Source of the DNA: Lentisphaeria bacterium
GTDB lineage: Bacteria > Verrucomicrobiota > Lentisphaeria > Victivallales > UBA1829
DNA: 64,000 nt
Assembly: GCA_017503545.1 (NCBI GenBank)
Contig: JAFVSW010000335.1
Location: 1-64,000, forward strand
Reading direction: 5' to 3'
Part shown: one piece after another, positions 1-64,000 of the stretch
How positions within the stretch are numbered: the stretch's first letter is position 1
Layout of the letters: the number at the start of each line of letters is the position of its first letter
Notes under the pieces: model-generated
What the model was told of the DNA's origin: nothing
The model's input: the letters and a program-made list of their open reading frames with translations, nothing else
Databases searched by the model: none
Made by a program: the position numbers and the translations under genes

Positions 1-1038
1 ATCACCGGTATTCTCTGTGCGCTCATGATCTTCCTCATGATCTCCACAGATACCACTTACATGCACTCCTGGGGTTCTATCATTGCGCAGGATATCGTCC
101 TCCCGCTCCGTAAGAAACCCTTTACTCCGAAAGAACAGATCAACTGTCTGCGTTACATCATCGCCGGTGTGGCTGTCTTCGCATTCCTCTTCAGCTTCTT
201 CTTTGCACAGATGGACTACATTCTCATGTTCTTCGCCATCACCGGTGCAATCTGGGCTGGTGCAGGTCCGGTGATCACGCTCGGTCTCTACTGGAAAAAA
301 GGTAACGTCTTCGGTGCTTTTGCATCTCTCATTACCGGTTCCGGTATCGCTCTGCTCGGTATTCTCTGCCAGCAGACATGGCCGAAATACATCTATCCCT
401 ACTTTGTAAGACATGACATGGTGGAAGGCGTTACCAAGTTCTTCTGGAACGTTTCCAAACCCTTCCACCCCTATGTCAAATGGGAAGTTACTCCCTATGA
501 ATTCCCGATCAACTCTACTGAAATCGGCTTCATCGGTCTGCTTTCTTCCGTTGCCATGTATGCGTTTTTCTCTCTCATCACATACAAGAAAGACTACAAC
601 CTGGATAAATTGCTCCATCGTGGTCAGTATGCTGACGGTCCGGTACCCGAAAAAATTCCGTGGTCCTTCAAAACCGTCTTCCAGAAGATCATCGGTATCG
701 ACGCACAGTACACCACTGGCGATAAGATCCTGGCATGGTCCGTATTCATCTGGTCCTTTGTCTATGGCTTCTCTCTCTGCTTCCTCGGTGTTGTGATCTG
801 GAATGCAATCTACAAATGGCCGAACCACTGGTGGGCAATCAAGTTCAATATCACCGGTATTATCATTCCTGTGATCATTGCCATCGTCTCCACTGTCTGG
901 TTCTCCATCGGTGGTACGAAAGACTTGATCCAGCTCTTCAAAGACCTGAAAAACAAGAAAGACGACTACACCGACGACGGTACTGTCTCTCATGACGATG
1001 ATGACGATGCACCGAAAAAGGAAGAAAAAAAAGCATAA
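1..1038 (+). CDS. Sodium:solute symporter (SSS family), C-terminal part
   Basis: The reading frame is open from base 1, so the gene starts left of the window and about 345 C-terminal residues are visible. They form a polytopic membrane protein with at least six hydrophobic segments. The first begins ITGILCALMIFLMIST and is followed by DTTYMHSWGSI, a pattern seen in the late helices of SSS (sodium/sugar, sodium/proline) transporters. Family knowledge predicts Na+-coupled uptake of a small organic solute across the inner membrane; the substrate cannot be told. The cytoplasmic tail is highly charged, with a run of aspartates and then lysine/glutamate. A strong hairpin terminator follows 35 bp after the stop, so this is the end of a transcription unit. 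Confidence 0.85.
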   Translation: MTGILCALMIFLMISTDTTYMHSWGSIIAQDIVLPLRKKPFTPKEQINCLRYIIAGVAVFAFLFSFFFAQMDYILMFFAITGAIWAGAGPVITLGLYWKKGNVFGAFASLITGSGIALLGILCQQTWPKYIYPYFVRHDMVEGVTKFFWNVSKPFHPYVKWEVTPYEFPINSTEIGFIGLLSSVAMYAFFSLITYKKDYNLDKLLHRGQYADGPVPEKIPWSFKTVFQKIIGIDAQYTTGDKILAWSVFIWSFVYGFSLCFLGVVIWNAIYKWPNHWWAIKFNITGIIIPVIIAIVSTVWFSIGGTKDLIQLFKDLKNKKDDYTDDGTVSHDDDDDAPKKEEKKA

Positions 1039-1072
1039 TTGATCCTCTTTCACAACGCTGAATAAGCACTCC

Positions 1073-1112
1073 AAGGCTTTCCCGCAGAGCAATCTGCCGG
1101 AAAGCCTTTTTT
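1073..1112 (+). terminator. Rho-independent terminator after the symporter gene
   Basis: The arm AAGGCTTTCC (1073-1082) pairs with GGAAAGCCTT (1099-1108). An inner stem GCAGA/TCTGC (1084-1088/1093-1097) closes a GCAA tetraloop, and a T-run follows the stem. It lies 35 bp after the symporter stop codon. Confidence 0.9.
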
Positions 1113-1116
1113 ATTG

Positions 1117-1193
1117 CACTGACCACTAAACACTAAACACTGACCACTAATCACTAACCACTAACCACTAATCACTAATCACTGCCCACTATA
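1117..1193. repeat. Tandem array of eleven 7-bp units (CACTRAN)
   Basis: Eleven consecutive heptamers keep exact 7-bp register. In order they are CACTGAC, CACTAAA, CACTAAA, CACTGAC, CACTAAT, CACTAAC, CACTAAC, CACTAAT, CACTAAT, CACTGCC, CACTATA. The CACT core is invariant and the last three bases drift. The array begins directly after the symporter terminator and ends about 50 bp before the promoter of the GntR-type regulator. It is noncoding; its function is unknown. Confidence 0.95.
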
Positions 1194-1228
1194 TGTGCAT
1201 TCTATTTTTCGATTTAATAAAAATATAC

Positions 1229-1238
1229 ACATATATGT
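1229..1238. promoter_or_regulatory. Candidate operator palindrome upstream of the regulator
   Basis: ACATATATGT is a perfect 10-bp palindrome that ends 4 bp before the -35 box of the regulator promoter. GntR-type winged-helix dimers bind short palindromes and often autoregulate, so this is a plausible site. The region is AT-rich and chance palindromes occur there. Confidence 0.35.
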
Positions 1239-1242
1239 TCAA

Positions 1243-1270
1243 TTGAAAAAATATTTCCACTAATTATATT
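1243..1270 (+). promoter_or_regulatory. Probable sigma-70 promoter of module 1
   Basis: TTGAAA (1243-1248) and TATATT (1265-1270) are separated by 16 bp. They lie 30 bp before the regulator ATG at 1300. The promoter probably drives the regulator, pseudopilin and two beta-helix genes. Confidence 0.5.
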
Positions 1271-1299
1271 ACAACAAACAGGACAGGAGTTAATACGGT

Positions 1300-2358
1300 A
1301 TGGAAAGAGGCGAAAAAACAGAAATTGTATTGGAATATCTCCGGAATGGGATCGCATCCGGCAAATGGACTCATGCTCTGCTGCCAAAGGAAATGGATCT
1401 GGCAAAGCAGTTCGGCGTTGCCAGGGGAACAGTCAGACGGGCATTTGACCATTTGGTATCGGAAGGACTTGTAAGCCGTAAAAAACATTACGGTACAGTC
1501 CTGAACGAACAAACATTAAAAAGTCATTGTATCTGTTCCGTTATACGTGCCAGCGGTCATTTCTACAGTGATATATTTGATTCGTTGCAAAAAAAAATTA
1601 CCCGGAACGGTTACCGGATGCAGCATATTGATGTATATGGCTATGATAAACCGAAAATGCGGAAACATATATTGCGCGGGGTCAATCACCTGTTATCTCT
1701 CCCGAATGCAGATAAATTTATTCTGGATGGCTATATTTTCAACGATTACCCCCGTTACAGTGATATATTAAAGAAAAAACCGGTATTCTTTGATTTTTTT
1801 GACAATATCCCACCGGACAATGTCACAGGGGTATTGATTGATTATGAGGAAGCCGGAAAAATCGGGGCAAAATATTTGTTACAGGCTGGCTGCCGCCATC
1901 CCTTATTGATTCTGGGAGACAATCCGGCGGTAAAAAAACGCTATACACCGGAATGTTTTGCAAAACACAAAGTAAAACAATTTATCAATGGTTATTCAGA
2001 AGTGCTGAAGCAAAATGGATTTGATCCGATGTTATACATCTATTATTCAACTCTTGATAAAAAAAGCATACTGGATCAACTGTATGAAATCTTCTCCACG
2101 CCGTCATGCCGTCCGGACGGGATCTTTGCTGATAGTGACACCTTTATGGTTCGCATTCTGCGCATAGCAACCGAATGTGGTTATACACCCGAACACCTGG
2201 TCGGCTGCTATGATACCCCATGGAGCCGCGGAGATGGTGGTTTTACTTTTCCAAGTATACGCATTCCTGCAGAAGTTTGTGCGGAAGAATTACTGAATCA
2301 GGTTATGCTGCCGCCCCATTTACGAAAGAATATTTTTATAAAACCGGAAACTTTATAA
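1300..2358 (+). CDS. GntR-type regulator with LacI-like sensor domain
   Basis: This is a 352-residue cytosolic DNA-binding protein. Residues 1-70 form a GntR winged helix, with LPKEMDLAKQFGVARGTVRRA as the recognition region followed by a wing around HYGTVL. Residues ~75-350 resemble the periplasmic-binding-protein-like effector domain of LacI/GalR regulators, which bind sugars. An AGGAG ribosome site precedes ATG 1300. The gene opens module 1, and the pseudopilin and two secreted beta-helix proteins follow on the same strand with gaps of 21, 18 and 9 bp. The likely role is sugar-responsive control of this operon and of itself. The ligand is unknown. Confidence 0.85.
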   Translation: MERGEKTEIVLEYLRNGIASGKWTHALLPKEMDLAKQFGVARGTVRRAFDHLVSEGLVSRKKHYGTVLNEQTLKSHCICSVIRASGHFYSDIFDSLQKKITRNGYRMQHIDVYGYDKPKMRKHILRGVNHLLSLPNADKFILDGYIFNDYPRYSDILKKKPVFFDFFDNIPPDNVTGVLIDYEEAGKIGAKYLLQAGCRHPLLILGDNPAVKKRYTPECFAKHKVKQFINGYSEVLKQNGFDPMLYIYYSTLDKKSILDQLYEIFSTPSCRPDGIFADSDTFMVRILRIATECGYTPEHLVGCYDTPWSRGDGGFTFPSIRIPAEVCAEELLNQVMLPPHLRKNIFIKPETL

Positions 2359-2379
2359 ACAAATCAGGAAAGGATCACT

Positions 2380-3132
2380 ATGAGAAAACATTTTACACTC
2401 ATCGAACTGTTGATCGTAATTGCCATCATCGCAATATTGGCTGCCATGCTGCTTCCTGCGCTGCAATCCTCCAAAGGGCAAGCCAAAAAGATCAATTGCA
2501 TCAGCAACATGAAACAAGTCTGTTTGGCGGCAAACAATTACGGTGCAAACAACAATGATTATCTTCCATCCGCTTCAAAACATGGAGTATACGCAAGCTA
2601 TAATTGTCCCTGGTATCAGTTGATCGAAGGAAAATATCTTGGGAAAGATGTGGCAGCATGCCCGGCAGATAAAGATTACAGGGTATTTTATAACTGGAAT
2701 AAATTTACGGATATGCAAAGCAGATGGACCGATTTCGGAAAGATCACATACGGCTGGGAACGATCTGCCGGATATTGGGTCAATAATACGAATAAAACAA
2801 TCTATGCGATCCGCCAATCCAAACTGAAACGCCCTTCCATTGTCGGAATCATATATTGTACCGGCGGGACAGCAAAAACTTATAAAATATACGGTTATGA
2901 CAGTTACAGTACCAATTTGGATGCCAGTCTCGGGCTATTCAATGTAGAAGTCGCATTTCCACGTTGGGATACCGTTCTGGCAAATCATAAAAGAGATTTG
3001 CTGGTAGGTTTTGCAGATGGAAGTGCCAGGAATCTCGGTAAAATGGTTCCCATGTCAACATGGCAAGAAATGTATAATCATTTCTCCAAGAGAGGTTTAC
3101 TGATCCGCCATTCAGATATATACAACAAATAA
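2380..3132 (+). CDS. Pseudopilin-like secreted protein (prepilin N-terminus, H-X9-DG)
   Basis: The 250-residue protein begins MRKH followed by [19 protein letters not shown]. This is the class III prepilin signal with Glu at +5 after the cleavage point, and it continues as a hydrophobic helix. Such proteins are cut and N-methylated by a PilD-type peptidase and can enter a type II secretion pseudopilus or type IV pilus. The globular part ends with [13 protein letters not shown], an exact His-X9-Asp-Gly match to the prepilin-processing-associated family common in Planctomycetota and Lentisphaerota. The start has an AGGAAAGGA ribosome site. It sits between its regulator and two secreted beta-helix proteins, so a role in displaying or exporting them is possible but unproven. 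Confidence 0.88.
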
Positions 3133-3150
3133 TACAAGGATTTTGAAATC

Positions 3151-4800
3151 ATGAAAAAAATTCTCTTTATTCTCTGCTTTGCAGGGACATTTCCTCTCTT
3201 TGCAGGCTCGATCAACGTCAAAGACTACGGCGCACTCGGCAATGGTAAAAATGATGATACTGCCGCCATAAGAAAAGCTGCAGACCATGCCGTAAAAAAC
3301 TCAAAAGATGGATTTACGCCAAAAACACTGTATTTTCCGTCAGGGACCTATACGATCAACGGTTCAATCAAACTCAAAAATGTTTCTCTGAAAGGAAATA
3401 ACGCATTATTGTTTCAGAAAAAAAAGGATGCAGTAACATTTGAATATACCGATTTCTGGCATGTCCGTGTCAGCGGTTTGACATTCCGTGGTGGAAAAGG
3501 GCATATTGTTGCCAATAATGACAATCTGGATAAAAGTCTCTTTTTTGTGGATCATTGCAAATTTTTCCATTCGTCCGGTACCGCTCTGCAAACAAAAAAA
3601 GGAGCGCAAAGTACATTATTCACCATATCAAATTGTGAATTTATCCGCTGTATGTGCGCTATCGACAGCGATTGCGATTGGACGGTCATCCGTGATACCT
3701 GGATCATGAATCCGGAAAATATGGCAAACTCCGCCGTAATCGTCAACCGGCATGGATATATGACCGTTGACAATTTACTTGGGGTACCGCTTTGCAACGG
3801 AAGAAATCAGCGTTGGATCGATAATTATGCGTTTCTGACCGCAACCAATTGCCGTTTCGGCGGGGAAGGCGGCGGTTTTACTGCAGTTTACAATTTTGCA
3901 AAGTACAAGAATCCCCCTGCCCTTCCTATGACCGTTGTATTACGGGAATGTGAGGTGGATTCCCATACCAGTGGCTTGCAGAATGGTGCAGTATACTGTG
4001 TTGAAGTTCCGAATCTGATCGCGCTTGAAAATTGCAGAGCCACATTTTCAAATGGTATCGTCGTCAGAAAAGACCTGGATTTGCAAAACTATTTTTTCGG
4101 CTCAAAAAACGATTTTGCTTACATCGCCAGGAACAACGTCGGCTTCAAAGAAAATATGATTCCGGAAGGACTTGCAAAACCTGTCGTCCGCCCGCTTCCT
4201 TTTCCGGCAGGATATCTCTCCGATAAAATGGTGGCAGAAAAAATCAAAGCATACGTTCCAACTGCCCTGACAAAAAGTCAATGCGAAGTCGATGCGTTGA
4301 CACAGCCTGGAGCAAAATTGGTTCTTGCCAACCGGATGGATGGATCAACCTTCTTCAATAAAGATTTGCTTGCCATTGTTCGGGAAAAAGGACCGGCATG
4401 TATTATGCGCCGTACTCATGATAAAACCAATGATGCGCCGTTTGCAGAATTACAACATGTAAAAGTCGATCTTGACAAAACACCGTACATTCTGCTGGAT
4501 ATGCGATCAAAAGACTACGGCGAATTTGCAATCAAGTTCATTGATGAAGCGACGGGTAAAATGTACGCATGGACAGCCCAGCAGCGAACCGTTCAAAAAA
4601 TGGAAGTAAATATTTCCAAAGCGATTCCGGAGTTATCCGGAAAAAAGACCTTTACGTTCCGTATTTATTACATTGGCAGAAAATATTTTCACCGTAAAGG
4701 AAATACACCACATCATTTCTTGTATTCGGATGCAGGAAGTGTGCTGGAAATCCATGAATTCGGATTCAATTCAAAACCTGTACTCAAAAAGAAGAAATAA
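3151..4800 (+). CDS. Secreted pectate-lyase-like beta-helix protein with C-terminal module
   Basis: A 549-residue protein with an N-terminal Sec signal peptide (about residues 1-19, ending LFAG). INVKDYGALGNGKNDDTAAI directly after it is the hallmark start of the pectate lyase/polygalacturonase beta-helix superfamily (Pectate_lyase_3 type). The parallel beta-helix spans about residues 20-340. Residues ~370-540 form a separate beta-rich module, possibly carbohydrate binding, that the downstream paralogue lacks. The two share a motif of the form RW-DNY followed by RFGGEGGG and YNFAK. The substrate is unknown and I cannot identify a catalytic Asp/Lys set, so lyase, hydrolase or non-catalytic binding are all possible. 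Confidence 0.8.
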   Translation: MKKILFILCFAGTFPLFAGSINVKDYGALGNGKNDDTAAIRKAADHAVKNSKDGFTPKTLYFPSGTYTINGSIKLKNVSLKGNNALLFQKKKDAVTFEYTDFWHVRVSGLTFRGGKGHIVANNDNLDKSLFFVDHCKFFHSSGTALQTKKGAQSTLFTISNCEFIRCMCAIDSDCDWTVIRDTWIMNPENMANSAVIVNRHGYMTVDNLLGVPLCNGRNQRWIDNYAFLTATNCRFGGEGGGFTAVYNFAKYKNPPALPMTVVLRECEVDSHTSGLQNGAVYCVEVPNLIALENCRATFSNGIVVRKDLDLQNYFFGSKNDFAYIARNNVGFKENMIPEGLAKPVVRPLPFPAGYLSDKMVAEKIKAYVPTALTKSQCEVDALTQPGAKLVLANRMDGSTFFNKDLLAIVREKGPACIMRRTHDKTNDAPFAELQHVKVDLDKTPYILLDMRSKDYGEFAIKFIDEATGKMYAWTAQQRTVQKMEVNISKAIPELSGKKTFTFRIYYIGRKYFHRKGNTPHHFLYSDAGSVLEIHEFGFNSKPVLKKKK

Positions 4801-4809
4801 GGTAACATA

Positions 4810-6036
4810 ATGAAAAAGAATCTGTTGATCGCTCTTTTCTTTTCCGCAGTTTCCCTCTTCTCTGCCGATTTCAATGTAAAAAAATTCGGTGCAAAAGGAG
4901 ACGGCAGAACCGATGATACGAAAGCCATTCAGGCGGCATTCACTGCCGCCGCAAAAAGTGTCAGAAGCGCAAATTCTTACGGTAAACATCCGAAATCAAG
5001 CTATTACGGCTCCGGACCGACGGTCGTTTTTCCACATGGAAAATATAAAATTTCATCAACAATCAAAGTCAATAACTACGTCAATTTTTCCGGTGTCAGC
5101 GGCACCCCCATGTTGATTTGGGCTGGCGGTGAAAAAGGGGTAATGTTCAGCATTGCCGCATTTCGTACAATCGTGGAAAAACTGATCTTTGTCGGGAGCG
5201 GTGTACAACTCCATTTCAGCAATAAAAATATTGATAAAACCATGGTCACCGTCCGTGACTGCCAATTTTTTTATGCCGCAGATATTGCAATCAAACTCGA
5301 ACCTGCCCAAGGAGCAGATCATCTATCGACACAAAGTTTGATCGAAAATTGTCTTTTCTCCAAAAATTTCCGCTGTATACAAAATTATGGAGATCTAATG
5401 GAGATCCGGAACGTATGGGTAGATCAGATACAACCTTATATGGCTGACGGCGCAGCATTTATAAACAAATACGGCACTATGCGGATCGCGTTTTCCTGTC
5501 TGACTCCATCCGCCAATCCCGATAAGGGCCCGCTGTATTATCATAATGCCCGGTGGGTTGACAATTATCAGCGTTTTGAAGCCCATTCGGTCCGGTTCGG
5601 CGGAGAAGGCGGCGGTATCCCAATCTGTTACAATTTTGCAAAAGCAGCAACAAAACACCCTGCAACAGATGGCGGTAGAATCGCCATATATAACAGTTTG
5701 ATCGCCTGTGGACAGCAACGCAGGGAGAACGGTGCCGTGATCCGTCTGTTCCATCTGCCGTCTCAAATCACGATCCGTGATTGCTATGGAATCGGTGTAA
5801 CGCCCCTGATCGTTTTGGATCCGGCATTGAATATTGCAGAAGAAAAAAAGAAAAATCCAAACGGATTGAGGAATGCCAGATATCACATTTCAAATACGCT
5901 TTTTTATAATCGGAAAATCAATGCGATACCGGTAGAATTGAAGCCATTCTTCACATCAGATTCCGATTGCAGTTTTGAAAAAATTCCCCCACGTCCGATC
6001 CCCCGCAACATCACGGATACCAGAAAAAAGAAATAA
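4810..6036 (+). CDS. Secreted pectate-lyase-like beta-helix protein (paralogue)
   Basis: A 408-residue secreted protein with a signal peptide of ~18 residues (ending LFSA). The beta-helix start DFNVKKFGAKGDGRTDDTKA is equivalent to that of the preceding gene. The shared RWVDNY, RFGGEGGG and YNFAK blocks show tandem duplication with strong divergence. It ends at the beta-helix and lacks the C-terminal beta module of its neighbour. It starts 9 bp after the previous stop and is the last gene before a strong terminator. It probably acts on the same polysaccharide as its paralogue, though the substrate is not predictable. Confidence 0.8.
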   Translation: MKKNLLIALFFSAVSLFSADFNVKKFGAKGDGRTDDTKAIQAAFTAAAKSVRSANSYGKHPKSSYYGSGPTVVFPHGKYKISSTIKVNNYVNFSGVSGTPMLIWAGGEKGVMFSIAAFRTIVEKLIFVGSGVQLHFSNKNIDKTMVTVRDCQFFYAADIAIKLEPAQGADHLSTQSLIENCLFSKNFRCIQNYGDLMEIRNVWVDQIQPYMADGAAFINKYGTMRIAFSCLTPSANPDKGPLYYHNARWVDNYQRFEAHSVRFGGEGGGIPICYNFAKAATKHPATDGGRIAIYNSLIACGQQRRENGAVIRLFHLPSQITIRDCYGIGVTPLIVLDPALNIAEEKKKNPNGLRNARYHISNTLFYNRKINAIPVELKPFFTSDSDCSFEKIPPRPIPRNITDTRKKK

Positions 6037-6063
6037 TCAACGCCGCAAAGAACTGAAAATAAA

Positions 6064-6105
6064 TGCGGGGCAGAAAACTTTTTGTGATGAGTTTTCTGCC
6101 CCGCA
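6064..6105. terminator. Bidirectional terminator between convergent genes
   Basis: A perfect 16-bp inverted repeat (6064-6079 and 6090-6105, core GGGGCAGAAAACT) has a 10-nt loop. It sits between the convergent stops at 6036 and 6137. A/T-rich flanks on both sides allow it to act in both directions. Confidence 0.9.
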
Positions 6106-6136
6106 TATCATTTAACGCAGTTAAAAGCAATAACGT

Positions 6137-7819
6137 TTATTTGGCAAACACTGCTTTCAACAGTTTTTCCGTTTCACGATTTAATTCACTTTCATCCCGC
6201 TTGCCCCAGCCATGACCATAACGGGGATAATTCAACATTTTCTTTTCGCCTTTGAGATTGTTATAAGCGGCGTAGACAGACATGGGTTCGCACATGGAGT
6301 CATAGAATCCAACTGTCACGAGAGCCGGGCATTTGACAAATGCAGCAAAGTTGGCGGCATCGAAGTATTCCGCATCCTTATCAAAGGTTTTGGAACGATT
6401 CGGCGCAGAACGGAGAACCTGCGGCCAACCGGCACGGCGTCCGGCATCATACGCATTGTGGTCACACAACGCCGGAACGTCAGCACTGACGCACTGGATC
6501 AACGGATTCAATGCTGCGAGAATAAAGGCAGAACCGCCACCCTGACTGCGTCCGACGGCTGCAAGGTGTTTGCCATCCCATTCCTTGACATTCATCATGG
6601 AATAATCCATCATACGCATCATACCGAGAATAGCTTTGTAATAGTAATAAGTTTCCCGGGACTGTGCGCCTTTGAGGTAATACCACGGTTTATTGAATTC
6701 CATATAATCCGCATGTTTCGGGAACAGCCGGTCAAAGACGGTGATCGTAACCTGGATTGCATTGGAACGTTTGAATGCGCCCCAACCGTAATTTCCTGCC
6801 GGGGGAACAGTAAAGACCATGGGCAGCTTGCCTTTTGCATTCAGCGGGACAGCGATCGTGCAATAGCTTCTGGTACCACCGAAGTTGGCAAAAGAGATCC
6901 ACTGAAAATGATGTGTATTTGTCTTATAATCTTTTACGACTTTGAAATCCGCCGGAACTTCCTTATTCATTTTTGCATACTGTCCGTACCAGTAAGTGAT
7001 CAAATCTTTGGGAGCGGGACGGCCGGCTTTGATTTTTTCCGGGCTGAAGGCAGCTGCCACATTGGCGGAATGTTGTCTTTTCAGAATATACTTGCCGTTT
7101 TTATCCTGGATGGCAATGTGCGCTCTGTAAAAACCCGGTTTATCCATGGTGGCATCAAACTTGACCGGACCTTTTGCCAGATCGAACTTGAGATTCGCCT
7201 TGGGGAAACCATTGTAAATGGGGTAAATGGTTACGGTACCTTGGGTAATGACTTTGCCATCCAGTTTCGGCTCCACTGTAAAATGTGCAGTTTCACCGAC
7301 TTTGTACATAAAATCAGGGCGATCGGCATTGATGACGGCATCCACTTTCGGTGCCGGTTTGCCGGTGATTGCATAATTGAATTTTGTGATCTTGATTTCG
7401 GAACCGGCGTACATTGTCAAACGGGGACGAATGATTGTGGTATCATTGCTCTTGACCGGCAATACGACCTTGATTTCCTGCGGAGTATCAGTCAATTTCA
7501 ATGCTTTGCTCTGCTGCGTACTGAGATTGAAACCGGACTTGTATTCGTAGCAACCGATATCCACTTTACCTTTACCGGATGCCGTCAAAGTAAATTCGAT
7601 CTTCTGCCCTTTTACGCCTTTTTTACCGGCTGCACAAAAGTAGTACCAGGCACCGCTTTTGTTTCCTTTGAGGGTGATGGAATTACCGTCAATCTTTATG
7701 GATTCGGGATTCTTTTTGAGCTGATCCCCGTTAGTGGGGCTCCATCCCTGCAACGGGTTGGCACAGAGAACGACCGCAGAAACTGCGGCAAAAAGGGTCA
7801 ATACAAATTTTGTTTTCAT
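6137..7819 (-). CDS. Secreted acetylxylan-esterase-like hydrolase with N-terminal domain
   Basis: A 560-residue secreted alpha/beta-hydrolase with a signal peptide of ~20 residues (ending VVLCA). Residues ~21-155 form a beta-sandwich, possibly carbohydrate binding, that also exists as the separate protein encoded just upstream. Residues ~160-255 are Ig-like. Residues ~260-558 match the acetyl xylan esterase (AXE1/CE7-like) fold. The likely triad is visible: Ser425 in GRSQGGG, Asp507 in GFYDSM and His536 in YGHGW. The predicted role is removal of acetyl or other acyl groups from polysaccharide in the periplasm or outside the cell. The upstream partner starts 21 bp away, so the two are co-transcribed. 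Confidence 0.82.
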   Translation of the reverse strand: MKTKFVLTLFAAVSAVVLCANPLQGWSPTNGDQLKKNPESIKIDGNSITLKGNKSGAWYYFCAAGKKGVKGQKIEFTLTASGKGKVDIGCYEYKSGFNLSTQQSKALKLTDTPQEIKVVLPVKSNDTTIIRPRLTMYAGSEIKITKFNYAITGKPAPKVDAVINADRPDFMYKVGETAHFTVEPKLDGKVITQGTVTIYPIYNGFPKANLKFDLAKGPVKFDATMDKPGFYRAHIAIQDKNGKYILKRQHSANVAAAFSPEKIKAGRPAPKDLITYWYGQYAKMNKEVPADFKVVKDYKTNTHHFQWISFANFGGTRSYCTIAVPLNAKGKLPMVFTVPPAGNYGWGAFKRSNAIQVTITVFDRLFPKHADYMEFNKPWYYLKGAQSRETYYYYKAILGMMRMMDYSMMNVKEWDGKHLAAVGRSQGGGSAFILAALNPLIQCVSADVPALCDHNAYDAGRRAGWPQVLRSAPNRSKTFDKDAEYFDAANFAAFVKCPALVTVGFYDSMCEPMSVYAAYNNLKGEKKMLNYPRYGHGWGKRDESELNRETEKLLKAVFAK

Positions 7820-7840
7820 AATTACTGATAACCCCTTATT

Positions 7841-8326
7841 TTACTTTTTTGCAGGAGCCGATGCGGGAGCAAGGACTTTCACCGCAAAATTCTTGACAAC
7901 GATTTGAGAATCGGAATCGAGAATAAAAATCGGACGAACTATTTTTGTTTCTCCGGAAAGAACATCCAATACGATTTTCTGTTCCGCAGCTTTGTCAGTC
8001 AGGACCACGTTTTTCACCGTCAAACGGGAAGTATTGAAACTGCCTTTGTATTCGTAGTAACCGACCTGAACTTTTCCTTTACCGGAGGCAGTCAGAGTGA
8101 TTTCCACCTTCTGCCCTTTTACGGCATTCAACGGGGCAGACGGTTTGAAATACATCCATTTCATTTTGGGAATACCGGTCAGTGTGATACTGTCGGCGGC
8201 GGCTTTGATCATGTTGGGATTCGCTTTAACAAGATCAGACCGGGTGGGACACCAGCCCTTCAGCGGATTGGCGCAAAGGGTAACGGTTGCCAGAGACATG
8301 ACTGCGAACAAAAGAATTTTTTTCAT
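7841..8326 (-). CDS. Secreted stand-alone beta-sandwich domain, paralogue of the esterase N-terminus
   Basis: A 161-residue protein with a signal peptide (ending TLCA). It is the clear homologue of residues 1-155 of the esterase encoded downstream: both have CANPL.GW.PT at the mature start and an EFTLTASGKGKV-like strand followed by Y-EYK. It has no catalytic domain. The domain type suggests a carbohydrate-binding-module-like fold, but no family can be named with certainty. An AAAGGA ribosome site precedes the ATG, and a near-consensus promoter lies upstream. It may be a free binding partner for the same polysaccharide, or a leftover of domain duplication. Confidence 0.7.
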   Translation of the reverse strand: MKKILLFAVMSLATVTLCANPLKGWCPTRSDLVKANPNMIKAAADSITLTGIPKMKWMYFKPSAPLNAVKGQKVEITLTASGKGKVQVGYYEYKGSFNTSRLTVKNVVLTDKAAEQKIVLDVLSGETKIVRPIFILDSDSQIVVKNFAVKVLAPASAPAKK

Positions 8327-8373
8327 GATAACATCCTTTGTTATTTTGTTTGTTGATATTACGGATACAACCT

Positions 8374-8402
8374 ATTATAGCACGCGAAACACTGTTTTTC
8401 AA
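8374..8402 (-). promoter_or_regulatory. Strong sigma-70 promoter for the esterase operon
   Basis: On the minus strand TTGAAA (8402-8397) and TATAAT (8379-8374) are spaced exactly 17 bp apart. They lie about 50 bp upstream of the ATG at 8326. Confidence 0.8.
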
Positions 8403-8419
8403 ATCTCAACAGCAAAAAG

Positions 8420-8437
8420 TTGCAAAGATTCTTGCAA
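8420..8437. promoter_or_regulatory. Candidate activator site: paired TTGCAA
   Basis: TTGCAA occurs at 8420-8425 and 8432-8437 in a near-palindromic arrangement, about 18-35 bp upstream of the -35 box. The position would suit an activator. The evidence is sequence symmetry only. Confidence 0.3.
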
Positions 8438-8470
8438 TTTACATGGTATTGCTATGCTGTAACAGGTGTA

Positions 8471-10066
8471 TTATTTATTTTTGCATTTCAAAATTCTGCG
8501 GAGATCGCGCCACACCATTTTCGGGCGGCGATATTCATCCAGCAGACCTTTGTTGTTGAAGCCGCGGGGTCTGGAAATCGCCATCACATTGTTGATATAA
8601 GTATTGGCATTGGCAAAATGCCACAATGCCAAGCCCATACAGCGGGGATCCGTCAGGACTTTATCCAATACCAGACAACAGAGGTCAGACTGATATTCTT
8701 CCGACCAGCGGATGCCGGAATGATCGCCGTAAATGGCAGAAGCCCCGATTTCACTGATCATAAACGGTTTCTTGTCGGAAATATTTTCTTTCAGATATTT
8801 GTCGATGGTCGGGATTACATTTTCCAAACCTTCATCCGAATACCAGCCGGGGTAAATATTGATCGCCTGAATGTCGCAAAATTCCATCCCCAAATCTTTT
8901 GCAACACGGTTACAGGCAAAGGTGGCAGGGCGTGTCGGATCCATCCGGTGGCAGATATCCACATACCGTTTGATCACATCCCGGACTTCCGGATGTTCGC
9001 TTGAACATTCGTTGAGGAATCCATGAATGATCAGAGACGGATGATTGATGCTGTTGCGGATGGTGATTTCCAACTGTTCCGCCAAAGTTTCCACGAACAC
9101 GGAATTTTCCAGAAAATCATCCGGCACTTTGCCATTGCCCCATTGGGGTTTGTGACAATTTCCCCATGCCAGCGGTTCTTCCCACACCATCAAACCGAGA
9201 CGGTCGCACATGTCAAACAGAAATTCACGTTGAGGATAATGACTGCCGCGGACAAAGTTATGTCCGGCTTCTTTCAGCATGATCAAGTCTGTTGCAATCA
9301 AAGATTCCGGTGTGGCGGAACCGAATTCGGGGTGACTTTCGTGGCGGTTGACCCCGATCAATTTGATTTTTTCCCCATTGAGCAGCAGATCGGGTCCACT
9401 CCAATCCAGAGTACGGATCCCGAACACAGCATCTTTTCCGTTGATCGTTACCGTATGGAGATTGGGAGTATCCGGACTCCACACTTTAAAATTGGGAACA
9501 TTGCAGCGGAACACCTTTTCCGTCGGCATCGTTTTGTATTCCACGCCATCGAAAGCGATCTGCAAGGTGGCAGCGGCGGTTTCCACATGGATCTCCACTT
9601 CCCCGGTTTCATGAGAAAGGGGGAAAACCTGAATGGAACGGATCTCATCCACTTCCACTTTGGTCAATGTCACATGGTCAAAAATACCGCCGAAGGGATA
9701 AAAGTCATAAAAATCCCGGAACAGGGGATGATCTTCTGAAAAATTATCGGTGCGGATCACGATTTCAACAGTGCCTTTTTCTGCCGGGAATTCCACTTCG
9801 GTGGGAGACCATGCAAACGGAGAATCTTTTTTCATTTCTCCATTGATAAACACAGCGGTCCGCATACCGGACGAAGCGATCCGGAGACGATAAACGCCAT
9901 TTTCGGCGACAGTAATATTCTTTTTGTACCAACCGCAGCCTCTTTTGGAATAATACATTCCGGCGACATCGAAACAACCGGGCACGGACATTGCAGAGTT
10001 GTAGCATGGAACATCATCACGGGCCGCAGTAAACGCGAAATCCCAAACGCCATCAAGATTTGTCAT
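8471..10066 (-). CDS. Glycoside hydrolase family 2 (beta-glucuronidase-like)
   Basis: A 531-residue protein with no signal peptide, so probably cytosolic. It has the GH2 order: jelly-roll sugar-binding domain (~1-135), Ig-like domain (~140-220) and TIM barrel (~225-530). GH2 marks include GVNRHESHPEFG near 238 and NHPSLIIHGFLNE, where Asn352-Glu353 is the acid/base pair. Glu439 in ISEIGA is the expected nucleophile. The length and N-terminus resemble beta-glucuronidases, but beta-galactosidase or related exo-activity cannot be excluded. A GGAG site 7 bp before the ATG supports the start. A divergent AraC-type gene 110 bp away is its likely regulator. Confidence 0.85.
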   Translation of the reverse strand: MTNLDGVWDFAFTAARDDVPCYNSAMSVPGCFDVAGMYYSKRGCGWYKKNITVAENGVYRLRIASSGMRTAVFINGEMKKDSPFAWSPTEVEFPAEKGTVEIVIRTDNFSEDHPLFRDFYDFYPFGGIFDHVTLTKVEVDEIRSIQVFPLSHETGEVEIHVETAAATLQIAFDGVEYKTMPTEKVFRCNVPNFKVWSPDTPNLHTVTINGKDAVFGIRTLDWSGPDLLLNGEKIKLIGVNRHESHPEFGSATPESLIATDLIMLKEAGHNFVRGSHYPQREFLFDMCDRLGLMVWEEPLAWGNCHKPQWGNGKVPDDFLENSVFVETLAEQLEITIRNSINHPSLIIHGFLNECSSEHPEVRDVIKRYVDICHRMDPTRPATFACNRVAKDLGMEFCDIQAINIYPGWYSDEGLENVIPTIDKYLKENISDKKPFMISEIGASAIYGDHSGIRWSEEYQSDLCCLVLDKVLTDPRCMGLALWHFANANTYINNVMAISRPRGFNNKGLLDEYRRPKMVWRDLRRILKCKNK

Positions 10067-10087
10067 AATATTTCTCCTAAAAACGAT

Positions 10088-10116
10088 TTGACATTATTTA
10101 AAATATAGTGTAAATT
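10088..10116 (+). promoter_or_regulatory. Probable promoter of the AraC-type gene
   Basis: TTGACA (10088-10093) and TAAATT (10111-10116) are separated by 17 bp on the plus strand, about 60 bp before the AraC-type start codon. Confidence 0.55.
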
Positions 10117-10145
10117 ACGCCATAGTCAAACGTAAAGAATGATAA

Positions 10146-10176
10146 TTTTGTAACAAAAAATAAGGTTTTTGTAACA
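10146..10176 (+). promoter_or_regulatory. Direct-repeat operator TTTTGTAACA x2, 21-bp spacing
   Basis: TTTTGTAACA occurs at 10146-10155 and 10167-10176, in direct orientation and exactly 21 bp apart (two helical turns). This is the layout used by AraC-family proteins, which bind direct half-sites on one DNA face. It abuts the ATG at 10177 and lies downstream of the gene's promoter, which suggests repression of its own gene and possibly control of the divergent GH2 gene. Confidence 0.6.
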
Positions 10177-10983
10177 ATGAATATTTTTAAGCAGCTGACA
10201 ACCGCAACGGGCGTTCACAAAACCGGAATATTCATTCGTTCGATCGGACATTATTTCATCAAAGATCCGGAGCCGGATAAATATGCAGACTTTGCGGAAA
10301 TATTCTGGTGTCGTTCCGGCAGTGCGGTATTTTACGATCATGAAGGAAACGTCCACACGCTGAAAAAAGATATGGTCTGGTATTATCCGCCGGGTTCCCG
10401 GCATAAGATCCGCCCGGATAAAAACGGGATCAATTACCGTTGGCTGACCATTGAAGGTGAAGATGCCGAACTTCTGTTCAAAACGCTCCAGATCACTCCC
10501 GGTTTAAATCCTGCAGGCAAATGCCCGGATGAATTATTTGCATCGGTGGAATTGCATCTGCACGATCCGGATATGCACCATCAAATGCGTGCGCTAGCCA
10601 GCGGTTTTGAGATTCTGACAAAAATCGTAACACCGGAACATCATATTCCGAAAATCGCGGAACAGGCAAAAGAAATCATCCAGACCAATTACAGTCAGTC
10701 GGATCTGAATGTGGAAATGCTTGCGGAACAATTGCATATCCACCGGGTCAGTCTCAGCCGTATATTTACCAATGCACTGGGGATCTCGCCGGTAAAATAT
10801 CTATCCCAAACGCGCATGCATGCGGCAATGGAACTGCTTTCCTCCACGGAATTGACAATCAAAGAAATTGCGCTCCAATGCGGCTTTACCTCAGATGGAT
10901 ATTTTGTCAAAATGTTCCGGGAACAAATGAAACAGACGCCCCGGGAATTCCGTCTTCTGTACGGGAAAAAAGATCTTGTCTGA
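10177..10983 (+). CDS. AraC-family transcriptional regulator
   Basis: A 268-residue regulator. Residues ~1-140 form a cupin-like sugar-sensing N-terminus, including the stretch YYPPGSRHKIRPD seen in AraC-type sensor domains. Residues ~165-265 carry two helix-turn-helix motifs; LNVEMLAEQLHIHRVSLSRI is the first, and the second ends with the conserved GFTSDGYFVKMFREQ followed by TPREFR. It is divergent from the GH2 glycosidase, so control of that gene by its product sugar is likely. A pair of direct repeats just upstream of its ATG suggests autoregulation. Confidence 0.9.
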   Translation: MNIFKQLTTATGVHKTGIFIRSIGHYFIKDPEPDKYADFAEIFWCRSGSAVFYDHEGNVHTLKKDMVWYYPPGSRHKIRPDKNGINYRWLTIEGEDAELLFKTLQITPGLNPAGKCPDELFASVELHLHDPDMHHQMRALASGFEILTKIVTPEHHIPKIAEQAKEIIQTNYSQSDLNVEMLAEQLHIHRVSLSRIFTNALGISPVKYLSQTRMHAAMELLSSTELTIKEIALQCGFTSDGYFVKMFREQMKQTPREFRLLYGKKDLV

Positions 10984-11310
10984 CACGGCAAAAAATTTTT
11001 GAAAAAAAATTGAAATTTTTATTTGCATTTTTCAGGAGTGCGATTATACTACACCATATCAGGGGTATCTCTTATAACGGCACATATATTCATCCCGGGT
11101 CATCCCGGTTTTGATGTATCTGAGAATTCCAATCATCCACAGATAAAAATATGAGGGCACCGCCGCAATAACAGCAAAACTGTTTTACGGTGAAGAGCTT
11201 GATCAAACAACGATTTAACATTCTCTTAGAATATCAAGGGAGTTTTGTCGTCGCTTGATCACACAACCCGGCACAAAAAAAATCAAAAAATAACGAAAGG
11301 ACAAAAAACG
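10984..11310. other. Intergenic region upstream of alpha-2-macroglobulin gene
   Basis: This is 327 bp without a supported gene. It holds a promoter-like pair near 11023-11050, a short direct repeat CATCCCGG (near 11092-11107), and a ~260-bp leader before the ATG at 11311. A frame beginning with TTG at 11245 would extend the downstream protein, but that extension lacks a ribosome site and would bury the signal peptide. I see no recognisable RNA or riboswitch. Confidence 0.6.
11023..11050 (+). promoter_or_regulatory. Probable promoter of the A2M-PBP1C operon
   Basis: TTGCAT (11023-11028) and TATACT (11045-11050) are separated by 16 bp. This leaves a leader of about 255 nt before the start codon. 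Confidence 0.5.
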
Positions 11311-14300
11311 ATGATGACAGGGAAAATGTTTCCTCTGCTTGTGCTGGCATCCTTCATTCCGGCACAGGCTCTCCATGCCGTTGTTCAACCGGCAAATGCA
11401 CCGACAACCGCTACCGTCAAATCAAAAACGGGCACCGGAAACAAAACGATTGTCTGTTCCGGGATAAAAGAAATCAATGAAGGCTTGCAATTGACATTCC
11501 GTGATCTGACCGGAGAGAGAGTGATATTTCATGCAGATAATACTACGCAGGCAAACGTTGAAGTCATTCCGGCACTTGCAAAGGGTTTGAAATGTTCCTT
11601 TCAAAACGATAACATTTATCTGGAAGGCGAATTCCAGCCGCTCACCCGGTATACGATCCGTATTTCCGGCACACTCCGTTCCGTTTCCGGCAATACCCTG
11701 AAACAGAATCTTGAAGTGCAGCATAAAACAAGTGAATTGCCCCCCTATTTGCGTTTTCTTACAAACGGAGTGTATTTCTCACCCGGGGCAAAAAATTTCA
11801 GTATTCCCTATTCACTCCGTACAGTAAAAAAATATCAGTTGAAAATTTCCCGTTTGTATGACAGCAATCTGAATGAATCGGTTCTGAATTCTGACAGCAA
11901 CATTCTCAACCTCGGAGAACCGGTCGTTGATACCACGATCACCACCCCGAAATCCGCCATGCAGCAAACAATGTATTACGGCAATCTGGATTTGAGCCAA
12001 TACATCAAAAACAGAAAGAAAGGCATTTACGCCGTCTCTATCTCTGACCCGGAACGTTTTACAGATGACTGGCAATACAGCAATCGGGAAGACAAACGGC
12101 TCGTCATTGTAACCGATCTGGGCGTTTCCGCTGCGGTGGATTCCGCAAAAGGATACGCCATGATCGCAGTACAATCTCTTTCCGATGGCAAAGCAGTCAA
12201 AGGCGCAACCGTTCACGCAATCTCCAATAAACGACAGGTGATTGCCCGTGGCGTGACCGGGAAAGATGGTATTCTGAATCTGGAATTCTCCAAAAAGTTC
12301 AAGGAACAGAATCACGAATATTTTTCCCATTTCATCATTGAAAAAGGCGATGATAAAACCGTATTCCATCCGGACGCCGGTATGAACCTGCCTCTGGCAC
12401 AGAACTTTATCCGTTCTCTTGCGGATGAACCAAACGCATTCGTTTACGGGGAACGGAATCTGTTCCGTCCGGGTGAAACAGTCCGCGTTTCCTCCTTCAT
12501 CCGCCAGATGAATAAAGGAAAGAGTGCTGTTCTTGCCAACGCTCCGCTTAAATTTTTCCTTTACAGCATTGATTCGCAGACCATTCTTGATACACGTATG
12601 GTCCGTACTGACAAGTATGGATATACCTCTATGGAATTCAAATTGCCGCCCCATGCCGCATTGGGATCTTATCGTGTGTATTGCGGGTTGACAGATAAAG
12701 ATGATTACGGTTCTTTCCATTTCAAAATCTCCAATTTCATGCCGGACCGGATCAAAGTCAGTTTGAAACCGGAGAATGACTTTATAACCGGGAACAAAAG
12801 TCTGACTTTTACGCACAATGTCAATTACTATTTCGGCCCGGCAGCAGAAAACGTAACATACCGTTTTTCTGTACAGGATCAGGGCCCGTTCATGCCGGAC
12901 CATTTCAAAGGCTGGACAGTCGGCGATAAAGCAACGGCGGGCAACCGGACAAAACCATTCAATGCCAGCGGCAGTAAACTGGCAAAAAAATCACACCTGA
13001 TCTGGCCCGGTTACAAAACCAAAGAACCGGTAAGCACTCCGGTACAAATGATTGCAAGTCTCCGGGTAAACGAACCAGGAGGACGCAGTGTGACCGGATA
13101 TGCACCGTTTGTGTATTATCCGACTTATCAATTTATCGGTATCCGCAAGGTTACCGCCGTCAAAAATACCGATGCTGCCTTTGATTTGAAACTGCTCCCC
13201 GCATTGGCGGCAAAAGAAACCGATTCCACGGCAGATGTCACCTGGACTTTATACAAACAGGAATGGGAATATATCAGCCGGAAATCCGGGGACCGGTACA
13301 TCCGGGAATGGGAACTGGTCAAAACCCCCATTCACAAATACAAAAAAGAATTGCTTACCGCAGTCACCGACAAAGAAAAACAACTCGTCCTTTCCAATCT
13401 GCCGGAAGGATATTATCTGCTCTCTGTCCGTGGGAAAAATATGCGTACTGAGATTTCGTTCTGGCATGAACAGGGTACTGCCGGTGAACGCAGCCGCGAT
13501 CCGAATAAACTCGTGGTAAAAACCGATAAAGAGACTTATCAGCCGGGCGATACCATCAAGATCAAATTGTCCGGAAAAGCGGGAGACAGTGCCTTGATTG
13601 CTTATGGGGAATCGACGATCGAAGGTGCCTTCCGTTATGACTTCAAAAAGAATGGCGAAACAGAACTCCGGATTCCCATCCGCCGTGATTTGGAATCAGA
13701 AAGTTGGTATGGTATTCTGACACTCGTCAATGGCAAAAACAATGATGTCAAACGTACCCATGCATTTCTGAAGTTCAAAGTGGATCAGAAAACACGCCGT
13801 TTGACTCCCGAACTCAAATGTCTGAATAAAGTCAAGCCCGGTGAAAAAATCACGGTGGATATTGCCCTTACCGATGGCAAAGGGAAACCTTCTGCCGGTC
13901 TGGTCCACGTTTTTGCGGTGGATGAAGGTGTATTGGCAATTACCGGATACAAAGCACCGGATATTTTCAATGCTTTTTATGGTCCGGTATGGTTCCAGCC
14001 GAAGATGTATGACAATTACGGCAATTTCTTCCCGGATCTGCGGCTTCTGCCTGACGGCTCCATCGGGGGCGGTGTCATGAAAAAAGCATCTGCGACCTCA
14101 AAATTCCGGGACATGACTCATCAATTGAAAGAAATCGCCGTCGCCTTTGCCCCGGCAGTCAAAGTCGGCAAAAACGGCAAAGGGAAAGTGGAACTTGCTC
14201 TGCCCGATCATACCGGAGCCATGCGCATCATGGCAGTGGCTGCATCGGAAAATGCTGCCGGGTCTGCAGAAAAACAAATCACCATGCGGAATGCAATCAG

Positions 14301-16110
14301 TCTGACACTTTCCGCACCGAATGTGGTCAACCCCGGCGATACTTTTGATGTAGCATGTTCGGTATTCAATCATGATCTGCCGGATTCCGCTTACAGTATC
14401 AAGGTGGAACCGTCCAATGTTTACACCATTGTAACACCGGCGAAAAACGGCACACTTGCGAAAGGAAAAAGCGGAAACTTCTCCATCCGGTGCAAAGCGG
14501 CAACCGCACCCGGCAAAGGCAATATCACCGTCACCCTTTCCATGAATGGCGTTGTTCAGAAAGAAACGATTCCGCTGAATATACGGATTCCGACTGCATT
14601 GGAACGCCGGAGCAATATCACCGTTCTGGAAAGCGGCAAGTCCAAAACTTATACCATCAAAGCAAATGAATTTTACCGTGGCAAACACACATTGACCATT
14701 TCCGCCTCCCCGGCAGTTTCCCTGCCGCTGGCATTGAATTATCTCAATGAATATCCCTACGGCTGCCTGGAACAGACCGTTTCCAGCGCATTCCCGTTCC
14801 TGGCAATGGAAAATCTGGAAAAGAGCGGATTCCTGACTCCCGCAGCCGCGGCATCCGGCAAAGACCGGCTTGCTTTGGGTATCGGTAATATCCTTTCCAT
14901 GCAGAAAGCAAACGGCGGGTTCTCCACTTGGCCGGGAGGCAGGGATGTCTGGTCGGACGGCTCTGTTTATGCGGCACATTTTCTGTTGGAAGCCTATAAT
15001 CGGAAAATGCCGGGCGTAACGGCAAAAACCGTTCAGAATGTTTTGAACTGGGTGGAAAATCAAATTTCCTCCAACAATGCAAGCAATAACCGTCTGTTCT
15101 GTGCTTATGCCGGATACGTTCTTGCACTGGGCAACCGGAATTCCGGAGTTCAAATGATGCGGAATATCCTGACATCCGAAAAACAGGATTTTGCCGCCAT
15201 GATCGCCGCCTTTGCATTGATCCGCGGCGGATATGCCGCAGAAGGCGCATCTGTCCTTTCGGATTTGATGCAGGCAGAAGTATGGCGCAAACCGGAAATG
15301 CTTTGCGGATGTGTCAATGAGGCTGCCGGATTGGGGATGACGTTGTACCTGCTCCTGGAAAATATGCCCCGCCATCCGGAAGCCGTCAAAATTGCAACTC
15401 TGCTTGCGGGAAAAATCCGTCCGGATTACAATGCCTGGGGCGGCACACAAGCCAATGCCTGGGCTGCCCTCGGTCTCGCCGCCTTCGCTGCAGATTTTCC
15501 GTCAAACGGCAACAATACAGTCGTGATCCGGCAGAATGGCAAACAGCAAGAGTACACGGTAAAAACAACTCTTGATATTGCCATGACTCCCGGCAAAACA
15601 GTAACCGTAATCAACAGTGGCAAATCGGTATTTACCGTCCGCCAGACTTCAGAAGGTCACCCGGTCAAAGCAGAAAGCCGGAAGGGTGCCATCCAACTGT
15701 ACCGGATGTATCTGAATGAGAATGGGTTCCCCGTCACCAGTGTCAAACATGGTGAAATCGTCATGGTCCGGATCTATCTGAAATCCGCCAAAGACATCGA
15801 AGATCTGGTGATTTGCGACCTGCTCCCCGCCGGATTGGAAATCGAAGATGAACACCTGCTGAACCGTTCCAGTGCCAAAAACATCAAGAAGAACGGACTG
15901 TATTCCAAATATATGGAAAAAGGTGTTGACCGCTTCCTCTTCTTCGGCGATTACTGCGGCAGCGACCGGAAAGAACCGGCGTATCTGGAATACCGCACCC
16001 GTGCTGTATCCAGAGGGGTCTATACGCTCTCCGGATGCTCCGCACAAGCCATGTACGATCCCGATGTTACCGGTTCCATTGCAGATAACAGAACGTTCAC
16101 TGTGGAATAA
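11311..16110 (+). CDS. Bacterial alpha-2-macroglobulin (thioester type)
   Basis: A ~1599-residue periplasmic protease-trapping protein. I chose ATG 11311 because GAAAGGA precedes it and a Sec signal peptide follows at once (cleavage after ALHA). The MG domains of bacterial A2M follow, then the bait region, then the thioester site YPYGCLEQ with Cys at about residue 1152, and an alpha-alpha TED domain. In the family, bait cleavage exposes a Cys-Gln thioester that covalently traps the attacking protease. The gene directly precedes pbpC (stop TAA abuts the next ATG), the classic A2M-PBP1C pairing thought to protect and repair the cell wall after a breach. Enterobacterial A2M is a lipoprotein; I see no lipobox Cys here, so this one may be soluble. 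Confidence 0.92.
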   Translation: MMTGKMFPLLVLASFIPAQALHAVVQPANAPTTATVKSKTGTGNKTIVCSGIKEINEGLQLTFRDLTGERVIFHADNTTQANVEVIPALAKGLKCSFQNDNIYLEGEFQPLTRYTIRISGTLRSVSGNTLKQNLEVQHKTSELPPYLRFLTNGVYFSPGAKNFSIPYSLRTVKKYQLKISRLYDSNLNESVLNSDSNILNLGEPVVDTTITTPKSAMQQTMYYGNLDLSQYIKNRKKGIYAVSISDPERFTDDWQYSNREDKRLVIVTDLGVSAAVDSAKGYAMIAVQSLSDGKAVKGATVHAISNKRQVIARGVTGKDGILNLEFSKKFKEQNHEYFSHFIIEKGDDKTVFHPDAGMNLPLAQNFIRSLADEPNAFVYGERNLFRPGETVRVSSFIRQMNKGKSAVLANAPLKFFLYSIDSQTILDTRMVRTDKYGYTSMEFKLPPHAALGSYRVYCGLTDKDDYGSFHFKISNFMPDRIKVSLKPENDFITGNKSLTFTHNVNYYFGPAAENVTYRFSVQDQGPFMPDHFKGWTVGDKATAGNRTKPFNASGSKLAKKSHLIWPGYKTKEPVSTPVQMIASLRVNEPGGRSVTGYAPFVYYPTYQFIGIRKVTAVKNTDAAFDLKLLPALAAKETDSTADVTWTLYKQEWEYISRKSGDRYIREWELVKTPIHKYKKELLTAVTDKEKQLVLSNLPEGYYLLSVRGKNMRTEISFWHEQGTAGERSRDPNKLVVKTDKETYQPGDTIKIKLSGKAGDSALIAYGESTIEGAFRYDFKKNGETELRIPIRRDLESESWYGILTLVNGKNNDVKRTHAFLKFKVDQKTRRLTPELKCLNKVKPGEKITVDIALTDGKGKPSAGLVHVFAVDEGVLAITGYKAPDIFNAFYGPVWFQPKMYDNYGNFFPDLRLLPDGSIGGGVMKKASATSKFRDMTHQLKEIAVAFAPAVKVGKNGKGKVELALPDHTGAMRIMAVAASENAAGSAEKQITMRNAISLTLSAPNVVNPGDTFDVACSVFNHDLPDSAYSIKVEPSNVYTIVTPAKNGTLAKGKSGNFSIRCKAATAPGKGNITVTLSMNGVVQKETIPLNIRIPTALERRSNITVLESGKSKTYTIKANEFYRGKHTLTISASPAVSLPLALNYLNEYPYGCLEQTVSSAFPFLAMENLEKSGFLTPAAAASGKDRLALGIGNILSMQKANGGFSTWPGGRDVWSDGSVYAAHFLLEAYNRKMPGVTAKTVQNVLNWVENQISSNNASNNRLFCAYAGYVLALGNRNSGVQMMRNILTSEKQDFAAMIAAFALIRGGYAAEGASVLSDLMQAEVWRKPEMLCGCVNEAAGLGMTLYLLLENMPRHPEAVKIATLLAGKIRPDYNAWGGTQANAWAALGLAAFAADFPSNGNNTVVIRQNGKQQEYTVKTTLDIAMTPGKTVTVINSGKSVFTVRQTSEGHPVKAESRKGAIQLYRMYLNENGFPVTSVKHGEIVMVRIYLKSAKDIEDLVICDLLPAGLEIEDEHLLNRSSAKNIKKNGLYSKYMEKGVDRFLFFGDYCGSDRKEPAYLEYRTRAVSRGVYTLSGCSAQAMYDPDVTGSIADNRTFTVE

Positions 16111-18282
16111 ATGAAACTTTCTGCAAGACGATTCTTGATTCTGACTGTGGCGGCAGGTATCATCATACTTGCCGCCGCTGCTGGAACACTCTGGTATTTT
16201 GCCCCGCAATGGCTCGCGGATCCGACAGGACATCTGACGAAGCAGACACCTCTCCGGGTCTATTATGACCGGTATGGGAAAGAAGCATATCTGGAACGGA
16301 CTTATGATGTACAATGGCGTTTTCATACGCCGTTATCCGCTGTTCCGCCTCATGTGATACAAGTGATCCTTGCCGCGGAAGACCGTAATTTTTACGAACA
16401 TTCCGGCGTGGATTATGCCTCGATCTTCCGTGCCATGATCCAAAATCTGAAGCATTTCCGGATCGTTTCCGGTGCTTCCACTGTCACGATGCAATTGGCA
16501 GGAATGACATTCCCCAAAAGAGAACGTTCTTTGAAACGGAAGATTCATCAGGCTCTCATCGCCAGAAAACTGGAACAGATATGGACCAAAGACAGAATAT
16601 TGGAAGAATATCTCAACCGGATTCCGTTCGGCGGTAAAATTTACGGTATCGAAGCCGCAGCCAGATATTATTTCGGAATCACAGCAGAAAAACTCACCAT
16701 CGCAGAAACCGCTCTCCTTTGCGGTCTGCCGCAACGCCCGAACGCATACCGTCCGGACAGACATTATGATCTGGCACGGGATCGGCAGAAACGGGTGTTG
16801 ATCATGTTGGCAAGACAGGGAATCATTCGGGAAAATCAGGTGAACTCCATGTTTGCAGAACGCCCCCGTCTCCGGGATTTCCGATACAAATCGGATATGG
16901 AACGGCTCGGTCAATGCGGCGAAGCCATATTTTATTTCCGGCAAGCCGCAAGACAGGGGAAATATCAATATAACATCCATACCGCATGGGATCCGGATAT
17001 TTCCGCCGCCCTCCATCAAATCTTGAAAAATGCCACCGGAAAAACCGGGGGACCGCCCCATGGTGCCGGTGTCATTATCAATAATCGAACCGGAGAAGTC
17101 ATTGCCATGGCAGGCACGGTCGATTTTCATTCCCCATCCGGCGGTCAGGTCAACGCCGCCATGTCATTCCGCACAGCGGGGAGCGTATTGAAACCATTTC
17201 TGTATCAGGAAGCCATCAATGCCGGTTTGATCTGCAGCGATACCATTCTGCAAGATACGCCGATCCGATTCCGGGATTATACGCCGGAAAATGCCGATGG
17301 AGAATTCCGGGGTACCGTCAATGTCCGGGATGCTTTGACCCGATCCCTGAATACGCCGGCGGTCCGTCTCACCGCACAACTCACGCCGTACCGGGTCGCC
17401 GCCGCATTCGCAAAACATGGTTTGATGCAAAAAAATCTTACCCGACAACAAGCAAAAAAAGCCGGACTTTCCCTGACACTCGGCACTGCCGGACATACGC
17501 TGTATTCCATCACAAAAGCCTATACCGTTTTTACCGGACCGCAATGCAGAGGATCGTTCCTGAAAGTTGATATGCACGCAAATGCGCCGGAACGATTTCC
17601 CACCCCTGCCGATGCCATGATCGCACAGATCCTTTCCACTCTGCCACTGCCCGGCGCACCCTGCCTGACTGCGGGGTGGAAAACCGGAACCTCCTCCGGA
17701 TGCCGGGATGCCTGGTGTGCCGCATTTACGCCTGAATATACCATCGGGGTATGGATGGGCAATAAAAACGGATCCTGTATTTACGGAATGACAGGCAGCG
17801 ATCATGCCGCTCCGGTTGCCGGTGCCATCCTGCAGGAATTATACAAACACGGCGGTGCCCCTGCCCCCATGCCTCATACCGGAGATCAACGCTGTTTTGA
17901 ATTCTCAACGCTTTGCTCTGTGACCGGGTTGACAGCATCCGCGTTATGCAGCAAACGGTACAGCGGTGTTGTTGCAAAAGGAATACCATTACGCAGATGC
18001 CGTTCCTGTTCCGGTGCGCAAAGGAAAGAATATATCCGGATCCTTTCCCCGAAAGCCGGAGAATATATTGCCGATGCCGACAATGTTGTAAAATTGCGTA
18101 TTCAAACAGAAACACCCAATACCGTCTGGTTCTGTAACGGGGAATACTGGGGCGAATGTGAAGACGGAGAACGAAAGACTTTGACACCGGGCAAATATAC
18201 CATTACTGCCATGTCCGCTACGGATGAAAAATTATCTCCCGGCAGAGTGGAAATTCTGGTCAAAGCACAGAATGTTAAATAA
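16111..18282 (+). CDS. pbpC: Penicillin-binding protein 1C (glycosyltransferase/transpeptidase)
   Basis: A 723-residue bifunctional peptidoglycan synthase. One N-terminal TM helix (~8-28) is followed by the GT51 glycosyltransferase with catalytic Glu90 in AAEDRNFYEHSGVD and the GASTVTMQLAG motif. The transpeptidase domain has the SxxK motif in AGSVLKPF and KTGTS in GWKTGTSSG. The C-terminal ~90 residues correspond to the small PBP1C C-terminal domain. It begins immediately after the A2M stop codon with no gap, so translation is coupled. Its end overlaps the convergent lipoate ligase gene by 8 bp, with no terminator between them. Confidence 0.92.
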   Translation: MKLSARRFLILTVAAGIIILAAAAGTLWYFAPQWLADPTGHLTKQTPLRVYYDRYGKEAYLERTYDVQWRFHTPLSAVPPHVIQVILAAEDRNFYEHSGVDYASIFRAMIQNLKHFRIVSGASTVTMQLAGMTFPKRERSLKRKIHQALIARKLEQIWTKDRILEEYLNRIPFGGKIYGIEAAARYYFGITAEKLTIAETALLCGLPQRPNAYRPDRHYDLARDRQKRVLIMLARQGIIRENQVNSMFAERPRLRDFRYKSDMERLGQCGEAIFYFRQAARQGKYQYNIHTAWDPDISAALHQILKNATGKTGGPPHGAGVIINNRTGEVIAMAGTVDFHSPSGGQVNAAMSFRTAGSVLKPFLYQEAINAGLICSDTILQDTPIRFRDYTPENADGEFRGTVNVRDALTRSLNTPAVRLTAQLTPYRVAAAFAKHGLMQKNLTRQQAKKAGLSLTLGTAGHTLYSITKAYTVFTGPQCRGSFLKVDMHANAPERFPTPADAMIAQILSTLPLPGAPCLTAGWKTGTSSGCRDAWCAAFTPEYTIGVWMGNKNGSCIYGMTGSDHAAPVAGAILQELYKHGGAPAPMPHTGDQRCFEFSTLCSVTGLTASALCSKRYSGVVAKGIPLRRCRSCSGAQRKEYIRILSPKAGEYIADADNVVKLRIQTETPNTVWFCNGEYWGECEDGERKTLTPGKYTITAMSATDEKLSPGRVEILVKAQNVK

Positions 18283-19255
18283 AAAGAGAGAGAAACTCAT
18301 CAACTGATAATCCGTTGATGTATTGATGCAATTCAACAGATTCCAAACGCTGCCGGATCAATGCCGGATCATGCGCCATACCACGCAGCACGTTTTCCAA
18401 ATCCGCAACCGGGGATTCACCAAAAAAATCACCACGGATCGCCACTTGTTCCATATTGCCGCGGCGAACATCCAGCAGGACTTCCACCGTACCCGCAGCG
18501 AACCGCTGTTTTTTCCGGAACGAAAAGAACGGGGAATTGCCGTAATTCCATTCATGGGTACGGTATTTTTCCTGAGCCAATCGTTCTGCCTGTTTCCGCA
18601 AATCCTCCGGGATCGGTGTCAATGCAGAAATGCCGGAATGTTGTAAAAGAGCCTGACACATGGCTTCCGTGAATTGATCCGAGGTCATACCCGGCAATGC
18701 CTCTTTCAGATTGGCTACGCGGGCACGGACCGATTTGATCCCCTTCCCCTGAATTTTATCCGGATCCGGCGTCAACACTTTGCCCAACACAGAAAGATCC
18801 GTATCAAAAAGCAAGGTACCATGAAAAAGCAATCTGCCATTGATTACCGTTTTGGCAGTTCCGGAAACTTTTTTGTCCTGATAAAGAATATCATTTCTGC
18901 CGGAAAACACACAATGCACCCCCAAAGATTCCAATGCAGCAAGAATGGGACGCGCAAAAACTTCAAAAGAAATTTCCGCATCCTCCGCCACATCCGCCAT
19001 ACAACTGTAATTCAAGTTGCCCAGATCGTGGTACACCGTGCCGCCGCCGGTATTGCGCCGGACAGCATGGATATTCAAATCACGGAGGACTTCCGTATTG
19101 ATTTCGGCAAGGGTATTCTGATTTCTTCCGATAATGACGGCATTATGATTACGCCATAAAAGAATACCCGGTCCTCGTAAAGACCGGGTCATACATTCTT
19201 CCAAAGCCAAATTATACGCAGGGTCCGTTACCGGATTCCAGTATAATTTCATCAT
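18275..19255 (-). CDS. lplA: Lipoate-protein ligase A-like
   Basis: A ~326-residue ligase that attaches lipoate (via lipoyl-AMP) to the E2 and H subunits of 2-oxoacid dehydrogenases and the glycine cleavage system. It shows the biotin/lipoate ligase core: NLALEE near the N-terminus, RNHNAVIIGRNQN, the lipoate-binding RRNTGGGTVYHD, and a lysine in DKKVSGTAK. The start is ATG 19255 or the adjacent ATG 19252. A longer in-frame start at 19294 would lie inside the upstream protease gene, which stops at 19260, so I reject it. The gene is closely linked to the zinc protease and purL upstream. Confidence 0.88.
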   Translation of the reverse strand: MMKLYWNPVTDPAYNLALEECMTRSLRGPGILLWRNHNAVIIGRNQNTLAEINTEVLRDLNIHAVRRNTGGGTVYHDLGNLNYSCMADVAEDAEISFEVFARPILAALESLGVHCVFSGRNDILYQDKKVSGTAKTVINGRLLFHGTLLFDTDLSVLGKVLTPDPDKIQGKGIKSVRARVANLKEALPGMTSDQFTEAMCQALLQHSGISALTPIPEDLRKQAERLAQEKYRTHEWNYGNSPFFSFRKKQRFAAGTVEVLLDVRRGNMEQVAIRGDFFGESPVADLENVLRGMAHDPALIRQRLESVELHQYINGLSVDEFLSLFI

Positions 19256-19259
19256 CGGC

Positions 19260-19958
19260 TCAATCCCTGTTGCTGCCGCCGAACACACCGGCACGGTAGA
19301 GATAATACAGCAGAGTCAACAGAGAAGATACGGCAGCTGCCACATAAGTCATAAAGGCGGCATTCAGGACCTGTCCGGCATCGTCGCCTTCATCGGCAGA
19401 AACGATTCCGCAGGAAACCATCATGGTTTTTGCCCGGGCGGAAGCATTCCATTCCACAGGGAGTGTGACAATGGAAAAAAGCACTGCCGCACTGAAGAGA
19501 ATACATCCGAACAGGATCATCTGCTGACTTGCCATCAGGAATCCGATCAGGAGCACAATGTAAGAAATGGGCGAACAGAAATTCGTCAACGGAACCAATG
19601 CGGAACGCAGACCGAGCGCACCATATCCGGAAGCATGCTGCAAGGCATGTCCGGCTTCATGACATGCCACCCCGATGGCAGAGAGACTCTGACTGCCGTA
19701 AACATCCGGAGAAAGCCGCAATGTTTTGGCAGTCGGATCGTAATGATCGGAAAGGAAACCGCCCACCTGTTCAATCCTGACATCATAAATACCATTTCTG
19801 TGGAGCATCCGTTCTGCGGCTTCCGCCCCGGTCAGCCCGGTAGAAGAACCGATTTCCGAATACTTCGCAAAAGTAGATTTTGTCATGGCGGATGCGATCA
19901 AAGAAAGAATCAATCCGGGCAAAGCAAAAATCAGATAGACAGGATCAATATAAAACAT
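19260..19958 (-). CDS. Membrane zinc metallopeptidase (YugP-like)
   Basis: A 232-residue integral membrane protein of the YugP/DUF-type neutral zinc metallopeptidase family. The N-terminal TM segment precedes the conserved stretch VEQVGGFLSDHYDP with LRLSPDVY. The zinc site HEAGH lies in ACHEAGHALQH, with a downstream Glu in PVEWNASARA as likely third ligand. Two or three more TM segments occupy the middle and C-terminus. Its cellular role is not established in the family. A GGAG site supports the start. It lies 31 bp after purL and just before lplA, apparently in one operon without obvious functional link. Confidence 0.85.
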   Translation of the reverse strand: MFYIDPVYLIFALPGLILSLIASAMTKSTFAKYSEIGSSTGLTGAEAAERMLHRNGIYDVRIEQVGGFLSDHYDPTAKTLRLSPDVYGSQSLSAIGVACHEAGHALQHASGYGALGLRSALVPLTNFCSPISYIVLLIGFLMASQQMILFGCILFSAAVLFSIVTLPVEWNASARAKTMMVSCGIVSADEGDDAGQVLNAAFMTYVAAAVSSLLTLLYYLYRAGVFGGSNRD

Positions 19959-19989
19959 AGCGGGTGTTCTCCTTTTCCTTTATTCAGGA

Positions 19990-22953
19990 TCAGACACCGT
20001 CAAGTGTACTCTTGTAACTTGTGGCGATATCATCCAGTTTTACAGTATAAGTCTTGGTTGCGGAACGCAGAGAAAGTTCCTGTTTTTCCGTTGTCACCCC
20101 GACTTTGGCAAACGCGAAACCGGCAAGTGCTTTTTCCAGTTCGGCTTCTTTTTCCGGTGCGCAAGTCAGAACAAAACGGCTGTTCGTTTCAGAGAACAGA
20201 AGTTCCTGAACAGAAAGTCCGCTTTCCGCCGGAATTGCATCCAGATCGATATCAAAACCGAGACGACCGCCCAATGCACTCTTGGCAAATGCAGCAGCAA
20301 GACCGCCCAATGCCGGTGTGATGATGGAGTGCGGAATATCACTCTTGATAATGTCAGCCAGAGTATGATACAGTTTGGAAGCTGCGGCAGCATCCACTTT
20401 CGGAACGTTATTACCATGAGCATTGAGCATGTTGAAGTATTCACCACCGCCCAATTCCGCTTTGGTCGTACCGATCACGTAAATGGAGTCACCGGCAAGT
20501 TTGGCATCCAGAGATACCGCATGGCGGATATCATCAATCTTACCGATCGTGCTGAACAGAACAGTCGGCGGAATGGAGATCTTGCGGCCGCCGCGGGTAC
20601 TGTCGTTCTTCATGCTGTCTTTCCCGGAAATACAGGGACAGAGGAATGCTTTGGTGTAATCATACAATGCCTGGTTGGCACGGACGAGCTGCGCCATCTT
20701 GTATTCGCCGTCCGGAGTTTTTTCACTCTGAACCGGGTCAGGCCAGCAGAAGTTGTCCAAACCGGCAATGTGATCCGGATCCGCACCGGCTGCAACCGCA
20801 CGGCGGATTGCCAGGTCGATACAGGATGCCATCATGTGATAGGTGTCGATATCGCTGTAACGGGGGAGAATACCGGCAGCGAGAACGATCCCTTCGGTTC
20901 CGAGGGGTTCTGCCATATAGACCGTGGCATCGGATGCAACATCACGTTTCACACCGGTGTACGGTTTGATTACGCTGAGACCTTTCACTTCGTGGTCATA
21001 CTGACGTGCTTTGTATTCGCAGGAGCAGAGGTTGAGTCTGCCCATGAGTTCGACCAGGTCTTTTTCCACGTCACGATCTTTGAATTCCGGTTCATCAAAG
21101 TGCGGCGGGATCCATTTTGCTTTCAACTGAAGCTGCGGGAGACCTTCGTGCATGTATTCGATATCGAGACAGCATACGGTCTTATCGCCCCAGGTCATAT
21201 GGAATTTACCATTGTCAGTAAATTCACCCAGAACAGTTGCTTCCACATCGCGGCTGGCTGCCAGTGCAAGGAATTCATCCAGTTTTTCCGGCGGAACAGC
21301 AAAACTCATACGTTCCTGTGCTTCGGAAATCAGGATTTCCCACGGCTGCATACCGGAATATTTCAACGGCGCTTTCTTCAGGTCCATACGGCAGCCATTG
21401 CAGACAGATGCCATTTCCCCGACGGAGGAGGAAAGACCACCGGCACCGTTATCTGTAACAAAACGGTAGAGAAGACGGCTGCGGGCTTCGGAAAGGAAGT
21501 CGCTCATACGTTTCTGTGTGATCGGGTCACCGATCTGAACCGCCTGCACCGGACTGTCTTTATGCAATTCTTCACTGGAGAATGTTGCACCGTGAATACC
21601 ATCTTTACCGATACGGCCGCCGGTCATCACAATGATGTCACCCGGTTTGATATCCTTTTCCCAGCCGTTCTGATCGCCGATCTTCCGGGGAATCGTACCG
21701 ACAGTACCGCAATACACCAGCGGTTTACCGATATAACGTTCATCAAAGTATTCCCAGCCGATCGCATAAGGAATACCGCTCTGATTACCGCCGTCGATCA
21801 CACCTTTGTGAACTCCGGAACGGAGACGGCGCGGATGGAGCAAGCCTTCCGGCACATCTTTTTTATCCGTAAACGGAGAACCGAGGCAATATCCCCAAAC
21901 GTTCAAGAGAAGGTCGGCACCCATACCGGTACCCATCGGGTCACGGTTCACACCGACGATACCCGTCATAGCACCTCCATAGGGGTCAAGAGCGGAGGGA
22001 GAGTTGTGAGTTTCCGCTTTGTAAGCGACATCGAAACGATCATTGAAGCGGATCACACCGGCATTGTCCGTAAAGACGGAAACGAGCCAGTCGATCTGTT
22101 CGCCGATTTCTTTGGTACTTTTCTTGATGAAAGATTTGTACAGAGAAACGATGTGTTCTTTTTTCTGCGCGGGGACATCTTCATAATCCACTGCGGCAGC
22201 AAAGATTTTGTGTTTGCAGTGTTCAGACCAGGTCTGAGCAAGAACTTCCATTTCCACGTCGGTCGGATTCTTGCCGAGTCCGAACTGTTCACGGTCTTTG
22301 CAGTTGCGGAAGTAGTTCTGGATGGATTTCATTTCTTCCAGACTGAGAGCCCAAGTGGCTTTGTGAGAAAGTTTCACCAGCTCATCATCGGAGATTTCCA
22401 AGTCAAATTCACGGACTTCCCCTTCTTTGGTTGTGCCGATTTCCGGTTTATTCAACGGAATGGGGGCATTTTCCAATTCTGCACGGGTATATACTTTGAT
22501 CGTTTCGATCAATTCGTTTGCCAAAAGGTCAAAACCGATCTGTTTCTGCTGTTCCGCAGTCAAATCACCTTTTACCAGATATTCCACAGAACTGAATACC
22601 TGTTCCGCTTTGGAAAGTTTTCTGCCGATGATATCACCCAATGCTTCATGAGCTGTACGGGCAACGTTGTCGGTTACACCGGGACGGTATCCGACGGCAA
22701 TCAGGTAATCGAAATCGACAGCATCCACAGGAGTCTGCCCGACTACACCAGTCTGCGTGACAGGGTTTGCCAATTCAAAAGCAATACGCTCCGCCTGTTC
22801 CTGCGTGATATCAGCACAAACGGTGAACACATCTCTGGTACGGATGGATTCCACAGTCTGAATACCGAGGATGTTCTTTATATCGCGGAGAACGGCTTCC
22901 GCGCGTGAGTCACGCCACTGGGGCTTACCGGCAATTTCGATACGATAGTCCAT
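19990..22953 (-). CDS. purL: Phosphoribosylformylglycinamidine synthase, PurS-PurL fusion
   Basis: A 987-residue purine biosynthesis enzyme (step 4, FGAR to FGAM, using ATP and ammonia). Residues ~1-190 contain two PurS-like repeats, one starting MDYRIEIAGKPQWRD and a second around VKGDLTAEQQ. The rest is the PurL catalytic body, with ETHNSPSALDPYGGAMTGI and a downstream AIR-synthase-type repeat. No C-terminal glutaminase domain is present, so a separate PurQ must supply ammonia; it is not in this window. The start ATG 22953 has GGAAA at good spacing and fits the PurS start. A frame extending to 23073 is rejected. Confidence 0.93.
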   Translation of the reverse strand: MDYRIEIAGKPQWRDSRAEAVLRDIKNILGIQTVESIRTRDVFTVCADITQEQAERIAFELANPVTQTGVVGQTPVDAVDFDYLIAVGYRPGVTDNVARTAHEALGDIIGRKLSKAEQVFSSVEYLVKGDLTAEQQKQIGFDLLANELIETIKVYTRAELENAPIPLNKPEIGTTKEGEVREFDLEISDDELVKLSHKATWALSLEEMKSIQNYFRNCKDREQFGLGKNPTDVEMEVLAQTWSEHCKHKIFAAAVDYEDVPAQKKEHIVSLYKSFIKKSTKEIGEQIDWLVSVFTDNAGVIRFNDRFDVAYKAETHNSPSALDPYGGAMTGIVGVNRDPMGTGMGADLLLNVWGYCLGSPFTDKKDVPEGLLHPRRLRSGVHKGVIDGGNQSGIPYAIGWEYFDERYIGKPLVYCGTVGTIPRKIGDQNGWEKDIKPGDIIVMTGGRIGKDGIHGATFSSEELHKDSPVQAVQIGDPITQKRMSDFLSEARSRLLYRFVTDNGAGGLSSSVGEMASVCNGCRMDLKKAPLKYSGMQPWEILISEAQERMSFAVPPEKLDEFLALAASRDVEATVLGEFTDNGKFHMTWGDKTVCCLDIEYMHEGLPQLQLKAKWIPPHFDEPEFKDRDVEKDLVELMGRLNLCSCEYKARQYDHEVKGLSVIKPYTGVKRDVASDATVYMAEPLGTEGIVLAAGILPRYSDIDTYHMMASCIDLAIRRAVAAGADPDHIAGLDNFCWPDPVQSEKTPDGEYKMAQLVRANQALYDYTKAFLCPCISGKDSMKNDSTRGGRKISIPPTVLFSTIGKIDDIRHAVSLDAKLAGDSIYVIGTTKAELGGGEYFNMLNAHGNNVPKVDAAAASKLYHTLADIIKSDIPHSIITPALGGLAAAFAKSALGGRLGFDIDLDAIPAESGLSVQELLFSETNSRFVLTCAPEKEAELEKALAGFAFAKVGVTTEKQELSLRSATKTYTVKLDDIATSYKSTLDGV

Positions 22954-22995
22954 AAAAATTTCCTTTGCTTGAATTTTTACATGATTGTTCTCTAT

Positions 22996-23024
22996 AATAT
23001 AGCAGAGGGTTTCGCAAATTTCAA
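22996..23024 (-). promoter_or_regulatory. Probable purL promoter
   Basis: On the minus strand TTGAAA (23024-23019) and TATATT (23001-22996) have 17-bp spacing, about 45 bp upstream of the purL start codon. On the plus strand, a TATAAT at 23173-23178 is the likely -10 box for the divergent lpxA operon, although its -35 is poor. Confidence 0.55.
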
Positions 23025-23220
23025 TCTGACAAGGCAAGAAAATGCAAAAAACATGGGAAGAAAGCCGATCCAAGGAAAAATTTTCAGAAAAACTTGCGTT
23101 TTCATGAAAAATGAACTTGCATTTTTATACATTGTGGAGTAAATTCCGGCTTATGCGGAAAGTGTATCTTTCTATAATATTGATTTGTGATAACCTGTAA
23201 CGCCGGAAGGAATGGAAAAA

Positions 23221-24063
23221 ATGATACATCCTACAGCTGTCGTATCTCCGAAAGCAGAAATCGGAAAAAATGTGGAAATCGGTCCGTATGCCGTGATCGA
23301 AGATGATGTCAAAATCGGAGACGATTGTTATATTGATGCACATGTAAAAATTTGTCAGTATACCACGGTCGGCGCCCGATGCCGGATCTATTTCGGTGCA
23401 TTGGTCGGCGCAGAACCCCAGGATCACCGCTTCTATCGCGGCTTGCGTTCTTTCTGCGAAATCGGATCCGATACCGTGATCCGGGAATATGTCACCATTC
23501 ACCGTCCCCCGTTTGAATTTCTGAAAACCGTGGTAGGTAATCATGTGCTGCTTATGGCGTTTGTCCATGTCGCGCATGACGTGATCATTGAAGATCATGT
23601 GACCATCGCCAATCATACCGCCATCACCGGTCACGTACACATCGGTGCGGGCGCAGTCCTCAGCGGTTATACCAAGATCCACCAGTTCTGCCGGATCGGT
23701 TCTCTGTGCATGATCGGTGCCGGATGCCTGATTTCTCAGGACGTTCCCCCGTTCTGTATGCTGCGTGAAACCAACTTCATCACCGGTCCGAATACCATCG
23801 GCTTGCGCCGTGCCGGATTCAATAACGAACAGCGTCTGGCGATCCGCCGCGCGATCAAAACCTATTTCTTTGAAGGTTTGAATACAACGAATGCGTTGGA
23901 ACAAATCGAACGCAGCGGCAACATCGGACCGGAAGTCCATGAATTCATGAACTTTATCAAAGCATCCAAACGCGGCATCATGCCCGGCAACCCGAAATAC
24001 ACCGGAATGACCGATGAACAACGGGATGCAATGGAACAGGCTGCGACATCCCAGATGGGTTGA
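23221..24063 (+). CDS. lpxA: UDP-N-acetylglucosamine acyltransferase LpxA
   Basis: A 280-residue left-handed beta-helix enzyme that performs the first step of lipid A synthesis, transferring a 3-hydroxyacyl chain from ACP to UDP-GlcNAc. Hexapeptide repeats run from MIHPTAVVSPKAEIG onward. The catalytic His sits in LLMAFVHVAHD, and the C-terminal helical part starts at GLRRAGF, all typical of LpxA. ATG 23221 is preferred over ATG 23212, because GGAAGG is 9 bp from the first and overlaps the second. The gene heads a six-gene same-strand cluster ending with ftsW. It shows that the organism makes an LPS-type outer membrane. Confidence 0.92.
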   Translation: MIHPTAVVSPKAEIGKNVEIGPYAVIEDDVKIGDDCYIDAHVKICQYTTVGARCRIYFGALVGAEPQDHRFYRGLRSFCEIGSDTVIREYVTIHRPPFEFLKTVVGNHVLLMAFVHVAHDVIIEDHVTIANHTAITGHVHIGAGAVLSGYTKIHQFCRIGSLCMIGAGCLISQDVPPFCMLRETNFITGPNTIGLRRAGFNNEQRLAIRRAIKTYFFEGLNTTNALEQIERSGNIGPEVHEFMNFIKASKRGIMPGNPKYTGMTDEQRDAMEQAATSQMG

Positions 24064-24111
24064 GTAAGAAACGGAAAAAGGGAGAAAAAATATGAATTTT
24101 GAGGTACGAAA

Positions 24112-24336
24112 ATGGCATTTACATGCAAAAATGAAACGAACGATAAATTACAGAAACGTATACAGGCATGCCGCGATGCCGGAATGCAGGTAAAACGGAA
24201 TTTTGCCGAAGGAACAGTAGTCGTGACCATGGAGGAAGAAATCGTTTTACGGGGGAAACGTGCTTCAATCAGTTCCTGGGATGTGGAATATAACGACGAA
24301 TTCTGGAGCGAAGAACAGCGCGAACCGCAGGAGTAA
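24112..24336 (+). CDS. Small charged protein of unknown function
   Basis: A 74-residue soluble protein rich in Glu and Lys. It has a likely helix (NDKLQKRIQACRDAG) and then a beta-like region (GTVVVTMEEEIVLRG). I do not recognise a family. It lies 48 bp after lpxA and 6 bp before a small membrane protein gene, which supports it as real. A GAGG motif precedes its ATG. A second ATG at 24092 with a better ribosome site (GGGAGAA) opens a different frame of only 33 codons overlapping this start. Confidence 0.6.
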   Translation: MAFTCKNETNDKLQKRIQACRDAGMQVKRNFAEGTVVVTMEEEIVLRGKRASISSWDVEYNDEFWSEEQREPQE

Positions 24337-24342
24337 AAAATT

Positions 24343-24675
24343 ATGGAGCTGTATAAAAGTAACCGGGCAAAATTGAGATCCGCCTCAACTTTGACTCCGT
24401 ATCAGAAAACAAAAAAATGGATCACACAGAATGGTGTCATCACGGCTTTGACCATCCTTACATGCGCCTTGTGGTGTGGTCTTATGCTGTTCTTCAGCCA
24501 GTTGACTTTGTTCTTCGGCGGTCATTACTTTTTCCGTTTCTGGGATGAAGAAGAAGAAAATATCAATGCGTTCACCATTTATGATCACCCGATTGCTGTC
24601 GGAATCCGTATCGCCGGAATCATCCTGATCATCATCATCATGATCCGTAAACAGAAAAAAGGAGTAAAACGGTGA
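24343..24675 (+). CDS. Small two-TM membrane protein of unknown function
   Basis: A 110-residue protein with two clear hydrophobic helices, at about residues 32-55 and 84-103. They are separated by an acidic loop containing FWDEEEENINAF. The ends are basic, which suggests a cytoplasmic N- and C-terminus and an outside loop. I do not recognise a family. The stop codon overlaps the GTG start of the following lipoprotein by 4 bp, so translation is probably coupled. Confidence 0.65.
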   Translation: MELYKSNRAKLRSASTLTPYQKTKKWITQNGVITALTILTCALWCGLMLFFSQLTLFFGGHYFFRFWDEEEENINAFTIYDHPIAVGIRIAGIILIIIIMIRKQKKGVKR

Positions 24676-25262
24676 CCGATATGCGGAAAATCTTTTTATT
24701 CCTGCCCCTGCTTCTGTTGCTCTGCTCCTGCGCTGACGAAGCACATTATCCCGTCACGCTGCAGAAAAAAAGAAATTTCAACAAAAAGATCAATGCGTCT
24801 CTGGAACTTACCAGAGGCGCAGTCCGTCTGGATTATGTCGCAGGAAAAAGCGGGCAGAAAATCCTGTTCATCCTCCGCAATACCGGGCTGTCCGCCGTCA
24901 ATATCGATGAATGGTACATGAATGAGCCGGATAACATCCGTTTGTATTATGCCCGTTGCGAAAAAGGCAAATCCTCTCAGCTGAAAGATTCCGATTTTGT
25001 CTGTTTCTGGCCGGGACCGGAGAAAAAAACAAAAAACACAAAAAACGGAAAAAACAAGCACTCCGGCAGACGGATGCCTATGTGTCTGACTCCCAACTCT
25101 GCCACATTGATCGAAGCCCCCATGGAATTTCTCCGGACTTTCCCCTTGAATGGAAAACCGATCGTTACGATCGCAGTCAAAGCAAAATTGAATCTGCGTT
25201 CTGTCGATGCGGAATCCCCCGTTTACGAAATCGATATCCGCCCTATCGTCATTCAGTTCTAA
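24672..25262 (+). CDS. Putative lipoprotein of unknown function
   Basis: A 196-residue protein with a hydrophobic signal (FLFLPLLLLLCSC) that ends in a lipobox-like Cys, so it is probably a lipid-anchored envelope protein. The mature part includes LDYVAGKSGQKILFILRNTG, an Ig/beta-sandwich-like pattern, and a lysine-rich insert around residue 120. The GTG start at 24672 has GGAG at 8 bp and overlaps the previous gene. ATG 24681 is a possible alternative with weaker spacing. No family was recognised. Confidence 0.65.
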   Translation: MTDMRKIFLFLPLLLLLCSCADEAHYPVTLQKKRNFNKKINASLELTRGAVRLDYVAGKSGQKILFILRNTGLSAVNIDEWYMNEPDNIRLYYARCEKGKSSQLKDSDFVCFWPGPEKKTKNTKNGKNKHSGRRMPMCLTPNSATLIEAPMEFLRTFPLNGKPIVTIAVKAKLNLRSVDAESPVYEIDIRPIVIQF

Positions 25263-25283
25263 CAGTTGTGTGAGGTTTTGCGT

Positions 25284-28200
25284 ATGCTGCCAAAAATCAG
25301 TCAATACCCGGAAACCGGCAAACATCTGCTCCGCTATTGCGGCGATACTCTGGAAATCCGGATGCGGTGTGACCGTAAGGTTACCGGTTCCGCCTATCTC
25401 AGTACCAATATCGGCAATGCCGTTCTCCGCCGCAGTGAAATCATTGCAGAAGCAGAACAGAATCTCCTTTCTGCAGGGCAGGATTGGGCGAATCTCCAGA
25501 TGGAACAGGTGGATGATTTTACATTCCGGATTTGTCTGGCACTTCATGAACCCGGACATTTTGAGTGTAAAACATGTCTTATCACAGAAAAAGATCCCCA
25601 GCCGATATGGGCTCAGGGAGATAATCTGCATGTCAACGTCATTTCCGCTTCCTACTGTTGCGCAAACGGCATATATTGCGCATTCCCGCGGCAATTCGGT
25701 ATAAATCGTGAAAAACGGGAATCTTCCCTGCCCGATGGAATTTCCGCCGAAATGCAACAGAAATTTGATCAGAATAACTACAATGTGATCCCTCCGTCCG
25801 GTACGTTCCGGGATGTGATCCGGCAATTGGATCATATCATCGGCGATCTGAAATGCCGGATCCTTCATCTGCTCCCGGTCAATCCCACCCCCACGGTTTA
25901 CGGCAGAATGGGCAGATACGGCAGTCCGTATGCCGCATTGGATTTCACGGCAGTCGATCCGGCATTGGCAGAATTCGACAGAGCCGCAACGCCGTTGGAT
26001 CAATTTATGGAATTGGCGGATGCGGTTCACGGGCGCGGTGCGAAAATTTTTATTGATATTGCCATCAATCATACCGGTTGGGCTTCCAAACTTCAGGAAG
26101 AACATCCGGAATGGTTCGTAAAAGAAGCAGATGGCAAAACAATTCACTCCCCCGGTGCCTGGGGAACCGTATGGGAAGATTTGGCGGAATTGGACAGTCA
26201 ACAGCGGGAATTGTGGCAATATCTGGCAAATGTATTCCTCATCTGGTGCAGCAGAGGGGTAGACGGATTCCGCTGTGATGCCGGATATATGATCCCGGAA
26301 CGGGCATGGTCATATATTATCGCAAAAGTGCGGACGACTTATCCCGATACCATTTTTCTGCTGGAAGGCTTGGGCGGTGATCCGGCAGTGACATCATCCC
26401 TGCTCGACACCGGGAATATGGATTGGGCATATTCCGAATTATTCCAGAATTACAGCCGAAGCGAAGTGGAAGGCTATTTGCGTTACGCCTGGCGGCAATC
26501 GGCAGAAAATGGTGTGCTGGTCCATTATGCGGAAACGCATGACAATTCCCGTCTTGCTGCTGTCTCGCCGCAATATGCCAAAATGCGTACCGCCTTGTGT
26601 GCGCTGAGTTCCGTTTCCGGTTCCTTTGGATTCGCCAACGGCGTGGAATGGTTCGCAACAGAAAAAATCGATGTGCATGAAAGCCGGGCGTTGAATTGGG
26701 GTGCGCCATTCAATCAGGTCGATCATATTGCCAGACTCAATGCCATTCTGGCTGTTCACCCTGCATTCCATAACGGTGCCATGCTGCAAACACTGGATTC
26801 ACGGTCCAATGATGGTGTGGTAATCCTCCGGGAAACCATGAATCCGCAGGGACATGTTCTGGTCTGTGTCAATCTGAATTGCAATGCGTCCGTCCGGATC
26901 GAATGGGATCCGGCATACATCAACGGAGGTTCCGCAGAGCAATATTGGGACTTGCTTTCCGGTAAAAAATGTCATATCGCCGATACGCCGCAGCAATATA
27001 AATATTTAACGCTGCCTCCCGGTATGGTATACTGCCTGACTCCACAGAAAGAATATCTGGATAAAGTCAATGCGTCCCTGCAAAATAAAAATGGGACAGT
27101 GGAACGTGTACGTATGCAGGAGGCATCCGCCATGGCGGCACGCATCCTTTGCAAAGTTTGTCATACAAAAGTAATTCCCGAAGAACCGGGGTTGACTCCC
27201 GGCGTATTACTGTTGCAATCGCCGGAACGTTTCCTCCGGGAAATCGTACAGAATACACGGGGCGCGATTCCTTTTGTTACGTGGAAATTCCCCGCCGACG
27301 CAAAACGCAGCGTCATGCTGCCGCCGGATCATTGTCTGCTGGTCAAAGCACCGGAACCGTTCCGCATGACATTGGGCAAAGCCGATTCCGTTATGATGCA
27401 ATACGATGCCATCCGCAGTGACAACGGCACATATTTTGCTGTGATCCCCCCGCTGGAAGTCCCCCGGAAACATACGCCATACATCATAAAACTGCGCAGT
27501 TCTTCCGGAAAAGGAAACGTACAATGTGTACAGGGAACCATTCTGCTGCTGGCGGAAGATACCCCGTTGGCTTGCGTATCTTATACCCGTCAGGAAATCT
27601 ACCGGGCAAACCGGACATTTTTACAGGGCAACGGACGCGGCGCAATCATCTGTCAACCGATGGAACTGGGGCGTTTGGACAGCCGGTATGATGCCTTGCT
27701 GTTGGCAAATTTAAGCGATGAATACCCGGTTGACCGTCATATCATGCTCCGCCGTGTACGGATCTGGCTGACTTATCAGGCCCGATTACAGGAATTGAAA
27801 CACGACTATATTTCCTCTTTCCAAATGGGCAAAGACGGCAGCGGGATCTGGCATTATCAATGCCCGGTCGGCAATGGTTTGCTGGTCGGACTTTCGGTCA
27901 AAATGCAAATTATTTCCGGCAGAAATTCCATTCTGCTCACAATCACAAGAGAACCGTCAAACGGCAGTCCGAAACATCTGCCGGATGACAGTCTGATTCA
28001 TTTCTCGGTCTATCCGGATATCGAAGACCGGAATTTCCATACGGAAACCAAGGCATCCGCCGGACCCGAAAAAGAATGGCAGGGGAAAATAAAATATCAT
28101 GCTGCCGGATTTGAATTCGCTCCAGCAGAGGATCGGCGTTTGATGATGCAATCTTCCAAAGGCAGATTCAAAAATAAACCGGAATGGATTTATATGGTTT

Positions 28201-29618
28201 ATCAGGCGGCGGAAGCCTCACGCGGATTGGATCCCTATTCCGATCTCTTTACTCCCGGCTGCTTCCGTTTCGATTTGGAAGGCGGCGAATACTGTTGCAT
28301 ATCAGGTGATGTTCTGACGCATCCGGATCAACCGGCTACCGTTCCCGCGCCTCTCTATGATATACCCATCCCGCAAATGGAAGGTTTTATCGAGCCGGTC
28401 ATGCTCCATACCATGCGGCAGTTTGTTGTCAAACGCGGCGATCTCAAAACCGTGATCGCCGGATACCCCTGGTTCCTGGATTGGGGACGGGATACGTTGA
28501 TTGCCGCACGCGGATTGCTTGCCGCACCCGAATTTCACGACGATGTAGCAAAGATTCTGATCCAATTTGCTTCTTATGCCGAAAATGGAACGATCCCCAA
28601 CATGATTTCCGGCGGAAATGCGTCCAACCGGGATACTTCGGATGCTCCGCTCTGGCTTTTCCGGGCTGTCGCAGATTATTGTGAAGTGACAGGCGATACC
28701 TCATTCCTTTCCCGGAAAATCCGCGGTGAGGAAACATTGCTCCAAATCCTCTCCACATTGGCTGATGATTATGCAAAAGGTACGCCAAACGGCATTTGCA
28801 TGGATCCGGCATCCGGCTTGATTTACAGTCCACCCCATTTTACGTGGATGGATACCAATTATCCCGCCGGAACACCACGGGAAGGTTATCCCATCGAGAT
28901 CCAGGCATTGTGGTACAATGCCTTGCAATTTCTGTCCCAACAGGAAGCAACTCCGGAAAAACGTTCCGAACGGGCAAATCTTGCACAAAAAGTCCGGCAG
29001 AGTGTCTTGCGGTATTTCCGCGCACCGGATCGCGGATGGCTTTCCGATTGTCTCCATGCTGCGAAAGGAACTCCTGCCGCAGAAGCAATTCCCGATGACC
29101 ACCTGCGCCCGAATCAATTGTTTGCTATTACATTAGGATTGATTGATTCAATTGATGACCGGAAAGCCATTCTGGATGCCACAGCAGAACTTCTCGTTCC
29201 CGGTGCCATCCGGACTCTTGCCGATCGGGATGTGAAAGTTCCTCTTCCCGTCAAATCTCATGATGGAACATTGCTGAACGATCCGTATCATCCTTATCGC
29301 GGACGGTATGAAGGTGATGAAGACACCAGCCGGAAAGTGGCATATCATAACGGGACCGCATGGACCTGGGTATTCCCATCCTGGCCGGAAGCCTGTTTCA
29401 TGACATACGGCACATTGGGACGGCGTACCGCAACTTCCGTTCTTTCCTCCATGACATTGTTGATGGATGGCGGGTATATCACGCAACTGGCAGAAGTGGT
29501 GGATGGTGATTTCCCTCATACATTGCGTGGTTGTGGCGCACAGGCATGGAGTATCACAGAATTTTACCGGGTTTGGGCTTTATTACACAACAGGCATAAC
29601 GGGAGCGGAACAGTATGA
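25284..29618 (+). CDS. Two-domain glycogen debranching enzyme (GH13 + GH133)
   Basis: A ~1444-residue enzyme. An N-terminal domain (~1-150) precedes a GH13 alpha-amylase-type barrel with AINHTG, nucleophile Asp332 in GFRCDAG, acid/base Glu in LLEGLGG and the third Asp in ETHDNSR. A long middle region follows, then a C-terminal (alpha/alpha)6 amylo-1,6-glucosidase (GH133) domain with DWGRDT (Asp ~1070). The order matches eukaryotic debranching enzyme, where GH13 moves a maltosyl/maltotriosyl unit and GH133 hydrolyses the remaining alpha-1,6 branch. No signal peptide, so cytosolic glycogen turnover. ATG 25284 has a GAGG site; a TTG at 25266 is less likely. The gene overlaps ftsW by 4 bp. Confidence 0.85.
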   Translation: MLPKISQYPETGKHLLRYCGDTLEIRMRCDRKVTGSAYLSTNIGNAVLRRSEIIAEAEQNLLSAGQDWANLQMEQVDDFTFRICLALHEPGHFECKTCLITEKDPQPIWAQGDNLHVNVISASYCCANGIYCAFPRQFGINREKRESSLPDGISAEMQQKFDQNNYNVIPPSGTFRDVIRQLDHIIGDLKCRILHLLPVNPTPTVYGRMGRYGSPYAALDFTAVDPALAEFDRAATPLDQFMELADAVHGRGAKIFIDIAINHTGWASKLQEEHPEWFVKEADGKTIHSPGAWGTVWEDLAELDSQQRELWQYLANVFLIWCSRGVDGFRCDAGYMIPERAWSYIIAKVRTTYPDTIFLLEGLGGDPAVTSSLLDTGNMDWAYSELFQNYSRSEVEGYLRYAWRQSAENGVLVHYAETHDNSRLAAVSPQYAKMRTALCALSSVSGSFGFANGVEWFATEKIDVHESRALNWGAPFNQVDHIARLNAILAVHPAFHNGAMLQTLDSRSNDGVVILRETMNPQGHVLVCVNLNCNASVRIEWDPAYINGGSAEQYWDLLSGKKCHIADTPQQYKYLTLPPGMVYCLTPQKEYLDKVNASLQNKNGTVERVRMQEASAMAARILCKVCHTKVIPEEPGLTPGVLLLQSPERFLREIVQNTRGAIPFVTWKFPADAKRSVMLPPDHCLLVKAPEPFRMTLGKADSVMMQYDAIRSDNGTYFAVIPPLEVPRKHTPYIIKLRSSSGKGNVQCVQGTILLLAEDTPLACVSYTRQEIYRANRTFLQGNGRGAIICQPMELGRLDSRYDALLLANLSDEYPVDRHIMLRRVRIWLTYQARLQELKHDYISSFQMGKDGSGIWHYQCPVGNGLLVGLSVKMQIISGRNSILLTITREPSNGSPKHLPDDSLIHFSVYPDIEDRNFHTETKASAGPEKEWQGKIKYHAAGFEFAPAEDRRLMMQSSKGRFKNKPEWIYMVYQAAEASRGLDPYSDLFTPGCFRFDLEGGEYCCISGDVLTHPDQPATVPAPLYDIPIPQMEGFIEPVMLHTMRQFVVKRGDLKTVIAGYPWFLDWGRDTLIAARGLLAAPEFHDDVAKILIQFASYAENGTIPNMISGGNASNRDTSDAPLWLFRAVADYCEVTGDTSFLSRKIRGEETLLQILSTLADDYAKGTPNGICMDPASGLIYSPPHFTWMDTNYPAGTPREGYPIEIQALWYNALQFLSQQEATPEKRSERANLAQKVRQSVLRYFRAPDRGWLSDCLHAAKGTPAAEAIPDDHLRPNQLFAITLGLIDSIDDRKAILDATAELLVPGAIRTLADRDVKVPLPVKSHDGTLLNDPYHPYRGRYEGDEDTSRKVAYHNGTAWTWVFPSWPEACFMTYGTLGRRTATSVLSSMTLLMDGGYITQLAEVVDGDFPHTLRGCGAQAWSITEFYRVWALLHNRHNGSGTV

Positions 29619-30835
29619 AAAAGAAAAAAAATGATAATAATAATAAAACTATGACGGAGAAAAGTACACCGATCGAACTGGATCGGTCTTCCAGTTCCGC
29701 TTTGCCGGAAGGTGCCTTGTTTCTGATCACGGCAGTATCCATTATCTTTTTCGGCTTGATCGTACTCTATTCCACATCCTTTTCCGTTTATGGATATTCC
29801 TTTTTCCAGAAACAGATGATTTGGATGACGCTGGGACTGTTTGCCTTCCCCGTCATTCTGTTTGTCGGATACCGGATGTTATCCGATTACAGTGTTCTGC
29901 TTTTGTATATCTGCGGTCTGTTGTTGATCTGGGCATTGTTTTCCAGACCAATCAAAGGTGCGTACCGTTGGGTCTCTTTTGCCGGATTCACGTTACAGCC
30001 GTCGGAATATGTAAAAGTAACTCTGGTCCTCTTCCTGGCGTGGTTTTATGCCAACCGGACACGTGCCATTGAACATGCTCCGCTGTTGAAAGTATTCCTT
30101 CCCGCCGGGTTGATCGCCGGTCCCGTGATCGCATTGGTCCTGTTGGGACGTGACCTGGGAACAACCATTCTGCTGGGAACGGTATTCCTTGCCATGTCAT
30201 TTGTTGCCGGTATTCCGTTGCGGTATATCCTGCCATTCATTGTGGGATTGCCGCCCCTTGCTGTGCTGATTATTCTCAAATTCGACCCGGAACGCTCCTC
30301 CCGTATCATCAGCTTTCTTGATCCGGAAAACTGTCAATCAGCAGACGGCTATCAATTGTGGAATTCCCTGTTGGCATTGGGATCAGGCAATTGGTTCGGG
30401 ATCGGTTTTACAGAAAGCCGTTTGAAATTGAAATATCTGCCGGAAGCACATACCGACTTCATTCTTTCCATCGTTGGAGAAGAATTGGGGTTTGTTGCTG
30501 TAACTTCGGTTATTGTCTCCTACCTGCTCCTGGCATTTTTCGGATTCCGGATCGCATCAAAAGCGCGGACAAGACAGGGAATGCTTGTGGCATTCGGCAT
30601 GTGTACCTACATCACCTTGCAGGCAATCATCAATCTGGGCGTGATCTGCGGTGCCCTCCCGACAAAAGGGATGCCCGCCCCCATGATCTCTTACGGTGGA
30701 AGTTCTCTGCTTGCCTGTATGATTGCCGTTGCAATCGTCTTTTGTGTGGCATTGGATAATACCTATCCGAAATACGATGAACTGCTCCATCGCAAACTGC
30801 CATTCTTCTCCGGAAAAGACAGGAAAAAGAATTGA
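29615..30835 (+). CDS. ftsW: FtsW-type SEDS glycosyltransferase
   Basis: A 406-residue polytopic protein with about ten TM helices, of the SEDS (FtsW/RodA/SpoVE) family, which polymerises lipid II into peptidoglycan. FtsW-type signatures are GAYRWVSFAGFTLQPSEYVK and a segment beginning LKYLPEAHTDFI, followed by GEELG and PMISYGGSS. These favour FtsW (septal) over RodA. The cytoplasmic N-terminus is Lys/Asn-rich. It starts within the stop of the debranching enzyme (ATGA overlap) and ends the lpxA cluster; a hairpin follows 27 bp later. Confidence 0.88.
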   Translation: MKKKKNDNNNKTMTEKSTPIELDRSSSSALPEGALFLITAVSIIFFGLIVLYSTSFSVYGYSFFQKQMIWMTLGLFAFPVILFVGYRMLSDYSVLLLYICGLLLIWALFSRPIKGAYRWVSFAGFTLQPSEYVKVTLVLFLAWFYANRTRAIEHAPLLKVFLPAGLIAGPVIALVLLGRDLGTTILLGTVFLAMSFVAGIPLRYILPFIVGLPPLAVLIILKFDPERSSRIISFLDPENCQSADGYQLWNSLLALGSGNWFGIGFTESRLKLKYLPEAHTDFILSIVGEELGFVAVTSVIVSYLLLAFFGFRIASKARTRQGMLVAFGMCTYITLQAIINLGVICGALPTKGMPAPMISYGGSSLLACMIAVAIVFCVALDNTYPKYDELLHRKLPFFSGKDRKKN

Positions 30836-30862
30836 TTTACGGGACAGATCCCCCCATAAACA

Positions 30863-30899
30863 TCACTCCTGTCCGGTAAAAAATTCCGGATAGGAGTGA
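30863..30899. terminator. Hairpin between convergent ftsW and exporter genes
   Basis: The inverted arms TCACTCCTGTCCGG (30863-30876) and CCGGATAGGAGTGA (30886-30899) pair with one G-T/mismatch position and a 9-nt loop. It lies between two convergent stops. The T-tract on the plus strand is weak, so termination strength is uncertain. Confidence 0.6.
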
Positions 30900-30982
30900 C
30901 TTCAATATTGTTTTGAAAAATCGTAAAAACGCATCTTGAAGAAGAGTTGCGCCATAAAATCAAATCGGGAGTGTCCGGTATA

Positions 30983-33013
30983 TTATCCCTGTTGAAATTG
31001 AGTATCATGCAATTTCTTGTATCTGCCGTTCAATGCCAGCAGTTCATCATGTGTACCCATCTCTACGATCTCGCCTTTGTTCAGCACAATGATCTGATTT
31101 GCACTGCGGATCGTGCTTAAACGGTGGGCAATGGCAAATACGGTACGATTGGTCATCACGTTATTCAACGCATCCTGAACCAGTTTTTCCGTGACCGTAT
31201 CCAACGCACTGGTCGCTTCGTCCAGAATCAGGATCGGCGGATTTTTCAAAATCGCGCGGGCAATGGCAACACGCTGTTTTTCCCCGCCGGAAAGTTTGAA
31301 ACCTTTTTCCCCGACTTCTTCATCATATCCTTCCGGATGTCCGCCGGATACAATAAAGCTGTGGGCATTGGCAAGTTTCGCCGCATTGATCACATCTTCG
31401 CGGGTGGCATTGTCAGAGCCGTATGCAATGTTATCCGCAATGGATTCATTGAACAAAGTCGGATCCTGAGTCACAATCCCGATGTTTTTACGCAACGATT
31501 CAATGGTATAATCCTGCACATTCACACCATCAATCAACACAGAACCGCCAGTCGTATCATAAAAACGTGCCAGCAGATTGGCAATCGTGGTCTTACCGGA
31601 TCCGGTTTCCCCGACAACCGCCACCATACTGCCTTTCGGAATCGTAAAGGATACACCTTTGAGGATCTCATGTCCGCCTTCATATCCGAACCGGACATTC
31701 TTAAATTCGATTCCGTTATTGAACTCTTTCAATTCCACGGCATCTTTCTTTTCGATCAACGCAGTATCAATATCCATGATTTCAAAATAACGTTCCGCCG
31801 CCGCCATACTCCGCTGCAAATGGCTGACAATACGGGTCAGGTCTTTAATCGGACGGTATGCCAGAACGATCGGACCGAGAACCGCAAACATTTCGGTAAT
31901 ATTACCGCCTTTGCTGTATGAATAAGTCAGAAAAAGCAAACTCAAAGTCACCGCCACCATTTCCATCAACGGGTGCATCAGCAATTGACGGCTCAATGCT
32001 TTGGCGCATGTACGGAAATATTTATCGTTGGCAGTTTCAAATTTTTCCGTTTCCTTCTTCTCCATATAATTGGCTTTGACAATGAAAATTCCGGTAAACG
32101 TTTCGTGCATCCGGGAATAGATTCCGGCAATATTGTTAAATGCTTTCCGGTAAAGTTTACGGATTTTACGGGCGATCACTACGACCGGGAAAATACAAAG
32201 GGGAACCCCGAGCAGCAGCAAAAGAACAAGCCCGAGATTATTCTGTTGCAAACTGATGCAAACCACAGCGGAAAAACAGGCTATGATCTCCAACGGACAA
32301 CGTGTTGCATCCGCAATCGTTTCCGATACCGAACTTTCAATTGCAGAAGTATCGTTGGTACAACGGCTGATCAATTGCCCGATATCCTGCCGACCGTAAA
32401 AACCGACGTACTGATTCAGCAATTTGGAAAAGATTGCTGTACGCATATCGGCAACGACTTTTGCACCAACCCAGCGGGTATAATAATGGTTCAAATAATA
32501 AGCAAAGTTTTTCAAAAGCCAGAAAAGCAGAAAAATCACAACATAAATCGCAAAAAACTGCCATGCAATTCTGCCGTAAGGATTCAATACGTTGACTTTG
32601 ATTTCTTTCGGCCAGGTAAATGTAATGATACGCCCTTCCACGCGCAACGGCAAATGCAATGTTTTGGCGGTTTTTTCCAATTTTTTCAAGGCACCCGTTA
32701 ATTTCGGATCATCGTCTTTCGGCTGCAAAATCTCCTGTACTGCCGCCTGGGCTTCTTCTTTCGATTTATATTGCTTCGCCGACAATTCCTGTACGATCTT
32801 TTCCGCTGTGATCGAGGTCTTACTCTTTTTCCCGGAATCCTGATCCACAATCAACAACATATCCGGCAACAGAAGCAAACTGCTGAACAAGGAACCACCT
32901 ACGATCAGACCGCAGAGAATACCGATCGTCAACCGGACACGGTAAGGTTTGATAAAAGGATAAAGACGCTTGTAAATCGCCCAAGTTTCCGCCACGGATA
33001 TTTTTTTCGACAT
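30983..33013 (-). CDS. MsbA-like ABC lipid/drug exporter with long periplasmic loop
   Basis: A 676-residue half-transporter with an N-terminal six-TM domain and a C-terminal ATPase. The ATPase has Walker A GETGSGKTT, signature LSGGEKQR, Walker B ILILDEATSALD and the H-loop AHRLST. Domain order and length match MsbA-type lipid A flippases, consistent with lpxA in the window, but drug or peptide export is possible. Unusually, about 100 residues, Lys/Glu-rich and largely charged, lie between the first and second TM segments (roughly residues 60-160), where MsbA has a short loop. It is on the same strand as lepA-lepB, 126 bp downstream. Confidence 0.82.
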   Translation of the reverse strand: MSKKISVAETWAIYKRLYPFIKPYRVRLTIGILCGLIVGGSLFSSLLLLPDMLLIVDQDSGKKSKTSITAEKIVQELSAKQYKSKEEAQAAVQEILQPKDDDPKLTGALKKLEKTAKTLHLPLRVEGRIITFTWPKEIKVNVLNPYGRIAWQFFAIYVVIFLLFWLLKNFAYYLNHYYTRWVGAKVVADMRTAIFSKLLNQYVGFYGRQDIGQLISRCTNDTSAIESSVSETIADATRCPLEIIACFSAVVCISLQQNNLGLVLLLLLGVPLCIFPVVVIARKIRKLYRKAFNNIAGIYSRMHETFTGIFIVKANYMEKKETEKFETANDKYFRTCAKALSRQLLMHPLMEMVAVTLSLLFLTYSYSKGGNITEMFAVLGPIVLAYRPIKDLTRIVSHLQRSMAAAERYFEIMDIDTALIEKKDAVELKEFNNGIEFKNVRFGYEGGHEILKGVSFTIPKGSMVAVVGETGSGKTTIANLLARFYDTTGGSVLIDGVNVQDYTIESLRKNIGIVTQDPTLFNESIADNIAYGSDNATREDVINAAKLANAHSFIVSGGHPEGYDEEVGEKGFKLSGGEKQRVAIARAILKNPPILILDEATSALDTVTEKLVQDALNNVMTNRTVFAIAHRLSTIRSANQIIVLNKGEIVEMGTHDELLALNGRYKKLHDTQFQQG

Positions 33014-33139
33014 GTCAAATACTTTCTATGATTAATTTTGTTATCTTTCTGAAATACAATAAACCGGAAATCGGAAAAAGTCAAGCAGTTTTTGTCCGGT
33101 TGAAAATCTTTTTCCGCGTTTTTAACGGTTCTCCTGTCA

Positions 33140-34384
33140 TTATTGCAGACGCATCGCCGTCGGCTGCGTACTCTTTTTCGGAAATCGGGTCGCACAATCC
33201 AACGGAGAAAGACGGTCCACAAAACCCCAACGGCGGGACACGGGCCAGAATATATTAAACGGACGCCCGATAATATTCCGGTGCGGCACAACACCCCACA
33301 TACGACTGTCCAAACTGTTATTCGTATTATCACCAAGGGCAAAATAACATTTTTCCGGAACGGTGATCTCCTGTTCATCCGCAAGCAATCCCAACGGGGC
33401 ATGGCCCTGATAGCCGCCACGGAAGGAATACAACTTTTTCATCTGCGGGCAAAGTTCATCCGCACGGCGGAATTCTTTTTCCCCTTTCGGGCGGATATAC
33501 AAAACATTATCCACGATCTTCAGCGTATCCCCGCCAATCCCTGCAATACGCTTGATGTAATAATATCCGGCAAGGGGCAATCCATCATAAAGCGTGTGCA
33601 GATTTTCCGTATTGAATATAAAAATCTCACCACGCTGCAGCGGTCTGTAATGCAAAGAAATCCGGTCCACAAACAAATGGTCGCCGGAGGATACCCAGCC
33701 ATCCATGACCGTTTCCCCTTTCCGGAATGTGCGATTCTGCGGATCAAGGTCAAGATAACGGTAAATATTATTTACCACATCATGTCCGGGCAAACAATAC
33801 CAGTCACCACCGATCATCACACGGGTCGCAGCAATGTAAAATTCTGCCGGATTGACAAGGGAAAACAAGACGGAAACCAGAGAACGGTTTTCCCGGATGC
33901 CCCCTTCCCGGAAGATACCATCGTTCTGCGCCACAATCTTTGCCCGGGATGCACCAAGAGGCCGGAACAGTTTCGTCATAAAGCCGGTATATGGTTCCGC
34001 TTCCTTTGCATCCACATAATGAATCCCGAACAAAGTCGGCTGCATACTGCTGGTCGGAATCTTGAACGGCTGCATGAAAAGTCCGCGGATACCGAACGCA
34101 ACAGCCAGAGCCACCGCAAGGACATCCAGAAAATTCCGCATGACATAACGGAATTCTTTCCGATCATGAAGTTTCGCCAGTTTTTTCTCCAGAATTTCAA
34201 TATTCCGCGCATCCGTTTTGGAAGTCTCACGGATCTCTGCCTGTAATGCACGATACCGTTCCTTTTCCTCTTCAGAAAGAATATCATCATCAAACGCCAA
34301 CAGTTCACGGACCGTCACTCGCAATTCCTTGTGACGTTTCCGCAACGTGCGGTTATTCCATAAATTCCGGAGAAATGCTGTCAT
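33140..34384 (-). CDS. lepB: Signal peptidase I
   Basis: A 414-residue inner-membrane serine protease that cuts Sec signal peptides. A charged coiled N-terminal region (~1-80) precedes a TM helix (~85-103). The nucleophile Ser113 lies in IPTSSMQPT and the general base Lys278 in YYIKRIAGIGGD. The conserved GDNTNNSLDSR box is present near the C-terminus. It is longer than the E. coli enzyme (324 aa) because of the N-terminal extension and an insert of ~100 residues between the Ser and Lys boxes. It follows lepA by 10 bp, the conserved lepA-lepB order. Confidence 0.93.
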   Translation of the reverse strand: MTAFLRNLWNNRTLRKRHKELRVTVRELLAFDDDILSEEEKERYRALQAEIRETSKTDARNIEILEKKLAKLHDRKEFRYVMRNFLDVLAVALAVAFGIRGLFMQPFKIPTSSMQPTLFGIHYVDAKEAEPYTGFMTKLFRPLGASRAKIVAQNDGIFREGGIRENRSLVSVLFSLVNPAEFYIAATRVMIGGDWYCLPGHDVVNNIYRYLDLDPQNRTFRKGETVMDGWVSSGDHLFVDRISLHYRPLQRGEIFIFNTENLHTLYDGLPLAGYYYIKRIAGIGGDTLKIVDNVLYIRPKGEKEFRRADELCPQMKKLYSFRGGYQGHAPLGLLADEQEITVPEKCYFALGDNTNNSLDSRMWGVVPHRNIIGRPFNIFWPVSRRWGFVDRLSPLDCATRFPKKSTQPTAMRLQ

Positions 34385-34394
34385 AATTCAAACC

Positions 34395-36200
34395 TTATTC
34401 ATCCGCATTTTTCAGAACGGCAATGAAAGCTTCCTGCGGAATGTTCACCTGTCCGATCTGTTTCATGCGCTTTTTACCTTCTTTCTGTTTTTCCAACAGT
34501 TTCCGTTTACGGGTAATGTCACCGCCGTAGCATTTTGCCAACACGTTTTTACGCAATTGACGCACGGTTTCACGGGCGATCACTTTGCCGCCAACGGCTG
34601 CCTGGATCGCAATCTGGAACATTTGCTGCGGAATCACACCGGCAAGGCGTTCCGCCAACAGACGCCCACGGGAATAGGCGTGATCCGTATGCACAATACT
34701 GGCAAATGCATCAACCGGGTCACCGTTGACAAGGATATCCAGTTTGACCAGTTTTTCCGCCTGATAGCCATCCTGTTCATAATCCATACTGCCGTATCCA
34801 CGGGTGATGGATTTAAGTTTATCATGGAAGTCGATCAGGATTTCGTGCATGGGCAGACGGGCGGTGATGATCACATGTTCCGCATCCAGACTTTCTGTGT
34901 TGGTGCAAAGTCCGCGTTTGGACATGACCAGGTTCATAATATCGCCGATGTAACAGGAGGGAGACATGATCCGTGCGGAGATCATGGGTTCTTCGATCCG
35001 GTCGATTTCTGACGGATCGGGCAGATGCACCGGGTTATCCACCAGCTTCATTTCCCCGTTCTTCATGTAAACATGATAAATCACGCTGGGGTATGTAGCA
35101 ATGATATCCATATTATATTCACGGCGGAGACGTTCCTGAATGATTTCCATGTGGAGAAGTCCGAGGAAGCCGCAACGGAACCCGAATCCAAGCGCAGCAC
35201 TGGTTTCCGCCTGATACATGAACGCCGCATCGTTCAATTGCAATTTCGCCATGGAAAATTTCAACTGTTCATAATCCGCGGTATCAATCGGGTAGATCCC
35301 GCTGAATACCATCGGTTTGATCTCCTGAAATCCGGGCAGCGGCTCCGGACACGGATTTTTCGCTTCCGTAATCGTATCCCCGATACGGGCATCCGACGGA
35401 GATTTGATATTCGGGATCAAATATCCTACGGAACCGGTTCCCAGAGAATCCGCCGCTTTCATTTCCGGGGTGAATACGCCGACTTCTTTGATTTCACTTT
35501 CCAGACGGTTACTCATCAGACGGAGACGGTCTCCGCGTTTGAGAGAACCGGAGAACATACGCACATAAACCACAACACCCCGGTAGGCATCGTACAGAGA
35601 GTCAAAAATCAAAGCAGCGGCATGATCCCCTTCTGAAACTTTCGGGGACGGCACCCGTTCCACGATCGCTTCCAGCAAATCGGGAACACCCTGCCCTGTT
35701 TTAGCGGAAACTGCCAATGCTTCTTCCCGGGGAATGGCAAGAACTTCTTCCAATTGTTCATAGCACAACGGCAGATTCGCCGCCGGCAAGTCGATCTTGT
35801 TGATCACCGGAATGATTTTGAGATCATGTTTCATTGCCAGATTCACGTTCGCAACCGTTTGCGCCTGCACACCTTGTGTGGCATCGATCACAAGAATCGC
35901 ACCTTCGCAGGAGGACAGAGCGCGGCTGACTTCGTATGCAAAGTCCACGTGTCCGGGAGTGTCGATCAGGTTCAATTCATATTCCTGTCCGTCTTTGGCA
36001 TTGAACTTCATGCGGACGGGGTGAGATTTGATCGTGATCCCGCGTTCCTGTTCCAAATCCATGGCATCCAACAGCTGATCATGCACCATTTCTCTGGCTT
36101 CCACCGTATTGGTTGCTTCCAGCATACGGTCAGCCAGAGTGGATTTTCCATGGTCAATATGAGCAATAATAGAAAAATTACGTATTCTTTCCAAATTCAT
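34395..36200 (-). CDS. lepA: Translation elongation factor 4 (LepA)
   Basis: A 601-residue translational GTPase that can back-translocate stalled ribosomes. The G1 motif is HIDHGKST, then RGITIK, DTPGHVDF and NKIDLP. The long EF4-specific C-terminal domain ends with GGDITRKRKLLEKQKEGKKR, a LepA signature. Length matches the family. The start ATG 36200 has GGAG upstream. It sits between the EF-hand membrane protein gene (18-bp gap) and lepB (10-bp gap), forming one minus-strand operon. Confidence 0.96.
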   Translation of the reverse strand: MNLERIRNFSIIAHIDHGKSTLADRMLEATNTVEAREMVHDQLLDAMDLEQERGITIKSHPVRMKFNAKDGQEYELNLIDTPGHVDFAYEVSRALSSCEGAILVIDATQGVQAQTVANVNLAMKHDLKIIPVINKIDLPAANLPLCYEQLEEVLAIPREEALAVSAKTGQGVPDLLEAIVERVPSPKVSEGDHAAALIFDSLYDAYRGVVVYVRMFSGSLKRGDRLRLMSNRLESEIKEVGVFTPEMKAADSLGTGSVGYLIPNIKSPSDARIGDTITEAKNPCPEPLPGFQEIKPMVFSGIYPIDTADYEQLKFSMAKLQLNDAAFMYQAETSAALGFGFRCGFLGLLHMEIIQERLRREYNMDIIATYPSVIYHVYMKNGEMKLVDNPVHLPDPSEIDRIEEPMISARIMSPSCYIGDIMNLVMSKRGLCTNTESLDAEHVIITARLPMHEILIDFHDKLKSITRGYGSMDYEQDGYQAEKLVKLDILVNGDPVDAFASIVHTDHAYSRGRLLAERLAGVIPQQMFQIAIQAAVGGKVIARETVRQLRKNVLAKCYGGDITRKRKLLEKQKEGKKRMKQIGQVNIPQEAFIAVLKNADE

Positions 36201-36218
36201 TTAACGTACTCCGATTAT

Positions 36219-38405
36219 TCAAAAAATATTCCGCCAGTATTCCAGTAACTCATAACGGTACAGCAATAACAATGCCACACATTCAAGCAGAATAATGACA
36301 AACAGAATATAAAAAATAACTTTACGGCGTTTCAATACAGTCGCATCTTCCTGACTGTGCGGGATCTTCAACAGATTAGAAATAAAAATCCGGGATTGTT
36401 TCGGCAGCGGCGGCGTAAAGGTGAAGAAACGCCCCATACGCAAAGAAAGACGCAACTGGGCATTCAACGCATTTCCATTCGCTTCCAAAAATATCGCCAG
36501 ATTGCGGCGGAACAGTTTCGTCAGAGAAACAACCACTATCGGACCGCCGAAGATCAGCAGAATACCAAAGAAAATCGCCAATACTGCACCCACGGAAATG
36601 CCCTGAATACTTTTTGCCATGAATGCAAATGCACTACCAATCGCCGCAATACCGACACCGCCGCCCATCAATACCATGGAACCGCTGAATGCCGGAGTCT
36701 GCTGCGGTGCAGGTTTCGCCGCCGGGGCAGCCGGGGCAGTCGGCAGTTTTGCCTGAGATTGAATATCTTTTGCAACCGTGTCTTCAAACTGTTTGCTCCG
36801 GGCGGTGAAAAATTTATCGGCCTGTTTCTGAATAAAATCAGCAAATTTATAAAACGGCATTTTCAAGGCTTCCCCAATGGATACCGGCTGCTGAATCATA
36901 TCCACGATCCGGGCATCCCACATCGCACCGTCCGCGGTATAAAATACCCCACTCTTCCCCAGGAAGAAATGGCGCATATGACCGCTGGTGACGCCGACTG
37001 CCAATTTCATGGTCTTTGCCGCAGCTCCCAATCCGGATGTCGCATCCAGATAAATCACGCAGATATTACTGTTCGCTGCAATCTTTTTGTGTTCGGCAAC
37101 ATTATGCACAATGGAACACAAGGTAAAAAATCTGCCGTCCATCACAAGTTTTCCAGCCTGATGCATGGAGGGCTTACTGTTGTCAAACAAACGGTCAAGC
37201 GTAACAAAGTTATTCAGAAAATCAAACATATTTTCCTGGAAACTGATCAACTTGTGAACCATGGATGTCTTATCCAGATTGTCTTTTACCGCTTTGTCAC
37301 GGCTGATCAAGTTACGGATATCCGTCAGAATCCCGTCATCCACGATTTTCTGAAGCTGTTCCCGTGACCAGGCATCCAGTCCGGTTTCCGGTTTCGCTTT
37401 GTTCCAGGCATCGCAAGGTGCAAGTGCCGCTTTCAGTTTTCCATAATATTCTGCGGTCATTTCTTCTTCCGGCGCATCCGGCAGCAAAGCAAGAAGTTTG
37501 CGGATTGCATCAGACCAAATCGGATGATGCATCTTGCGCAATACCAGAATACCTTCCGGATTCACCGGCGCAACCGGGGATTTTTCCAGAAATTCTTTCA
37601 CAGAAACGGCATCCATCGGGTCAAGGGTGTTCTTGACAGCAAGGCGGGCTTCCGTTGTAGTACCGGAAAGGGACAATGCTTCGCAACTGCGGAAAAATTC
37701 ATCCAACTTTTCCTGCACACACAAAAATGCGGCAAGAACAGTCTGGGTCTTATCTCCAAACGGATTCAACATCTCTTTCCGTGCTTCTCCGTCATTCAAC
37801 CAGGCAAGGCGTGCTTTGAGTTTTCCTTCAAACTCATCCACTTCCTTATCACCCACGCCCGCAACACCACTGCAATCCGTCTGAGAACCGACTGCCGCCA
37901 TGATTCCGCGAATACAATCCGCTGTGACCGGTTTTGCAACCGAACCGGGGGGAATGATTCCGTCCCCGTTCTGCAGCGCGTTGGAAATAATCCGGGTTTG
38001 ATCTTTGATTTGGGCAAGCGTGATACATTCCGCATCCGGCATCCCCAGATTTGCCAAAGCAATCCGGACGGTACGTGCAATATTCATCCCGTCCGGGTGA
38101 TTTTCGTTAAGGGAGTTCAGATACAAAACATCGGACCGTTTGCAAACGCCGCTCAAGTCGGAGAGAACACTCAACATCCAGTTCAATGCCGCCTTTACTT
38201 CATCCACCCGGATCCGTCCATTGGAATCGGCATCCAGAAATGCAAGAAAATCTTTATTGGCAAGCAAAGAGTCTGTACGTACACTTGTCATGATCCAATG
38301 TGCCGCATCCAATTGTGCCGCATTCCGAAAATCTTCTGCATTTTCCAAAACAAGCTGACATGATCCTCCCAGCCGCTGAAACCGTACTTCGTTCTGCATT
38401 TCCAT
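36219..38405 (-). CDS. Large EF-hand-containing membrane protein, unknown function
   Basis: A 728-residue protein that I cannot assign to a family. An EF-hand-like loop DADSNGRIRVDE is at about residues 58-69, with acidic residues at the expected Ca2+ positions. A long, mostly helical soluble region (~100-560) follows, then an Ala/Pro-rich linker (TAPAAPAAKPAPQQ), two hydrophobic segments (~590-645) and a final TM helix near the C-terminus (~695-715). There is no signal peptide, so the large part is probably cytosolic and tail-anchored. The gene has no gaps of note to its neighbours aminotransferase and lepA, and is probably in their operon. The functional link is unknown. Confidence 0.75.
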   Translation of the reverse strand: MEMQNEVRFQRLGGSCQLVLENAEDFRNAAQLDAAHWIMTSVRTDSLLANKDFLAFLDADSNGRIRVDEVKAALNWMLSVLSDLSGVCKRSDVLYLNSLNENHPDGMNIARTVRIALANLGMPDAECITLAQIKDQTRIISNALQNGDGIIPPGSVAKPVTADCIRGIMAAVGSQTDCSGVAGVGDKEVDEFEGKLKARLAWLNDGEARKEMLNPFGDKTQTVLAAFLCVQEKLDEFFRSCEALSLSGTTTEARLAVKNTLDPMDAVSVKEFLEKSPVAPVNPEGILVLRKMHHPIWSDAIRKLLALLPDAPEEEMTAEYYGKLKAALAPCDAWNKAKPETGLDAWSREQLQKIVDDGILTDIRNLISRDKAVKDNLDKTSMVHKLISFQENMFDFLNNFVTLDRLFDNSKPSMHQAGKLVMDGRFFTLCSIVHNVAEHKKIAANSNICVIYLDATSGLGAAAKTMKLAVGVTSGHMRHFFLGKSGVFYTADGAMWDARIVDMIQQPVSIGEALKMPFYKFADFIQKQADKFFTARSKQFEDTVAKDIQSQAKLPTAPAAPAAKPAPQQTPAFSGSMVLMGGGVGIAAIGSAFAFMAKSIQGISVGAVLAIFFGILLIFGGPIVVVSLTKLFRRNLAIFLEANGNALNAQLRLSLRMGRFFTFTPPLPKQSRIFISNLLKIPHSQEDATVLKRRKVIFYILFVIILLECVALLLLYRYELLEYWRNIF

Positions 38406-38425
38406 TTGTCAATTCTCCAATTATT

Positions 38426-39673
38426 TTACTTACGCTTTGTTTTTGTATTTTTCTTTACCGGCTTTTTCAAATTCTTTACAAATGCTTCCATGCGGTCCAT
38501 CGCAATATTGATTTTTTCCAACGATGTCGCATAAGAACAGCGGATATACCCTTCCGCACAATCGCCGAATGCCGGACCCGGCACAACTGCAACTTTCTGT
38601 TCTTCCAACAAACGCATTGCAAACTCATGGGAACTCAACCCCGTACTGCGGATATCCGGGAACACATAGAACGAACCTTCCGGCATCAAACATTTCAAGC
38701 CGATTTCATTCAGACGTTTCACAATCACACCGCGCCGGGTCTTGTATTCTTCACGCATACGCACCATATCATTTTTCGCAGAAAGCAATGCTTCTTCCGC
38801 CGCATCCTGGGACGTAACCGGGGCGCAAAGCATGGAATACTGATGGATCTTCATCATTGCATCAATAATATCCGTCGGACCGCACGCATACCCCACTCGC
38901 AAACCGGTCATGGCAAATGCTTTGGAAAATCCATGCAGAAATACTGTCCGTTCTTTCATCCCCGGCAAAGTAGCAATGGATGGCGTCATCGGTCCATAAG
39001 TCAATTCCGAATAAATATGGTCAGACAGCACAATCAAATCGTGCTTGATCGCAATTTCTGCAATCGCTTTTGTCTGTTCCATGGATAAAGTCGCACCGGT
39101 GGGATTACAGGGAAAATTCAGCAGAATCGCTTTTGTCCGGGGCGTAATCGCTTTTTCCAATTCCACCGGATCAAGAGCAAAACGGTCTTCCGCATAAGTT
39201 GGTACCGCAACCGGCACACCGTGCGCCATACGGATCTCCGCCGGATAAGAAACATAACACGGTTCGTGATATACCAATTCATCACCGGGCGACAATATTG
39301 CGCGGATTGCAAGGTCAAGTGCTTCACTCACACCGACAGTCACCAGACATTCGTTCTGCGGATTATAATCCACACCAAAATCCGATTCCAGATATTTGCA
39401 AATCGCTTTCCGTAAAGAAAGACTGCCCAGATTGGAGGTATAACAGGTATGACCCCGTTCCAATGAATACAACGCCGTTTCACGAATCGTCCACGGTGTC
39501 ACAAAATCCGGTTCTCCCACACCAAGGGATACCACATCTTTCATCTCGTTGACCAGATCAAAAAACGCACGGATCCCGCTTTTCGGTAAATCTTGAATAT
39601 GCGGAGCAACACGACAACGGCCTGCCGGTTTCGGAACCGAATTTTTCTTACATCGTGATGTTGAGACGTTCAT
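38426..39673 (-). CDS. Class I/II PLP aminotransferase
   Basis: A 415-residue fold type I aminotransferase. The PLP lysine lies in LHGFSKAFAMTGLRVGY. NFPCNPTG (Asn contacting the pyridine ring region), SDHIYSELTYG (Asp) and the C-terminal Arg in IRCSYATS follow the aspartate/aromatic aminotransferase I-gamma pattern. The substrate amino acid is not predictable. Its start overlaps the end of the Lrp-type regulator by 26 bp. A very strong Shine-Dalgarno (AGGAGG, 9 bp before ATG) is embedded in the regulator's coding end, so it can be translated independently. Lrp plus aminotransferase suggests amino-acid-responsive control. Confidence 0.88.
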   Translation of the reverse strand: MNVSTSRCKKNSVPKPAGRCRVAPHIQDLPKSGIRAFFDLVNEMKDVVSLGVGEPDFVTPWTIRETALYSLERGHTCYTSNLGSLSLRKAICKYLESDFGVDYNPQNECLVTVGVSEALDLAIRAILSPGDELVYHEPCYVSYPAEIRMAHGVPVAVPTYAEDRFALDPVELEKAITPRTKAILLNFPCNPTGATLSMEQTKAIAEIAIKHDLIVLSDHIYSELTYGPMTPSIATLPGMKERTVFLHGFSKAFAMTGLRVGYACGPTDIIDAMMKIHQYSMLCAPVTSQDAAEEALLSAKNDMVRMREEYKTRRGVIVKRLNEIGLKCLMPEGSFYVFPDIRSTGLSSHEFAMRLLEEQKVAVVPGPAFGDCAEGYIRCSYATSLEKINIAMDRMEAFVKNLKKPVKKNTKTKRK

Positions 39674-40133
39674 AGCCTTCTTCCTCCTGCATAAGTTTTC
39701 CGGATTCTTTGTATTTCTTCAGCAAAAAGTGTGTCGCTGTGGAAAGCACACCATCCTGCGTTGCAAGTTTGCGTGCAACAAAAGTTGCCACTTCCTGCAA
39801 ATTTTTTCCCTGCACTTCCACCAACAGATCAAATCCGCCGGACATCAGATAGAGACTGGAAACCTGCGGGAATTTACTCAACCGTTTGGCGATTTTATCA
39901 AATCCGCCTTCCCGTTCCGGGCGCGTTTTGACTTCAATCAATGCTTTCACTGCATATTCGGGGAGAATACTTTCATCAAACATGGCGCGATACCCGATAA
40001 TGGTTTTATCTTCTTCCATTTTCCGGATTGCTTCCGCTACGGCGGCGGCACTTTCACCAAGTTGATTGGCGATTTCTTCTACACTCATCCGTCCGTTTTC
40101 CGCCAACAGACGGAGCAATTTTTTCTTGTCCAT
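39648..40133 (-). CDS. Lrp/AsnC-family regulator
   Basis: A 161-residue regulator. Residues 1-55 form a helix-turn-helix, with NGRMSVEEIANQLGESAAAV as the DNA-reading part. Residues ~70-150 form the RAM ligand-binding/oligomerisation domain, including the signature around SSLYLMSGGFDLLVEV. Such proteins form octamers and respond to amino acids. It is the first gene of the operon running to lepB and overlaps the aminotransferase. The start ATG 40133 has AAGGA at 10 bp. Confidence 0.9.
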   Translation of the reverse strand: MDKKKLLRLLAENGRMSVEEIANQLGESAAAVAEAIRKMEEDKTIIGYRAMFDESILPEYAVKALIEVKTRPEREGGFDKIAKRLSKFPQVSSLYLMSGGFDLLVEVQGKNLQEVATFVARKLATQDGVLSTATHFLLKKYKESGKLMQEEEGYERLNITM

Positions 40134-40270
40134 GATTTTTACTTTCCTTCATTTTGCTTTTAAATACCTTGAATCAAATTCAAGCAACACGGTAATATAG
40201 CGCAAAAAAACGCCGTTTCAAGGTAAAAAACGGCTTCTTACATTCTTTTTTTTATGCTTTTTTATGAGTT

Positions 40271-40483
40271 GAGGCAATTTCAAAAGTTTTTAAAAATGCC
40301 TGAAAACTCTTGTTGGGATCTGAAAAACGGAGCGTTTGAGGCTTGACCCGCCGCAGACCCGGGGGGAAATAACCCACGCCTTGTCACGGCACAGCCGTAT
40401 GGCGACGCCGGATCAAACTGCCATTTTCATCTCATCAACAATCTTTTTTCCGTCAAATTTTGCCGGACTTTTGAAATTACCTC
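40271..40483 (-). mobile_element. MITE-like element, copy A
   Basis: A 213-bp element bounded by near-perfect 17-bp terminal inverted repeats (GAGGCAATTTCAAAAGT at 40271-40287; the other arm at 40467-40483). It is the reverse-complement relative of 62527-62741, with long near-identical stretches at both ends. An internal hairpin ACGGC-ACA-GCCGT is conserved (40386-40398). About 33 bp in the middle do not align. It encodes nothing and lies between the divergent Lrp and cysS genes. The remainder of the 479-bp gap (40134-40612) is AT-rich with no supported gene. The 62527-62741 copy may be an unrelated convergence only if the alignment fails. Confidence 0.8.
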
Positions 40484-40612
40484 GAGATAAGTTTTTCAAT
40501 TTTTTACTTTTTTCCTCGAAAAATTTCTTTTTTCTACTGGAAAAAACAGTTCCGCAGAGTATATTACTACGTAATAAAAATATTTAATTTTTTGAGGAAA
40601 GGATTTTTTATC

Positions 40613-42040
40613 ATGGCTGTGAAACTTTTCAATACTTTGGGCAGACGTCTCGAAGAATTTCATTCCATCGAACCTGGAAAAGCAAAACTTTATACTTGCG
40701 GTCCCACCGTTTACAATTTCGCTCATATCGGCAATTTCCGCTGTTATCTTTTTGAAGATATCCTCCGCCGCGCTCTCGAATATCATGGGTATGAAGTCAC
40801 GCAGGTCATGAACCTCACGGACGTGGATGACAAGACCATTCGCGATTCCCGTGCAAATAACATGAAACTTGCTGATTTTACCGCCCAATACAAAAAGGCG
40901 TTCTTTGAAGATTTGGATACTTTGCGCATCGAACGCGCTGCCGTTTATCCGGAAGCAACCATGCACATCCCCGAAATGATTGATATGATCCAGACGCTTA
41001 TGGATAAGGGGATCGCTTATCAGTCCGATGACAAATCCGTTTATTTCTCCATCGCAAAATTTCCTCAATACGGACAGCTTGCAAAAATCGATATGGAAAG
41101 TCAGCGGATCGGCGACCGCGTGAAAAATGACGAATATTCCAAAGATTCCGTCGGCGATTTCGCCCTCTGGAAAGCATGGGATGATAAAGACGGCGATGTA
41201 AAATGGGACAGCCCCTGGGGTCCCGGACGCCCCGGTTGGCATATCGAATGTTGCGCCATGAGCCGTAAATATCTGGGTGTAACGTTCGACCTCCATACCG
41301 GCGGGATCGACAACATGTTCCCCCATCATGAAGACGAAATCGCACAGAGCGAAGCCGCAAACGGATGCAAGTTCGTTAATTACTGGCTCCATTGCGAACA
41401 CCTCACCGTCAACCGTCAGAAAATGTCCAAATCCCTCGGCAATTTTTACACCATGCGTGACTTGCTTGCAAAAGGATATACCGGCGATGAGATCCGTTGG
41501 GCTTTGATCGGTACTCATTACCGTTCCAAACTCAATTTCGACCTCGGTTCTCTTGATCAGGCTCGGACTGCATTGAAAAAATTCCGCACTCTCTTTGCCC
41601 GTCTTGCCGCCCTGCCCGCAGGTAACAACGGCGTGGAAGAGGCAAAAGAACTCGCAGCAAAAGCAAAACAGGATTTCGCCGATGCGTTCGCCGATGACTT
41701 GAACATTGCACGCGGTCTCGCCGCCGTTTTCATGTTCAACCGGGAAATCAATTCCGGTCTCGCTGCCGGTAAATTCGGTGCCGATGCCGCAAAGATCCTG
41801 CTGGATCAATACCGTGATTTCGACCGTATTCTCGGCAGTCTCGATGTGGATGCAGCAATCAATGTCGCACCCGCTTCCGATGATACGCCCGCGGAAGTGT
41901 TGGAATTGATCGAAAAACGTACCGCTGCGAAAAAAGCGAAAAACTGGTCCGAAGCTGATGCCATCCGGGATCAGCTTAAAGCGCTCGGCTATGCAGTCGT
42001 CGATACACCCGCAGGACCGAAAGCGGAAAAAATCGGCTGA
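40613..42040 (+). CDS. cysS: Cysteinyl-tRNA synthetase
   Basis: A ~475-residue class I synthetase that charges tRNA-Cys. The HIGH-type motif is FAHIGNFR, preceded by YTCGPTVYN, whose Cys is the zinc ligand that also recognises the substrate Cys. Zinc-site [11 protein letters not shown] is present and the KMSKS loop is [21 protein letters not shown] is typical of CysS. ATG 40613 is chosen because GAGGAAAGG precedes it; a TTG-initiated extension from 40592 would overlap that site. The last bases overlap the next gene's start (TGATG). Confidence 0.96.
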
Positions 42041-43113
42041 TGAACAGGGAACTCACCGTCCAAATCTTGATTGATTTTTACCGGAAACGTTATCCGGATA
42101 CCGCGGAATATTGTGCGCTCATTGAACAATGGGAACTTTGGGCAAAAACAAAACCGCTGCAGGGAAAACGGATTTTGGACGGGACTCCGTTATTTTTTAA
42201 CACATTCGGTAAGTATATCGCTCTGCTCCTCGCCGGGGCAGAGTTGACTGTCGCTTATTCCGATGAACTGCCGTATGATCCACAAGCATTAAATATGCTC
42301 AATGAGTTGGGTATCCCCACACTGTATTACAATAAACCCGGTGACTGTCAAACGGAATTCGATGCCATTCTCGATTGCGCCGGTATCCTGCGGTTTATCC
42401 CGTCTAAATACGGATATGGAGAATTGACCCGGTCCGGAATCCTTATTTATCAGGATCGGGATGTCCCTCTTTTTGCTGTTGATTCCGGCAGAATCAAACA
42501 AATTGAAACATGTCTCGGCACCGGAGAAAGCTGCTTGCGTGCGTTACGGCAAATGGGATATCGGAACTGGCAAAATACTTCCGTCCTTCAATTCGGATAC
42601 GGTAAAGTCGGACGCGGTATTGCCATGTATCTTCAGGAAGCCGGGGCGGATGTTACGGTAGTCGATAAAAAAAATACTCCCGTCATGCCCGGTATCCACT
42701 TTATTGATATGGATTCCAAAGAAAAAATTCGGGAACAGATCGGCAAAACACAATGGCTTATTTCCGTCACTGGCGTATATGCCGCCTTGGAATCCTATGT
42801 GCCGGATATCAAAAAATCCAATGCCATCGCCGTCAATATGGGTGCAGTGGATGAATTCGGTGCATTGATGGAGGATGAACGGGTTTTATACAAAAAACAA
42901 CCATTGAATTTTATGCTGGAAGAACCGACTTTATTACGGTACATTGATGCAACAATGGCACTGGATAATGCCGCAGCAGCATATCTTTGTCAGAATACAA
43001 CCCCCTATCCGCCCGGCACGATCCTGCCTCCTGTGGATTTGGAAAATGAAATCCTTGCCGCCGTTTTCAAAACCGGGTTGATCACCCGGGAAATTCAAAA
43101 AGCAGGTATTTGA
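42040..43113 (+). CDS. S-adenosylhomocysteine hydrolase-like NAD-binding protein
   Basis: A 357-residue protein. Residues ~160-300 align with the NAD-binding domain of S-adenosylhomocysteinase: a G-ES-LRAL helix leads into LQFGYGKVGRGIA, which matches the family's AGYGDVGKG loop, and then TVVDK. The N-terminus resembles a reduced substrate domain. It is about 75 residues shorter than true SAHH, so the reaction is uncertain. Being next to a methylthioadenosine/SAH deaminase suggests a role in SAH or its deaminated form, S-inosylhomocysteine. It begins on the last base of cysS, so translation is coupled. Confidence 0.7.
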   Translation: MNRELTVQILIDFYRKRYPDTAEYCALIEQWELWAKTKPLQGKRILDGTPLFFNTFGKYIALLLAGAELTVAYSDELPYDPQALNMLNELGIPTLYYNKPGDCQTEFDAILDCAGILRFIPSKYGYGELTRSGILIYQDRDVPLFAVDSGRIKQIETCLGTGESCLRALRQMGYRNWQNTSVLQFGYGKVGRGIAMYLQEAGADVTVVDKKNTPVMPGIHFIDMDSKEKIREQIGKTQWLISVTGVYAALESYVPDIKKSNAIAVNMGAVDEFGALMEDERVLYKKQPLNFMLEEPTLLRYIDATMALDNAAAAYLCQNTTPYPPGTILPPVDLENEILAAVFKTGLITREIQKAGI

Positions 43114-43117
43114 TACA

Positions 43118-44374
43118 ATGAAAAGTTTATTGCTCAAAAATGTGATCCTTGCCAGAAAAAATACGGATATCAGGATCCGGAACGGTCAATTTGAAAAAAT
43201 CGCTCAAAATCTGACTCCGGAAGATGGAGAAGATTTGTTTCATGCAAACGGAACTCTCGCAATCCTTCCCGCTTTTTACAACGCACATACCCACGCCGCT
43301 ATGACCTTGATGCGCGGGTATGCCGATGATCTCGAACTCTTCCGCTGGCTCAGCGAAATGATTTGGCCTTTGGAAGCACAGCTTACCCCGGAAGATGTAT
43401 ACAATGGTTCACGCCTTGCCATTCTGGAAATGATCCGGTCCGGAACCGTTTTCTTCAACGATATGTACTGGTTCCAGAAACAAACGGTCCGCGCCGCCGA
43501 AGAAATGGGCATCCGCGCATGTATCGGATTGCTCCAGCTTTCCAATGGGAATGATAATACGGACAATGAATGGCTTAAAGAAAACCGCAATTCTTTTTCC
43601 TCCCGCATCCAGACCGCATTGGCTCCCCATGCCATTTATACGGTCGATACCGAAACCTTACGGAAAACCGGGGAAATTGCTTCCGGTCAGAATGCACTCA
43701 TCCATATCCATCTTGCCGAAACAAAAAAAGAGTTTGACGATTGCATCAATCAGCACAACATGACTCCGGTTCAATATCTGGATACGCTTGGACTCCTTAC
43801 CCCGCGCACCATTCTGGCTCATTCCATCTATCTCACGGAAGATGATATCAAATTGATTGCAAAACGCAACAGTATCACCGTACATATGCCCGCATCCAAT
43901 ATGAAATTGGCATCCGGCAGATTCCCCGGAGAAACGATTCTCAAACATCATTCCCGGATCGCGCTCGGTACTGATGGCGCTTGCTCCAATAACAATCTTT
44001 CCATGATCGAAGAAATGAAACTTGCTGCTCTCCTCGCAAAACTCGGCAGCGAAAATCCCGAAACATTCCCCGCTCCCCTCGTTTATGATATGGCATCCAG
44101 ACGCGGTGCGGAAGCGTTCGGGCTGCATGCCGGTGTCATTCAGGAAGGATATCTCGCGGATGCCATCCTCGTCGATCTCAATACGCCAACCATGACTCCG
44201 GATTTTCATACCATTTCCAACATGGTCTACGCCGCCGATCCTTCGGTCATCGATTCCGTGATCTGTGATGGTAAATTCCTCATGAAACACCGTGTTATTG
44301 ATGGAGAACAGGAGATCCTTGCCGCCGCACGGGAATCCGCTCACAAACTCGTTGAAAGATTGAAAAAATGCTGA
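43118..44374 (+). CDS. 5-Methylthioadenosine/S-adenosylhomocysteine deaminase-like amidohydrolase
   Basis: A 418-residue TIM-barrel metalloenzyme of the ATZ/TRZ/MtaD group. The metal ligands are visible in order: AHTH (NAHTHAAMTLMRGYADD), IHIHLAE, LAHSIYL and LGTDGACSNNN. The sequence AMTLMRGYADDLELFRWL is typical of MTA/SAH deaminases. The family deaminates MTA, SAH or adenosine to the inosine form. It follows the SAHH-like gene by 4 bp and overlaps the D-aminoacylase by 7 bp. Substrate confidence is moderate because the group also includes guanine and chlorohydrolase enzymes. Confidence 0.82.
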   Translation: MKSLLLKNVILARKNTDIRIRNGQFEKIAQNLTPEDGEDLFHANGTLAILPAFYNAHTHAAMTLMRGYADDLELFRWLSEMIWPLEAQLTPEDVYNGSRLAILEMIRSGTVFFNDMYWFQKQTVRAAEEMGIRACIGLLQLSNGNDNTDNEWLKENRNSFSSRIQTALAPHAIYTVDTETLRKTGEIASGQNALIHIHLAETKKEFDDCINQHNMTPVQYLDTLGLLTPRTILAHSIYLTEDDIKLIAKRNSITVHMPASNMKLASGRFPGETILKHHSRIALGTDGACSNNNLSMIEEMKLAALLAKLGSENPETFPAPLVYDMASRRGAEAFGLHAGVIQEGYLADAILVDLNTPTMTPDFHTISNMVYAADPSVIDSVICDGKFLMKHRVIDGEQEILAAARESAHKLVERLKKC

Positions 44375-45891
44375 ATACTTTTCTGCTCCGGAATGTGGAA
44401 ATTTTTGATGGAACAGGCAATGCTCCGTTCCGTGGCGATATCGTAATGAAAAATGACCGCATCATTTCCATTTCGCCTCCCGCCTCTGTAATGGATTTTC
44501 CCATTGCCGGCGGCGTAATTGATGGAGCGCGTTACAGTGTTGCGCCCGGTTTTATTGATGTCCATGGACACAGTGAACTGGATATCCTTGATATTCCGTC
44601 CGGTGATAATAAAATTGCACAGGGCTTTACATCCGAAATCGCAGGAAATTGCGGATTCACTGAATTCATGGAAAAAGGAATGTCTTTCCGGGATTTTGAA
44701 GTAGAAACAGAACAGAAAAAAATCGCTCTCAATATCGCCGTCATGACCGGGCATAATTCCCTCCGGACAATCGTGATGGGAAATGAAAACCGCGCTCCAT
44801 CCAATGCAGAATTGAATGAGATGGAACGGATTTTACGCCTGACGCTCCAACAGGGGGCCGCCGGTTTTTCCGCAGGATTATGGTATGTCCCCGGCATCTA
44901 TGCGGAAACAGAGGAACTTTGCCGTCTCGCCTCCGTTCTCAAAGGATCCGGTAAACCATTCTCCATCCATTTACGCAGCGAAGGCGATACCCTGCTGGAA
45001 TCCATTGAAGAAGCATGCAAAATCGCAAAATGCGGTGATAATATATTACAAATCAGTCATTTCAAAACCTGGTATCCGCGCAACTGGCACAAACTCCGCA
45101 AAGCCGTAAAGTTGATACGCCGGAATATGCAAAATGGCTTGAGTATCGCTCTCGACCGGTATCCGTATCTTTATTCCGGAACCGGATTACGGATGGCATT
45201 ACCTCCGCAATTTTCTCAAATGCCAAAAGAGATTCTCCACGAAAAATTGAAAAATGATGAAACTTTCCGGCAGGAAGTAATCCGCATCACGGAACAGGCG
45301 GGTCCCTCCGATTGCCCCTGGGAACAGATCATGCTTCTGGATTCACCACAGGAAGCGCATAAAAACTTTTTCGGCAAAAATTTTGTTGAGATCGGAAAAT
45401 CCATGCAATGCTCCCCCGCAGAAGCATGTATAAAATTACTTGCGGAGGAAGAAAATCCTCTCGGCGCATTCGGGTTGATGAGTGAAGATAATCTGAATGA
45501 AATTTTACAACTCCCGTTCGTCATGCCGGGAACCGATGCCGGTATTCAGGATTTTTCCAAACAAAACGGACACCCCAGAAAATTCGGTACTGCTGCCCGG
45601 TTCTTCCAGCTTGCAGTCAAAAACGGAATCCCCCCGCAGGAAGTTATACGCCGTATGACTTCATACCCCGCCGCTGTATTCCACCTGAAAAATAAAGGGC
45701 TCATCCGCGAAAATTATGATGCGGATCTGGTCTTGTTTGATAGAGAACAACTTTCGGCACCGGAAGATTATGCACATCCCGCCCAGCCGGCTAAAGGTAT
45801 CATTGCGGTCTGGGTCAACGGTGTTTTGTCCTACACGGAAAACGGCGGCATCACCGGAAATCGCGGCGGAAAATTTTTGAAAGCACAATAA
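44368..45891 (+). CDS. D-aminoacylase / N-acyl-D-amino-acid deacylase-like
   Basis: A 507-residue amidohydrolase. The metal-site opening is PGFIDVHGHSELDILD, which matches D-aminoacylases, followed by GNCGF. Later motifs include ISHFKTW, RYPYLYSGTGL and MPGTDAG near the C-terminus. The family deacylates N-acyl-D-amino acids, and relatives act on D-hydantoins and isoaspartyl peptides. It overlaps the upstream deaminase by 7 bp and ends the cysS operon. It is cytosolic, with no signal peptide. The true substrate is unknown. Confidence 0.82.
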   Translation: MLNTFLLRNVEIFDGTGNAPFRGDIVMKNDRIISISPPASVMDFPIAGGVIDGARYSVAPGFIDVHGHSELDILDIPSGDNKIAQGFTSEIAGNCGFTEFMEKGMSFRDFEVETEQKKIALNIAVMTGHNSLRTIVMGNENRAPSNAELNEMERILRLTLQQGAAGFSAGLWYVPGIYAETEELCRLASVLKGSGKPFSIHLRSEGDTLLESIEEACKIAKCGDNILQISHFKTWYPRNWHKLRKAVKLIRRNMQNGLSIALDRYPYLYSGTGLRMALPPQFSQMPKEILHEKLKNDETFRQEVIRITEQAGPSDCPWEQIMLLDSPQEAHKNFFGKNFVEIGKSMQCSPAEACIKLLAEEENPLGAFGLMSEDNLNEILQLPFVMPGTDAGIQDFSKQNGHPRKFGTAARFFQLAVKNGIPPQEVIRRMTSYPAAVFHLKNKGLIRENYDADLVLFDREQLSAPEDYAHPAQPAKGIIAVWVNGVLSYTENGGITGNRGGKFLKAQ

Positions 45892-46020
45892 AAAGCGGTT
45901 CCGGCAAGAATTTCTATAAAAACGAAGCGGAAAAAATGCACGAATCAGGGGATCTCTATTTATTCAAACGGATGAATTTTCTGTGGACAGGCAAAACAGA
46001 CAATGCTGGAAGATTTTAAA

Positions 46021-46043
46021 GTGGCTACCCAACGGGTAACCAC
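46021..46043. other. Stem-loop in the gap between convergent genes
   Basis: GTGGCTACCC and GGGTAACCAC form 10-bp arms with one mismatch and a 3-nt loop. It lies in a 287-bp gap (45892-46178) between two convergent genes and is not followed by a T-run. A weaker TGCC/GGCA pair with a T-tract sits near 46109-46133. It may aid termination of the cysS operon. Confidence 0.35.
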
Positions 46044-46178
46044 GTTCAAATCCTACAATTTTGACTTTCCCCAAACACGAAATTCGCCGGAATCAATAAA
46101 TAGAAGTGCCCATTATAGAAAAAGGCATTTTTTCCGCAATCAATTTGATTTTCGGTATAATTTCAAAAATCCGGATGA

Positions 46179-47132
46179 TCAGTTGGAAGTCATCAGAATT
46201 TTTTCTGTGATTTCATACCGTAACTCTTCTCCGGCAATATAACGCTTGAATTCGTCAATCATAAAGTCCGGCATACGATGAAATTCATCATTGAACGACC
46301 CTGCAATGTGAGCAGAAAGATGTACGTTCGGCAGGGTGTACAACGGGGAATCGTCTTCCGGCGGTTCCGGACATGTCACATCCAGCAAAGCGGTCAAATC
46401 GGGACGTTCTTTCAATACTTCGCACATGCCAACTTCATCCACCTGCGCACCGCGTCCCGTATTGATAAAGGTTGCTCCTTTACGCATGGAGGCAAACATT
46501 TCTTTGGTCAATACTTTCTGATTATCTTCCCGGTTCGGAAGATGATTGCTGACAACATACGCCGTGCGGAAAGCTTCTTCCAGAGAAATCGTGCGCCGTT
46601 CCTTGCGGGAAGGAATTACGATCACGTTCAAATTATAATTTTTCAAAAGTTCCTGTACTTTGGCAGAAATCGCGCCGGCACCGATCAATGCAACGGTTTC
46701 CCCATACGCGCCGGGTCCGATATTCTCGCGCGTCCATTTATCCTTACTTTTCAAACCGGCAGAATGATTGAAATAATTTTTCATGGAAAGAAGAATTTGC
46801 GCTACCGTAAATTCTGCAACAGGAATCGCATTGGCAAGCCAGGCACTGAAGACGCGAATCCCACGATCCAGCAACGGACGTGCAAAATAATCGGTCGCTC
46901 CGGCGGCATAAAAGACCGCTTTCAAATTCGGCATACGGTCCAACTGTTCCGGCGTAAAATTCATCATTCCCCACGTGGAAAAAATGACTTCCACATCAGA
47001 AACATCCACACTGTCAAAATTGTCACCTTCCACAATTTCCGGTTTCAAATCGGTCAGTTTTGCAATCTCTGCACGCTGAGCTTCCGTATAAACGGTATTG
47101 ACCATTCGGGATACAAATAAAGATTTCATCAT
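46179..47132 (-). CDS. D-isomer-specific 2-hydroxyacid dehydrogenase
   Basis: A 317-residue NAD(P)-dependent oxidoreductase that interconverts 2-oxo and D-2-hydroxy acids. A Rossmann motif ALIGAGAISAKVQELL is at about residue 155. The catalytic Arg is in INTGRGAQVDE, Glu in the LDVTCPEPPEDD region, and His in LSAHIAG. Substrate cannot be assigned. It is the last gene of the module 2 strand group, 101 bp after the NodB-like gene, and may handle a sugar-acid product of that locus. Confidence 0.85.
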   Translation of the reverse strand: MMKSLFVSRMVNTVYTEAQRAEIAKLTDLKPEIVEGDNFDSVDVSDVEVIFSTWGMMNFTPEQLDRMPNLKAVFYAAGATDYFARPLLDRGIRVFSAWLANAIPVAEFTVAQILLSMKNYFNHSAGLKSKDKWTRENIGPGAYGETVALIGAGAISAKVQELLKNYNLNVIVIPSRKERRTISLEEAFRTAYVVSNHLPNREDNQKVLTKEMFASMRKGATFINTGRGAQVDEVGMCEVLKERPDLTALLDVTCPEPPEDDSPLYTLPNVHLSAHIAGSFNDEFHRMPDFMIDEFKRYIAGEELRYEITEKILMTSN

Positions 47133-47233
47133 AAATTACCTTGCTCCTTGATAAGTAAAATAGAAGATGTCAGGTAACATACATTTTTTTTTACACTTTT
47201 CAAGTCACTCATCCACTTTTTCGGGAAAAATAT

Positions 47234-48469
47234 TCACAAAGCAAACAGATAATTCCCCTGTGAACTGTCAGACAGAACAACTTGCTTCCCTGTCGGTAAT
47301 TCCGTTATGGCCCCGGTTATCATCGGGGGGACCGGGCAAACCGACCATTTCCGCAGCAATTTGCCTTTTGATGTCTGCCGGAGAGACCACCCCTGTCTGT
47401 ACAAATCACCCAATTCCGCCGAGGTCAGAAAATAGACGCCATATTTTTCTGCAAGACACAAAAATTCGCCCCATCGTTTCAAATTATTCTCCACTTCAGA
47501 TGCCGGATAAGCACTCCAGACATTCCGGTGTGCCGATATGATCGATGGTTCTTTGTAAATATTGAAATTATTACAACAGATTTGCCAGATCGTCTCCGCT
47601 GTATCCGGACTTTCTGCCTCCCAGAATACATTCCGCGTCAAAAATGCCAGATCCCGGCTTTTATCTGTATCCCCCAAACGCCCGTAAATATCCTGGCAGT
47701 TCCACGGTTTTGTATGGTACACTGTGCAAACTCCATTATTCAAGCGGCTGTTCAGCAATGCAAGCGTCCGAACCCCGTTTTCATACCACAATTGTACCGT
47801 TTCCGGTGTCGCATCCGAATTGATCGCAACAGAAGGATAACGCCCGAAAAGGTTATAAAAACGTTGAAATGCTTTCCGGATCATCCTTTCCTGTTCCGGC
47901 AAATCAAATCCTTCGTATTCCGGCAAATGATACGGAAGTGAATACGTCTTGATACCGAACATTTGACGCGCAAAATCCCCTGCCGCCCCCTCTTCCCGCA
48001 GCATTTCCACCCAACGGCGCGAATTGATATGGTGCAGTGTCGCATGAAATTCCGGATGCCAGAGATCCTGACGGATCCCTTCCTGCCACGCCGCAACTAC
48101 GCCTTCCCCATTCCATCCCGCAGGAAATCCTTCATCCACTCCAATATCACTGTAATTCTGAAAACCATCTTCCCGGATCCGGTCAAAATCCGGATTCCCC
48201 ATACATGTAAAGGCAGTTATAACCGGCGAAAAACCATCTGCACCATGATACCGTTTCAACAGAGAAAATAAATTGTAAAGTTCCTCTTTCGATTCCAATT
48301 TCGGGCAACATTTCCGTTTACTGCCGCACAAATTAAAATACTCTTGCAATAACGATTCATCGGCAACGCCCGCCAACGCTCCCCAGTCATCACTTTCGAT
48401 CACGACACAGGGAAAACGCTCTATGTCGATCTCGTATTTCCGTGTATAGGAATATTTCAACCACTTCAT
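47234..48469 (-). CDS. NodB-like putative polysaccharide deacetylase family protein
   Basis: A 411-residue protein without a signal peptide. CVVIESDDWGA near residue 21 resembles the Asp-Asp metal site of NodB/CE4 enzymes. HPEFHATLHHIN (~137-148) could hold the His ligands, and ISAHRNVWS lies later in the barrel. These features fit a (beta/alpha)7 deacetylase fold, but overall similarity is remote. The predicted role is deacylation of a polysaccharide or its fragments. It follows the pseudopilin of module 2 by ~23 bp. I treat the function as tentative. Confidence 0.55.
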   Translation of the reverse strand: MKWLKYSYTRKYEIDIERFPCVVIESDDWGALAGVADESLLQEYFNLCGSKRKCCPKLESKEELYNLFSLLKRYHGADGFSPVITAFTCMGNPDFDRIREDGFQNYSDIGVDEGFPAGWNGEGVVAAWQEGIRQDLWHPEFHATLHHINSRRWVEMLREEGAAGDFARQMFGIKTYSLPYHLPEYEGFDLPEQERMIRKAFQRFYNLFGRYPSVAINSDATPETVQLWYENGVRTLALLNSRLNNGVCTVYHTKPWNCQDIYGRLGDTDKSRDLAFLTRNVFWEAESPDTAETIWQICCNNFNIYKEPSIISAHRNVWSAYPASEVENNLKRWGEFLCLAEKYGVYFLTSAELGDLYRQGWSLRQTSKGKLLRKWSVCPVPPMITGAITELPTGKQVVLSDSSQGNYLFAL

Positions 48470-48492
48470 AATTTTTATTCAGACCTTTCTGG

Positions 48493-49248
48493 TTATCTCG
48501 GAATATTTGCGTATGCTATCGAATCATTCCGCCCAACGTTTTTTACCGATCCGTCACAATGCAACACATTGATACGATTATTCCCATGTACTGTCCAATC
48601 CGTATAGGATCCGCTGCCGTCATTCGTTACCGGATTGATCGTGTAAGGACGGTAATCCAACTCCGTCATCAAACCGGTCTTGGAGGGATATTTGACTTTC
48701 TTCAATACTGGATCATTCTCGTTACTCCCCCATACATGCTGCACACAGACTTTACTGTTGACGGAGTACGTCGTAATGGAATATGGTTGATTAGTCGGTG
48801 CTTTGCCTCTGGAACCACGCCAATTCGGACAGTAAAATAATTTCCAGTTCGGGTCTTTATACCGGTAACGCGCCTTATCGCCGGAAACCGGACGGTCAGA
48901 TGCAATAAAACTGGAATAGTCTGCCGTATTGACACGGACGTATGATCCAATGTAAGTTGACCATAGACTCGTATATGGCGAAGAACTTGCAGACGCGACT
49001 TGTTTCCACGGGATAAAAACGCCGTCATGATCCTGGGCATACCCCAATATTCCAAATCCGATTTGTTTTTCCTGATTCAAACACGCTGAACTGCTTGCTG
49101 TCATCTTCACTTTGCCTAATGCCGGCAGCAACATCGCCGCAAGAATCGCGATAATCGCGATCACGATCAGCAATTCAATCAATGTAAAAAACGCTCTTAC
49201 AACTGCGTTACAACGTCTCTGACGGTCTTTCCTATAACGGCTCGCCAT
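48493..49248 (-). CDS. Pseudopilin-like secreted protein (module 2)
   Basis: A protein of about 251 residues with the prepilin signal [20 protein letters not shown] after a basic leader of ~20 residues. That leader is longer than in the other two copies. The C-terminal motif VHGNNRINVLHCDG has ten residues between His and Asp-Gly, one more than the canonical H-X9-DG. ATG 49248 is preferred because GGAG lies 9 bp upstream; ATGs at 49254 and 49263 are alternatives. It sits between the secreted TIM-barrel-like gene upstream and the NodB-like gene downstream. It is expected to be processed by a prepilin peptidase and may serve type II secretion. Confidence 0.82.
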   Translation of the reverse strand: MASRYRKDRQRRCNAVVRAFFTLIELLIVIAIIAILAAMLLPALGKVKMTASSSACLNQEKQIGFGILGYAQDHDGVFIPWKQVASASSSPYTSLWSTYIGSYVRVNTADYSSFIASDRPVSGDKARYRYKDPNWKLFYCPNWRGSRGKAPTNQPYSITTYSVNSKVCVQHVWGSNENDPVLKKVKYPSKTGLMTELDYRPYTINPVTNDGSGSYTDWTVHGNNRINVLHCDGSVKNVGRNDSIAYANIPR

Positions 49249-49268
49249 AAACATTATCTCCATTATTG

Positions 49269-51098
49269 TTATTGTTTAAAATGCTTTTTCAATGCCTTGT
49301 ATTCCGCTTCCGTTCCTTCAAAAAAGACTCTTCCCTGACCCGGCGGCAAAATGATTTCCCCGGGATCAACCATTTTTCCTGTCAGATAATCTCGCAACTC
49401 TCCTTTATCGGCAAGCCGCAAGGTGATCTTCCGTGCCGATGCCCAGGTAAAACCTTCCAGATTATATTCACCCGCATGAAGTTGGGTATTTTTATCGGTG
49501 CGATACGGATTATTTTTATCCCATGTTGCGATCCGTGTATTGACCGGTACGACAAATCTGCCTTTAAAGCCCGGGACAATAAATGTATTCACCTGTACAT
49601 CTTTATCCGGGGAAACTGCCGCCGGATCGCCTTCCCGACACCAGTTTGCAAAAAGCGGAAACATCGATTTGTTCATATTGAAACATTCCCCGATTTCTTT
49701 CCAGAACCAACTTTCTTTCCCTTTCAGATCAACAAGAAATGACGTGCGTTCTCCCACTGCCCTGCCCTGATAATAAAAAATCAGAAAACCGCGACACCCC
49801 TGGGATAGTGCAAGCCAGAATTGAAGATGCATTCCGTTTTTCGGCATGTAACGGTGAAAACCAGACCATTTGCCATTCGGTAATTTTTTATATCCGGTTG
49901 CTTCCGATAAATACGTACTCTCCTTTTCTTCATATTGTATGTATCCCTGCCCGACATAGATCAACGGACGTTTTCTGGATGCCGCAAATTGGTACATCTC
50001 ATCCAATTCTCGACTCAGCAAACGTACCATGTCTGACGGCGTGGATATCACCAGTTTCCCTTTCCCGTTCAACACCATGCGGAAGCGATACCGGTCAAAA
50101 CCAAACCATTCCGGTATATCATCCCCATTATCCAATTCCATGGATTTTATGTTGTTATGAAGGGTAAAGGCGGGAATCTTCGGCATCTGTTCTTTGGAAA
50201 GACGCCGCCCATCCTTCATCAACGCCATATCATGCGCCGCCGGCTGCACTTCCTCTTTACAGGTATAACCAACAAGATTGGGAATATCATTGTAATGATG
50301 CAGATATTTCCGGATCGCCGGTACTGTCACTCGCTCAAAATATTTCCGGTCATTTTTGGTGCGGACATATAATTCGCCGGTACCTTGCGCAAACACTTTC
50401 AAACCATATTGATCCGCTTTTTTACATACGTATTTGAAAAATTCCGGATCCGTTGTAATATTGGCAATATATACTGCGGTACATCCATGCAAGCGCATAT
50501 CTGAAAAAATAGTTTCAAAATACTGTTCAACATTCAGCCCCCGCGCCGGCGCAAGGGTCTTTTCCACAAATTCACGACTGCCGAGATAAAGATATGCTCC
50601 GGTCGGAAAAAATCCCGGCTTGTAATCATACTCCGTATACGTTTTACGGTTCGTTTTGGGTAACAACAGAACTGCTCCCTGTTTCGCATCCACATCGCTG
50701 ACCTTGAGCGATTCCACGCGCAACGTCGCATTTTTCCCGATTTTATAGGTGTAAACTTCGATCCGCTTCATCGTTTCTGTATCAACATCAAACGTTGTTA
50801 CCCGGGAAATTTCTGATCCACCCGCTTTTAAAGCAATATTCCAAAATAAACCTCGGAATTCCGCTTTCCCCTGCTGCGGATAAATACGCAAACGGACTCC
50901 CAATTTACCTTCTCCGGCTGCTTTGACCGATATCCTGACTTTCTGCGGCTGCGTGAATTTTTCAAGCGTAAATCCCCCATGATTCACATAATACTCTTTC
51001 TGCAACTCCGGATCCTTATAAGTCTTTTCCCAAATGACCTCTCCCGAAACAACCGCTGAAAACAGCACTGCCACCAACGTACTTATGAGCTTTGTCAT
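49269..51098 (-). CDS. Secreted putative glycosidase-like protein (module 2)
   Basis: A 609-residue protein with a signal peptide of ~19 residues (ending VVSG). Residues ~20-130 form a beta-sandwich, possibly carbohydrate binding. The rest resembles a TIM barrel, with the phrases YLYLGSREF, GLKVFAQGTGEL and NLVGYTCKEEV; the last, with consecutive Glu residues, is reminiscent of a barrel catalytic carboxylate. FWLALSQGCRGFLIFYYQG is followed by a C-terminal beta region. I cannot name a GH family. An AAAGGAAA site and a strong promoter precede it, and the module 2 regulator is upstream. Confidence 0.65.
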   Translation of the reverse strand: MTKLISTLVAVLFSAVVSGEVIWEKTYKDPELQKEYYVNHGGFTLEKFTQPQKVRISVKAAGEGKLGVRLRIYPQQGKAEFRGLFWNIALKAGGSEISRVTTFDVDTETMKRIEVYTYKIGKNATLRVESLKVSDVDAKQGAVLLLPKTNRKTYTEYDYKPGFFPTGAYLYLGSREFVEKTLAPARGLNVEQYFETIFSDMRLHGCTAVYIANITTDPEFFKYVCKKADQYGLKVFAQGTGELYVRTKNDRKYFERVTVPAIRKYLHHYNDIPNLVGYTCKEEVQPAAHDMALMKDGRRLSKEQMPKIPAFTLHNNIKSMELDNGDDIPEWFGFDRYRFRMVLNGKGKLVISTPSDMVRLLSRELDEMYQFAASRKRPLIYVGQGYIQYEEKESTYLSEATGYKKLPNGKWSGFHRYMPKNGMHLQFWLALSQGCRGFLIFYYQGRAVGERTSFLVDLKGKESWFWKEIGECFNMNKSMFPLFANWCREGDPAAVSPDKDVQVNTFIVPGFKGRFVVPVNTRIATWDKNNPYRTDKNTQLHAGEYNLEGFTWASARKITLRLADKGELRDYLTGKMVDPGEIILPPGQGRVFFEGTEAEYKALKKHFKQ

Positions 51099-51146
51099 AA
51101 GATTTCCTTTCTTTGTTTTATTTGATTTTTATAGTGTTACATCCAT

Positions 51147-51183
51147 ATTATATATCAAAGTATTTTTAATATACATTATATAT
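51147..51183. promoter_or_regulatory. Direct repeats ATTATATAT x2 in the module 2 promoter
   Basis: ATTATATAT occurs at 51147-51155 and 51175-51183, 28 bp apart, flanking and overlapping the promoter of the secreted protein gene. It is a candidate binding region for the upstream GntR-type regulator. AT-richness weakens the evidence. Confidence 0.35.
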
Positions 51184-51195
51184 TTCAATTGTCAA
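51166..51195 (-). promoter_or_regulatory. Probable promoter of the module 2 operon
   Basis: On the minus strand TTGACA (51195-51190) and TATTAA (51171-51166) have 18-bp spacing, about 70 bp upstream of the start codon at 51098. Confidence 0.5.
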
Positions 51196-51225
51196 GGGGG
51201 CAGTAAAGATTTTTTTGTATTTTTA

Positions 51226-51320
51226 TTCAACAGTCCGGAAAATTTGAATAACAAAAGATGGTTGATGAGATAAAATGTTGTTGAAAAACAATAAAAGCAA
51301 TTCCGGCAAGAGTTTTCAGT
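51226..51320. repeat. Decayed relative of the MITE-like element
   Basis: The stretch TTCAACAGTCCGG and following bases to GTTGATGAGAT (about 51226-51270) match the left part of the element at 62527-62741 with about 80% identity by eye. CAAGAGTTTTCAG near 51307-51319 matches its right part. The central hairpin and both full terminal repeats are missing, so this looks like a deleted, decayed copy. Confidence 0.5.
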
Positions 51321-51377
51321 TGTACAATAGCCGCAATAAACAGGAGTGCGACGACGCGCAGAGGAATAATCACCGGT

Positions 51378-52694
51378 TTAATGATGGAATATCGTATCCA
51401 ATTCAACCAGATCCCGGGTATTCTGCATCAATTCATCCACCGTTTTTTCAAGAGAAACTGTTTGCTTGAAATATTGTTCCAGCAATGCGGATGCAAAACT
51501 GCAGAAGCGATATTTGAAACAATGGGATAATTCCCGGATATTGGAATGTTGTAATATCTGTTCTGCAATTCCTGTTTCCGGTTCCAATTTCTTCTGGGCA
51601 GCAAATACATCCCGGTCAACTGAAAAAGTATTTCCACCAGAAAGAAGATGCTCCTGACTTTCTTTCCGCAACAGCCAATTATTCCACAACCAGGCTTCTT
51701 GAGGATTCGACGCATTTTTACACACGCCAAGCATATACCCGAACAGCGGCACATGCCTGTCACCGGAAAAGGTCGCAGGGATCTGACGCACTTCCCATTC
51801 ATCAAAATCAATGTTGAAATTGTTTTTCCCGGAATAATACGAACATATCATATTCACCGGACAATCCTTTTGCTGATAGGATGAAAGCGCATTCGACCAG
51901 AGATTCGCTCCGGGTAATGCCTTATCATAAAGTGTATGCAGGATATGAATCAATTTTATATAATCTTCACGACAAGTTGAATGTTCAAAATTACTCAGCA
52001 AATATCCGGCAAAAGTATCAAGTCCTACATGCAATGCAACATAAAGCCGGTCATCTGTCAGAATTTGTTCCCAGGATTCCAACGCAGGACTCTCTTTTCT
52101 GGCAAACAGTACCGGCACTGTCCAGGAAAAAAATGCACCATAGGCATGAGCCGGCAAAAAATCCAATGCATTACAGCGATATTCCGGCAATTCATTTTTG
52201 GGAATCAGCAAGCCTCTTTTCCCCAACGCGTGACAAGTATTAGGCAGAACGATCACGGCATCCGCAGAAAGTTGTTCCATTTCATCATTGATTTCCTGCG
52301 AAGTAAGCAATTCCACATCGATCCACGGATAAAATGCAGAAAATTTTTCGGCTATTTGAATAAAACTTTCCGTCTTTCCTACATAGGGCGATAATACTAC
52401 GCGGATCTTTTTCCGCGGCGGCTGCACAAGTTTGTGGTCCGTTTCTTTTGATACAGCAACAGTATGTTCCGACAACAATATCGCATGACTGCGATTGATC
52501 CGTGTCCCGACGTTCCCCGGATAACAAGTCACAACGCCTTTACTTTCCAAGTATTTTACAACACGGACTGCTGTTTGCAGACTGACATTATAATCTTTCG
52601 CCAATTTGGGAAACGGCGGCAGTTTATCCCCGGCAAAATTACCGGCAATGATTTTTTTGATAATATCTTCTGCAATTGCGGAATATTTGGACAC
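51378..52694 (-). CDS. GntR-type regulator fused to a solute-binding-protein domain
   Basis: A 438-residue protein. Residues 1-68 form a GntR winged helix, with KLPPFPKLAKDYNVSLQTAV as the recognition part. Residues ~90-430 look like a type I extracellular sugar-binding protein rather than the LacI-type domain of the other two regulators. Supporting phrases are KFSAFYPWIDVELLTSQ, YGAFFSWTVPVLFARK and ESWEQILTD, typical of ABC sugar-binding lobes. No signal peptide is present, so the domain works in the cytosol as a ligand sensor. The start is GTG 52694, with AAAGG at 8 bp. It is upstream of module 2. Confidence 0.8.
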   Translation of the reverse strand: MSKYSAIAEDIIKKIIAGNFAGDKLPPFPKLAKDYNVSLQTAVRVVKYLESKGVVTCYPGNVGTRINRSHAILLSEHTVAVSKETDHKLVQPPRKKIRVVLSPYVGKTESFIQIAEKFSAFYPWIDVELLTSQEINDEMEQLSADAVIVLPNTCHALGKRGLLIPKNELPEYRCNALDFLPAHAYGAFFSWTVPVLFARKESPALESWEQILTDDRLYVALHVGLDTFAGYLLSNFEHSTCREDYIKLIHILHTLYDKALPGANLWSNALSSYQQKDCPVNMICSYYSGKNNFNIDFDEWEVRQIPATFSGDRHVPLFGYMLGVCKNASNPQEAWLWNNWLLRKESQEHLLSGGNTFSVDRDVFAAQKKLEPETGIAEQILQHSNIRELSHCFKYRFCSFASALLEQYFKQTVSLEKTVDELMQNTRDLVELDTIFHH

Positions 52695-52944
52695 AATACA
52701 AACCTTTCAACTGAATGTAATAATATAATCGTCATTCCCGCAATTGCAAATAAAAAGCGCAATTTTCAACAATGCTGGAAGGCAGTATTGCCCCCGAAAC
52801 AAATCTTCCGGTATAAATCTATAAACCAATAACAACATTACACTGGCTTATTTCCCATGGATCCAATAAAGAACTTTACCATTGCTTTTCTGCAATATAG
52901 CACCACCAAGTGGACATTTTGGGTCCTCTCTCGAATCTTTGTCG

Positions 52945-53432
52945 TTATTTTTTTGTATTTTTTTCACCTTTTTTCAGACTCAAGATTATCCAGCTGCCGT
53001 TACGCTTGCCGTCTTTACGGTAAATCAGGTTCTTTTTCTGCAAAGAATCCATAATACGCTTTACGGTGCGTTCGGACTTTTTGATTTCGACTGCAAGCTG
53101 TTTTTGTGTTGTTTTGGGGGATTGCGCAAGAATATTCAAAATTGCACTCTCTTCCAAAGTGACATTTTGGCACTTTGGGATGGCACTTTGGGATTCTGCT
53201 TCCGCACTCCAGCGGATATGACAATAACGATTTTTTAATTCATTTTTGCCATTAAAAAGTAAATTTTCAAAAAATCTTTCCAAGAATACCGTTGTTGATG
53301 ATATTCCAAGCTGATAGTCATTGAAATTAGCCCGGACAAGCGCATTCCGGAAATACCAGGAGTGATCCCGGAATGGTTCATTGTTCACAAGGAAACCAAA
53401 TTGACGCAGGTACATAATAGTAAAAACGGCAG
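52945..53432 (-). pseudogene. 5'-truncated Fic-family protein with C-terminal winged helix
   Basis: The frame begins AVFTIMYLRQFGFLVNN, then SWYFRNALVRAN and ENLLFNGKNELKNR. This is the region that follows the HPFREGN-type motif in Fic AMPylation proteins; the catalytic motif and everything before it are missing. The C-terminal ~70 residues are a winged-helix domain (KTTQKQLAVEIKKSERTVKR) common in that family. A first ATG at 53415 gives a 156-codon frame, but Fic similarity continues upstream of it to ~53432. There it meets the fragment of another gene. It is therefore a remnant with no expected AMPylation activity. A 13-bp perfect tandem (GGCACTTTGGGAT twice, 53169-53194) lies inside. Confidence 0.7.
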
Positions 53433-53444
53433 CCAGCAGTCCGA

Positions 53445-53593
53445 TTACAACTCCACAAGAAACAATTTTCCGCGGGAACTTTTGAAATTAAAGCTGAAAC
53501 CGTTTGCTTTGACCGGCAATTTTTGATCCGTGATACAATCCAATACCGATTTCGATGCAGTCGGGAATGTGATCGTTTCCTGCGGTCCGGTAA
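53445..53593 (-). pseudogene. 3' fragment of a duplicate of the large module 3 secreted-protein gene
   Basis: The last ~49 codons match the C-terminus of the 954-residue secreted protein encoded at 57692-60556. Both read GPQETITFPTA-KSVLDCI and both end SRGKLFLVEL. The match stops abruptly upstream of GPQET near 53593. The bases between 53594 and 53793 show no gene. It is the tail of a lost paralogue, cut on one side and joined on the other to the Fic remnant, with only ~12 bp between them. A 102-codon frame spanning it starts in unrelated sequence and is probably not translated as a real gene. Confidence 0.8.
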
Positions 53594-53793
53594 AAATGCC
53601 CGGATTTGATTGAAATTGTCGGGATTTATTATATATTGAAAACAACAAAATCCTCAATATGCAACACGAAAAATCCCGAACCGCGCATACAATAGCATCG
53701 TTTCTCAAATTTTCAACTTTGCACTGTAATAATTTCCGGCGATATGTCAACATGCACTGCGGATCATCGATCCGGTATCTTCCATAAAAAAAA

Positions 53794-53833
53794 CGATTTT
53801 CTTTGAACCGGTGATACCATTCAAAGAAAATCG
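53794..53833 (-). terminator. Rho-independent terminator of the module 3 operon
   Basis: Arms CGATTTTCTTTGAA (53794-53807) and TTCAAAGAAAATCG (53820-53833) are perfect 14-bp inverted repeats. On the minus strand the hairpin is followed by a T-tract (53793-53785). It lies 23 bp after the oxidoreductase stop. Confidence 0.9.
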
Positions 53834-53855
53834 CTATTCAAGAATGATCGGACTT

Positions 53856-54989
53856 TTATCTGCCCAATGATTTCCAGACAGGTTCCAGATCAACAACCGC
53901 GCCATTTTGTGCCGCCTGATCCAGCGCAAGCGCAAAGACTGCACTTTCCAAACCTTCATTGCCGCTGCATGAGGGGGCAGTACCATTCTGCATGGTATCG
54001 AACAATTCTTTCATGATAACGGCATCGCCGCCGCCGTGGAAGTCGCCGTCAAAATTCAGCACAGTTTCATTTTCATCGGCAATATTTTTATACCGGATCT
54101 GCATTTTGTAAAGATCCAGATCCAGATTCCCTTCCGAACAATGGAATGACATACGCCGTTCCGGAATGGCATTGCTCATGGTAGAGGTGAAACTGACACG
54201 GATCCGGTTACGGTATTCGGCGATACTCACTTGATTATCCATCAGGTCGGTATCATCGGAAAACGGTGTTTCTGTCCGGTGCGGATCCCGCCACATGTGA
54301 AACATTTCCTTGCCGTATTTTTCTTCCATACAACGATTTTCCGGGCGGAAAAATTCCCGTCCGCCGAACGATACCACTTTTGACGGTAGAGACTGGCAGA
54401 ACCAGTTGATCAAATCCAGATCGTGACAGCATTTTTCCAGGATATGCGGTCCGGCAATACGGGTAAGCCGCCGCCAGTTGCACATGATATAACCGCCATG
54501 ACCGGGGCGGATGTGTTCGTTTGCTTCAAGAGTCAGGAGTCTGCCGAGTTTGCCGCTGTCAAGAATTTCTTTTGTGGTACGGTAAATATTGGCATAACGC
54601 AGGACAAATCCGGTGGCAAAGAGCTGCCCGGACTGCTGCCATGCGTCATAGATCATCTTGCAATCTTCAATGGAAGTCGCAAGGGGTTTTTCAGAAAACA
54701 CATGCTTTCCCGCCTGAAAACCTTCCAATATATGCTGTTTATGGAAAACATTGGGAGAGAAGATCATAACCCAGTCCACTCCTGGTGCGGTTATGGCTTC
54801 CACAGAAGAATTACAGCAGAGAGCATCGGGCATATTCCAGACCTTGCAAACATCCTCCATCTCCGCCTGGTCCGGATCATAAACGGAAACGATCCGGATA
54901 TTGTCTTGAGAAACAGGGAACAGATAACTTAATACGCCTCTTGCCCGGTTGCCATTACCGATAACGGCAATTCCAATTTTCTTGCACAT
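53856..54989 (-). CDS. Gfo/Idh/MocA-family oxidoreductase
   Basis: A 377-residue NAD(P)-dependent sugar dehydrogenase-like protein. The N-terminal Rossmann motif is GIAVIGNGNRARG and the active-site motif EKPLA lies in HVFSEKPLATS. A C-terminal dimerisation/substrate domain has GFVLRYANIYR and the His of CCHDLDLINW. Members act on inositols, glucuronides, amino sugars or ketosugars. It is the last gene of module 3, followed by a strong terminator, and likely processes a sugar liberated by the module's secreted enzyme. Confidence 0.88.
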   Translation of the reverse strand: MCKKIGIAVIGNGNRARGVLSYLFPVSQDNIRIVSVYDPDQAEMEDVCKVWNMPDALCCNSSVEAITAPGVDWVMIFSPNVFHKQHILEGFQAGKHVFSEKPLATSIEDCKMIYDAWQQSGQLFATGFVLRYANIYRTTKEILDSGKLGRLLTLEANEHIRPGHGGYIMCNWRRLTRIAGPHILEKCCHDLDLINWFCQSLPSKVVSFGGREFFRPENRCMEEKYGKEMFHMWRDPHRTETPFSDDTDLMDNQVSIAEYRNRIRVSFTSTMSNAIPERRMSFHCSEGNLDLDLYKMQIRYKNIADENETVLNFDGDFHGGGDAVIMKELFDTMQNGTAPSCSGNEGLESAVFALALDQAAQNGAVVDLEPVWKSLGR

Positions 54990-55041
54990 GATAAATAAAC
55001 CTTGTAAAAAATAACATGATATGTAATGATGGATGAACCTG

Positions 55042-55761
55042 TTAAAACTTCATGGTGTTCAAGTGATTCCGCGCGGCATCAAAAGAACAGAACGCCTCCT
55101 GTCTTGCATAAGGAAGAACGCCTGTCTGAAGATATTGTGCTGCCGTGATTTCATTCAGAAATCCGTAACGGTTGATGAATTGCCCCTGAAAACCGAGTGT
55201 CGCGCCGATTTGATCGGGCGGAGTATGAGAGAGATTATTCTGCCATTCTGCGGGGAAAAACCGGAGAAATGCCGGCAGAGAATTAAGCCAGGTTGCCGTA
55301 TACAGGGTGCAGCAGCCATGTTCCCGTTCTGCTTTATCCATAATATAACGGAGATTTTCCACGATATAAGCCGGATCTTTCAAAAAGGATTCCGGCTGTT
55401 TTGCATTGCGAATGTGGAGATAACAGTAGTTTTTCTTTTCCAGAATATTATAACGGAAACTTCTGCCCGGTTCATAATCCGGATGATCCGGCTGCGGCGG
55501 AAAAATACTTTTCATCCATGTCAATACATCGGGCAGCAGTACCTGCATATCCTTTTTATCGGAAACAGCATCTGCCATTTCACACGCACGGGAAAAAACG
55601 GGAGCCTGATCAGTACCGAGCAGTGTTCGGAGAAAGGAACGTTCCATCAAGCACCTTCCACGCGATAATTCGGGATGCCTCCGGTGTTGATCCCAGGCTA
55701 CGTCCAGAGCAAAATACCATGACTTTACGGCATTATCTAAAAAAAGTTCCAATGTGATCAT
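55042..55761 (-). CDS. Protein of unknown function in the module 3 operon
   Basis: A 239-residue soluble protein. I do not recognise a family. ATG 55761 is chosen because AAGGA lies 9 bp upstream, while the longer frame to 55812 has no ribosome site. Seen: an N-terminal helical stretch (MITLELFLDNAVKSWYFALD), basic RHPELSRGRCLMERS, and a C-terminal region containing LGFQGQFINRYGF. No signal peptide or TM segment. It lies between the oxidoreductase (52-bp gap) and the amidotransferase (56-bp gap), so a role in the same catabolic pathway is likely. Confidence 0.6.
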   Translation of the reverse strand: MITLELFLDNAVKSWYFALDVAWDQHRRHPELSRGRCLMERSFLRTLLGTDQAPVFSRACEMADAVSDKKDMQVLLPDVLTWMKSIFPPQPDHPDYEPGRSFRYNILEKKNYCYLHIRNAKQPESFLKDPAYIVENLRYIMDKAEREHGCCTLYTATWLNSLPAFLRFFPAEWQNNLSHTPPDQIGATLGFQGQFINRYGFLNEITAAQYLQTGVLPYARQEAFCSFDAARNHLNTMKF

Positions 55762-55817
55762 GATATATCCTTCCTGATTACAAATAATATATGGTATTAT
55801 GCAATATTTCAATCCGG

Positions 55818-56849
55818 TTATTTTTTGAGACGGAATACTGTCCGGATGGAATTTTCTTCTTCCCGGATGCCCGGATATTCCCGGGTCGATAATTCCAGTA
55901 AGCCATCGTAATACAATTGTTCAAACAATTCATGGGCGGGGACATGGCGCAGGACTCCGGCGGGATAATGTATTCTCAATGCGTGATCCATAACATGAGC
56001 CAGCATGGCATCCGGATTTTCCCCCAGCCAATTCAGAAAAGCATTCTGCAATCCGGCAGGAATTCCGTTGTAAGGCTGAATATCAGTTGCCAATTTTTCC
56101 AAATGAACGGAATCTGCGGTGATGTCAAGAATGGAGTTCATGGGGACTTCGGTCACCCCCACTCTGTTTTCGCCATACGCCAATGCACACGTGGATAAGG
56201 ATATACCGTCTTCATGAAAATACATCCCCAGACGCTGATTCATATTGACCACATACAAATGACCGGGGAATTTCCGGAACAGAAACATGGTTGCTGATTC
56301 CTCACGGATTTCATTCCCCACTTTCCGTATGGCTTCCATGGGGGGATACCCTTCCGCAAGCAGAAAAGCCGTATATTCACAGACAATGTTGGACATGTGA
56401 ACGCGGGAGCCGTCATCCAGCAATTGATACCGCTCTCCCTGCAAATGAAAATCTGCACTGGTAAAACTGCGGCCTTTTTTCAACAGTTCATTCCCGATCC
56501 GCTCAATGCTGCCGCTTTGTTCCGCAAAAATCCCGATTGCTCCTTGGGATACAACCATGACTTCCCCGTCAGAGGAGAGAAACGGGTGAGCATACCGGGA
56601 GTCGCCGGGGCAGCCGGCATAACCGGTACGACTGTGAAAAAAGCCGACCGTCCCGGGTAAAACATCCGGATCATATTTCAAATATTTGGAATAACCTAAC
56701 GTCTTTGTCAGATTCAACGTTCCGTCAAAAGCCTGTACGCCGATTCCTGTACAGAAACCGCTCCACAAACCTTCGATCCGTTTCCCATATTCCATCAAAA
56801 CAGGGGCAGCCGGTTTTGTTCTGCCCACATACGCACACATTTCACACAT
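55818..56849 (-). CDS. Stand-alone class II glutamine amidotransferase-like protein
   Basis: A 343-residue Ntn-hydrolase-type protein. The start MCEMCAYVGR places Cys at position 2 (or 5), as in class II amidotransferases such as GlmS and PurF, where N-terminal Cys is the nucleophile after Met removal. GFFHSRTGYAG resembles the H-R/T substrate loop and VVSQGAIGI the conserved hNG strand region. No SIS (sugar isomerase) or PRTase domain follows; the C-terminal ~120 residues are of other type. It may deaminate or hydrolyse amides as a free amidase. A relation to the nearby amidohydrolase is likely, but the substrate is unknown. Confidence 0.6.
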   Translation of the reverse strand: MCEMCAYVGRTKPAAPVLMEYGKRIEGLWSGFCTGIGVQAFDGTLNLTKTLGYSKYLKYDPDVLPGTVGFFHSRTGYAGCPGDSRYAHPFLSSDGEVMVVSQGAIGIFAEQSGSIERIGNELLKKGRSFTSADFHLQGERYQLLDDGSRVHMSNIVCEYTAFLLAEGYPPMEAIRKVGNEIREESATMFLFRKFPGHLYVVNMNQRLGMYFHEDGISLSTCALAYGENRVGVTEVPMNSILDITADSVHLEKLATDIQPYNGIPAGLQNAFLNWLGENPDAMLAHVMDHALRIHYPAGVLRHVPAHELFEQLYYDGLLELSTREYPGIREEENSIRTVFRLKK

Positions 56850-56868
56850 CGTACTGACTACTCTTTCC

Positions 56869-57690
56869 TTACAGTTTTATCCCCATCCAGGATGCCGCAG
56901 TGCCGCCAAGAACCGCCTGTTTTTCCTCTCCGGTAATCTGATTCAACAGCAGATGCATCTGATACGCCTGCAGGGCTTCTGTCTGAATCACCGGAATCGT
57001 GATATAGGAATCGGACCCGAAGATCATTTTCCGGAAATACGCACCTTCCTTATCCCGGGTGAATACTGAAGGCTTCAACAATGCCGCCAATTCCGACGGA
57101 GAAACATCCAGAAAATTACCGCATCCCGCCAGATCAAAGTAAAGATTATCATGCAGTTTGATCAATTCCGCTCCCTGTTCACGGAATATTTTTGTTCCCA
57201 GATGCGCCATGACGATTTTCAGTGCCGGAAAGGAACGGGCGATCGTATCCAGTTTCAGCGGTGACATATTATCCAGAACCGGACGCCGGTATTTTACATC
57301 CGCGCTGTTCGGGCGGTATGCCCCCGTATGAAAAAGCGCAGGAAGTCCCATTTTCTCCAGTTCTTCATATATGGAAAAATAACTTTCATGATCGTAGGCA
57401 TAGTAGGGATAAATAAATTTGAACCCTTTGACACCCATATCCGCATACCGGTGTAATTCCGCCGGATCAGGCGGGGTATCCCACAAATCAATCTTTGCCA
57501 GTGGAATAAGATTATGCGGATATTCCTTGCAGATACGGACAACGTCTTCATTCGGCAGATAATCGTGTCCGCCGTAACGGAGACCGCCGCTCAAAGCTGT
57601 CATGATATCATTTTTTTCGCAATTTTCCACATAACTGCGGATCTCATCCGGATTTCCGGAATTACAATGAGCATGAAAATCAAGATACAT
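56869..57690 (-). CDS. Amidohydrolase-2-type metal-dependent hydrolase
   Basis: A 273-residue TIM-barrel protein. ATG 57690 is chosen because GTGGAG precedes it and MYLDFHAH gives the metal-binding HxH at the expected N-terminal place. Further barrel marks are ALFHTGAY, IVMAHLGTK and FGSDSYI, the last holding the conserved Asp. Family members hydrolyse lactones, or decarboxylate or dehydrate aromatic or sugar acids. A longer frame reaching 57882 would overlap the upstream gene and is rejected. The gene starts 1 bp after the stop of the large secreted-protein gene. Confidence 0.78.
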   Translation of the reverse strand: MYLDFHAHCNSGNPDEIRSYVENCEKNDIMTALSGGLRYGGHDYLPNEDVVRICKEYPHNLIPLAKIDLWDTPPDPAELHRYADMGVKGFKFIYPYYAYDHESYFSIYEELEKMGLPALFHTGAYRPNSADVKYRRPVLDNMSPLKLDTIARSFPALKIVMAHLGTKIFREQGAELIKLHDNLYFDLAGCGNFLDVSPSELAALLKPSVFTRDKEGAYFRKMIFGSDSYITIPVIQTEALQAYQMHLLLNQITGEEKQAVLGGTAASWMGIKL

Positions 57691-57691
57691 T

Positions 57692-60556
57692 TTACAACTC
57701 CACAAGGAACAGTTTTCCACGGCTTGCTTTGAAATCAAATGCAAAACCTTTTGCTTTGACTGACAAAGTTTTACCGCTGATGCAATCCAAAACCGATTTC
57801 GGTGCAGTCGGGAATGTGATCGTTTCCTGTGGTCCGGTAAGATTATCATAATTTGTTGCATAAACCAGAACTTTTTTCCCAAGCTGAAGTGCTTTGAGAC
57901 GTACCCGTTTTGATCCGGCTTTCATATCGGTATATTTTGTACCGTCCACAAAGAAATCTTCATACGGACGGGCGATACGGATCGCATCCACCACCGGTGC
58001 AAGTGTCGGTGCATTGAACAGAGTTGCTCCGGCATAAAATACGATGATCTGCGGTTTCTGCATCAGACAATCCCATACCTGATACTTCAGCATGACTTTG
58101 TTTTCCGGAGCAATTTCGGTCCCGTAGCCTCCGGCAAGAAGGATCGGTGCCGTATTGTTTTTCCCCGTATAATTATTGTACAATTCCATTTTATCCCCGG
58201 GCATGGCACTCTCTTTGACTCCGCCGTATGTGTAAGACATCATCTGAATGACATCACAATATTTACCCAGCAGACGATAATCCAGATAACCCGATTCTTT
58301 CACTTCTTCCGCTGTACAGGGCTTGCCATCCCGCCCGACGATCAGCCCTTGTACGCAAGTGAACATTTCCGGTTTCATGGCGGCGGAATATTTTCCTTTT
58401 GCTTTTGCAATCGCCACTCCTTCATCAAAGGCTTTCCGGTACAGGGAATACCAATAGGCGATCCGCGAACATTTGAAATCCACCCAATGACGGTACATTG
58501 CCGGATTCTTTTTGCGGTCTCGCACGATCTGTTCCGGTTCCACGTATGACACACCTTTCCGGTTTTCTGCAAGCCATTCCCGGAAAAGTTTTTTTACTGC
58601 TGGGGAGTAATCAATGGTATCATACAACACATTGGTCATTTCGTCATCAAATTCCACATTGACTCCAGTCGATGCGCAAAGGCGGGTGCGTTCCATCGTT
58701 TCCGCAATGGGGGCATCTTTTTCCGTCATGGCAAGCGTCAGAACGGGAGTCCCATGTCCGCTGACCCCTTTCAGCAATTGTTTGCCATCGATCCCCGTAG
58801 CGATGTGTTGTTTTTTGATGCCGGTGTATTGACCGACAACTACAGTGATCATACAATTATGATCCGCCGCTTTTTTGCGGAATGTTTCAAACGTATTGGA
58901 ACGCCATGGTTCCGCCCATGCCCCCATGTAATTCAAACCGGAATTGCGGAAATTGGTAAACAAATCCGGATAAGAGTTATACAACATACCGAAAGGCACA
59001 TAACTCGGACCTATGTAAATTTTTCTGAACGGCGTAGCAGGTTTGATCGCAATATGTTTGAGCTCAAGCGACTCTTTCAACTGTTTCTCGCCATTGCTTT
59101 CCAGATAATATTCGCACACCGAGCTTTTACGCACCTTGAATGCGGAAGGATCCGCTTGCAGAAAAATCATATACTGATTGCCGGAAAGAAAATAGAGATA
59201 AGCTTCGTAATCATTTATATTCCTGCCGTTTACTGTGCGTGTTCCGGTCTTCTTCCACGTCAGATATTTTTTCCCCCATCGTTGCGGCGAATTCCAAGTC
59301 TCGCCTGCCCAATGGGATGTCATACCTTTCACCTGAATATCTGCCGGCAGAGAAAAATGAAATACCGCCGGCTTTTTATCGTTGGGAATGATCTTGTTTT
59401 TACCGCCGATCCGGAAAGAAACCGGCAAAGCAATGGTATCGGACACACCTTCACAGGCATATTCCGCTTTGATCATGTGGGCGGTTGTAATATCCTGCAC
59501 CGAAGACTGTTTCATTGCTTTTGCTTCAAATTTCAATGGCGCATAATTCCCATCCGTAGTCAGAAGTACCGCATCCAGCATCATACGCCCGTTGGGGCGG
59601 AATGAAAACTGCTGCAATCCTCCTTTTGTTTTGAAGCTGCCGCAAAGAAGCCAGATATATTTTCCCGCCCCGCAGTATTTTCCCTGACGGTCAACTTTCT
59701 CATTTGCAGGGGTATCCAGATGAGTCATATAGCGATCATTCCGATATATCATGATCCGCGGATTATCCATATAGCCATATACACGGATCCAGAGATACCA
59801 GGTGCGTTCTTTGGAAAACAGGGTGACCGGATCCGTCACTTCCGGAATCTGGAAATTCCAATCGATTTTTCCTTTTTCCGTAAATACTCCGCCCTTACCG
59901 GAAAAATATTCTTTCGTGCCATCACTCCAGTTGCTGAGCATTTTGATCTTTTCGATATCCTCACCTTCCCGCCATACCCATTCCGCGCCGGCATCCGGCA
60001 CATGGGTTGGTTCCGTTACCTCAAGAGATAGATTGCGAAGTTTCAGTGTCCCTTTTGCATGGACAAGACCGCTATTCAACTGCAGATAATCAAGCGGAAA
60101 ACGGAGACGCCCGGTACTTTTGAACTTTGTCCATTTCGTAACAGGCTTCAATTGTTTATTCAGCCAGTAGGTCGGTTGTTTTGCCGGAAAGGCGCGATAT
60201 TTCCCGTTGGCTGAAATCAGAATATAACCGTTTTTGCCGAAAACCAGGTCTTCCGTCAGATATTCCCCGGTAATGGTGATACGGGCTCCCACCGGCAACT
60301 TCTTTTTCGACCGGAACATCAGAAGTCCCTGGGATGTTTCGTCCGACGTTGTGATCTGAACATTTGCCGGGTCCGAAGCAGTTGCCGGATTCAGTTTATA
60401 TTGAGGCTTGGATTTGTGTTTCTGATATTCCCAATGAACGGGGATGCCGTTTTCTGCTTTGGAAAAATCCCGATTGACAAGCAGTTCCGCCCCGGGAAGA
60501 GAAAGTGACACTGTCAAAATAGCTGACAACAACCATTTTTCGGACAAAAATTTCAT
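57692..60556 (-). CDS. Large secreted putative carbohydrate-active protein (module 3)
   Basis: A 954-residue protein with a Sec signal peptide (~1-24, ending LPGA). Residues ~25-180 form a beta-sandwich like a carbohydrate-binding module, with LLVNRDFSKAENGIP at its mature start. Residues ~190-370 form another beta domain. The C-terminal half looks like a TIM barrel of a glycosidase-like fold, with YIGPSYVPFG, TGVNVEFDDEM (acidic pair, likely catalytic region) and IQMMSYTYGG; a final beta region ends SRGKLFLVEL. I cannot name a GH family. A fragment of a second copy of its end survives at 53445-53593. Confidence 0.7.
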   Translation of the reverse strand: MKFLSEKWLLSAILTVSLSLPGAELLVNRDFSKAENGIPVHWEYQKHKSKPQYKLNPATASDPANVQITTSDETSQGLLMFRSKKKLPVGARITITGEYLTEDLVFGKNGYILISANGKYRAFPAKQPTYWLNKQLKPVTKWTKFKSTGRLRFPLDYLQLNSGLVHAKGTLKLRNLSLEVTEPTHVPDAGAEWVWREGEDIEKIKMLSNWSDGTKEYFSGKGGVFTEKGKIDWNFQIPEVTDPVTLFSKERTWYLWIRVYGYMDNPRIMIYRNDRYMTHLDTPANEKVDRQGKYCGAGKYIWLLCGSFKTKGGLQQFSFRPNGRMMLDAVLLTTDGNYAPLKFEAKAMKQSSVQDITTAHMIKAEYACEGVSDTIALPVSFRIGGKNKIIPNDKKPAVFHFSLPADIQVKGMTSHWAGETWNSPQRWGKKYLTWKKTGTRTVNGRNINDYEAYLYFLSGNQYMIFLQADPSAFKVRKSSVCEYYLESNGEKQLKESLELKHIAIKPATPFRKIYIGPSYVPFGMLYNSYPDLFTNFRNSGLNYMGAWAEPWRSNTFETFRKKAADHNCMITVVVGQYTGIKKQHIATGIDGKQLLKGVSGHGTPVLTLAMTEKDAPIAETMERTRLCASTGVNVEFDDEMTNVLYDTIDYSPAVKKLFREWLAENRKGVSYVEPEQIVRDRKKNPAMYRHWVDFKCSRIAYWYSLYRKAFDEGVAIAKAKGKYSAAMKPEMFTCVQGLIVGRDGKPCTAEEVKESGYLDYRLLGKYCDVIQMMSYTYGGVKESAMPGDKMELYNNYTGKNNTAPILLAGGYGTEIAPENKVMLKYQVWDCLMQKPQIIVFYAGATLFNAPTLAPVVDAIRIARPYEDFFVDGTKYTDMKAGSKRVRLKALQLGKKVLVYATNYDNLTGPQETITFPTAPKSVLDCISGKTLSVKAKGFAFDFKASRGKLFLVEL

Positions 60557-60580
60557 TACAAATAACCTTTCATTTGTACT

Positions 60581-61315
60581 TTATTTATTGGGCCACCAGG
60601 CGGAAACTTCACGTTTGCTGTATTCCTTGATCTTATAAAATGCAGATTTTGCTCCAATCACTTTTACGTTACTGACATGTCCGTCAAACATCAGAACATT
60701 GGTTGATTTTGTATGCCACGCATATACCTGCCTTGTATTAAGGTGATCATAAAAGAAATTGCTGGGCATTTTTACAGATGTATCATAGCTGTCCGCCATA
60801 AAAATAAAACGGGCAGGTCTTTTTACTTGCCCTTGTTTCCACAATTTCTTTTTGCCATAAGTAATATCTTCAAAACTCAACGAAAAATTCACTCCATATA
60901 CAAGAGCGTTATATGCATAATAATTTCCATCTTTCCTGGTCTTATCGGCCGCTGACGGACACACAAAATTGCTTACTTTTTTGTAAAAAGAGGGATTCTC
61001 TTTCGAGTAACCCAAATACCATAACACCCAATTGTAACTGTTCTGGATATTTCTTTCAATGGAAGCCTGACTCTGTGTCACGTTGGTCCCCAGAGTGTAA
61101 CTGATGGAATGACTCAGAATCCAGTCATTGTAATCGTCCGTATACGCTCTCATCATGAATGCTATCTGACGGAGCTTGTTGGAACAGTCGGTAACTTTTA
61201 CTCTTTCTTTGCTCGCGCTTAACGCCGGAAGCAGCATCGCCGCCAATATCGCAATGATTGCAATGACGACCAGAAGTTCGATGAGTGTAAAACGGGAGTG
61301 TTTTTTTTCTTTCAT
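60581..61315 (-). CDS. Pseudopilin-like secreted protein (module 3)
   Basis: A 244-residue protein beginning with a short basic leader, then [19 protein letters not shown], the class III prepilin signal with Glu at +5. The C-terminal [14 protein letters not shown] is an exact H-X9-DG match. AAAGGA supports ATG 61315. It lies 19 bp after the regulator and 24 bp before the large secreted protein. The position in the cassette is the same as in modules 1 and 2, although here it is upstream of the secreted enzyme as in module 1. Confidence 0.88.
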
Positions 61316-61334
61316 GAGTGAATCCTTTTGTTTT

Positions 61335-62420
61335 TTATTTGGTTATATCATTTTTTATCAGATTTTCAAGATTGATCTTGGCAGTGCTGTCCCCAAGATG
61401 CAAATTCACCGGCAACTCCAATTGCGGCGGAGGTCCGCTGATTTCTCCCGAGGCGATCTCTTTCAGCAGAGATAATACCGTTTTGCCGAATAACGGAGAT
61501 ACCAGAGAAACAGATGATAATGTCGGTGTGACCAGCAATGAACCGCAATCAAAACCTAGCACAACAACGTCCTGCGGAATACGCTTCCCCAGCAATCGCA
61601 GATGTTGATACAAAAGAATGGCAATATAGTCTGAATAACAGAAAATCGCTTCCGGTTCTTTTGTTTTGACCATGTTGCGAATATATTCCCCGTCATAAAA
61701 ATCCGGAATATTGCAGACCATTTCCGCAGCTTCTGTCAATCCTCTTTGCTGTAACAACCCGGAAAAATCGGCTTTCGTGATCCCGATCCGCTGACCGGAT
61801 CTTTGATCATCTGAAATCAAAGTCATGATTCTGCGGAATCCCAATGATACCAGATAATCAAAACCCAAAAGCCACGCTTTTTTCATATTGACTCCCACGC
61901 TGGGGAAATAATCCGTAATCGTATTGACTTCATCCTCACGGCAATAAACTGCCGGAAGGCCACTCGCACGAATAACTTGAATGAATGGCTCATCGCCGGA
62001 TATAGCCGCTCCGAAAAATATGATCCCGCAGTATGTCTCCGAAAGTTTCGCCGGATCCTGCAACAAATGTAACCCAAGTGTATCATAACGCAGATTCTGT
62101 TCCCGACATGCCGCTTCAAGATATGTCAACTCTCGCATTTTCCGGTCACAATGACCTTGTGTAAAATCAGAACAGACAATAAGAAGTTTTTTCGGCTTAT
62201 CTCTGGTGATCCGGGTCCCGTAATAATGGGACCGTGTGATCAATCCTTCTTTCTCCAAACGTCTTAATGCCGCACGGAGGGTAACACGGGAAACCTCAAA
62301 TTCTTTACAGAATTCAGGCTCCGAAGGAAATTTGCCATCGGTTACCTGTCCACTGTTGATCTTTTCCAGAATACAACGGTAGACATAATCTTTCTTTAAT
62401 TCTCTGTCAAAGTTAGCCAT
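61335..62420 (-). CDS. GntR-type regulator with LacI-like sensor domain (module 3)
   Basis: A 361-residue regulator. Residues 1-70 form the GntR winged helix ([20 protein letters not shown], wing near YYGTRI). Residues ~75-345 form a LacI/GalR-like periplasmic-binding fold with [16 protein letters not shown] and VVVLGFDCG, where effector-binding residues of this family lie. It opens module 3 and is the nearest relative in the window of the module 1 regulator. A consensus promoter flanked by two direct repeats lies upstream, so autoregulation is likely. Confidence 0.88.
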
Positions 62421-62465
62421 ATTAGATCCTTACCACAGTAGTCTAAATTGTCTGCTTCTATATAA

Positions 62466-62494
62466 AGTATAAATGATACAACCTTTTTTGTCAA
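62466..62494 (-). promoter_or_regulatory. Near-consensus promoter of module 3
   Basis: On the minus strand TTGACA (62494-62489) and TATACT (62471-62466) are spaced 17 bp apart, about 45 bp upstream of the regulator start codon. This is the best sigma-70 promoter in the window. Confidence 0.85.
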
Positions 62495-62505
62495 TATGGT
62501 ACAAC
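62473..62505. promoter_or_regulatory. Direct repeats ATGRTACAAC x2 at the module 3 promoter
   Basis: ATGATACAAC (62473-62482) lies inside the spacer between -35 and -10. ATGGTACAAC (62496-62505) lies just upstream of the -35 box, 23 bp away. Sites over and beside the core promoter would let the regulator repress transcription. The symmetry is direct, not palindromic, which is less usual for GntR proteins. Confidence 0.55.
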
Positions 62506-62526
62506 TTTAAAAAAATAGTTTTTTTT

Positions 62527-62741
62527 GAGGTAAATTCAAAAGTCCGGCAAAATTTGACTGAAAAAGGATTGTTGAAGATATGGAAATGGTAGTTTGTTCC
62601 GGCGTCGCCATACGGCTATGCCGTGACAAGGCGTGGAAAATAACCATCCACCTTCGCCAAGGCTACGGCAGACTCAAACGCTCCGTTTTCAGATCTCAAC
62701 AAGAGTTTTCAGGCATTTTTGAAGACTTTTGAAATTGCCTC
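62527..62741 (+). mobile_element. MITE-like element, copy B
   Basis: A 215-bp element with imperfect 17-bp terminal inverted repeats: left arm GAGGTAAATTCAAAAGT at 62527-62543, right arm at 62725-62741. It is the inverted relative of 40271-40483. An internal hairpin ACGGC-TAT-GCCGT (62612-62624) is closed by an outer CGCC/GGCG pair (62606-62633). No protein is encoded. T-runs flank both ends (a possible TTTT target duplication). It lies in the 471-bp gap 62421-62891 between the divergent module 3 regulator and the cupin gene. Confidence 0.8.
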
Positions 62742-62823
62742 TTTTATAATTTACTGTCTTCAGACCTCCGGAAATGATTTGTCGTACACACGACAACATC
62801 CATGCATTTTTTGATAAAACACA

Positions 62824-62851
62824 TTGAAAATTCCCTTTTTTATGATATATT
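62824..62851 (+). promoter_or_regulatory. Probable promoter of the cupin-kinase pair
   Basis: TTGAAA (62824-62829) and TATATT (62846-62851) with 16-bp spacing lie about 40 bp before the cupin ATG. Confidence 0.55.
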
Positions 62852-62891
62852 ATACCCCGTTCGACATCATAACAAAGGAGTTGTTCGTATT

Positions 62892-63260
62892 ATGCATAAA
62901 TCGACAGAACAATACAGAAAACTCGATAGACCCGAGATGAAAGGCGGTTCCGGAATCGCTCATTTTCAATATATCTGGGAAAAAAATTCCGAAATGAAAT
63001 CCACTTGCCGCATGTTTGCTAAAATTACCCTCGAACCCGGTTGTTCAATCGGAAAACATGATCATCAGGGGGAAGAGGAAATTTTCTACATTCTTTCCGG
63101 CGAAGCACTCGCTTATGATAACGGCGAAACTGTTATTCTCAAACCCGGAGATTCCATCATTTGCAGATCCGGCGAAGAACATGCAATGTCATGTTACGGC
63201 GATGTCCCCGTGGAATATCTCGCCGTCATCCCCGTCTATCCTGAAAATAAATCAGAATAA
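62892..63260 (+). CDS. Single-domain cupin protein
   Basis: A 122-residue single beta-barrel. ATG 62892 is preferred because AAAGGAG precedes it; an upstream in-frame ATG at 62802 would include the promoter. Cupin motif 1 is G-SIGKHDHQGEEEIFYILSGE (metal His-x-His and Glu) and motif 2 is GDSIICRSGEEHAM (third His). Small cupins bind a metal and sugars or act as isomerases or sensors; the specific reaction is unknown. It is 12 bp upstream of the pyridoxal kinase gene. Confidence 0.8.
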   Translation: MHKSTEQYRKLDRPEMKGGSGIAHFQYIWEKNSEMKSTCRMFAKITLEPGCSIGKHDHQGEEEIFYILSGEALAYDNGETVILKPGDSIICRSGEEHAMSCYGDVPVEYLAVIPVYPENKSE

Positions 63261-63272
63261 GGAATTTATACA

Positions 63273-64000
63273 ATGCTGAAACGTGTCGTTTCTATTCAGG
63301 ATATTTCCTGTCTCGGAAAATGTTCCCTTACCGTCGCGCTCCCCATTATTTCCGCTATGGGCCATGAAACGTGTATCGTTCCGACCGCAGTTCTCTCCGC
63401 TCATACCGCATTTTCCAACTTCACTTTCCGGGATCTGACAAGTGACATCACTCCGATTGCCGATCACTGGAAAAAAGAAAATTTCAAATTCGATGCCATT
63501 TATACCGGGTATCTCGGTTCCTTTGAACAAATCGATTTGATGAAACAATTTTTTGATGATTTCAAATCAGAAAATACTCTCGTTTTTGTCGATCCCGCAA
63601 TGGCAGATAATGGCGTTCTGTACAAAGGTTTTACACCCGAATTTGCAAAACACATGGGAACTCTTTGCGCAAAGGCAGATATGATCGTTCCCAATCTGAC
63701 CGAAGCCAGTTTTATGCTCGGAATCCCGTATCAACCCGAATATGATGAAGCATATATCAAAGAAATTCTCAAAAAACTTGCGGACCTCGGGGCAAAATAT
63801 GCTGTCCTCACCGGAATTTCTCTCAATCCGGGAAAACTCGGCGTCATGGCGTATGATAAATCCAATGATGAATTTTTCTATTACGAAAATGAACACCTGC
63901 CCCAGAGTTTCCATGGAACAGGCGATGTCTTCGCAAGTACGTGCTGCGGTGCTTTGACCGCCGGCTTCCCTTACAAGGAAGCATTGAAAATTGCTACCGA
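63273..64000 (+). CDS. Pyridoxal/pyridoxamine kinase, N-terminal part (runs off the window)
   Basis: The frame starts at ATG 63273 with AAGGAA upstream and stays open to base 64000, giving 242 visible codons. MLKRVVSIQDISCLGKCSLT is the ribokinase-like PdxK/PdxY start with the substrate contact Ser/Gln region. VDPAMADNG and IVPNLTEASFML follow, and the anion-hole motif HGTGDVFAS holds the catalytic Asp. The family phosphorylates pyridoxal, pyridoxine or pyridoxamine with ATP in vitamin B6 salvage. The C-terminus lies outside the window. A link to the preceding cupin is only positional. Confidence 0.87.
   Translation, partial: MLKRVVSIQDISCLGKCSLTVALPIISAMGHETCIVPTAVLSAHTAFSNFTFRDLTSDITPIADHWKKENFKFDAIYTGYLGSFEQIDLMKQFFDDFKSENTLVFVDPAMADNGVLYKGFTPEFAKHMGTLCAKADMIVPNLTEASFMLGIPYQPEYDEAYIKEILKKLADLGAKYAVLTGISLNPGKLGVMAYDKSNDEFFYYENEHLPQSFHGTGDVFASTCCGALTAGFPYKEALKIAT

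Follow-up and report, generated by a model that had tools for sequence, protein, structure and literature searches.

What is the 213-bp noncoding block that separates two genes in the 64,000-nucleotide stretch of Lentisphaeria DNA analysed here (the window), and which enzyme would move it? The initial annotation had delimited the block, given it 17-bp inverted ends and an internal ACGGC-N3-GCCGT hairpin, seen no transposase gene in it and suggested a non-autonomous mobile element. The delimitation proved exact, the hairpin was located (Table 1), the ends read inward (GAGGCAATTTCAAAAGT and GAGGTAATTTCAAAAGT) match at 16 of 17 bases, and the 213 bp contain no transposase gene. The suggestion of mobility is borne out by many copies that share these ends, by their intergenic placement and 4-bp duplications, by one empty site and by an insertion sequence (IS) that matches in its ends. 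The block is very probably a miniature inverted-repeat transposable element (MITE), with the transposase of an IS1182-family (ISUnCu17-like) IS that has the same ends apparently supplying the enzyme in trans.

Architecture of the element

Table 1. Coordinates of the two copies in the window, the parts of copy A and its flanking genes
Feature	Position	Strand	Remarks
MITE copy A	40271..40483	+	213 bp, C-end to T-end; boundaries exact
Terminal inverted repeat, C-type, GAGGCAATTTCAAAAGT	40271..40287	+	0 mismatches to GAGGYAATTTCAAAAGT
Terminal inverted repeat, T-type, GAGGTAATTTCAAAAGT	40467..40483	-	End-pattern search of the window
Internal small hairpin, ACGGC-ACA-GCCGT	40386..40398	.	Belongs to the exchangeable central core
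Flanking gene, Lrp/AsnC-type regulator (PF01037)	39648..40133	-	137 bp between its start and copy A
Flanking gene, cysteinyl-tRNA synthetase (PF01406)	40613..42040	+	About 129 bp from copy A
MITE copy B	62527..62741	-	215 bp; BLAST identity to copy A 84%

The window contains five end-like sites, against 0.6 expected by chance. Several autonomous ISs have, on the transposase side, an end that agrees with the T-type end of copy A at all 17 bases. Inspection of the flanks of copy A gave no intact target-site duplication, as expected if the copy is old or has recombined. Within its family it is a diverged variant; its closest longer relatives in the genome to which the window belongs (G000) are 91% identical to it. 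When an empty site for copy A was sought in the same-genus genome G001, its two flanks matched different contigs at 72-74%. The inverted relative previously called near-identical is present as copy B, but an identity of 84% makes that term too strong; the value is this low because the arms are alike and the centre differs. TTTT borders copy B on both sides (62523-62526 and 62742-62745), which, as part of a T-run, is weak on its own as a duplication. Copy B has a GntR-type regulator gene on one side and a cupin protein gene on the other.

The copies in G000 fall into length classes near 165, 198, 215 and 220 bp, which have the two arms in common and differ in the centre; sister species carry further central cores. 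The small hairpin occurs in the 197-222-bp classes and is absent from the 165-bp class. Very short versions contain little beyond the two ends: L203:4001-4040 (G000:C134, 40 bp), L188:4001-4079 (G000:C30, 79 bp) and L106:641-675 (35 bp). All three keep matching 4-5-bp flanks, and the 40-bp version is a near-perfect palindrome. Either the ends alone suffice for mobility, or these versions were shortened after insertion through loss of the hairpin. The loci L009 (G000:C241) and L017 (G000:C250) share a flank in opposite orientation, the sequence to the right of one copy being the reverse complement of that to the left of the other. This points to recombination of two copies at the repeat, or else to an assembly join there.

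Copy number and spread among genomes

With up to one mismatch allowed, the 17-bp end GAGGYAATTTCAAAAGT occurs at 277 sites in G000, compared with 0 for a reversed control pattern. This corresponds to some 140 copies in the 4.06-Mb genome, a figure that is probably too low, since contigs break within the repeat. BLAST returned at least 39 near-full-length copies besides copy A. The many copies with the same ends that the initial annotation had expected are present, in relatives as well as in G000; their sequence in G000, however, is 82-92% identical to copy A among the matches listed (copy A itself excluded), so they are not near-identical.

The numbers differ widely between close relatives. 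The same-genus genome G001 has just 11 such ends, whereas three genomes of a related genus in the same family (g7; G007, G014 and G021) have 136-199 exact ends each. Copies are mostly 97-99% identical inside the G014/G021 pair and about 90% identical between these two and G007. Both the copy numbers and the identities indicate that amplification was lineage-specific, in bursts. Among named records, the family occurs in metagenome-assembled genomes of Lentisphaeria from the cecum of roe deer (RGIG3871) and the colon of sheep (RGIG5373) and in isolate SIG79. The spread of the MITE thus extends to several genomes of gut Lentisphaeria. Neither the MITE end nor a relative of the transposase was found in viral contigs. 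Many variant ends, GAGC[CT]AATTTCAAAAGT, are present in genomes of other genera (G006, G026 and G038) and are probably those of further MITE or IS subfamilies with a GAGCC end.

The draft assembly of G000 is split into 353 contigs and has 5.57% contamination. Among many such contigs, G000:C9, C25, C79 and C144 begin inside the MITE, at bases 125-141, about one k-mer length, which indicates that the repeat fragments these draft genomes. In about 40% of the 83 stretches matched in the roe deer, sheep and SIG79 records, the match is no more than about 200 bases from the end of a contig. The MITE thus helps to account for draft genomes broken into hundreds of contigs, many of which start or end inside a copy.

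Target-site duplications and placement

Target-site duplications, another point raised by the initial annotation, were sought in 110 distinct elements together with their flanking sequence; one is a 339-bp composite and the others measure 35-222 bp. A perfect 4-bp repeat is found at both boundaries of 58 of the 110; when flanks were shuffled and re-paired, a 4-bp match was obtained for a mean of 2.2 elements (maximum 8 in 1000 trials). Nineteen of the 110 match over five bases. The duplicated tetramers have an A+T content of 80%, as compared to 75% for the flanks and 54% for the window.

An empty site was read from BLAST coordinates and an alignment of the joined flanks. At G007:C74:46094, a 165-bp element is flanked by an AATA duplication. 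The orthologous intergenic place in G014 does not contain it and measures 59 bp, as against 220 bp in G007; G021 likewise lacks the element. The coding flanks around this site align at 72-82%. Another site is occupied at the same place in both G014 and G021, and some insertions are therefore common to these two sister species. The loci already collected yielded no empty sites; the matches there were self-matches or duplicates.

Placement was assessed for 81 elements by calling genes crudely on reconstructed empty sites. Seventy-one (about 88%) are intergenic, compared with 14% of random positions. The ten elements called inside genes were dismissed as interruptions, since each lies in an upstream or leader extension of an ORF, close to where an ORF ends or in an ORF that is itself doubtful; no clear gene disruption by the MITE was found among the 81.

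Candidate helper insertion sequences

A search of relatives for the same ends uncovered a 1398-bp IS in G057, encoding a 371-aa protein with the Pfam domains DDE_Tnp_1 and DUF772. Screening 137 genomes of the same order yielded further intact copies, and six intact ISs with these ends are now available (L072, L080, L093, L081, L096 and L082; 1364-1398 bp), with transposases of 371 aa except in L080 (360 aa). L082 comes from the same family as the window; the others are from elsewhere in the order. The IS ends read GAGGTAATTTCAAAAG.. and GAGCCAATTTCAAAA.., the same-end pair also being given as GAGGTAATTTCAAAAGT / GAGCCAATTTCAAAAGT, and 16-17 of the 17 terminal bases are identical between MITE and IS. 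Clear 4-bp duplications (ACTA, ATGT and ATCC) flank three of the six ISs and are ambiguous or absent in the other three.

The best NCBIfam match of the transposase is IS1182 in nine of nine aligned relatives. As the scores lie well under the curated cut-off (about 100 bits versus 270, in the two relatives with scores shown), we term the partner IS1182-like rather than a certified member. The nearest annotated relatives, at 37-43% identity, are IS1182-family transposases on plasmids of Comamonas, Aeromonas (ISUnCu17) and Acinetobacter; identity to ISUnCu17 is 39.7% over 98% (E = 2e-79). In the sequence record of ISUnCu17, we located its ends as GAGCCTCTTGCAAAAGGC and GAGCTTCTTGCAAAACTC, each adjoined by a copy of ATGA. 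A search of solved structures gave no protein related in sequence to the transposase.

A profile search detected no intact IS1182-like transposase gene in G000, G007, G014 or G021, an absence that is not firm as the drafts break at repeats. Relicts are present. In G021 (L077) and G007 (L075), the start of the transposase follows directly behind the same 17-bp end, and G000 retains a degenerate 5' leader and transposase start (L078, on C244 around 6707; alignment score 172, as compared to 47 for the best of 200 shuffles). The helper once lived in the window's lineage; as only this degenerate 5' relict is kept in G000, an intact helper must have been lost, have escaped assembly or reside elsewhere. 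The initial proposal that a transposase gene with the same terminal repeats might exist therefore holds for six ISs from other genomes of the order, including L082 from the same family, but in the window's own assembly only for a relict.

At L077:1226-1749 (G021:C59), a MITE stands in tandem with a composite, in which the 5' end of the IS (the end and about 30 transposase codons) is fused to the MITE body; this composite looks like a step linking IS and MITE. The one other DDE locus of the own genome, G000:C342:512-1083, is a decayed DDE_Tnp_1 transposase that we take to be IS5-like. It was rejected as partner of the MITE, the gene being broken by a stop and having no matching ends.

Proposed mode of movement

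The MITE has moved, and its ends match those of the ISs. In the predicted mechanism, the two 17-bp ends would be recognised by a DDE transposase provided in trans by an IS1182-family IS with the same ends. They would be joined by a noncoding body, self-complementary end to end and with a replaceable core, and the whole would insert into A+T-rich intergenic DNA, duplicating 4 bp of the target. We infer that the mover is the IS1182-like transposase or a close relative of it that has been lost or is unassembled. Several points count against this reading: the failure to find an intact transposase gene in the MITE-rich genomes, the low IS1182 scores and the lack of an intact duplication at copy A. 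In addition, the MITE and the known ISs share little beyond the 17-bp ends, and the C-end of the MITE has GAGGC where the known ISs have GAGCC. With a concrete element, a likely helper IS and close relatives of very different copy number, the bursts become datable and the loss of the helper testable.

Alternative explanations

The body invites a different reading, in which the block serves chiefly as a structured RNA or regulatory repeat between genes (an ERIC/REP-like sequence, a terminator or an mRNA-stability hairpin) under selection, with mobility past or incidental. Each element matches its own reverse complement at 66-79% identity, is predicted to fold into a single hairpin over its whole length (z = -3.1, copy A; z = -4.7, copy B) and is typically placed between genes; the alignment shows some two-sided changes in the arms, with at least one in 7 of 37 consensus pairs. 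All of this would suit such a role. However, a MITE is inverted-repeat by build and folding is to be expected of it, while loss of harmful insertions explains the intergenic bias equally well. The covariation term of the alignment is negligible (-0.21 kcal/mol), and we therefore make no claim of selection for structure. Rfam yielded no matching family, the sole match being sub-threshold and attributed to chance. The species- and subfamily-specific sets of copies, the 4-bp duplications, the empty site and the matching IS ends all point to mobility, and we regard selection for such a function as a very improbable main explanation. That the long hairpin with its conserved arms has a second role in the MITE, as a portable terminator or regulatory RNA between genes with the cores as functional cassettes rather than neutral filler, is unlikely.

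The MITE could instead be moved by a different, unrelated transposase with similar ends. The lack of an intact IS1182-like gene in the own assembly and the presence there of the second DDE locus would allow this, but that locus is stop-broken and without such ends, and agreement in 16-17 of 17 terminal bases together with the same duplication length is improbable by chance; we consider an unrelated mover highly doubtful. An artefact of assembly or binning, with repeats contributed by mixed strains, would be in keeping with a fragmented and partly contaminated draft in which many contig ends lie inside the element. It is scarcely conceivable, as the same family is found in the independently assembled genomes RGIG3871, RGIG5373 and SIG79, on long contigs and with different unique flanks.

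Comparison with known systems

ISUnCu17, from an Aeromonas caviae plasmid (NZ_AP026405.1), resembles the helper in its transposase (about 40% over 98%) and its 4-bp duplication (ATGA). Its ends start with GAG and carry ...TGCAAAA, those of the MITE and helper ...TTCAAAA, on the common plan GAG...CAAAA; it differs in being an autonomous IS of Pseudomonadota with ends that are just partly alike. Closer are the six autonomous IS1182-like elements of the order, whose 17-bp ends are almost the same as those of the MITE; they differ from it in size (1.36-1.40 kb), in coding for a transposase and in having GAGCC, not GAGGC, at the second end.

REP sequences are palindromes of 20-40 nt without target duplication, mobilised by the Y1 tyrosine transposase RAYT. 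REP/BIME sequences are likewise high-copy intergenic palindromes, but the window family is mostly 165-222 bp long and has 17-bp ends, a 4-bp duplication and a DDE rather than a Y1 partner; assignment to REP/RAYT was rejected on length, duplication and partner. The literature searched contained no paper on MITEs of gut Lentisphaeria. Bacterial MITEs such as Correia elements, RUP and Nezha are short, noncoding, high-copy elements with terminal inverted repeats, moved in trans by an IS transposase. The window MITE differs from these in its ends, partner IS family and host, and is a new family of this well-known kind.
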